This document shows, one piece after another, positions 1-28,619 of a stretch of 28,619 nucleotides of DNA; position 1 is the first letter of the stretch; the number at the start of each line of letters is the position of its first letter. Both the position numbers and the translations under genes were made by a program. Under the pieces are notes generated by a model. It did not search any database. It was not told the DNA's origin and saw only the letters and a list, made by a program, of their open reading frames with translations. The DNA is from a virus, in the IMG/VR virus record IMGVR_UViG_3300003885_000036, positions 1 through 28,619 of that record; one strand, written 5' to 3'.

Positions 1-53
1 CGCCTTTTTCTACGGATGGGTTTTTCTCTATTTAAAAAATCAAAGGTTGCCAT
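1..53 (-). CDS. 5' end of an unknown gene, cut by the window edge
   Basis: An ATG at 53 directly follows the TAG stop of the gene ending at 54, so the two are translationally coupled. Only 17 codons are visible (MATFDFLNREKPIRRKR). This is too short to assign a family. Its place after the virion genes suggests another structural gene, by position only. Confidence 0.5.
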   Translation of the reverse strand, partial: MATFDFLNREKPIRRKR

Positions 54-419
54 CTAATCCTCCCCCACCAAATCATCGTACTCTAATTCAACAGATGTTA
101 TTTTAGGAAATGTTCCACTACTCGAGGCGAGAGTATACCCTATTTCTATCTCCTTTGCTCTAGTATACAAAGATTCCTCAATCCTAGTATTCCCTACAGT
201 ACTCGCAGCTGTCCCATTAGTAAAAGAACTTGCCCTATCATACTTGTGTTTAGGTGTTACCGATTCTCCCGATGCCAAAGACTCAAAGTTGACAGTTAAT
301 GTCATAGGTAAAAACTGCTTGTCAGAATCCCCCCCATCAAATATTAAACTCTCAAACTCTCCACTAGCATCAGCGTTGTCTCCTAAAGATATCTTATCTA
401 TTCCATATATTGTTGCCAT
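54..419 (-). CDS. C-terminal fragment of a split virion protein
   Basis: A 121-residue protein, mostly beta-strand in character, starting MATIYGIDKIS. Its start has a clear ribosome site (AAAGGAG, about 12 bases upstream). Read after the upstream fragment, which ends VGTDLYIGWQDEE, it continues what looks like one protein: a 'YIGW...YGIDK' join followed by a strand-rich C-terminal domain, as in phage virion proteins of this general form. The HNH endonuclease gene at 398-895 sits exactly between the halves and overlaps this start by 22 bases. I infer one ancestral gene now made as two chains that would have to associate. The exact function is unknown; a tail or connector role is likely from position. 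Confidence 0.7.
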   Translation of the reverse strand: MATIYGIDKISLGDNADASGEFESLIFDGGDSDKQFLPMTLTVNFESLASGESVTPKHKYDRASSFTNGTAASTVGNTRIEESLYTRAKEIEIGYTLASSSGTFPKITSVELEYDDLVGED

Positions 420-895
420 TTTATAAATTCTCCTTTCTTGTTTCTTTTATTCATTAATTTATGTTTTGGACAGCGCCTTGACCCATAAGACAGGATCTTA
501 TAACAAACCCCGCACTTTGGTTTTCCACCGCGCCATTTAGGGCTATCTTTTCCACGAGGTGTTTCATATTTTTTATGCGCACTATTATCTGAGAACAACA
601 TAAGGTTCTCAACTCTATTATCATCTTTCACCCCGTTTATATGATGTACCTGTTCTTTCGGTGTAAGTAGCCTTCCCAGTTTCTTTTCCATCACTACTCT
701 ATGCTCAAAGACATACCCGTCCTTTACAGCCATTGGATGTTCTGGCATTCTCAACTTCACATAACCCCCAGATATGATTTTACCACCTATCCAGGCAGGA
801 TTACCTTTACCTTTAAAAGACCTCCTTTTATTTTTAATTCCCTCCCCAATTTTCTTAACATGAAAATCGGTTCTTTTGTATATTCCTTTTGGCAC
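398..895 (-). CDS. HNH homing endonuclease, free-standing, leaderless GTG start
   Basis: A 165-residue protein with an HNH core around residues 64-108: EHRVVMEKKLGR, then HHING (H84, H85), DDNRVENLML and H107. The family cuts DNA at a specific site and spreads its own gene by homing. Two similar short motifs flank the core (GNPAWIGGK near 31 and DSPKWRGGK near 118), probably DNA contacts. A C-terminal Cys/His set (C128, C131, C142, H145) may bind zinc. The start is GTG, six bases after TGGTATAAT (902-910), with no ribosome site. The gene separates two fragments of one virion protein, and its last codons overlap the downstream fragment. Flanking space is too small for a group I intron, so it is an inserted free-standing endonuclease. 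Confidence 0.9.
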   Translation of the reverse strand: MPKGIYKRTDFHVKKIGEGIKNKRRSFKGKGNPAWIGGKIISGGYVKLRMPEHPMAVKDGYVFEHRVVMEKKLGRLLTPKEQVHHINGVKDDNRVENLMLFSDNSAHKKYETPRGKDSPKWRGGKPKCGVCYKILSYGSRRCPKHKLMNKRNKKGEFIKWQQYME

Positions 896-901
896 AAACT
901 A

Positions 902-910
902 ATTATACCA
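902..910 (-). promoter_or_regulatory. Extended -10 promoter, leaderless, for the HNH gene
   Basis: Minus strand reads TGG-TATAAT, then TAGTTT, then the GTG start. The usual distance from -10 to transcription start puts the mRNA 5' end at the start codon. No good -35 is visible. Confidence 0.6.
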
Positions 911-921
911 TAAGTTCAATC

Positions 922-2391
922 CTACTCCTCGTCTTGCCAACCGATATATAAGTCAGTACCTACAGCTTTAACCATACCTATCTTCAGGGTCGTTGCTGAT
1001 GTAGTTCCCGTGCTTATTGTGAATGGGAAATTAAAAGCGTTAGGAAGTATAGACTGTTGCCTACCATGTTCGTAAACTCCTTGTTCGAGTCCTGTTCCAT
1101 CATCAGTAGATCCCCCAACCCCTATTAGTGTTCTACCTTCAAATTCAGTAATAGCTCCAGGATAGACCTCAACCTTCTTACCACGAGCAAGTTTTGGTAT
1201 TTTATCTACTATGTCTTCAAAAGGATCATTGCCTTTATACATAGCTCCGTTATTTCCGTAGACACCAAACAATTCACCCCTAGCGTTATGTAGAGCGTTT
1301 GGTGCCCCTATAGTTACGTCTGTGTAAAAATTAAATGTTGTGGATATACCATCCCAGAAGTAAAGTCTTCCTTCTTCTGACTCTCCTATATTAGCTCCTT
1401 TAAAACACCCCGCAACGACAAACTCTTGAAACTTGGCTAACGTTCTGCATTCAAACCCTTTAGCAAAAGTTATCTTATTAGGGTTATATGTAGCCTGATC
1501 CCATGTCGCTAGGTAATTTACGTTACCTGCAACAAGCAAGTTTAAATGCTCTACCATAGGGTGGAAAGTTGCAGTTATTAATATTCCAAATAAGGTGCTA
1601 AACGATGCACCCTCTAAATCAGTATTTACGTTAGTATCTACACCCCCATCAGCAACTGTCGATGTAACATGAAAATGATAAGCATTACCTATAACTAATC
1701 TTAAAGGTGTTGCAAAGGTAAAGGTTTGATCCCCTACCGATACACTGCCGTTAACAATGGTCAAGGCTCCAATTTCAACGTTATTTGAATCATGAACTGT
1801 GACTGTCCAATCCCCAGTTCCTACAACGTCAACGTTAATAATTATTGCTTTTAAAGGGTCTCTTGTTGGGGTGAAAGTCTGTCTTGCAGTAGTGCCCTCG
1901 CTTATGGATGTGGGAGGGACGTAATCGGTTGATCCTGTACCTCCACCAGACTGGTCTTTATCTGTTGTACCGTCTGATAGGAATGCATCGTCAAAGGCAG
2001 GAGTTCCAGTTAATTTACCGTATCTTCCGAGTTCTGCATCTAAGGCGTAGTATAAATAATCATCAAATACTTTTAAACCTTCCCCTGCCGAACCTGAGAC
2101 TGTTCTAAGACTAGACCATACCCCCGCACTAGTTTCTCTGTATATCTTTCCACCCTCACCTGTGAAGTATCTATTTGTATCAAAAGGTGACCCATCTTCC
2201 ATCCAAGTAGGGAGAGCTGTAACTGTAGAGCCACTAACTTTAGTAGCCCCTCTTGCGAGAGTTACATATGAGGGGTCTTCAAACGGGTTAAGATTCTTTG
2301 TAAATTTAGCGGAGTTTGCAACGTCAATCTTTTCACCTACAGTCCCTATTCCGCCTGAAAAATTTTTAATTGTTAGCTTCTTGATTGCCAT
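922..2391 (-). CDS. N-terminal fragment of a split virion protein
   Basis: A 489-residue protein. The N-terminus (MAIKKLTIKNFSGGIGT) and repeated beta-rich segments, such as LKVFDDYLYYA, LLVAGNVNYLATWD and EFEGRTLIGVGG, suggest a beta-propeller-like virion protein. A central insert around 165-260 looks like a carbohydrate-binding or jelly-roll domain. It ends abruptly at YIGWQDEE, where the HNH gene begins; the sequence that should follow is found at 54-419. The start lies three bases after the stop of the upstream gene, with no strong ribosome site, so translation is probably coupled. The function is inferred only from position among virion genes. Confidence 0.75.
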   Translation of the reverse strand: MAIKKLTIKNFSGGIGTVGEKIDVANSAKFTKNLNPFEDPSYVTLARGATKVSGSTVTALPTWMEDGSPFDTNRYFTGEGGKIYRETSAGVWSSLRTVSGSAGEGLKVFDDYLYYALDAELGRYGKLTGTPAFDDAFLSDGTTDKDQSGGGTGSTDYVPPTSISEGTTARQTFTPTRDPLKAIIINVDVVGTGDWTVTVHDSNNVEIGALTIVNGSVSVGDQTFTFATPLRLVIGNAYHFHVTSTVADGGVDTNVNTDLEGASFSTLFGILITATFHPMVEHLNLLVAGNVNYLATWDQATYNPNKITFAKGFECRTLAKFQEFVVAGCFKGANIGESEEGRLYFWDGISTTFNFYTDVTIGAPNALHNARGELFGVYGNNGAMYKGNDPFEDIVDKIPKLARGKKVEVYPGAITEFEGRTLIGVGGSTDDGTGLEQGVYEHGRQQSILPNAFNFPFTISTGTTSATTLKIGMVKAVGTDLYIGWQDEE

Positions 2392-2394
2392 ATT

Positions 2395-3357
2395 TTAAAT
2401 CGAACTGGACAAGGTTGAGCTCCATCTTTCATTGAACCTCGACACGCTCTTACTTCCTTTATCTATTAACTTACTATCACTTCTCCTTGAATAACGTCTA
2501 ATAGCGTCTAAAAGACCACCTGCAGCGTTACTTGGTCTTCTACTGGAGTTTGCAAAATCTCCTGTCCAAAAGAAATTCATGTGGCTTTGAGCAGCTGTAA
2601 AATCTTTCCTTGGTCCTGAATAAAACTGTGCTGCTGCGTAGTGTGGTAAAAGCGAGTGTAATTCTGATGGTATTTCAGGAGATTCAGCTATCGTATAACT
2701 TTCACCACTTGCTGTACTTCCCTCAAAAACACTCTCAAGTTCCATATTAGCTGTATCTGTAAATGTGGCTAGTCGATACCAAAGACCATCTACGTCAGTT
2801 GCAAACCATCTACCAACCATTGCTGCGGTAAATCCTGTTGCAGAGTGTGTGATAGTAGCGTCATTATTGGTAACTGTGACAGTTCCAGTAGTAAAGTCTT
2901 CTATTGTCATATCACGATCTAACAAACTAGCTATTATAGTAATGGTTTCCCCCGCTGTCTGTGGTGTAGGCCATAGTTCAAAGTGGTCTCTCATTGGGAA
3001 TATATATGTCGGAGTTACAGTACCCGAAAAGTCTATTTGATTTATAGCATCCCATTCAAACTGTGAACTAACTACAGTTAGTGGATAGGGGATACTAGAA
3101 ACAGTCCATGTGGCTGATGTTATAGGAGGACGAATATTAGACGGATAACGATACCTTTGTTGGTTTGCTACAGTTGTTGCTGTTTGTGGTAAATCAAGTT
3201 GAATATAACCTCTTAATTTTCTTTGTATGAAATGCATACCACCGTTTATGTGTTCTTTTATAAAGTTTGCAACAGTTGATGTATTTAAACTACCACTAGA
3301 TTGAGAAACGAAATCTTTTGTTGTGGTCTGAATTTGACCGAATGTTCTTCTTGCCAT
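2395..3357 (-). CDS. Probable head-tail connector or adaptor protein
   Basis: A 320-residue protein (MARRTFGQIQTTTKDFV...). The N-terminal part is helical and includes HINGGMHFIQRKLRGYIQ. A central beta-rich part contains YRYPSNIRPP, IFPMRDHFELWPTPQ and WFATDVDGLWYRLATF. The C-terminus is helical and basic (LLDAIRRYSRRSDSKLIDK). This plan is seen in phage connector or adaptor proteins that check sheet-like loops against the portal ring, but I cannot name a family. It precedes the split virion protein by three bases. It starts with ATG six bases after a TGATATAAT box and has no ribosome site. Confidence 0.65.
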   Translation of the reverse strand: MARRTFGQIQTTTKDFVSQSSGSLNTSTVANFIKEHINGGMHFIQRKLRGYIQLDLPQTATTVANQQRYRYPSNIRPPITSATWTVSSIPYPLTVVSSQFEWDAINQIDFSGTVTPTYIFPMRDHFELWPTPQTAGETITIIASLLDRDMTIEDFTTGTVTVTNNDATITHSATGFTAAMVGRWFATDVDGLWYRLATFTDTANMELESVFEGSTASGESYTIAESPEIPSELHSLLPHYAAAQFYSGPRKDFTAAQSHMNFFWTGDFANSSRRPSNAAGGLLDAIRRYSRRSDSKLIDKGSKSVSRFNERWSSTLSSSI

Positions 3358-3363
3358 GATTTA

Positions 3364-3372
3364 ATTATATCA
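3364..3372 (-). promoter_or_regulatory. Extended -10 promoter, leaderless, for the connector-like gene
   Basis: TGA-TATAAT, then TAAATC, then ATG at 3357. No convincing -35 and no ribosome site lie between box and start. Confidence 0.6.
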
Positions 3373-3376
3373 GTAA

Positions 3377-3427
3377 CTAAATAAATATTACTTTAGGGGT
3401 AAAACCTTTTTTAAATATACTTGATAC
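3377..3427 (-). pseudogene. Orphan 3' end of a second LamG-type gene
   Basis: Just after the LamG gene that ends at 3438, the spacer encodes VSSIFKKGFTPKVIFI and a stop. The gene itself ends VSSIFKAGFPPSVVFY and a stop. The first 17 bases are identical in both (GTATCAAGTATATTTAA) and the rest has diverged. It is a remnant of a duplicated or recombined paralogue and has no start of its own. Confidence 0.65.
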
Positions 3428-3437
3428 TCTTTCCTTT

Positions 3438-4112
3438 CTAATAAAAAACAACGCTTGGTGGAAACCCAGCCTTAAATATACTTGATACCTCACTGTCTGT
3501 TAAAGCCCTGTCGAAGAAAGCCACGTCATCTATAATCCCGTCAAAGAGTTGTCCCGTCTCTGTGTTATCAGTAGCCATTCTTAATACCAAACTACTATTA
3601 GCTGTTACAGTACCTGATGTTATAGCTGTAGTCGTTTTAATATTATTTAAAAATATTCGCCATTCTGGTACTGAACTATCGTATACACCTGCGACATGAT
3701 ACCAAGTACCAGTGCTTAATGTTCCTGACGAAAGACCTGTACCAGGAGTTAGCCCGTCTAGTTTAAACTCTATTTTATTGGCATTTGTAATACGAAGCCA
3801 TCTATTATTCACTCCAGGGTCAATTAAGGATATAATTTGCATGTATCCTGGCAAGCTTTCTGGCTTTATCCACATAGACCATGACTGACTTGTTGTAACC
3901 TCTAACTTAACAGGGTTCGTATTCTTTAAAAACTGACTGCTTCCTGCTTCGAAATCAGCACCGTTACCGAATTGTGCTGATACATAGCTTGGAACTGTAC
4001 CCGCAGACAACGTATACCCATTTCCACTACTGTCTGTACCATCACTCTCTAGCCTGTAATAGGCTTGTAAATTAGCATCGCTTCCTAGTGATATAGCGTT
4101 AATTTCAGGCAT
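3438..4112 (-). CDS. LamG/concanavalin-like jelly-roll virion protein
   Basis: A 224-residue protein with the LamG-type pattern: LQAYYRLESDGTDSSGNGY, FGNGADFEAGSSQFL, WSMWIKPESL, WYHVAGVYD, WRIFLNN and the end motif FDGIIDDVAFFDRALTDSEV. Such domains bind glycans or stabilise virion fibres, so this is probably a surface or adhesion component. Its ATG overlaps the stop of the fibre-like gene upstream (TAATG), so the two are translated together. The spacer after it carries a decayed copy of its own 3' end. Confidence 0.8.
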   Translation of the reverse strand: MPEINAISLGSDANLQAYYRLESDGTDSSGNGYTLSAGTVPSYVSAQFGNGADFEAGSSQFLKNTNPVKLEVTTSQSWSMWIKPESLPGYMQIISLIDPGVNNRWLRITNANKIEFKLDGLTPGTGLSSGTLSTGTWYHVAGVYDSSVPEWRIFLNNIKTTTAITSGTVTANSSLVLRMATDNTETGQLFDGIIDDVAFFDRALTDSEVSSIFKAGFPPSVVFY

Positions 4113-4903
4113 TAGGCTAGTTGAAACTCGAGCGTGACTGTTGCTCCCTTTCCCGCTGTACCAGAATGTATAGCGTCAACATCTACTGAAATTACATCGT
4201 TAGTAGCCACATTATCTGCCCCAGTATCTATAACTGCCGCCGTAGCTGCAGTATCAGAACCAGTCTCTCCTGTATCTATAGTCAATTTTGTAGAAAGCAT
4301 TGTAGTACCGTTTTTATTAACGTCATAAGTCTCTGTTCCTGTAGTTCCTGCTGTAGCAAGTTCAGCATGTACTGATACTAAATTCATACCATTTAATGAT
4401 GCTGGTATGTGAAAGTGAATCTTTTTAGTTCCCGTGGTTGAAGAAGTTCCAGGAGAATCCCACGCTAAAGATACTGCTTTTCTACCAAATATAGTTGACC
4501 CTGCTAATCCGTCTGGTGAGACTGCCCTTCCTGCATCCGTGCCTGTATTGGTTTCAGCAGCCGTAGCAACTTCTATTACACCAACTGCTGTAGTACTTGC
4601 AGTATCTCCATTTATTGTATCTGTAGATAAGGTAAGACCTGTGCCTGCGACAAGCTTCGTATTAGCAACTGCTATGTTTGATAATGTGTTGTTATCGCTG
4701 TCTATTGTTTTATTAGTTAGTGTTTGAGTATCTGTTGTTCCAACAACACTGCCAGTTATATCGTCCAAAAGATTAGTCTTGGTTATTTTCTTAGAGGTTC
4801 CATCGGAACCATCTGTAGTATCTGATATATCAACAATATGAAATAGATCCCCGCCAGCTGGAGAAGTTAATTCTGATAATGCTGTTGTTTTTTTGTTAGC
4901 TAT
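4112..4903 (-). CDS. Tail fibre-like protein with an unusual start
   Basis: The frame is open from 4912. It encodes an N-terminus typical of phage fibre proteins (TSPAGGDLFHIVDISDTTDG, then GTSKKITKTNLLDD), followed by TQTLTNKTID repeats, VGVIEVATAAETNTGTDAGR and a beta-rich C-terminus (TKKIHFHIPASLNGMNL, ATVTLEFQLA). The only standard start is TTG at 4768, which would discard the conserved N-terminus. An AAGGGG ribosome site lies five bases before an ATA codon at 4903, so a rare ATA start, or a lost ATG, is the best reading; the true start is uncertain. Length from ATA is 263 residues. It is coupled to the LamG gene downstream and likely forms part of the host-binding apparatus. Confidence 0.7.
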   Translation of the reverse strand: MANKKTTALSELTSPAGGDLFHIVDISDTTDGSDGTSKKITKTNLLDDITGSVVGTTDTQTLTNKTIDSDNNTLSNIAVANTKLVAGTGLTLSTDTINGDTASTTAVGVIEVATAAETNTGTDAGRAVSPDGLAGSTIFGRKAVSLAWDSPGTSSTTGTKKIHFHIPASLNGMNLVSVHAELATAGTTGTETYDVNKNGTTMLSTKLTIDTGETGSDTAATAAVIDTGADNVATNDVISVDVDAIHSGTAGKGATVTLEFQLA

Positions 4904-4924
4904 AACTGCCCCTTAATAAACTTT

Positions 4925-5125
4925 TTACTGTAATCCTATGTTGAACGTTCCACCTTCGTATAAACCTGTACTACCATCTTCAAACAGCAAGATCCCTGCC
5001 GAAACATCATCACTCTCCCAATTAGTTGACTGGGAGCTAGTTTTTGCCCAATCAGTAGAAACAGAACTACCCTTAGACCAGTCTGTTGATTGTGATGTTC
5101 CTTTTGTCCAATCTGTACTTACCAT
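4925..5125 (-). CDS. Small virion protein with tandem STDW repeats
   Basis: A 66-residue protein made of four copies of a ten-residue unit: STDWTKGTSQ, STDWSKGSSV, STDWAKTSSQ and STNWESDDVS. A short C-terminal module follows (ILLFEDGSTGLYEGG). Repeats with regularly spaced Trp occur in small phage tail or fibre proteins. Function is unknown. It lies between two structural genes, downstream of a promoter (5177-5185) and a hairpin (5132-5161). The ribosome site is weak. Confidence 0.65.
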   Translation of the reverse strand: MVSTDWTKGTSQSTDWSKGSSVSTDWAKTSSQSTNWESDDVSAGILLFEDGSTGLYEGGTFNIGLQ

Positions 5126-5131
5126 AATAAA

Positions 5132-5161
5132 TAAAAGATCCTACCACTAATACGGTAGGAT
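5132..5161 (-). terminator. Terminator-like hairpin between a promoter and the STDW-repeat gene
   Basis: Perfect eight-base arms (ATCCTACC / GGTAGGAT) with an eight-base loop, followed on the minus strand by CTTTTATTT. It sits between the TGATATAAT box at 5177-5185 and the ATG at 5125. It may act as an attenuator, a 5' stabilising hairpin, or the terminator of the upstream genes. Confidence 0.55.
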
Positions 5162-5176
5162 AATTTCCTTTATTCG

Positions 5177-5185
5177 ATTATATCA
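5177..5185 (-). promoter_or_regulatory. Extended -10 promoter upstream of the STDW-repeat gene
   Basis: TGA-TATAAT on the minus strand. No start codon lies six bases downstream, so this one makes a leadered mRNA that begins just before the hairpin at 5132-5161. Confidence 0.5.
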
Positions 5186-5220
5186 CGAGGGATTATTTGG
5201 CTCTGTCTTCTATTTGAAGT

Positions 5221-5556
5221 TCAGGTTTGGTTATTTGTTTTATCACCAGTTCCAGCTTCAGTATCTGCTTTAATTCCGCTATCGTCTCCAAGAACAGGTT
5301 TTTCCTGTTTTGGTAGCTCAACTTTTGGCTCGAGTCTAGGATCAAGACTTGGTTTAAAAACGGGTTGGTCGCTATAAATGGGGACTCGTTTAACAATTCT
5401 TTTTTCTTGGTCATCTAATACCTCCAGTATTGAAATTATTACTTTTATCATAGTCTTATGGTCAACACCAGCTTCTGTGTTTACTCTAGCAAAGACGTCT
5501 GTCCAACTCTCATTATCTCCCTTAAATGTATCTAGTGCTGTCTCTACTTTTTTCAT
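5221..5556 (-). CDS. Hypothetical protein with a Pro/Lys-rich tail
   Basis: A 111-residue protein. The N-terminal half is folded and helical (VETALDTFKGDNESWTDVF, KTMIKVIISILEVLDDQ). The C-terminal half is charged and low in complexity (PSLDPRLEPKVELPKQEKP). Its ATG overlaps the stop of the upstream gene by four bases (ATGA), which supports this frame. I do not recognise a family. A second frame at 5193-5414 overlaps it and is probably not real. Confidence 0.6.
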   Translation of the reverse strand: MKKVETALDTFKGDNESWTDVFARVNTEAGVDHKTMIKVIISILEVLDDQEKRIVKRVPIYSDQPVFKPSLDPRLEPKVELPKQEKPVLGDDSGIKADTEAGTGDKTNNQT

Positions 5557-6134
5557 TCTATCCCTTTCAATAACTCGTCTTTCTTGGACTCTAGTTCCTC
5601 ATTTGATACTTCGCCCTCTGTTGGTTCGGGGAATTTAGTACCAAGTTCTGCGTCTAGTTCCTCTAATAGTCTTTGATCTAACGATCTTGTGTCTCTTGGT
5701 TTAGTTGGTGCTACAGGTATATCAAGACCATGCTCCTCGCTTACACCTCTGTAAACTGTCTTTAAATAATGCGCCCTAAGTGTAGGATTGCTCGTAAGTA
5801 AACCCTTACCAGAAATAAAATCTAGTTCCTCCGTATGCTTATTCATTGCTTGCCATCCTTTAGACAAACGTTTCTTATTTTCTTTGTCAAGTGCTTCTTG
5901 TGCATCTCTGTTAATACTAAAGTCAATGAACTCACGCATCCATTTTTCAGCAATGTATCTTGAAAGAACTCTCTCTTGCCCTGCTTCTACATTATGTGTG
6001 AAACCATCGAATATGGTTTTAAAACTCTCTTTTATAGGATTGAGTACTTTTAATTGATCTAATGCACGTCTTTGAAGTTCTCTGTTTATATTAGCTATTT
6101 CTTGAGATTTTTGTATTTGTTGTTGTGTTTCCAT
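5553..6134 (-). CDS. Hypothetical helical virion-region protein
   Basis: A 193-residue, highly charged, mostly helical protein (METQQQIQKSQEIANINRE...). The middle part carries AEKWMREFIDFSINRDAQEAL, and the C-terminus is acidic. No family is recognised. It is preceded by an extended -10 box at 6157-6165, which leaves a 22-base leader. It ends in an ATGA overlap with the next gene. Confidence 0.6.
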   Translation of the reverse strand: METQQQIQKSQEIANINRELQRRALDQLKVLNPIKESFKTIFDGFTHNVEAGQERVLSRYIAEKWMREFIDFSINRDAQEALDKENKKRLSKGWQAMNKHTEELDFISGKGLLTSNPTLRAHYLKTVYRGVSEEHGLDIPVAPTKPRDTRSLDQRLLEELDAELGTKFPEPTEGEVSNEELESKKDELLKGIE

Positions 6135-6156
6135 AAGATAAATTCTTGTTATGGAG

Positions 6157-6165
6157 ATTATACCA
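6157..6165 (-). promoter_or_regulatory. Extended -10 promoter with a short leader
   Basis: TGG-TATAAT on the minus strand, 22 bases before the ATG at 6134. It is the same box as in the leaderless promoters, but without a start codon at +6. Confidence 0.5.
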
Positions 6166-6171
6166 CGACTT

Positions 6172-6330
6172 TTATTTCTTTTCTTCTTTTACAGGTTCTT
6201 TGTTAAGACCCTCTATCATTAAACTCATCTTATTCATCAAGTCAATGAATTGCTGTGATTGGCTAACTGGTACATTAACATTAGCTACTATGTTGATTAA
6301 AATTTGTAGTTCTTCTTTTGTTAGTTTCAT
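6172..6330 (-). CDS. Small hypothetical protein, 52 residues
   Basis: Starts with ATG at 6330, three bases after the stop of the upstream gene, with AGGA nine bases before. The protein (MKLTKEELQILINIVANVNV...) is helical with a Lys/Glu-rich tail. The N-terminus resembles short phage proteins of the 'LTKEELQ' type. Function is unknown. The stop lies just before the promoter of the next gene. Confidence 0.65.
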   Translation of the reverse strand: MKLTKEELQILINIVANVNVPVSQSQQFIDLMNKMSLMIEGLNKEPVKEEKK

Positions 6331-6333
6331 AAT

Positions 6334-6639
6334 TTATCCTAAATCGTAATTTGTACTTGCGTTTGTTTCAGCTAATTCCCTAGCTACTCGTTGGTCATCA
6401 TTACTTCTGTAAGTCTTAGCGAGATTGAGTAAAACGGTTTTAACATGTCTATCAATTACATCTAACTTCTCTTGATTAGTAGCACTGTCTAATGGATTAG
6501 TTACTACTCCGTTTTCGTCTGTAACTTCTTTCCAGAGATATTTACTAGCATCACTTAATACACTATTTATCTTAGTTGAAGAAGCTGAGTAATCAAACCT
6601 TACTCTCGTATTTCCATTTAGTTTTGTAAGTGTGACCAT
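6334..6639 (-). CDS. Hypothetical protein, leaderless start
   Basis: A 101-residue protein starting MVTLTKLNGNTRV. A longer frame opens with TTG at 6657, but the ATG at 6639 sits six bases after TATAAT, the spacing used by the other leaderless genes here, so I choose it. The sequence has two helices (TKINSVLSDASKYLWKEVTD, EKLDVIDRHVKTVLLNLAKT). The plan recalls small virion-associated phage proteins, but no family is recognised. Confidence 0.65.
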   Translation of the reverse strand: MVTLTKLNGNTRVRFDYSASSTKINSVLSDASKYLWKEVTDENGVVTNPLDSATNQEKLDVIDRHVKTVLLNLAKTYRSNDDQRVARELAETNASTNYDLG

Positions 6640-6645
6640 AATTCT

Positions 6646-6651
6646 ATTATA
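6646..6651 (-). promoter_or_regulatory. -10 box, leaderless start
   Basis: TATAAT, then AGAATT, then ATG at 6639. The TG extension is not at the exact position here, so this is a weaker match to the set. Confidence 0.45.
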
Positions 6652-6653
6652 TA

Positions 6654-8318
6654 TCAATTACTTCTGATATGTAAAATCATATTTCCTAACTCAAATGTTT
6701 TGTTTGAAGCTGTGGTTATCTCAAGAATTGTACCCTCGTTCGTACTACCTACAATATCCTCATTCAATCCATCTTGCTTCCACGCTCCATTCTCGTTATT
6801 AACGATGTTAATCTCTGTATTATGATCTGAATTCATATCAGCAACCGCAACTGGTGGGGTTGGCGCTGCACCAGCATTGTAAGTCCAACCTGTTGATTTG
6901 TGATGAATTATTGAGATGTTTGCAGCACTATCGTTTGCTCCACCAAGCCATGTGGTGTCTACTCCTAGAAGGGTGAAGTCTGTATTGTTATTATCCCAAT
7001 ATTTAGTGAATCCGTAGTTACAGATCAGATCTGGACCTGACTGCTTAGCAACAGTAACCTGACCTATCCACTTTTTTGAGGTTTCATAATAAGTACCTGC
7101 TACACCTGCATCGTCTACTGTGAGATCCTGTGTGTCTGATGTAGTTCTAACTCCTGCGTCTGTTATTGAAGTCCCTGTAATCCTAATTACCGTATCCGTA
7201 CCCCCACTAGCTCCTGCTGCCTGAACTAAGAAGAAATGAGCTGCATATGAAGAGTTGGCTGTACCAAAGGTAATAGATGGATTGAAATCATTATCAGTCC
7301 CGAATAGGTAGAAACCGCCATAGTAAAATGTACCACTAGATCCTGCGGGACTATCAAATGTAATAGACTTATTAGATAGCCCACCATTTACCCAGGCCAT
7401 TACCCCTGCCCCATCTGTAGAAAGTAATTGTCCATCAGCACCATCCGCTGTGGGAAGTGTCCAGATTTGGTTAGCAGTTAGGGCAGGTGCTTTGAATCCT
7501 ACGTAGTTGGAAGCTCCTGTGTCATAAAATTGAAGTTCCTTTGTATCTCCACTAATTGCTATTCCTATTTCACCTAAATCATCCTGCCACTCTGTGAGGT
7601 TAGCTGTTTGGGTTGAGTTGGCTTGGATTATTTGTTGAACTTCGTTTGAATACCCCTTAATAGTGAACCTAGCGTTTATGGTTGGATTTGCTAAATTTGT
7701 TAAAATTACATGACCCGATGAATTGGATAATAGTACAGTAGTTAGCCCTAAACCGTTTGCAAGTTCTAAATTAGTTCTTGATTGTGTTTGTATTGAAAAA
7801 TTTCCACTACTATCATATCTAAAATTACACCCACCACCGCCTCCAACGAGTCCTAGTATTTTCCCCGATGTTCTATTGGCATAAATACCTGCGGCACTAG
7901 TATTGTCTACTCTAATACTACTACCAGACACATGAAGTTTGAACCCAGGATTATTAGTCCCAATCCCCACCCTGTCGTTGTCCCCTGTAACCACTAAAGC
8001 ATTGTTATTGCCTACAATAAAGTCATCGCCTGCGTCTGTACCGAGGAGGACTGAAATGCTTGTTCCTGCGTCTGATGAGATGGTGCCCAGGGATATGTCT
8101 CCGACGTTGGTGATGTTGTTGTCACCAAAACTTATTAACTTATTCGTAGTATCCACATTAAACACGCTAGTACCATCTGCTTGTTGTACACCAAAGGTAG
8201 TAGTGGAGTTTGAGGTGGGTTTGATGAGGAGGTCGCCTGTAATAGGGTCGTTTGAGGCATCTAGTTTTAAAAATTTAGTGTTTAACCACCCTGGGGAATA
8301 TTCTATATTAACACTCAT
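6654..8318 (-). CDS. Tail fibre or host-recognition protein
   Basis: A 554-residue beta-rich protein. The N-terminus (WLNTKFLKLDASNDPITGDL) and the repeated pattern DNDRVGIGTNNPGFKLHVSG are typical of phage fibres and side proteins. Further on, DGQLLSTDGAGVMAWVNGG marks the end of the repeat region, and a C-terminal domain rich in Asn and Thr follows. It probably forms a trimeric fibre or spike. The ATG overlaps the upstream stop by four bases (ATGA). Part of the N-terminal half (about 8040-8250) uses more G/C-ending codons than its surroundings, a sign of recent module exchange. Confidence 0.8.
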   Translation of the reverse strand: MSVNIEYSPGWLNTKFLKLDASNDPITGDLLIKPTSNSTTTFGVQQADGTSVFNVDTTNKLISFGDNNITNVGDISLGTISSDAGTSISVLLGTDAGDDFIVGNNNALVVTGDNDRVGIGTNNPGFKLHVSGSSIRVDNTSAAGIYANRTSGKILGLVGGGGGCNFRYDSSGNFSIQTQSRTNLELANGLGLTTVLLSNSSGHVILTNLANPTINARFTIKGYSNEVQQIIQANSTQTANLTEWQDDLGEIGIAISGDTKELQFYDTGASNYVGFKAPALTANQIWTLPTADGADGQLLSTDGAGVMAWVNGGLSNKSITFDSPAGSSGTFYYGGFYLFGTDNDFNPSITFGTANSSYAAHFFLVQAAGASGGTDTVIRITGTSITDAGVRTTSDTQDLTVDDAGVAGTYYETSKKWIGQVTVAKQSGPDLICNYGFTKYWDNNNTDFTLLGVDTTWLGGANDSAANISIIHHKSTGWTYNAGAAPTPPVAVADMNSDHNTEINIVNNENGAWKQDGLNEDIVGSTNEGTILEITTASNKTFELGNMILHIRSN

Positions 8319-8647
8319 AGTATAAGTACCCTATAAGCAGAGTTGGAAACCCAGGTTATACGAATCCTGTTTATATCGGCTCCTTTTAATTTCAATATCT
8401 CGCCTTCTTTTAGAGTATGTGTACCACCATAGTTAGTACCATCGTCACTAATTTCAACAGTTACATCTCCTGACCCATCCACAACGATATAACCGTCTCT
8501 ACCATTACGTGATAAATCAGTATTAACGTCTAGTACAACAGGACTATCTCCTGTGACAAAAGAGATATCTTCATAGGCTACGGTTCTACCTCTAGTGGTG
8601 TCTACATCGGGTACTCTATTTGGGTCTCTAATAAATGAATCTGGCAT
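8315..8647 (-). CDS. Small beta-rich virion protein
   Basis: A 110-residue protein (MPDSFIRDPNRVPDVDTT...). The C-terminal part, GYIVVDGSGDVTVEISDDG then EGEILKLKG and INRIRITWVSN, is the pattern of small phage beta-sandwich virion proteins. It is followed by the fibre with a four-base overlap, so it may be an attachment partner. The start lies six bases after TGATATAAT, with no ribosome site. Confidence 0.65.
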   Translation of the reverse strand: MPDSFIRDPNRVPDVDTTRGRTVAYEDISFVTGDSPVVLDVNTDLSRNGRDGYIVVDGSGDVTVEISDDGTNYGGTHTLKEGEILKLKGADINRIRITWVSNSAYRVLIL

Positions 8648-8653
8648 GTAATG

Positions 8654-8662
8654 ATTATATCA
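8654..8662 (-). promoter_or_regulatory. Extended -10 promoter, leaderless
   Basis: TGA-TATAAT, then CATTAC, then ATG at 8647. No ribosome site. Confidence 0.6.
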
Positions 8663-9202
8663 TTAAGATTTTATAGGTTTAGCTGTTTTATAGTTCTTTA
8701 ATCGGGATTCCCACAATTCCTCCTGTTTTCGTATAAGATACTCACCTTCATCTAAACTCTTCTTCCTTTTTACTAGAAGGTTCTTCTCTTTAGATAATAG
8801 TTCCTTTTCTTCAATCAGCCTCTTCTCTAATGAGTCCAATCTATCCACCCTAGCCTCTAAGTTCTGTAAGTTAAGTGTTTTCTTAGCAATACTCTCTTCT
8901 TTTTCAGTTAAAGTGAATTTTTTATCATCAAATAGTCTCTGTTTCTTAGATAATTCCTTTTCCTTAATCACAAGGTTACTTTTCTCCACCTTTAGGAGTT
9001 CCATATTGACTTCTAAAGTGCTTTTATCCTTTTTTAATACTGCTTCACGTTTAGCAATATCTCCCTCTCTGGTCAAAAGGGCTTCCTTGTCTTTGTTTTG
9101 TTGTTCTTCCTTAATATTGAGAGAAATAGCTTCCTTGTGTAATACTCTTATAAACTCAATTGTTTCTTCAAACTTCTTTTTCGCTACCTCAACCTTAGAC
9201 AC
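8663..9202 (-). CDS. Long coiled-coil protein
   Basis: About 179 residues that are almost wholly coiled coil: long runs of Lys, Glu and Leu with heptad spacing (KEKELSKKQRLFDDKKFTL, LEKRLIEEKELLSKEKNLL). The frame is open further up to a TTG at 9226. GTG at 9202 is the better start: GAGGA lies eight bases before it, and it overlaps the upstream stop by eight bases. It may be a structural rod or a scaffold-type assembly factor. No family is recognised. Confidence 0.65.
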   Translation of the reverse strand: MSKVEVAKKKFEETIEFIRVLHKEAISLNIKEEQQNKDKEALLTREGDIAKREAVLKKDKSTLEVNMELLKVEKSNLVIKEKELSKKQRLFDDKKFTLTEKEESIAKKTLNLQNLEARVDRLDSLEKRLIEEKELLSKEKNLLVKRKKSLDEGEYLIRKQEELWESRLKNYKTAKPIKS

Positions 9203-9473
9203 GGTCGTATTCCTCAATCTCTTCAAATATTCTCTTTAATAGTAATTCTGGCGTAGCCTTGCCTATACCTCTTTTCCAAAGAATGTGGTTAGCTAAGTGC
9301 TTCTTAAGGTGGTTTGCTATATGAAATGGGAATTTACCCACATCTAAAGCGGGTATAGTATAAGGTTTACCGTGCCAACTGTATGTGAAATCTTCAGTAT
9401 CGGGGTTATAAATACGCAGTTCTTTCTTTTTATTAGCTTCAGCTAAACGCTGCATTTCTTTGACACCTGCCAT
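9195..9473 (-). CDS. Conserved phage virion-region protein
   Basis: A 92-residue protein. The core YNPDTEDFTYSWHGKPYTIPA, then GKFPFHIANHLKKHLANHIL, is a pattern I know from short proteins encoded near phage structural genes, without an agreed function. It starts six bases after TGATATACT and has no ribosome site. It overlaps the coiled-coil gene by eight bases. Confidence 0.65.
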   Translation of the reverse strand: MAGVKEMQRLAEANKKKELRIYNPDTEDFTYSWHGKPYTIPALDVGKFPFHIANHLKKHLANHILWKRGIGKATPELLLKRIFEEIEEYDRV

Positions 9474-9479
9474 GAGGTG

Positions 9480-9488
9480 AGTATATCA
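9480..9488 (-). promoter_or_regulatory. Extended -10 promoter, leaderless
   Basis: TGA-TATACT, then CACCTC, then ATG at 9473. The -10 has C in place of A at position five. Confidence 0.55.
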
Positions 9489-9504
9489 TCTCTAAGGTTC
9501 AATA

Positions 9505-10248
9505 TTAACCAAGACCAGAAACCCTTGCTAGTTTTAATATTTCTGTAGATGTTAGGGCTTTGTTGAAAAAGGCAAAGTGCTGAATATCTCCACCCCAATA
9601 TTGGCTACCAGATGCCCTCATTAAAGCACCGATAACAGTCTTATTTATCGTTAATGTTCCTCTGGTATAGTCGAAATCTCCGTTAACAGAAGCAGTATCT
9701 TCTACACCGTTTATATAAAGTTTGCATGTGCCGTTATTATCTATCCACACTATGTTGTTAAATGCTGTTAATGAAACAATAGTATTGGAAGAATTTCCAC
9801 CTACTAGAACATTCGCAACATCGTCTCTAATAAAAACTCTAACTTTGTTGTTTCCACCAAGATTCCACATAGAAACAGAATATTGTGGATCATTGTCACT
9901 AGTTGATCCTTCACCGAATATATTTTCTTCTCCTGTTAATGCATCCTTATAAACAAGTGCAGAAATACTAAATACTGCGTTGTCATAAAAGGGTATACTT
10001 CCGCCCTGTGGCAAAGTTATTAAATCATTCACCCCATCAAAGCTATATGCTCTACCAACTTGTCCTGGTTGGTTGAGAGTTGCACCTGTAATTGTACCAT
10101 TAAGGGAATTTATATTAGCGGGAGCGTGATTTCTGGCTGTAGATCCTGTTTGTTCCCATAGAGGATAGTAAGCAACAGGTTTAAGTGACTTTATATACCA
10201 TTTTAACCTTTTAAGTCTTACTGGGTGAAGTGGTTTAAATATCTCCAT
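9505..10248 (-). CDS. LamG/concanavalin-like jelly-roll virion protein
   Basis: A 247-residue protein. After a short basic N-terminus comes the LamG pattern: PVAYYPLWEQTGSTARNHA, GRAYSFDGVNDLITLP, FSISALVYKD, YINGVEDTASV and the closing YWGGDIQHFAFFNKALTSTE. It probably binds a surface glycan or decorates the virion. It is a distant relative of the protein at 3438-4112. The start lies six bases after TGGTATACT. Confidence 0.8.
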   Translation of the reverse strand: MEIFKPLHPVRLKRLKWYIKSLKPVAYYPLWEQTGSTARNHAPANINSLNGTITGATLNQPGQVGRAYSFDGVNDLITLPQGGSIPFYDNAVFSISALVYKDALTGEENIFGEGSTSDNDPQYSVSMWNLGGNNKVRVFIRDDVANVLVGGNSSNTIVSLTAFNNIVWIDNNGTCKLYINGVEDTASVNGDFDYTRGTLTINKTVIGALMRASGSQYWGGDIQHFAFFNKALTSTEILKLARVSGLG

Positions 10249-10254
10249 GAGTTG

Positions 10255-10263
10255 AGTATACCA
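10255..10263 (-). promoter_or_regulatory. Extended -10 promoter, leaderless
   Basis: TGG-TATACT, then CAACTC, then ATG at 10248. Same -10 variant as at 9480. Confidence 0.55.
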
Positions 10264-10749
10264 CTATGCTGCTACCAAGGTAGCCCCTTCGGAGAGAGGG
10301 CGCCAAAGACACACGTAGTATATTTGACCCGCGGTTATGTCCTGGCTATTCGCAGTTGTCTCAACTAAATTGTTACCATTCGTAACAATATAGTAAATAA
10401 GTTCGTCTACAGAAATTAGATCAGTTGAAGGGCTTGAGTCAACCCATACCTCGTCGGCATCAATATCTGTTGCTGTGGTGGACGGGATTATTCCATTAGC
10501 ATTATCTGCTGTACCTACTCCAATTGTTGCACCGCCTGCGGAAGCTAACAATGTAGTACAAACACCATAAACCCCTACTAAAACCTCTCCTGTGACCGTG
10601 AATAGAGATTGTGGATTACCTGTACCGTTTTCATCTCCTCTTGAATTTGCAGTTCCTCCATCAAAAGCCGAAGGTTCAGCTTTTACAATATTAAAACTAT
10701 CCAAAGATGAGTAAGGTATTTGTCCGTGAAGTTCGGAGTCTTTTAGCAT
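10264..10749 (-). CDS. Putative virion structural protein
   Basis: A 161-residue beta-rich protein. The block LFTVTGEVLVGVYGVCTTLL, then ATIGVGTADNANGIIPST, TATDIDADEVWVD and QIYYVCLWRPLSEGA, belongs to a recurrent phage protein type found among structural genes; its exact role is not known to me. It starts six bases after TGATATAAT, downstream of a strong hairpin (10773-10804). Confidence 0.65.
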   Translation of the reverse strand: MLKDSELHGQIPYSSLDSFNIVKAEPSAFDGGTANSRGDENGTGNPQSLFTVTGEVLVGVYGVCTTLLASAGGATIGVGTADNANGIIPSTTATDIDADEVWVDSSPSTDLISVDELIYYIVTNGNNLVETTANSQDITAGQIYYVCLWRPLSEGATLVAA

Positions 10750-10755
10750 ATCTTG

Positions 10756-10764
10756 ATTATATCA
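10756..10764 (-). promoter_or_regulatory. Extended -10 promoter, leaderless
   Basis: TGA-TATAAT, then CAAGAT, then ATG at 10749. It begins right after the terminator-like hairpin of the upstream gene. Confidence 0.6.
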
Positions 10765-10772
10765 CAACACAA

Positions 10773-10804
10773 ACAACCCCCTCCATTTAATAGAAGAGGG
10801 TTGT
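10773..10804 (-). terminator. Terminator after the beta-helix gene
   Basis: A long stem on the minus strand, ACAACCCTCT pairing with AGGGGGTTGT (with G-U pairs) around an AT-rich loop. It is followed by TTGTGTTGTG, an imperfect T-tract. It separates the beta-helix gene from the promoter of the next gene. Confidence 0.65.
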
Positions 10805-10822
10805 AAGTAGATAGACTACAAC

Positions 10823-11797
10823 CTAGGTTGCTTGAATAATCATTAGACCTGCGTTTGCTGTGTCTACAACAGGACTATTCTGAAAGATCCTATCATAGTT
10901 GTCAGCAAAGTCAGTTGCGCCTCTCCAGTTACAGTTAAGCATGTTGATATCACCGTTACCCGAAGTACTTACGGTTGCACCAACTGTAAGTGTAGTTGAA
11001 GAAGAACCGTCAGGATTATTAAAGAAACATCCCTTAAAGTTAAGGAACCTTTCGTAACAATTCCCTGTGTTCAACAACAACCATGTTGGCGTTGACGCGT
11101 CTCCAAAACTATTGAAGTTACAGTTAACGTATTCGTTTCGTGGACAAGAACCAGTCTGTTCTAACAAAGCGTTAGCTGCTGATCTATTGATTGTGTCTAA
11201 TCCAATAGTACAGTTAACAAACAAGTTTTCTTCTCCTGCTGTCATTTCAATACATCTTGCAGCGGTATCATCACCTGCTGTTGCGTGACCGATACCTGCA
11301 AAGTGAACTCCTTCAAAGTAATTGATATTACCTGTAAGAGCTACTAAAACGTTAATATCGTTAAATACTCCCATAGTAATGTTCTTGATAATACAACCGT
11401 TATTACTAAAGGTTATACAAGGACTTACTACTGCTGTTCCAAAAGACATACCTGCTCTTGGGTTCACCATTGTTGGTGCTGCGTTCCCAATTAAGTGAGT
11501 AAATCTCTTATCCCATACGATTGCTGAGGTTTCTGCTGTTCTACCAGTTCCACCTCCAGGAGCTATAAGAACAACGTCATGGTTTGCACCAGTTGTTAGA
11601 TCCTCTGCTGCGCCAACCGTTATCTTAGCGTTATCCTGTGTAGTTCCATCATTTGCTGAATCACTACCGTTTGTTGGGTCTACGTAGTAGATATTTCCAA
11701 CGTGTGGTAATCCAATCATTCCAGCGATGTGTTCTGGGTATACTTTATGCCCATGCGCGAACGCTGGTACATAATTTGCTATTCCTCTTATTGCCAT
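10823..11797 (-). CDS. Right-handed beta-helix virion protein
   Basis: A 324-residue protein. After an N-terminus found in phage structural proteins (MAIRGIANYVPAFAHGHKV) comes GNIYYVDPTNGSDSANDGTT, a common entry to parallel beta-helix folds. Short turns of strand follow (CIIKNITMGVFNDINVLVA, NYFEGVHFAG, NLFVNCTIG, NEYVNCNF, LNFKGCFFNN, INMLNCNW). The N/C at each turn is typical of stacked coils. It may be a decoration protein or spike; no catalytic residues are evident. Ribosome site GAAGGTGAA. A terminator follows. Confidence 0.75.
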   Translation of the reverse strand: MAIRGIANYVPAFAHGHKVYPEHIAGMIGLPHVGNIYYVDPTNGSDSANDGTTQDNAKITVGAAEDLTTGANHDVVLIAPGGGTGRTAETSAIVWDKRFTHLIGNAAPTMVNPRAGMSFGTAVVSPCITFSNNGCIIKNITMGVFNDINVLVALTGNINYFEGVHFAGIGHATAGDDTAARCIEMTAGEENLFVNCTIGLDTINRSAANALLEQTGSCPRNEYVNCNFNSFGDASTPTWLLLNTGNCYERFLNFKGCFFNNPDGSSSTTLTVGATVSTSGNGDINMLNCNWRGATDFADNYDRIFQNSPVVDTANAGLMIIQAT

Positions 11798-11829
11798 ATT
11801 CTATTCACCTTCTTTCAAATTAAACTTAA

Positions 11830-12009
11830 TTATTTTATTTCGCCGTATTCGGCTTCGTACTCTGCTACTAAATGAAACTCTGGATGCTCGTCTCCGAGAC
11901 CTTTGAGCCATTTAATATCATAGTCTTTGTACATGAAATCTGCCTGTGCTACGACTTCCTTTTCCTCTTTTGTTTCTTCTTCTTTCTTCTCTACTTCCTT
12001 TTCTGCCAT
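11830..12009 (-). CDS. Small acidic/basic protein, 59 residues
   Basis: Starts with ATG at 12009, after AGAAAGGAAACT. The N-terminal third is a Lys/Glu run (MAEKEVEKKEEETKEEKEV). The C-terminal part, MYKDYDIKWLKGLGDEHPEF, looks folded. Family unknown. A frame extending up to TTG at 12039 would cross the terminator at 12025-12048 and is rejected. Confidence 0.65.
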   Translation of the reverse strand: MAEKEVEKKEEETKEEKEVVAQADFMYKDYDIKWLKGLGDEHPEFHLVAEYEAEYGEIK

Positions 12010-12024
12010 AGTTTCCTTTCTATG

Positions 12025-12048
12025 AAAAAAGCCCCACAAGTGAGGCTT
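12025..12048 (-). terminator. Rho-independent terminator
   Basis: Minus strand AAGCCTCAC, loop TT, GTGGGGCTT, then a T run (TTTTTT in all). The eight-pair stem with a U tract is a good match. It lies between the gene ending at 12149 and the ribosome site of the gene at 12009. Expression of the latter must therefore come by read-through or from an unseen promoter. Confidence 0.75.
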
Positions 12049-12148
12049 AGTCCACTTGCTATCCTTTATATTTTTCCCACCTAGTTAGCCCAATTTAATG
12101 GACGTGATCCTGTCATCGGCGATAGCTAAATATTAAATTGTTACGTCG

Positions 12149-12898
12149 TTAATCTATTAAAAGATAATACGCATTAAACTCCGTAGCTGTTCCTGTTGCC
12201 ATTGCCTGTGCGACTCGTGGTTCTTGGTCGATGTCAGAGACAACCCCCAAAGCACCATTTGTCTCATCGGAAATAGTTGAGAAATAGCCTACAGTTGTAC
12301 CAGTTGCATCACTTAGAACAGATGCTGTACCTCGTGTCTTTAGCCAACCAAAGTTTGCTACAGATACATCCCAGTCTTGGACTGCGACTCCTGTTGCTCT
12401 TTCGGTTACTAATTGTGAGATAGCAACGTTGTTCCAAGGATTTCTAACCAATTCTACTTCAGAGCTAGTTGTAGCTGCTGTCAATAAACCTCTCTCAAGA
12501 TTTATATTAGTAGCTAGAGAACCAGCGTTAGCCGCGTGACTTGTAACTTTGTAAAATTCCCCCTCGGGACTATTATCGTTAAAAATCAACCAACCCTCAT
12601 CATATTCGTTAGCATCAACTGCTGTTGCACCCATTGTTGGGATAACTAATTTATCTCCAACGGCTGCTGCTGCTGATAATGCAACGTTTTGATGATTGGC
12701 TTCTCTTGCTAAAGAAGTGTGAATGTTTCCTGCAATAAGGTCTGTTCCTGTGGAGATAACTCTTGTATATCTATATAGATCACCATTTTCAGCTAGACCT
12801 ACTGCACCTAGTGCGTGCATTTGTGTAGCTTCTTCTGAATACATATCTATTGAAGAGATGTGTACTGGTCCTGTGAACCCATGTTTCATACTTGCCAT
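12149..12898 (-). CDS. Putative capsid decoration or head protein
   Basis: A 249-residue protein directly downstream of the major capsid gene in reading order. It begins MASMKHGFTGPVHISSIDMY and holds many short beta-rich and Ala/Thr-rich segments (WLIFNDNSPEGEFYKVTSH, NINLERGLLTAATT, PWNNVAISQLVTERATGVAV, QEPRVAQAMATGTATEFNAY). This character and place fit a head decoration or auxiliary capsid protein; I cannot name a family. There is no strong ribosome site; it may be coupled to the small frame at 12906-13043. Confidence 0.6.
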   Translation of the reverse strand: MASMKHGFTGPVHISSIDMYSEEATQMHALGAVGLAENGDLYRYTRVISTGTDLIAGNIHTSLAREANHQNVALSAAAAVGDKLVIPTMGATAVDANEYDEGWLIFNDNSPEGEFYKVTSHAANAGSLATNINLERGLLTAATTSSEVELVRNPWNNVAISQLVTERATGVAVQDWDVSVANFGWLKTRGTASVLSDATGTTVGYFSTISDETNGALGVVSDIDQEPRVAQAMATGTATEFNAYYLLID

Positions 12899-12905
12899 AT
12901 ATTTT

Positions 12906-13043
12906 TTATATGATTAGTTTTAATTGTTTATTTTCTTTTTCTAACTCTTTTATTCGTTCCTATTTTCCTAATACTATATATAGTAGGGAGTTAGGGAGTT
13001 CAAATATATAGAGTTGTAAAAGTGCTTCTTTGGTGACGTTCAT
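12906..13043 (-). pseudogene. Small gene interrupted by an in-frame amber codon
   Basis: From ATG at 13043 the frame gives 27 codons (MNVTKEALLQLYIFELPNSL...) and TAG at 12960-12962. In the same frame another 17 codons follow (ERIKELEKENKQLKLII) and then TAA. The part after TAG is a clear helical coiled coil. Short phage proteins of the same plan (VTKEALL...ELEKEN) are common, so the two parts look like one gene of about 45 codons broken by an amber codon, or one read through. It has its own promoter (13050-13078) with the start six bases after the -10. A tandem AACTCCCT repeat lies in the middle. Confidence 0.55.
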
Positions 13044-13049
13044 GTGTTA

Positions 13050-13078
13050 ATTGTAACACGGTAAGTCTACCAGCTCAA
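13050..13078 (-). promoter_or_regulatory. Promoter with -35 and extended -10, leaderless
   Basis: TTGAGC (13073-13078), 17-base spacer, TACAAT (13050-13055) with TG at the extended position. TAACAC and the ATG at 13043 follow. A GTGTTA / TAACAC inverted repeat spans the -10 and the start and may be an operator. The GTGTTA arm is part of the box itself. Confidence 0.65.
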
Positions 13079-13095
13079 TAAATAATTAAAATAAC

Positions 13096-14211
13096 CTATA
13101 CTCCGCTAATTCCAGTCAACTTGCCCTGTCTCCTTGGTTGAGACCCGACCATTTGACCTATTACATAGAAACGACCAATCATTCCTGCTTGGTTAGGCAT
13201 CATTTGCATTTTCTGACTAAACCAACCTGCATCGGAAGGTGCGCCGTGTTGTGCGCCAACTCCTTCAGTTACTTTACCTACGCCAAGAGAGATTTTCTCT
13301 AGTTGTCCTCTGTATTTAGCAGGGACAGCAGTCCTTCCTCTCCATACTAGGTATCGTTCGTTTAACATATACCAAACTTGGGATGTTGCTGCGTCATCTG
13401 CAATAACTGGAATACTTCTCCATGATAGAGCTGTAAATCCTGCTCTACCCTGTAAAGCCTCCGTGCTTCTGGATAGTGTTTTATCACGAACTCCAAGAGC
13501 TGGTCCTCCGCTACTATTGTAGTCAGCTCGTACGTTAGGTTGTAACAACCTTTCGTAGAGATCCCATACAGTTTTAGTAGTAAGGTTTAGAGTAGAACCT
13601 TCAGAAGCTAGTCCTGAAGCGTTAATAGCAGATTGCAATGTTGCAAGTTTAGCTAACGTTAAAGTTCCGCCTGATGCAGTTACTGTTCCGTTTAGCCCTG
13701 AGTACGTAGTTCTTGATTGTCCGCCAATAGTACCTGCTGTAGTACCGTCATCAACGTGAGATTCAAGCCCTAATGGTTTATTAGTAGCTGATGTTCCGTT
13801 GTAGACCGCTGCACCTAATGCTGATACAGCTTCCATAACAGCCTCTTCGAGCTTATAAAGATCAAGATCGATTGACTGTTCAGGTCCTGCATTAGCAAAG
13901 GATTCTAGCATTATAGATACTACAGGTTGCGCGAACGCTGTCTGTGCGTAAGACAACTCAATAAGAGTGTCTGATGCAGCAGACGATAGTGTTTCAAGTC
14001 CAGCGAAAAATTCACCTAAACCAGAATCAGAGATCTTAACAGGGATGTCAAAAGTCTTTCCCCCAAAAGATTTACCAGTTCCCATTGCTCGCGATGCGTA
14101 GGTTGTGGAAGATAGAACGTTGTCAACCACCTTACGGTGCAGTCTTCGTTCTGTCATAGGGTCAATTCTAGCGTTAGCGTTAATTCCGTCTGGTGTTACG
14201 CCTTGTGCCAT
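13096..14211 (-). CDS. HK97-fold major capsid protein
   Basis: A 371-residue protein. After an N-arm come segments typical of HK97-type coat proteins: FGGKTFDIPVKISDSG, SYAQTAFAQPVVSIMLES, DLYKLEEAVMEAVSALGAAV (spine helix), YNGTSATNKPLGLESHVDDG, LSWRSIPVIADDAATSQVWY and MPNQAGMIGRFYVIGQMV near the end. It forms the icosahedral shell. Gene order terminase, portal, scaffold, capsid agrees. Ribosome site AGAAAGGAAA. Upstream lie a promoter (14310-14337) and a strong terminator hairpin (14262-14289). Stop TAG. Confidence 0.85.
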   Translation of the reverse strand: MAQGVTPDGINANARIDPMTERRLHRKVVDNVLSSTTYASRAMGTGKSFGGKTFDIPVKISDSGLGEFFAGLETLSSAASDTLIELSYAQTAFAQPVVSIMLESFANAGPEQSIDLDLYKLEEAVMEAVSALGAAVYNGTSATNKPLGLESHVDDGTTAGTIGGQSRTTYSGLNGTVTASGGTLTLAKLATLQSAINASGLASEGSTLNLTTKTVWDLYERLLQPNVRADYNSSGGPALGVRDKTLSRSTEALQGRAGFTALSWRSIPVIADDAATSQVWYMLNERYLVWRGRTAVPAKYRGQLEKISLGVGKVTEGVGAQHGAPSDAGWFSQKMQMMPNQAGMIGRFYVIGQMVGSQPRRQGKLTGISGV

Positions 14212-14261
14212 TTTGTGTTTCCTTTCTATGAAACTAATTTGATACTCGTTCTTAGAGGAAT

Positions 14262-14289
14262 AAAAAAATCCCCGCCCGAAAGCGAGGAT
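14262..14289 (-). terminator. Rho-independent terminator or attenuator before the capsid gene
   Basis: Minus strand ATCCTCGC, loop TTTCGG, GCGGGGAT, then a run of seven T. It lies between the promoter at 14310-14337 and the capsid start, so transcripts from that promoter must pass it. Confidence 0.75.
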
Positions 14290-14309
14290 AAATTCCTATA
14301 ATGTGTATC

Positions 14310-14337
14310 ATTATTTCAAATTCTGATAGTTTGTCAA
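14310..14337 (-). promoter_or_regulatory. Candidate promoter upstream of the capsid gene
   Basis: TTGACA (14332-14337), 16-base spacer, AATAAT (14310-14315). It begins right after the stop of the scaffold gene. The -35 is perfect; the -10 has one mismatch. Confidence 0.55.
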
Positions 14338-14340
14338 ATT

Positions 14341-15219
14341 TTAGCGCATAAGGGCACTAAAGTCTTTAGCTGCGTGCAATTCATTGTACGACATTTCATC
14401 ATCAGTGCCTTGTGAAACAGATTTCTTGCCTCCCGATACAGGTGCATTAGCACCCGCAGGCTTCTTTTTATTAGGTAATATATATCTATTGTAGACGTGA
14501 ACCATATCCCCTATTGGTTTTAGTCCTTTTTCTTCACGTTCTGTCGCAATTTCAGCCATTTTATCCCATATTTCAGCTATAGCTTTGAGTCCAGGATCTT
14601 TCTTATCTTCTGTTGTAAGTCTTTTGCCAGCATCTTGTTTGGCTTTAATCTCTGGTGCTACACCAGGTATGATCCCAGACTCTCTTAGATATTCTGTCTG
14701 TCTATCCCATTCCTGATTGACAGCAAGCGTATCTGCTTCTTGTACTTTACTTTCTTCAGCACGTTTTTGTGTCTCAACCTTTTCTGCTTCAGCACGGTTA
14801 AATTCATATAGTCTATTTGTTTCTTCAGATTGTTCCCTCCAAGTAGCAGGTTTATCTTCGCCTCGCTCTTCCCATGCAAACTTGAACCCAGCATCTTCTG
14901 CTTCCTTTTTAGTAGTTTCACTAACACCCAGTGCTTTGAGGACTTCTTCCTTATACTCCTCACGAGCTTTAGTTTTAACGTCTTCAATTGCTTCTTCTAA
15001 GGGTATTTCTTCTTTTTTCTCTTCAACCTTAACCTTTTCCTCAACGGGTTGAGGTTCCTCTTCTGGGGGTTGAGGTTCACTAGGCTTTTTCTCCTCCGTT
15101 ACAGGATCATCGCCTAGGAACTCTTTTATAGCTTCGTTATTTTCAGCAGTAGCGCCTTCTTCTTTTGTTTCTTCTTGTGGGATTTCTTTTTTGTCTTCAG
15201 ATAAATTCTGTTCTTCCAT
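14341..15219 (-). CDS. Probable capsid scaffolding protein
   Basis: 292 residues from ATG at 15219. The first half is very acidic and charged (EEKKPSEPQPPEEEPQPVEE, with a small Pro/Glu repeat). Then comes a helical stretch (EAIEDVKTKAREEYKEEVLK, RAEAEKVETQKRAEESKVQE) and a C-terminus ending ELHAAKDFSALMR. Acidic, helical, short-lived proteins between portal and capsid genes usually act as scaffold. A longer frame begins with GTG at 15234; the ATG six bases after TATAAT is preferred, and ATG at 15225 is also possible. Confidence 0.7.
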   Translation of the reverse strand: MEEQNLSEDKKEIPQEETKEEGATAENNEAIKEFLGDDPVTEEKKPSEPQPPEEEPQPVEEKVKVEEKKEEIPLEEAIEDVKTKAREEYKEEVLKALGVSETTKKEAEDAGFKFAWEERGEDKPATWREQSEETNRLYEFNRAEAEKVETQKRAEESKVQEADTLAVNQEWDRQTEYLRESGIIPGVAPEIKAKQDAGKRLTTEDKKDPGLKAIAEIWDKMAEIATEREEKGLKPIGDMVHVYNRYILPNKKKPAGANAPVSGGKKSVSQGTDDEMSYNELHAAKDFSALMR

Positions 15220-15225
15220 GACCAT

Positions 15226-15231
15226 ATTATA
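15226..15231 (-). promoter_or_regulatory. -10 box, leaderless start of the scaffold gene
   Basis: TATAAT, then ATGGTC, then ATG at 15219. TG is directly adjacent to the box rather than one base away. An ACACTAGTGT palindrome overlaps its upstream side and could be an operator. Confidence 0.5.
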
Positions 15232-15258
15232 CACTAGTGTGTAATCTTGTACACAATA

Positions 15259-17187
15259 TTACACCGTTTCCTCAGGCGGTGGCTCCGTAGATTGTGCTAT
15301 AGCCTGGACTTCTGGACTCTCCTGCGGTACTTGAGTTGGTTGTTGCCCCAAAGAGTCTACTTGCTCTTGTGTGTCTTTTTTATCTTCAATAAACTTCTGG
15401 AAATATAACGCAGGGGATGTATTAAATAGGATCAATTTTTCGGCTCTACCTTTTGGATCATCTGCTTCAGTGTCTCTAAAAAAACTAATAGGGTCAGTCA
15501 TTTGTATGCCAGCACGGTCAAATGCTTCTGATTTACGTCTTATCTTATCAACCGAACTCGCACTAACCTCAACTTCAACACCGTCTTCAACCAAATCTCG
15601 ATCTAGTTTTTGGAATACAACCTTACCATCCTTACCCACGAGTCTTTCAAGATGTTCTTCCGTATAAAATAATTTAATAAATTGTAATGCCCAATCTGCC
15701 ATCCACTCACCTGCTGGGTTGATAGTAGCCTCAACCTCATCATCGATTCTAGTAAAGTCTGACTCTTTAAATAGTTGTGTCTTAGTTGCAGGATCTGGAC
15801 CTTCACGAACACCTCTTAATGCGGCGTTAGTACCCATTTTGCTAAACAACCGTTCTCTGTTTATGTTTTGATCTTGAAACAATGCCTGTGTAGGTGGCGT
15901 ACCAGGTATGAACGTGTGTACTTTACTAAGATCACCGTCTACTAATAAATCTTGGTCGGGATTACCTTGGTCGTATTCTTCAACGTCTTTTGCATCCATA
16001 CCGCTATCGGTACTGAATACGTTCTTACCTTTAGTAAGTGCTGCAAGTTCTGTTATCTGTTTACCCCGTACGTTAATATTATCCTGTAAGTAAATAGACT
16101 GCTCAATTCTAGTAGTTTCGTCATAAACCTGCATACCTAGCTGTTTGTATCCCATTAAGTAATAAGGTTTACGTGGGTTTCTAAAATGGTTATGATAAAT
16201 CCGTTCAGTTCTTAAACCTTCTATTGGTTGACCTGTAACAAGTGATTGTCTTATATCAGCTTCTTCTAGTGATTGTTTTCCAGTCTCGGTATCAAAGGTA
16301 AACATTGTGGTTTCACCTTCCCAGTCCCAGTAAGGATTCTTAATCTTATCAAATACCACATCTTTGTACTTCCATGCAGTACCTTCAAGTCTTACCCATT
16401 CCTCACCCTCCTTTTTGTACCAGGTGAACCATATCTCAGCTATTCTTAATTTAGTAGCTAGTTTCTTCTCGTTTTCTATGTCATCCTTTGACCACTTCAA
16501 CTCATTTAATAACTCTTGTTTCTTGCTAGGCCATCTCATTAACAATTCTTTTACTGATAACTCATAATGCTCTGCTATCCAGTCCATTTCGTTAACATCG
16601 TTGCTTGTAGCTGTATGGTCTACATCTACGTTATTAGGATGTACACTCTCAAATACATAGTCTCCTAGTCGTCCTTTTTCACTGTCCCAACGTGCTTTTA
16701 GAATACCTGTAAAGTAAATAGGTCTGTGTGTGTAAGCACGTCCTAGGATCACTCTGTTCTCTCGTTTTCGTATTCTACTGTTAACAACATCTGTTAAGTT
16801 CTCTGCAATTTCTCTGCTCTCCTCACTATCATTACCTGGAGTTACTATAAGATCTGGAACACGTCCAACAGCCACAGCTTTGAGTGTGCCTTCGCTTTCA
16901 AATATTATATTATCTAAGTATCTCGCGTGGTAGGGTTTGAGTTTACCGTCTTTCTCCATATGAGATATCTGTTGCCCTAACCAGTATTCCTCGTTCTTCT
17001 CTCTACGAGAGTACAATCTTTTTTTCTTAAAGAACGCTCTGCTGTCTTTAACACGCTGGTTCATTACCTCAACAAAATCACTATCCTTTAGATCAAGTCT
17101 TAGTGCGTCCATATTGTCACCAGCTTCTTGTACTACAAGACCTGGACTATCTGTTTGAAATGTATTCTCTCCGAAAAATTCCGCCAT
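15259..17187 (-). CDS. Portal protein
   Basis: A 642-residue protein located between terminase and scaffold. Portal-type features: an N-terminal region with LYSRREKNEEYWLGQQI, YLDNIIFESEGTLKAVAVGR and IVTPGNDSEESREIAENLTD; a crown and stem region with IEQSIYLQDNINVRGKQITE and REGPDPATKTQLFKESDF; and a Pro/Gln-rich tail. Twelve copies form the ring through which DNA enters. Start ATG six bases after TGGTATAAT, no ribosome site. The size fits large portals of podo-like and sipho-like phages. Confidence 0.85.
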   Translation of the reverse strand: MAEFFGENTFQTDSPGLVVQEAGDNMDALRLDLKDSDFVEVMNQRVKDSRAFFKKKRLYSRREKNEEYWLGQQISHMEKDGKLKPYHARYLDNIIFESEGTLKAVAVGRVPDLIVTPGNDSEESREIAENLTDVVNSRIRKRENRVILGRAYTHRPIYFTGILKARWDSEKGRLGDYVFESVHPNNVDVDHTATSNDVNEMDWIAEHYELSVKELLMRWPSKKQELLNELKWSKDDIENEKKLATKLRIAEIWFTWYKKEGEEWVRLEGTAWKYKDVVFDKIKNPYWDWEGETTMFTFDTETGKQSLEEADIRQSLVTGQPIEGLRTERIYHNHFRNPRKPYYLMGYKQLGMQVYDETTRIEQSIYLQDNINVRGKQITELAALTKGKNVFSTDSGMDAKDVEEYDQGNPDQDLLVDGDLSKVHTFIPGTPPTQALFQDQNINRERLFSKMGTNAALRGVREGPDPATKTQLFKESDFTRIDDEVEATINPAGEWMADWALQFIKLFYTEEHLERLVGKDGKVVFQKLDRDLVEDGVEVEVSASSVDKIRRKSEAFDRAGIQMTDPISFFRDTEADDPKGRAEKLILFNTSPALYFQKFIEDKKDTQEQVDSLGQQPTQVPQESPEVQAIAQSTEPPPEETV

Positions 17188-17193
17188 ATAACG

Positions 17194-17202
17194 ATTATAC
17201 CA
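17194..17202 (-). promoter_or_regulatory. Extended -10 promoter, leaderless, for the portal gene
   Basis: TGG-TATAAT, then CGTTAT, then ATG at 17187. It overlaps the stop region of the zinc-ribbon gene. Confidence 0.6.
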
Positions 17203-17473
17203 CTTGGCTTACAGCCTCTTTAAACACTATTTTTCTACCACATTTAGGATTCTTACACTGTATTTGTACAGGATAGGGTTCAGGTGCTTCCCCTGGAACA
17301 CTAGCTATTAGATCACCTTTATATTGTGCTATTGGGTTTCTACAATCAGGACAAAAGTACATATGCCATTTGTCGTCCTCTGCTCTCACTAGCCATTCTG
17401 TATGAACACGTTTCTTTGCTATGTATTTTCCAGTCTTTGGGTTTATCTCCTTATTGTGAATAGGATCTGACAT
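17195..17473 (-). CDS. Zinc-ribbon protein between terminase and portal
   Basis: A 92-residue protein with two Cys pairs, C41-P-D-C44 and C73-x4-C78 (CKNPKCG). This spacing suits a single structural zinc site. The block FCPDCRNPIAQYKGDLIA, then YPVQIQCKNPKCGRKI, recurs in phages at this place. It may assist packaging or portal docking, but that is inference. Start six bases after TGATATAAT. Confidence 0.7.
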   Translation of the reverse strand: MSDPIHNKEINPKTGKYIAKKRVHTEWLVRAEDDKWHMYFCPDCRNPIAQYKGDLIASVPGEAPEPYPVQIQCKNPKCGRKIVFKEAVSQVV

Positions 17474-17479
17474 GTATTG

Positions 17480-17488
17480 ATTATATCA
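17480..17488 (-). promoter_or_regulatory. Extended -10 promoter, leaderless, at the terminase 3' end
   Basis: TGA-TATAAT, then CAATAC, then ATG at 17473. The TGA of this box is also the stop codon of the terminase gene. Confidence 0.6.
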
Positions 17489-19381
17489 GACGCGCCAATC
17501 CTTAGCGCCTGTTGATTTAGTTGTCTCAAACAACTCTAGGTCTAGTTCGTGCATTACCTCAGGTAATACTTTCTTTTTAGTGGGTTTAGCACCAACACCA
17601 CCAAGCTTGAGAGGTAAGAATCTTATAGCAGATAATCCATACGATAAACTGTCCACTAGATGGTCCTCAAGATTTGTATCAATATCTTCAACATTATGGT
17701 CATCGTAAACCATTAACGGAAGGGTTCTTATAAGGTGAGGGCACGCTTCTGTAATTAACATGTAGGGTAAACCGTCTGGTGCTATTGACAACCAGTTGTG
17801 TATAGTTGCTACTCTAGCTATTCGATTCCTACCACCAGGTTTAAGAGTCAGCCACATCTTATCTCCATTAAGCTCTGTCCATTTCTCTTGCATTAGTTTA
17901 CTAATAGCCTTACTACCGTCGGTTTGGGTATTAAACATGGCAGGGTCAGCGTAACCTCCTCTAAACTTAGCTACTGGTCGCTCATCGTATATCTTTTCAG
18001 CCCATTCGTGAGGGTATTTATATTTCCCATACCATTCTCTGTAAACTATAACTCTGTTAAATGTTTGTCCGTCATGTTTAGCTTTGACAAGAGCTGCTGC
18101 AAGACCTGCAAATGCTCCTCTGTGACTCTTTCTACCGCTGTAACCCCAGTCCAACCATAGAAAGTGTGGAAACTGTGGTTTTGGTACAACACGTCTCGTT
18201 ACATGTTTCTCACGTCTAAACTCATCAAATACTTGTCCTGCGAATACATCCCAATCACCCTCTAACCAGGCGCGTCTGAGTTCATCGGGTAGGTCTTGTA
18301 ATCTTTTTAGGTAGTCGGGGTCAGCATCCATTAAAGCTGCGTTGTCGTAGACCTTAGCCTGCACGAAGTCAAAATCTTCTGGTCTTTCGTCTTCTGTGAA
18401 ATCTCTATCCACAAACATACGCTTCGCCCAACCGTGTCCAACACCCCCAGGGTTCCCAGTTAAGAACATAGAAGGTTTGATATCTTTATTAGTAGTGCGA
18501 TTTGAACCTCTTAACATCTTAAACACTATTTCTTCATGTTGAGTTATCTCATCAATAGAAATATCTTCGTATTCTCTACCTTGGTATGTGTAAACATCAC
18601 TTGTTCCTTTAAGATATGAAAACTCTGTTATTGATCCATTAGGCCAGTAGATAGCTTTTTCAGACTGTTTAAACCAGTCCTTAGTCATTGGGTATTCTTT
18701 CCAAAACATTCTTATATGGTTTGACAGCAATTCTGGATATGTTTTACGGATAATCAATCCTTTAGTATTTGGGTATTTCAATCTACGGTATATTTCTCTA
18801 GCTCTAACAAGATAACTATTGTGGGTAACTATAAAATCGTCCGTAATATACAGCCCATCTGGATTATCTAATGTTATACATTTAGCCTCGCCGCTACCAA
18901 ACTCAACTATACTACTCAACCTAAGAAGTTTCTTATTCTTGAATTCAACGCCACTAAACAAGGGAATCTGTACATTTGGACGGGTAGTGGCCGTACTAGA
19001 ATTTGCAATATTCAACCTGTTTATTAATTCCTCCGTTGTGCCAATTCTCCACCTGTGCTTCCTACCAGTAATTTTAAATTTCCACAGATGATCTAATGTG
19101 ACAACAGTACTGGACCCGTCAATAAATGTGACTTTGTATAATGCCCTCACTCCTTGAGGGTGTGTTCGCAAAACTACGGCCTCGACACCTTTATCAGTTA
19201 TAACTTTGTCACCAGCTGATATATCACCCATTTTAACAAAGCCCCTTGGCGTGAGGATTTTCGATTCCACACTTTGAGCTTTGCCACCTCCTCGACTACC
19301 GCCATAAAATAATACGGGTATTTTAAGGGAGGCTTGAAATGCTTCTTTTTGTTTCTTTTGGAGCTTTAATTCTATTTGCAT
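17486..19381 (-). CDS. terL: Terminase large subunit, interrupted by an intein
   Basis: A 631-residue precursor; about 477 after intein removal. It packages DNA: an N-terminal ATPase and a C-terminal nuclease. The Walker A loop GGSRGGGK (27-34) is split from its S (189) by the intein and becomes GGSRGGGKS after splicing. Walker B is DISIDE (273-278). Candidate nuclease acids: D411 in LWLDWGYS, D479 in GGYADPAMF and D577 in HLVDSLSYGL. The start at 19381 overlaps the gene upstream (19323-19562) by 59 bases. Without splicing the ATPase cannot form, so packaging depends on the intein. Confidence 0.95.
   Translation of the reverse strand: MQIELKLQKKQKEAFQASLKIPVLFYGGSRGGGKAQSVESKILTPRGFVKMGDISAGDKVITDKGVEAVVLRTHPQGVRALYKVTFIDGSSTVVTLDHLWKFKITGRKHRWRIGTTEELINRLNIANSSTATTRPNVQIPLFSGVEFKNKKLLRLSSIVEFGSGEAKCITLDNPDGLYITDDFIVTHNSYLVRAREIYRRLKYPNTKGLIIRKTYPELLSNHIRMFWKEYPMTKDWFKQSEKAIYWPNGSITEFSYLKGTSDVYTYQGREYEDISIDEITQHEEIVFKMLRGSNRTTNKDIKPSMFLTGNPGGVGHGWAKRMFVDRDFTEDERPEDFDFVQAKVYDNAALMDADPDYLKRLQDLPDELRRAWLEGDWDVFAGQVFDEFRREKHVTRRVVPKPQFPHFLWLDWGYSGRKSHRGAFAGLAAALVKAKHDGQTFNRVIVYREWYGKYKYPHEWAEKIYDERPVAKFRGGYADPAMFNTQTDGSKAISKLMQEKWTELNGDKMWLTLKPGGRNRIARVATIHNWLSIAPDGLPYMLITEACPHLIRTLPLMVYDDHNVEDIDTNLEDHLVDSLSYGLSAIRFLPLKLGGVGAKPTKKKVLPEVMHELDLELFETTKSTGAKDWRV
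18818..19279 (-). mobile_element. Class 3-type mini-intein in the TerL Walker A loop
   Basis: 154 residues (35-188 of the precursor), with no homing endonuclease domain. Block A is ESKILTPRGFVKMGDISAGD. Block B is TLDHLW: T95, H98, and W100 at B:12. Block F is KCITLDNPDG, with C168 at F:4. Block G ends T186-H187-N188. Residue 1 is Ala, not Cys or Ser, and +1 is Ser. The Trp-Cys-Thr set with a non-nucleophilic first residue is the signature of class 3 inteins, in which the block F Cys forms the first branch. Insertion between K and S of the P-loop is exact. I set the boundary at Ala35 from the alignment of block A and from the reconstituted GxxGGGKS. Confidence 0.9.
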
Positions 19382-19562
19382 TTCTTATACTGTTTCCCAT
19401 TCTGCCCGTTGGTTCTACGTCACTCATTACATGTGATAGATGTACTTCAAGGGCGTTCATCTTTCTAATGATATTCTTAGCTGTTTGTTGTCTGGCTAGG
19501 AAGTTGTGTGTCTTCTCACCAGGTCTTTGTTCCATTTCGTTTAGTATAGATTCTATAATCAT
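19323..19562 (-). CDS. Hypothetical protein overlapping the terminase start
   Basis: A 79-residue basic protein (MIIESILNEMEQRPGEKTHNFL..., LARQQTAKNIIRKMNALEVH). It has a good site (GAGGT) before ATG at 19562. Its last 19 codons overlap the terminase gene in another frame. The overlap is longer than elsewhere here, so either this gene was shortened by insertion of a stop, or the overlap couples it to terL. Family unknown. Confidence 0.55.
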   Translation of the reverse strand: MIIESILNEMEQRPGEKTHNFLARQQTAKNIIRKMNALEVHLSHVMSDVEPTGRMGNSIRNANRIKAPKETKRSISSLP

Positions 19563-19572
19563 AATTTAAACC

Positions 19573-20022
19573 TCAATAGTCGCGGACAATTACTTCAATT
19601 GTTTCTCCGTCTGTTCTTACTCCTATAGTACTTTCCTTTTTATCCATGCCCAACCATTTACCTGCTGTTTCTAAATACTTATGTCTTACTGCATGGTCTG
19701 GCACTTCTATAAAGTCGGTATCTGTTCCAGTAGACTGTTTCCCAGATATTGCAGAAATAATCCTATCAGCTTTTAACCCGTCATCCATCGTATCTAACAG
19801 CCTGCCCAGTCCCAGCCCCTTCTTCTCCATTAGTTGTTTGGTTGTTATTTGATGTTTTTTAAGTATGCCGTAAGCTAGCTGTCCTGCGGTTGAATAGTCC
19901 TCAGTGTCATAAGCAATTAGTGCTGATTTTGTACCATTTCCAAAGGTCTTACTTTCAGGGTCAAGGTACAATTTCAAAAACAACTTCTGTTTAGGGGTTA
20001 ATTTAACACCTTCATTTTTCAT
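19573..20022 (-). CDS. terS: Terminase small subunit
   Basis: A 149-residue protein that opens KLTPKQKLFLKLYLDPESKT then GTKSALIAY, the N-terminal DNA-binding helix-turn-helix pattern of phage small terminases. A helical middle (AYGILKKHQITTKQLMEKKG) and a short C-terminal part (VRHKYLETAGKWLGMDKKES) follow. It recognises the packaging site and loads the large subunit. Ribosome site GAGGAAAG. The start overlaps the gene upstream by 11 bases. Confidence 0.85.
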   Translation of the reverse strand: MKNEGVKLTPKQKLFLKLYLDPESKTFGNGTKSALIAYDTEDYSTAGQLAYGILKKHQITTKQLMEKKGLGLGRLLDTMDDGLKADRIISAISGKQSTGTDTDFIEVPDHAVRHKYLETAGKWLGMDKKESTIGVRTDGETIEVIVRDY

Positions 20023-20299
20023 TCAGTCTTTCCTCAACTAATTTCAAATCACGTTCTAGTGTTATACCCTGTGCTTCTAATTCCCTAATCCGTATACGCA
20101 TATTCTTTACTTCGATTGCTGTATTAGTTCTTTCTTGACTACTCTTACCGCTTTTGTTGCCACTGTCTATATTAGCTTGGTCTCCCAATGCTTCTGCATA
20201 TATACTGTTTTTTACAAGTTCAACAATAGTACTAACACGCATATTCTCTAAAGTTGCTTTTTCTAATTCTTTTCTTGTTTGTCTTTTAAATTCTGTCAT
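20012..20299 (-). CDS. Hypothetical helical protein upstream of terS
   Basis: A 95-residue protein, helical, with a C-terminal coiled coil (VKNMRIRIRELEAQGITLER). The site GGGAGG precedes ATG at 20299, which overlaps the upstream stop (ATGA). No family is recognised. Its place next to terS suggests a packaging or regulatory role, by context only. Confidence 0.6.
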   Translation of the reverse strand: MTEFKRQTRKELEKATLENMRVSTIVELVKNSIYAEALGDQANIDSGNKSGKSSQERTNTAIEVKNMRIRIRELEAQGITLERDLKLVEERLNEK

Positions 20300-20526
20300 T
20301 CAGTTAATACCTCCCTGCCTCTCCACACCGCACGGCCTTCGTTCTTCATCTTTTCTCTGGGGTCACTACAACCATAATATGCACACCACCCCATATATAT
20401 GGACATACTGCCTAGCTTATCAGGATCAAAAAGAAGCTCTACATAATCGTTGAAATCTTCTTCACCAAGATAAATCACCCCTTCGCTGTTCTCAAACCTA
20501 TTCTTCATTTCCTGCAGCGTCTTCAT
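20296..20526 (-). CDS. Hypothetical protein, 76 residues
   Basis: Acidic protein (EGVIYLGEEDFNDYVELLFD) with one conserved-looking aromatic/Cys patch, YMGWCAYYGCSDP. The site AAGGAG lies before ATG at 20526; both ends overlap neighbours by four bases. Function is unknown. Confidence 0.6.
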   Translation of the reverse strand: MKTLQEMKNRFENSEGVIYLGEEDFNDYVELLFDPDKLGSMSIYMGWCAYYGCSDPREKMKNEGRAVWRGREVLTE

Positions 20527-20817
20527 TTGCTTTTACTCCTTGTATTGTACCCCTTTAAATCTTTCCATAAATCTTTAGCTTCTCTGACCTCTTTATCCGT
20601 TACATCTATTCCTTCTGATCCATATGCTTCTAAATATTCACGTGCCACTTTACCATCTCTAAAGGGCTGTAGAGTTGAATTGAAGTACTCTTGCCTGTCG
20701 TCTACGATGTTACCTGGTATAAACTCTGACAATCTACTTGGTGTGTGGTACTTAGTACAATACCAACCACCGTTTCTAAACTTCCAGCTTCTGTCCTCAT
20801 GCTCTGTGTTACATCCA

Positions 20818-20831
<14 letters not shown>
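20523..20831 (-). CDS. Phage protein with an N-terminal metal-binding module
   Basis: A 102-residue protein. The N-terminus has CNGCNTEH then WKFRNGGWYC, Cys/His residues that could hold one zinc. A part with DDRQEYFNSTLQPFRDGKVA and REYLEAYGSEG follows; this 'QPFRDG...EYLEAYG' pattern recurs in phage hypothetical proteins. The site AAGGTG lies before ATG at 20831. It overlaps the upstream gene by 14 bases. Confidence 0.65.
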
Positions 20832-22974
<2,143 letters not shown>

Positions 22975-23006
22975 AAATTGAATTCTCTCAAACTTTTATT
23001 GAGTAA

Positions 23007-23012
23007 ATTATA
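23007..23012 (-). promoter_or_regulatory. -10 box of the groES-groEL operon
   Basis: TATAAT on the minus strand, 32 bases before the groES ATG, with no clear -35. Between box and start lies a small inverted repeat, CTCAA...TTGAG with a seven-base loop. It does not match the CIRCE heat-shock operator. Confidence 0.45.
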
Positions 23013-23032
23013 CTACATGAGGTTGTTGAATT

Positions 23033-23254
23033 CTAGTTAGACTTTTTTCTCCTACGAATTGGCTCTAACATTCTCTTTGGATTCTTGGACTTTTTCGCTC
23101 GGTCTAAACAATCTAAACACAAGTTGTATTTCTTACCATTATACCTGAATTCTTGGGGTATTTTATCGTCATGCTCAAACAGGTTCCACATACCTCTAAT
23201 CTTTAGCATGCTCCACCCTATTCCAGCGGTACACATATCACACCTGCAAGGCAT
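23033..23254 (-). CDS. Small zinc-finger protein
   Basis: 73 residues from ATG at 23254 (MPCRCDMCTAGIGWSML...). Cys at 3, 5, 8 and a C46-x2-C49 pair (YNLCLDCLD) suit a zinc site, and a basic tail follows (PKRMLEPIRRRKKSN). It could bind nucleic acid; no named family. An upstream extension to TTG at 23347 would overlap the NinG-like gene and is less likely. GTG at 23293 is another possible start. Confidence 0.6.
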   Translation of the reverse strand: MPCRCDMCTAGIGWSMLKIRGMWNLFEHDDKIPQEFRYNGKKYNLCLDCLDRAKKSKNPKRMLEPIRRRKKSN

Positions 23255-23300
23255 TATTCTCTTTAGTTTATAGACTGATACATTGATCACAGTAACTTTC

Positions 23301-23711
23301 TCAGTTATACTCCAACATGGAGTTATGCTCTTTCTTATAATACTCAATTTCTTTCTTTAACCAGCTTTTGTCGAATTTATGTACTTTGTTACTTAATCTA
23401 AATAGTCTTTCATCCTCTCCCGTACCGTACTTTTCTACAATAGATCGTCTATGTTCTTCTACCATACCATGCTTAAATCGATTGCAAGATCTGCACTGCG
23501 CTGAAACGTTATGTTCATCGTATCTTGTAGATCCTTTGCTTCGCCCTCTCCAATGTCCAGCGTCCATTAACTTTATAGGTTTTCTGGTATCACATGTGAC
23601 ACATATAGCGTATTCTTTTGTACCTGTTGTTATGAGAGCGTCCCTCAGGCGAATGAACTTTGAGAAGATTTTGTCTAACTTGGCTTTGAGTTCGGGTATA
23701 GATTCTGCCAT
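23301..23711 (-). CDS. ninG: NinG/Rap-like recombination nuclease
   Basis: A 136-residue protein with the NinG pattern: C37-V-T-C40, then MDAGHWRGRSKGSTRYDEHN with H53, and QCRSCNRFKHG with C73 and C76. The family (lambda Rap/NinG) acts on branched DNA in recombination. This is the short form: it lacks the long N-terminal part of lambda Rap but keeps the Cys/His core. Site TGAGGT before ATG at 23711, and TGG-TATTAT just upstream could serve as a -10. Confidence 0.8.
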   Translation of the reverse strand: MAESIPELKAKLDKIFSKFIRLRDALITTGTKEYAICVTCDTRKPIKLMDAGHWRGRSKGSTRYDEHNVSAQCRSCNRFKHGMVEEHRRSIVEKYGTGEDERLFRLSNKVHKFDKSWLKKEIEYYKKEHNSMLEYN

Positions 23712-23733
23712 TTGACCTCATAATACCAAATTC

Positions 23734-23868
23734 TTACACTTTCTGCATATAGTGTCTGAAGGGTAAGATATTCGGCGGTAACTGCAAGGTTTGTTTTTCA
23801 ACGTTAAAAGACCAACTACCTGTACCACCCGCTAAATCCAAAATAATTTTATTTCTGTTTTTGTTCAT
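23734..23868 (-). pseudogene. N-terminal stub of a DNA methyltransferase
   Basis: 44 codons from ATG at 23868, after GAGGGAT. The first 20 residues, MNKNRNKIILDLAGGTGSWS, hold motif I of SAM-dependent methyltransferases (DLAGGTGSWS), as in phage cytosine methyltransferase-type proteins. These normally run for hundreds of residues, but here the frame ends after unrelated sequence (FNVEKQTLQLPPN...). In the next frame a Cys-rich stretch, CSYRRISYPSDTICRKCK, follows, perhaps from another lost gene. It overlaps the upstream gene by 20 bases. It appears to be a deletion remnant. Confidence 0.5.
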
Positions 23869-24187
23869 CACGATCCCTCAAACTTAGTATCTCTGTCCAA
23901 CGAGCAACATCGCATTTATCGCCAGCCCAGCCAATCTCAATAGCTCTTTCTATTTCATCTTTTATCTGTGTCTGCGTAAAAGGTGGTAGATTTTGCCAAA
24001 CTCGTTTCAAAGTGTCTAAAGCATCTAAAACAGCACCCGTTCTTCTACCAAGTGCATATCTGAATCCCCACATTATGTACTTTTCATTTACTTTAAATTT
24101 ATTCATGGCAATAATCTTTTTAGGATCGTCGCGTATGGAATCTGCGAAGTCTTGTACCGAGGACTTTTCTTTTTTATTAGTTTTCAT
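23849..24187 (-). CDS. Conserved small phage protein
   Basis: 112 residues from ATG at 24187, two bases after the stop of the gene upstream. The block KYIMWGFRYALGRRTGAVLD, then WQNLPPFTQTQIKDEIERAI and GDKCDVARWTEIL, is a pattern met in short phage proteins of unknown function. A start at 24211 would overlap the upstream gene by 23 bases and is less likely. Confidence 0.65.
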   Translation of the reverse strand: MKTNKKEKSSVQDFADSIRDDPKKIIAMNKFKVNEKYIMWGFRYALGRRTGAVLDALDTLKRVWQNLPPFTQTQIKDEIERAIEIGWAGDKCDVARWTEILSLRDRDEQKQK

Positions 24188-24188
24188 T

Positions 24189-24458
24189 TCATTCTTCAAC
24201 CTTCCATCCATAATTAAATATCAACTTACCTGCTTGATAGTATCCCTTATCTTGATTCCTATATTTACCCTTTTTAAGTAGTTTCTTCTTGTACAGATAC
24301 TTACCTAACCACACCCTAAAGTCTTCTTGTTCTTTCTCTGTCCAAGTGTATTTGTAATACCAATCACGTTGTTTAAAATCGAATGTATCGTAATTTGCAC
24401 CAACTCGTCTAAACATTTCTTTTAATATTTCTTCAGTATATTTACTTGTTATTTCCAT
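24189..24458 (-). CDS. Conserved small phage protein
   Basis: An 89-residue protein. The block WTEKEQEDFRVWLGKYLYKK, then a basic loop and GYYQAGKLIFNYGWKVEE, matches a phage hypothetical type ending in 'NYGWK'. Strong site AAGGAGGTG before ATG at 24458. Function is unknown. Confidence 0.65.
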   Translation of the reverse strand: MEITSKYTEEILKEMFRRVGANYDTFDFKQRDWYYKYTWTEKEQEDFRVWLGKYLYKKKLLKKGKYRNQDKGYYQAGKLIFNYGWKVEE

Positions 24459-24482
24459 ATTTAGACACCTCCTTATGATACT

Positions 24483-24653
24483 TCATCTTGTTTTCTTTCC
24501 TTTCCATTTGGGGTTTTCTCTATACTTATCCGCGACCCTAGAATCCCCTTTACAATTTAATATTCTTTTAATCTTATTTTTGGCTGTTCTGAACCACTGT
24601 GACTCATAGCTCTTAATTGTTCCTGGTCTGTTTGCTCTTTTAGGTATTGGCAT
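24483..24653 (-). CDS. Small basic protein, 56 residues
   Basis: Starts with ATG at 24653, after AGGAGG, and overlaps the gene upstream by 14 bases. The protein (MPIPKRANRPGTIKSYESQW...) is very basic, with YRENPKWKGKKTR at the end, and may bind nucleic acid. No family is recognised. Confidence 0.6.
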   Translation of the reverse strand: MPIPKRANRPGTIKSYESQWFRTAKNKIKRILNCKGDSRVADKYRENPKWKGKKTR

Positions 24654-25035
24654 CTAAAACCTCCTCGCGCTTCTTAAATTGTTTTTTTACTGCTTCATTA
24701 TAAAAAGTATCGCCAGTACACATATTTATATCATGTTTTGATATCGGTTTTCTCTCCAACGCCACATCAGCTAGTATAAGCCTTATAGTAGCTTCAAAGA
24801 AATCCCATATCTCACTTGTTGCAACCAATCGACCTTCTGTCGTACTTATCGAATCATACCTAATGGACGAAATACCAAACTTAGCCTCATATTCTTTTTT
24901 ATAATCTTTAATCGTTTTCATGTTGTGCTTTGTATCATACAACCTATCATCCGCATAGTCATTGCAGAGTTTAAGGAGTTGTTTTACAGCTTCCTTTACT
25001 AGGATATCTGCATGATAGACACTGGGAGGACGCAT
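24640..25035 (-). CDS. Hypothetical protein with an uncertain start
   Basis: 131 residues from ATG at 25035 (MRPPSVYHADILVKEAVKQL...), with DFFEATIRLILADVALERKP in the middle; family unknown. No ribosome site precedes this ATG. A perfect site, AAAGGAG, lies before a different ATG at 25069, whose frame runs only 32 codons. One base fewer in its A-rich run would join that start to this frame as MNKEIIIPPILMRPPSVYH. So the real start may be 25069 through a frame change, or an assembly error. Confidence 0.55.
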   Translation of the reverse strand: MRPPSVYHADILVKEAVKQLLKLCNDYADDRLYDTKHNMKTIKDYKKEYEAKFGISSIRYDSISTTEGRLVATSEIWDFFEATIRLILADVALERKPISKHDINMCTGDTFYNEAVKKQFKKREEVLDANT

Positions 25036-25083
25036 TAATATAGGTGGTATTATTATTTTCTTTATTCATTTGTTCTCCTTTTT

Positions 25084-25107
25084 GGAGATATGGTTTTTTA
25101 TATCTCC
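25084..25107 (-). other. Hairpin at the end of the 53-residue gene, able to pair two ways
   Basis: Perfect arms GGAGATAT and ATATCTCC with an eight-base loop, spanning the stop codon. The 3' arm can pair instead with the downstream ribosome site GGAGA (TCTCC, loop AAAAA, GGAGA). The first pairing frees the site and the second hides it. It lies 15 bases before the ATG at 25069. Confidence 0.5.
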
Positions 25108-25259
25108 AATCGAATTGACTGGATGTTCTCGTAGATGTTTCTGATTTCCCTACTTAACGAATGTCCTTCAATTGCAGCAACACACTTATTGTATGTAACT
25201 TCTCCAGCTTCAAAGTACTCCCGACTTACCGGATATTCTGCATATTCAAATGTCGGCAT
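25098..25259 (-). CDS. Small hypothetical protein, 53 residues
   Basis: Starts with ATG at 25259 after the strong site AAGGAGGTGA, which is the last unit of a triple nine-base repeat (25268-25294). Protein: MPTFEYAEYPVSREYFEAGE..., with GHSLSREIRNIYENI near the end. Family unknown. Its last codons form one arm of the hairpin at 25084-25107. Confidence 0.6.
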   Translation of the reverse strand: MPTFEYAEYPVSREYFEAGEVTYNKCVAAIEGHSLSREIRNIYENIQSIRLEI

Positions 25260-25267
25260 CTTACCTC

Positions 25268-25294
25268 ACCTCCTTTAATTCCTTTAATTCCTTT
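25268..25294 (-). repeat. Triple nine-base repeat of ribosome-site-like sequence
   Basis: Two perfect AAAGGAATT units followed by AAAGGAGGT on the minus strand. Each unit contains an AAGGA core. It lies directly before the 53-residue gene. Confidence 0.6.
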
Positions 25295-25346
25295 CTGTTG
25301 GCTTCAACCTGTTTAGCATTTCTTTTATTGTCTTATTAGTTTTCAT
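25284..25346 (-). CDS. Tiny reading frame, 20 residues
   Basis: ATG at 25346 overlaps the stop of the gene upstream (ATGA) and follows GAGGAAC. Peptide MKTNKTIKEMLNRLKPTERN; a basic amphipathic helix is possible. It may simply carry ribosomes across the spacer to the next gene. Confidence 0.35.
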   Translation of the reverse strand: MKTNKTIKEMLNRLKPTERN

Positions 25347-25579
25347 TCTTGTTCCTCACTAAACTTTGCTGCGAGTTCTCCATAATATTTCCACGCCTTT
25401 TCAGCTTCTTCCCTACACTCTTGATGACTAATGTACTCTGCAAACTCTTTCACTGCCTCTGCGCGGGCTTTTTCTACTAGCTCGCACACTTTTTCTGCAT
25501 TACCATAGGCAATTCCCCAACCACTTTCATTGCCGTTGTCTATATTATTAAAATACCAATCTATTAGTTCTCTTTTCAT
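25343..25579 (-). CDS. Hypothetical helical protein, 78 residues
   Basis: From ATG at 25579: MKRELIDWYFNNIDNGNESG, then CELVEKARAEAVKEFAEYIS and a helical C-terminus. A longer frame begins at 25612, but the upstream tiny gene stops five bases before 25579, which suits re-initiation there. Family unknown. Confidence 0.6.
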   Translation of the reverse strand: MKRELIDWYFNNIDNGNESGWGIAYGNAEKVCELVEKARAEAVKEFAEYISHQECREEAEKAWKYYGELAAKFSEEQE

Positions 25580-25583
25580 CTTC

Positions 25584-25661
25584 TTAACCACCAAAAATAA
25601 ACATTCTGCCATAAAGGCAATTCTGTCTCTCGGCTTTTTGCTTATGTATAACTTTTATCAT
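25584..25661 (-). CDS. Tiny reading frame, 25 residues
   Basis: ATG at 25661 overlaps the stop of the gene upstream (ATGA); the stop lies five bases before the next start. Peptide MIKVIHKQKAERQNCLYGRM... Its tight fit between two genes suggests it is translated, at least to couple them. Low certainty. Confidence 0.35.
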   Translation of the reverse strand: MIKVIHKQKAERQNCLYGRMFIFGG

Positions 25662-25968
25662 TTGTTCTCACTTTCTTCAACGTTCTCGAATCCATCACAT
25701 TCTTCTAGCCACACGGGGTCAAAGTTCCAAGGATAGTTAAACCAACCACCTATAATTCCACGAATGTTAGCTTTAATTTTTAGTCCGTGACTTTTAATTG
25801 GTTTTACTCGGCGAACACTGGCAAGAGCTGCAAGCGAGCTACTCAAGTTATTATCTAGGTCTAATTTGTTTTTTGGATGCCTACACATAGAGTGTGCAGA
25901 TCCTGGTACATCTCCTCTCCACTTACATTCGTAGCAATCTGGGGGTAATCTGGTTTGTTTTTTGTCAT
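25658..25968 (-). CDS. Phage zinc-binding protein needing a -1 frame change near its start
   Basis: The open frame encodes CYECKWRGDVPGSAH, then MCRHP and, at the end, GWFNYPWNFDPVWLEECDGF, a phage protein type I recognise without known function. The Cys/His set probably binds zinc. The frame has no start codon upstream of the motif. The well-placed ATG at 25968 (GAGGAGGAAAAG before it) is in another frame; a -1 shift at A-AAA-AAC (25957-25963), four codons in, restores the product exactly (MTKN, then QTRLPPDCYEC). Expected size is 103 residues. One missing A in the run is the other explanation. Without a shift only MCRHP... from 25888 (76 residues) is made. Confidence 0.6.
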
Positions 25969-26138
25969 CTTTTCCTCCTCAATATCGTGCTCCTAATCTT
26001 CCTGCACCCAAAACAAACTTGCGTTAACGCATCGTGGAAAGTTGAGTAAATTGCTTGTTGCGTGTGTCTGCCCTCACAATTTTGTATATGTTTCCTTACT
26101 TCCCCTACTGTTTTTATATGTTCATATTCAAATGTCAT
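25965..26138 (-). CDS. Small Cys/His protein, 57 residues
   Basis: ATG at 26138 after GAGGGG. Protein MTFEYEHIKTVGEVRKHIQN, then CEGRH and VCFGCRKIRSTILRRKR; Cys21, His25, Cys42 and Cys45 could bind a metal. The stop overlaps the next ATG (ATGA). Family unknown. Confidence 0.6.
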   Translation of the reverse strand: MTFEYEHIKTVGEVRKHIQNCEGRHTQQAIYSTFHDALTQVCFGCRKIRSTILRRKR

Positions 26139-26475
26139 TTTGTCCCCTCTAAAAACCTTAATTCCTTATTTAATAACTAAATAGTCGGAACCACTTAACT
26201 ATGTTGCCCTATACGAACCCAATATTAAGTCCTACTCTTCGCAACTCCAGTATATTATAGTCAGTCTAAGCTAGTTAGACATGCGGAATGTACATTTCCT
26301 TAACTAGCCGTATACGATAGGTTTCTAATAAATTCGGTCGATTCCTGTACCCGTGGTCATGACTCCACTTTGGTGATTCCTACTATTTAATTCTCAAAAT
26401 GCTGTGCTTGAGCCAAAAAGGTTGGACACAATCTTTCGATTATGATTTGCAGCTACAAACACAGCAGTCTGTTAA
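26139..26475 (-). ncRNA. Non-coding stretch with several stem-loops; candidate structured RNA
   Basis: 337 bases without a convincing gene. Stems seen: GCTAGTTA / TAACTAGC (26270-26277 with 26301-26308) enclosing a near-palindrome around ATGTACAT; an alternative GTCTAA / TTAGAC that shares the same bases; and a seven-pair stem with a GAAA loop (26427-26444). A TATAAT occurs near 26256 without a good -35. It could be a leader RNA, a small RNA or a decayed gene. No tRNA fits, and no known riboswitch was recognised. Confidence 0.35.
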
Positions 26476-26637
26476 TTAAACAGTTAACAGATTAACCAAA
26501 CCAATAGTCCCCATTACAAGAGTTAGAATACCTAATAAAACGAGTAACACCTCGCGCCATCCGTCATCTTTCCACAATCCTAAAGCAAATAACGCAACCA
26601 TGGGCAACATCATTAATATACTTGTTAATTTAGTCAT
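26476..26637 (-). CDS. Small two-helix membrane protein, 53 residues
   Basis: ATG at 26637 after AAGGATGA, overlapping the upstream stop by eight bases. Protein: LTSILMMLPMVALFALGLW, a short charged loop (KDDGWRE), then VLLVLLGILTLVMGTIGLV. Two membrane helices with a short turn fit a phage holin-like plan, and a lytic-enzyme gene lies about 1 kb upstream, so a holin is possible. This rests on topology only. Confidence 0.55.
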   Translation of the reverse strand: MTKLTSILMMLPMVALFALGLWKDDGWREVLLVLLGILTLVMGTIGLVNLLTV

Positions 26638-26821
26638 TGTTTTCATCCTTTAACCAACTGTGAAGAAGCCTTTTTGCCATGCCATAGTCTTTCCAGTATA
26701 TAAAATGTAAAACATCAACTATTTTTGCGCTCGCTCTCTGTTCTACAAATTCCTTTAGAAATCTATCCCTAGCTTCCCAATAATTTATTATTGCATCATT
26801 CTTTTCTGATTTTTTATTCAT
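26630..26821 (-). CDS. Hypothetical protein, 63 residues
   Basis: MNKKSEKNDAIINYWEARDR..., helical and charged, with IVDVLHFIYWKDYGMAKRLL at the C-terminal half. The start overlaps the YopX gene by eight bases. Function is unknown. Confidence 0.55.
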   Translation of the reverse strand: MNKKSEKNDAIINYWEARDRFLKEFVEQRASAKIVDVLHFIYWKDYGMAKRLLHSWLKDENND

Positions 26822-27263
26822 AATTTCCTTTCAATAATTTCTGATCTTTATAAATATTTCCTATTACTTCAGATACTTCGGCAATATTTATTCCTTTTGT
26901 TTTTTTTCCAACCCGTTCAAACATAGGTATTGCTTCTTCGCCGCGCCTAAAGAACACACAACAGTTTTCTATTTTTATCTCGAATATGTTATAACCCCAA
27001 TCATTAACCTTCTTAAATCCAAACCTGCCAACATACCCTCTATCTGCTTTTAGAATGTCTCCCTCATAAATCTCTACGCCGTTTTTATCCTTTAATCCTG
27101 TGTATTGCATAACCTCCCACTCGTGATAATCACCCATTCCTTTCTTGTTTCCTAAAAACTCGTCAAATGTATAATGGCTCAAATCAGTAAATTTAGTACC
27201 TCTTTGCACATTAAAATACATAATTTTATCTTTTTTATCATAAGCTCTAAATTTAATTTTCAT
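26814..27263 (-). CDS. YopX-family protein
   Basis: A 149-residue protein. Begins KIKFRAYDKKDKIMYFNVQ and carries the family core MQYTGLKDKNGVEIYEGDIL at 52-71, then a beta-rich C-terminal half and EVIGNIYKDQ near the end. YopX proteins are common in phages of Gram-positive and other hosts; their role is not settled. The length is usual. Confidence 0.85.
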   Translation of the reverse strand: MKIKFRAYDKKDKIMYFNVQRGTKFTDLSHYTFDEFLGNKKGMGDYHEWEVMQYTGLKDKNGVEIYEGDILKADRGYVGRFGFKKVNDWGYNIFEIKIENCCVFFRRGEEAIPMFERVGKKTKGINIAEVSEVIGNIYKDQKLLKGNYE

Positions 27264-27301
27264 TCTCTTCCTCTAACTTAATGAACTGCTCTGCTAAGTC
27301 C

Positions 27302-27529
27302 TTAAACTACCTCATGTGCTTCATATTTAGTTTGCACAAACTCTTTTTTCAAACCTAAATCATTAGTAGACTTGCCGCACTTTTCACACTTCCAATCTGG
27401 TATTACGTTATCCCACATGTTTCTGTCGTCATATGCTGCGTGTCCAATATACACATTTCCACACTTTTCACACTCTAAATCTACATAACAATCTCTACGC
27501 ATTTGTTCGTATTTTTTAATTACTTTCAT
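27302..27529 (-). CDS. Zinc-ribbon protein
   Basis: A 75-residue protein with C20-E-K-C23 and C48-E-K-C51 (both CEKCG). This is a clear four-Cys ribbon. It could be a small DNA-binding or regulatory factor. A cloverleaf-like inverted-repeat element (27552-27639) lies just before its start. Site GAAAGG before ATG at 27529. Confidence 0.65.
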   Translation of the reverse strand: MKVIKKYEQMRRDCYVDLECEKCGNVYIGHAAYDDRNMWDNVIPDWKCEKCGKSTNDLGLKKEFVQTKYEAHEVV

Positions 27530-27551
27530 AATTTCCTTTCTAAATTTAATT

Positions 27552-27639
27552 TTCTTCTCGCTACTTCACGTATCGAGTTACTAACTACCTGGAACATATC
27601 CTGGCTGTGTTGACTCTCAACCTAAAATAGCGAGAAGAA
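27552..27639 (-). ncRNA. Cloverleaf-like inverted-repeat element
   Basis: A perfect 12-base inverted repeat closes the element (TTCTTCTCGCTA at 27552-27563 and its complement at 27628-27639). Inside, on the minus strand, are GTTGA-GAG-TCAAC, a CCAGG/CCAGG stem with an A-A mismatch and a seven-base loop, and AGTT-AGT-AACT. The layout resembles a tRNA cloverleaf, but the conserved T-loop and D-loop bases are absent. It may be a regulatory leader, a processing site or a tRNA-like RNA. Confidence 0.4.
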
Positions 27640-27656
27640 GATCAAATATCATCGTC

Positions 27657-28259
27657 TCAAAAAAACTCCAAATAACTACTGTTGTTCCAAACTCCCCATG
27701 CTGTTATCCCCGAACTTTTCCATATCTTATAAGCGTGTGCGATATTCTTCTCAACATCTATCAACTCCTCAAGAGGTATTCCATGCACACTGTTAATCAT
27801 GAATATACCCGTGGATACTGTACCGTTACTCTCTGGATACTGTCTATCAGCACCCCAACTTCCGTACATACCGTACCCGTTTTCGGCTTTTGCTATCGCC
27901 ACCATTAGCCTATCATCCCAATCATAACTACAAATTAACTCTTCTACATCTCCTATACAGTAAGCAGGTGTTACAGTTTTTATAGGCTCTTGTGCCTTAG
28001 CCTCGAATCTAGTAGTAATGCCGAATAGAGATGTTCCACCGATTGTTTTTTTGGATGTTGTAATTAGCATATATCCAGACCATATAGCTAATGCTATTAT
28101 TAGCCATTTGAATAGAAGATCGCTTAACGACCTCTTAACTAGCATGTTTTTTACTTGTTTTTTGTTCTTGGCTCTTGCCCGACCCTCTCTGTATCTTAGG
28201 TCGTAACTTCCGTCATTATTTATTCTGTATGGATTACTTCTCATTTCGTGTATTATCAT
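27657..28259 (-). CDS. Membrane-anchored lytic transglycosylase-like lysozyme
   Basis: A 200-residue protein. A basic cytoplasmic N-terminus (about 1-47) is followed by one membrane helix at 48-67 (LLFKWLIIALAIWSGYMLIT). The outer domain (from about 100) holds the lysozyme/transglycosylase pattern: LMVAIAKAENGYG with probable catalytic E126, STGIFMINSVHG, and EKNIAHAYKIWKSSGITAWG at the end. It would cleave peptidoglycan from outside the membrane, as signal-anchor lysins do, or help DNA entry if packed in the virion. Ribosome site AAAGGAG. An interlocked repeat element lies upstream (28294-28333). Confidence 0.8.
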   Translation of the reverse strand: MIIHEMRSNPYRINNDGSYDLRYREGRARAKNKKQVKNMLVKRSLSDLLFKWLIIALAIWSGYMLITTSKKTIGGTSLFGITTRFEAKAQEPIKTVTPAYCIGDVEELICSYDWDDRLMVAIAKAENGYGMYGSWGADRQYPESNGTVSTGIFMINSVHGIPLEELIDVEKNIAHAYKIWKSSGITAWGVWNNSSYLEFF

Positions 28260-28293
28260 TTTTCTCCTTTCAATTTTAATATTGTCGTCTCAT

Positions 28294-28333
28294 CTTTGCC
28301 CTTATCCGTTTGAATAAGAGCAAAGTCAAACGG
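28294..28333 (-). promoter_or_regulatory. Two interlocked inverted repeats before the lytic gene
   Basis: Four arms with no bases between them. On the minus strand: arm 1 CCGTTTGA (28326-28333), arm 2 CTTTGCTCTTAT (28314-28325), arm 3 TCAAACGG (28306-28313), arm 4 ATAAGGGCAAAG (28294-28305). Arm 1 pairs with 3 (eight pairs) and 2 with 4 (12 pairs, one G-U). Each loop is an arm of the other stem, so the two states exclude each other or form a knot. It lies between the stop at 28337 and the start at 28259. Confidence 0.65.
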
Positions 28334-28336
28334 CTA

Positions 28337-28513
28337 TTATTCAGGTATCTCCATTTGAGCGAAGAGTGCCTCGCTCTCGAGTGCTTTTGCTTCTTGATAG
28401 AGATCGTCTAGCTCGCTTGTTCCATCTGTGTATTCAATTAATTCTTGTGCGGTTTTCAAGCCTTCCCATTGTGGGCTAGATACTATATATTCTGCTAGTT
28501 GTAATTTTGTCAT
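28337..28513 (-). CDS. Small acidic protein, 58 residues, first gene of the operon
   Basis: ATG at 28513 follows the strong site AAGGAGGTGA. Protein: MTKLQLAEYIVSSPQWEGLK, then TAQELIEYTDGTSELDDLYQ and an acidic helical end. Family unknown. It is the first gene after the promoter at 28558-28586, so it is probably expressed early. It is followed by the interlocked repeat element. Confidence 0.7.
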   Translation of the reverse strand: MTKLQLAEYIVSSPQWEGLKTAQELIEYTDGTSELDDLYQEAKALESEALFAQMEIPE

Positions 28514-28557
28514 TTTTCTTTCACCTCCTTTTGTTTTTTGAATTCTTAACTAGATAT

Positions 28558-28586
28558 AATATACACCACTTCACAATGCTTGTCAA
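28558..28586 (-). promoter_or_regulatory. Strong sigma70-type promoter
   Basis: TTGACA (28581-28586), 17-base spacer, TATATT (28558-28563). Transcription would start near 28551. The -35 is perfect and the -10 has one mismatch. It reads into the minus-strand accessory genes. Confidence 0.8.
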
Positions 28587-28619
28587 GAGGCAAATCTACC
28601 TCTTTTATCGCGCACTCTT

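Follow-up and report, generated by a model that had tools for sequence, protein, structure and literature searches.

A predicted class 3 mini-intein in the Walker A loop of a phage terminase large subunit, and stop-opening insertions in the same loop of related terL genes

The sequence analysed is the 28.6-kb virus record IMGVR_UViG_3300003885_000036 (28,619 nt), referred to here as the window. Profile searches identified a 631-residue open reading frame (ORF) as the large subunit of terminase (TerL), with matches to Pfam PF04466 Terminase_3 (E = 4e-5) and to the PHROG large-subunit profiles phrog_979 (E = 7e-33) and phrog_2 (E = 6e-27). A gene for the small terminase subunit lies upstream of terL and a portal-like gene downstream, and therefore terL sits in an ordinary packaging module. 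Phage-encoded homologues of GroEL and GroES lie near the packaging genes, and the window also encodes a NinG-like and a YopX-like protein (Table 1). An Rfam search of the window found nothing.

The ORF carries an insert of 154 residues exactly between the Lys and the Ser of the TerL Walker A motif, GGSRGGGK/S (the slash marks the insertion site; GGSRGGGK spans ORF residues 27-34). This corresponds to the P-loop site of the TerL1-a type, right after the Walker A Lys and before Ser or Thr. Comparison with related terminases revealed the empty site: the loop reads FFGGARGGGK/SFLIRAREVYRRLKYP in L003 (TerL 61% identical) and FYGGAKGGGK/SYLVRAREIYRRLKYP in L162 (69% identical), and it is also uninterrupted in the TerL of L163, L164, L165 and other relatives by TerL sequence. 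These empty sites uphold the site and both boundaries that an earlier note on this DNA had proposed. That note had also named what would speak against an intein, namely homologous terminases carrying the same residues as native sequence; the TerL relatives lack the insert. The alignments thus indicate that the insert is foreign to TerL and not a product of chance.

Table 1. Features of the window, and terL genes with interrupted P-loops in related contigs
Feature	Position or contigs	Strand	Description or evidence
HNH_3 endonuclease gene, free-standing	398..895	-	165 aa, 18 kb from terL; 50% identical over 68 aa to the HNH beside L002 terL
Portal-like gene	15259-17187		phrog_156
TerL precursor ORF	17486..19381	-	631 aa: N-extein 34, intein 154, C-extein 443 aa
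C-extein	17486..18817	-	Remainder of TerL, 443 aa; relatives 60-70% identical
Ser +1	18815..18817	-	Doubles as Walker A Ser (ORF residue 189); sequence
Predicted class 3 mini-intein	18818..19279	-	154 aa (AQSVES...FIVTHN), ORF residues 35-188; sequence, alignments, model
Block G end Thr-His-Asn	18818..18826	-	G:5, G:6, G:7 (T152, H153, N154); Thr G:5 in 64/64 relatives
Cys F:4	18878..18880	-	C134 of intein, C168 of ORF; predicted first nucleophile and branch point; 64/64 relatives
Junction F113/K114 of intein	18940..18941	-	Site of ~200 aa LAGLIDADG in L082 and L179; alignment, PF14528
Block B core TLDHLW	19082..19099	-	Trp in 63/64 relatives
Trp B:12	19082-19084	-	W66 of intein; sequence
His B:10	19088-19090	-	H64 of intein; sequence
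Thr B:7	19097-19099	-	T61 of intein; sequence
Ala1	19277..19279	-	A35 of ORF; non-nucleophile; Ala in 40/64 relatives
N-extein	19280..19381	-	Ends GGSRGGGK; Walker A up to Lys at 19280-19303; aligned to empty sites of L003, L162-L180
Small terminase subunit	19573-20022		phrog_51
GroEL homologue	21072-22679	-	phrog_5725, E = 1e-146
GroES homologue	22660-22974	-	phrog_3188, E = 1e-19
NinG-like protein	23301-23711	-	PF05766
YopX-like protein	26814-27263	-	PF09643
HNH directly upstream, terL P-loop broken	L170, L251, L252/L253, L254, L255/L256/L257/L260, L258, L369, L372, L373		
Different, NUMOD-like HNH upstream, terL P-loop broken	L029, L330		NUMOD reading by eye
Stop-containing P-loop interruption	L008/L009, L013, L017/L028, L033, L332, L347, L351		No HNH seen directly upstream

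The intein blocks read in the earlier note are all present, with Ala1, Trp B:12, Cys F:4, Thr G:5, the terminal His-Asn and Ser+1. The set of C134 (F:4), W66 (B:12) and T152 (G:5) is that of class 3 inteins, in which a nucleophile at position 1 is dispensable. A sequence search of the PDB found the class 3 Msm DnaB intein 6bs8 as the best solved chain (E = 1.5e-7), followed by the gp41-1 and Mch DnaB1 (class 3) inteins, and the insert alone matches hundreds of phage records. The profile search that had been suggested as a check gave a divided answer, weak in generic libraries (TIGR01445, E = 0.08; Hint_2, E = 0.017) and clear with the intein-containing PHROG profiles (E = 8e-13). The weak Pfam and NCBIfam matches were considered as counter-evidence and rejected, as the PHROG, PDB and structure matches are clear.

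An AlphaFold2 model of the intein, built from an alignment of 54 inteins, has a mean pLDDT of 88.9 and a pTM of 0.84. Foldseek comparison of the model with the PDB yielded class 3 DnaB inteins at ranks 1-6, with E values of 7e-10 to 4e-9 and the Hint fold. The VIA comparison gave a Z score of 18.7 to 6riy at 27% identity, and placed the class 1 DnaB mini-intein 6frh (Z = 19.3) level with the class 3 structures; therefore the fold alone cannot decide the class. The class call rests on the residues together with the ranking by sequence and by Foldseek, and since the full signature is present and class 3 structures come top in both, the class 3 assignment made in the earlier note is well supported. 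We propose that the insert is a class 3 mini-intein at the Walker A Lys/Ser site of TerL, with a probability of about 0.93.

Similar inteins are known at comparable sites. The Mycobacterium class 3 DnaB-1 mini-inteins (Msm 6bs8, Mch 6riy/6rix and Mle) share the residue set, the Hint fold and the compact form, and they also lie between a Walker A Lys and Ser, in FGVGK/STLGL (PMC5222942); they have 139-145 residues and reside in DnaB, whereas the present intein has 154 residues, resides in TerL and is 26-27% identical to them over the structural alignment. In mycobacteriophages the most common inteins are those of terminases, and the TerL1-a P-loop inteins found there likewise follow the invariant Walker A Lys of the large subunit and precede Thr (PMC5050341). 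Unlike these, the window intein precedes Ser, belongs to another TerL family, has no endonuclease and bears the class 3 signature. Inteins in TerL are frequent in some crAss-like phages as well (PMC7886860). Both the TerL P-loop site and class 3 P-loop mini-inteins (in DnaB) are thus already known, and the window adds one example: a compact, endonuclease-free class 3 intein that would gate an essential phage motor.

A set of 64 related phage inteins was fetched by similarity to the window intein, so that its figures describe the family of this intein and not inteins at large. Within the set, Cys F:4 and Thr G:5 are invariant (64/64 each), Trp B:12 is found in 63/64 and Ala1 in 40/64, and a Walker-A-like Lys precedes the intein in 58/64. 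Class 3 inteins between the Walker A Lys and Ser or Thr are thus the common type among related phage inteins, and the window case is less exceptional than the earlier note held. Only three others among the 64 are shorter than 200 residues.

The insert is a mini-intein of 154 residues with no endonuclease domain; neither LAGLIDADG nor HNH was matched in it with Pfam, NCBIfam or PHROG profiles. Longer inteins occupy the same TerL site in L082 (IMGVR 3300014656_000158; 357 aa) and L179 (IMGVR 3300001752_000046; 354 aa), and both contain PF14528 LAGLIDADG_3. They share the class 3 residues and are 48% and 47% identical, respectively, to the window intein over residues 2-113, and the L082 TerL is ~50% identical to the window TerL over the first 232 C-extein residues. 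The window intein is otherwise collinear with them, but ~200 residues are absent between F113 and K114. Judged from this alignment, the window intein has lost a LAGLIDADG domain still present in its nearest relatives. The earlier note had seen no endonuclease domain and concluded that the element cannot home alone; the first agrees with the absence of the LAGLIDADG of the sister inteins, and the second is right as stated for an insert without endonuclease. Therefore, the element would now be inherited vertically or through general recombination. Since this position is filled by a full-length intein in some relatives and empty in others, every stage of the homing cycle is open to comparison. 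The L082 contig also contains a sub-threshold match to the hammerhead II ribozyme at 1524-1582 on the minus strand (33.4 bits, gathering threshold 37, E = 0.004).

Based on the established class 3 pathway (PMC5222942, PMC7664689, PMC4031507), we infer that the window TerL splices as follows (ORF numbering). The precursor would be made as one chain of 631 residues. Cys168 (F:4) would attack the Lys34-Ala35 peptide bond to give the block F branched thioester, with His98 and Thr186 activating that bond and Trp100 packing the site. The N-extein would then transfer to Ser189 (+1), cyclization of Asn188 would free the intein, and an O-to-N shift would join ...GGGK to SYLV..., restoring GGSRGGGKS. 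The predicted ligated product is GGSRGGGKSYLV. In E. coli reporters, class 3 DnaB mini-inteins at the equivalent GVGK/S site are able to splice, and they no longer do so once Cys F:4, His B:10 or Trp B:12 is mutated (PMC5222942). As the P-loop remains split until splicing, TerL could bind ATP and package DNA only in its spliced form; the statement of the earlier note that there is no packaging without splicing is thus a sound expectation from the split Walker A motif.

The P-loop of terL is also interrupted in a different manner in related contigs. L002 (IMGVR 3300025736_001490; TerL 68% identical) has no intein; an HNH_3 endonuclease gene (L002:2788-3480) lies inside the 5' end of its terL, and behind the nuclease gene the start of terL is repeated. 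The second copy reads FYG GGC TGA CT GGT GCT AGA GGA GGT GGT AAG, in which the stop breaks the P-loop frame, and FYGGARGGGK would be regained if the ribosome hopped from GGC to GGT. Relatives of this HNH gene immediately precede terL genes belonging to several families, and in every such terL the P-loop is broken. Together with the NUMOD-like cases, the HNH-linked broken terL genes, including L002, L029 and L330, make up 12 lineages (Table 1). In L029 the NUMOD-like HNH ORF (2328-2975) starts with terL codons 1-5 (MQIDL) and is followed by a second terL start, and this nuclease gene appears to have been inserted within the terL start.

The gap opens with a stop codon in 18 lineages (L002 and at least 17 other terL lineages), and the insertions are 5-17 nt long; in L033 the stop is in frame (GGT TAG GGC), and the breaks of L252 and L254 read GCC TAG CT and GGT TAA ... 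GGT. In 14 of these 18 the ribosome would land on a codon synonymous with the one it left, which yields the canonical loop, whereas L170 and L258 would need a G.U wobble and the landing codons of L347 and L351 are mismatched. For an earlier set of 14 lineages, 12 of them synonymous, the chance of such codon matching at 1/8 per site is ~1e-9, a figure that ignores shared descent; L013, L029, L033, L330 and L332 likely share descent. Outside the stop type, L373 would hop from CCT to CCA. Stop-less P-loop frameshifts were also seen in the terL of L011 (about 850-885; GGT C GGT) and L167 (about 150-192; two extra A in an A run). L230 had been taken as an interrupted terL, and its P-loop proved intact on inspection.

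Of the 111 intact terL P-loops for which 700 nt or more of upstream sequence is available, none has an HNH motif within 1.3 kb. The Fisher test of HNH against interruption gives 9e-10, an inflated value, because it was through their HNH that several of the interrupted loci had been retrieved. The ORFs downstream of the breaks are long and open. Between L013 and L033, both interrupted, 0.75 of synonymous and 0.08 of nonsynonymous sites differ, and the corresponding values for L330 and L332 are 0.77 and 0.12. Therefore, the interrupted terL genes are not obviously dead. Sequencing error was rejected for the several lineages whose identical breaks recur in separate assemblies (L255/L256/L257/L260, L252/L253, L008/L009 and L017/L028), and any one single-contig lineage may contain such an error. 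A group I intron in the L002 gap was rejected, as neither L002 nor L170 has an Rfam intron match and L170 is without the upstream exon copy. Reassignment of the stop codon cannot account for the out-of-frame cases.

The stop-opening inserts look like natural ribosome-hop cassettes. The one bacterial case of programmed bypassing that has been studied well is T4 gene 60, and phage phiHau3 has been proposed as a second. In gene 60, matched GGA codons flank a 50-nt gap that opens with UAG, and the insert is tied to a homing endonuclease (PMC5009743). The terL genes have the same arrangement: as with T4 MobA and gene 60, an HNH gene lies beside an essential gene that is cut by a stop-opening insert with matched flanking codons. 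The stop directly follows the take-off codon in the 18 lineages, whereas L373, L011 and L167 are without a stop, and in the 14 synonymous cases the landing codon would be read by the same tRNA and the normal protein restored. The terL inserts differ in being 5-17 nt long rather than 50, in lying in Walker A and in occurring in many lineages, and their hop is predicted from sequence.

The terminase of Streptomyces phage phiHau3 has been proposed to bypass at UUA (PMC5009743). Its gene (L334, NC_018836, about 2600-2640) is broken in Walker A as GGC/TTACTCC/GGT AAG, where a glycine hop restores KGWGKD, and an HNH gene lies near the genome start. Similar to the metagenomic terL genes, the Walker A codons are interrupted and glycine codons surround the gap; a rare UUA codon takes the place of the stop, which until now has been explained as host-specific control. 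Five GenBank phage records inspected for a broken terL were all intact, and only phiHau3 is similar. A packaging role is documented for the HNH upstream of the HK97 terminase, and a non-homing role is possible for some of the terL-linked HNH genes. Homing endonuclease genes near terL are well documented (PMC10448857). A 2016 review knew of no natural in-frame stop hop (PMC5009743); as read here, L033, L251 and L372 would be such hops.

Several other readings of the window intein were weighed against the proposed one. A class 1 or class 2 intein that merely resembles class 3 would have the same Hint fold, and gp41-1 and cyanobacterial DnaB inteins match the insert too. Class 1 inteins have Cys, Ser or Thr at position 1, and Ala1 makes their first step impossible; class 2 (KlbA) inteins have Asp F:4 and Ser G:6 (PMC4031507), whereas the insert has His G:6, and its combination of Cys F:4 and Trp B:12 is that of class 3. 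We consider this reading highly improbable. The insert is also distinct from the bacterial intein-like domains of type A, which have no nucleophile at +1, as Ser occupies this position. It is nearly as improbable that the intein has decayed and no longer splices, leaving a dead terL in a defective phage. The endonuclease is gone, so decay could be in progress, and splicing is so far a prediction; however, every splicing residue is kept, both exteins are read in one open frame, and conservation between TerL and its relatives is high.

The two remaining readings, both unlikely though less so, concern how the class 3 mini-intein persists. It might still be mobile if a free-standing endonuclease that cuts empty terL P-loops moved it in trans, by analogy with phage group I introns, for which collaborative homing is known (PMC10448857, PMC2988022). 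Relatives have HNH genes directly against their terL P-loops and the window has an HNH_3 gene of its own, but that gene is distant from terL and shares only ~50% identity with the terL-linked HNHs across the core, and we regard it only as a candidate for mobilization in trans. Slightly better placed, yet still doubtful, is that the mini-intein is kept as a block to re-invasion, the occupied P-loop codons destroying the target of LAGLIDADG and HNH endonucleases alike. In related phages these codons are struck by two or more unrelated homing systems, and in T4 the gene 60 insert is believed to give protection from cleavage of this kind (PMC5009743), but persistence may just reflect the need for precise deletion. 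Since LAGLIDADG inteins and HNH genes both hit these codons, one might hypothesize that hiding the target accounts in part for the persistence of an intein without endonuclease.

Returning to the interrupted loops, the terL of the window is itself without a stop-type gap, and what it has in common with the stop-hop cases is the P-loop site. Taking both kinds of insertion together, we lean towards the reading that several unrelated homing systems have the terL P-loop codons as their common target, at which two kinds of altered allele have been kept: the intein, including that of the window, and a stop-opening insertion of 5-17 nt, usually beside an HNH gene, which would be hopped by ribosomes and form a natural stop-hop family. 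The terL stop inserts, if they hold, matter more than the intein. Many independent nuclease-linked cases in one gene would show the purpose of bypass elements, and the terL genes would form a collection from which the rules of ribosome hopping could be worked out.
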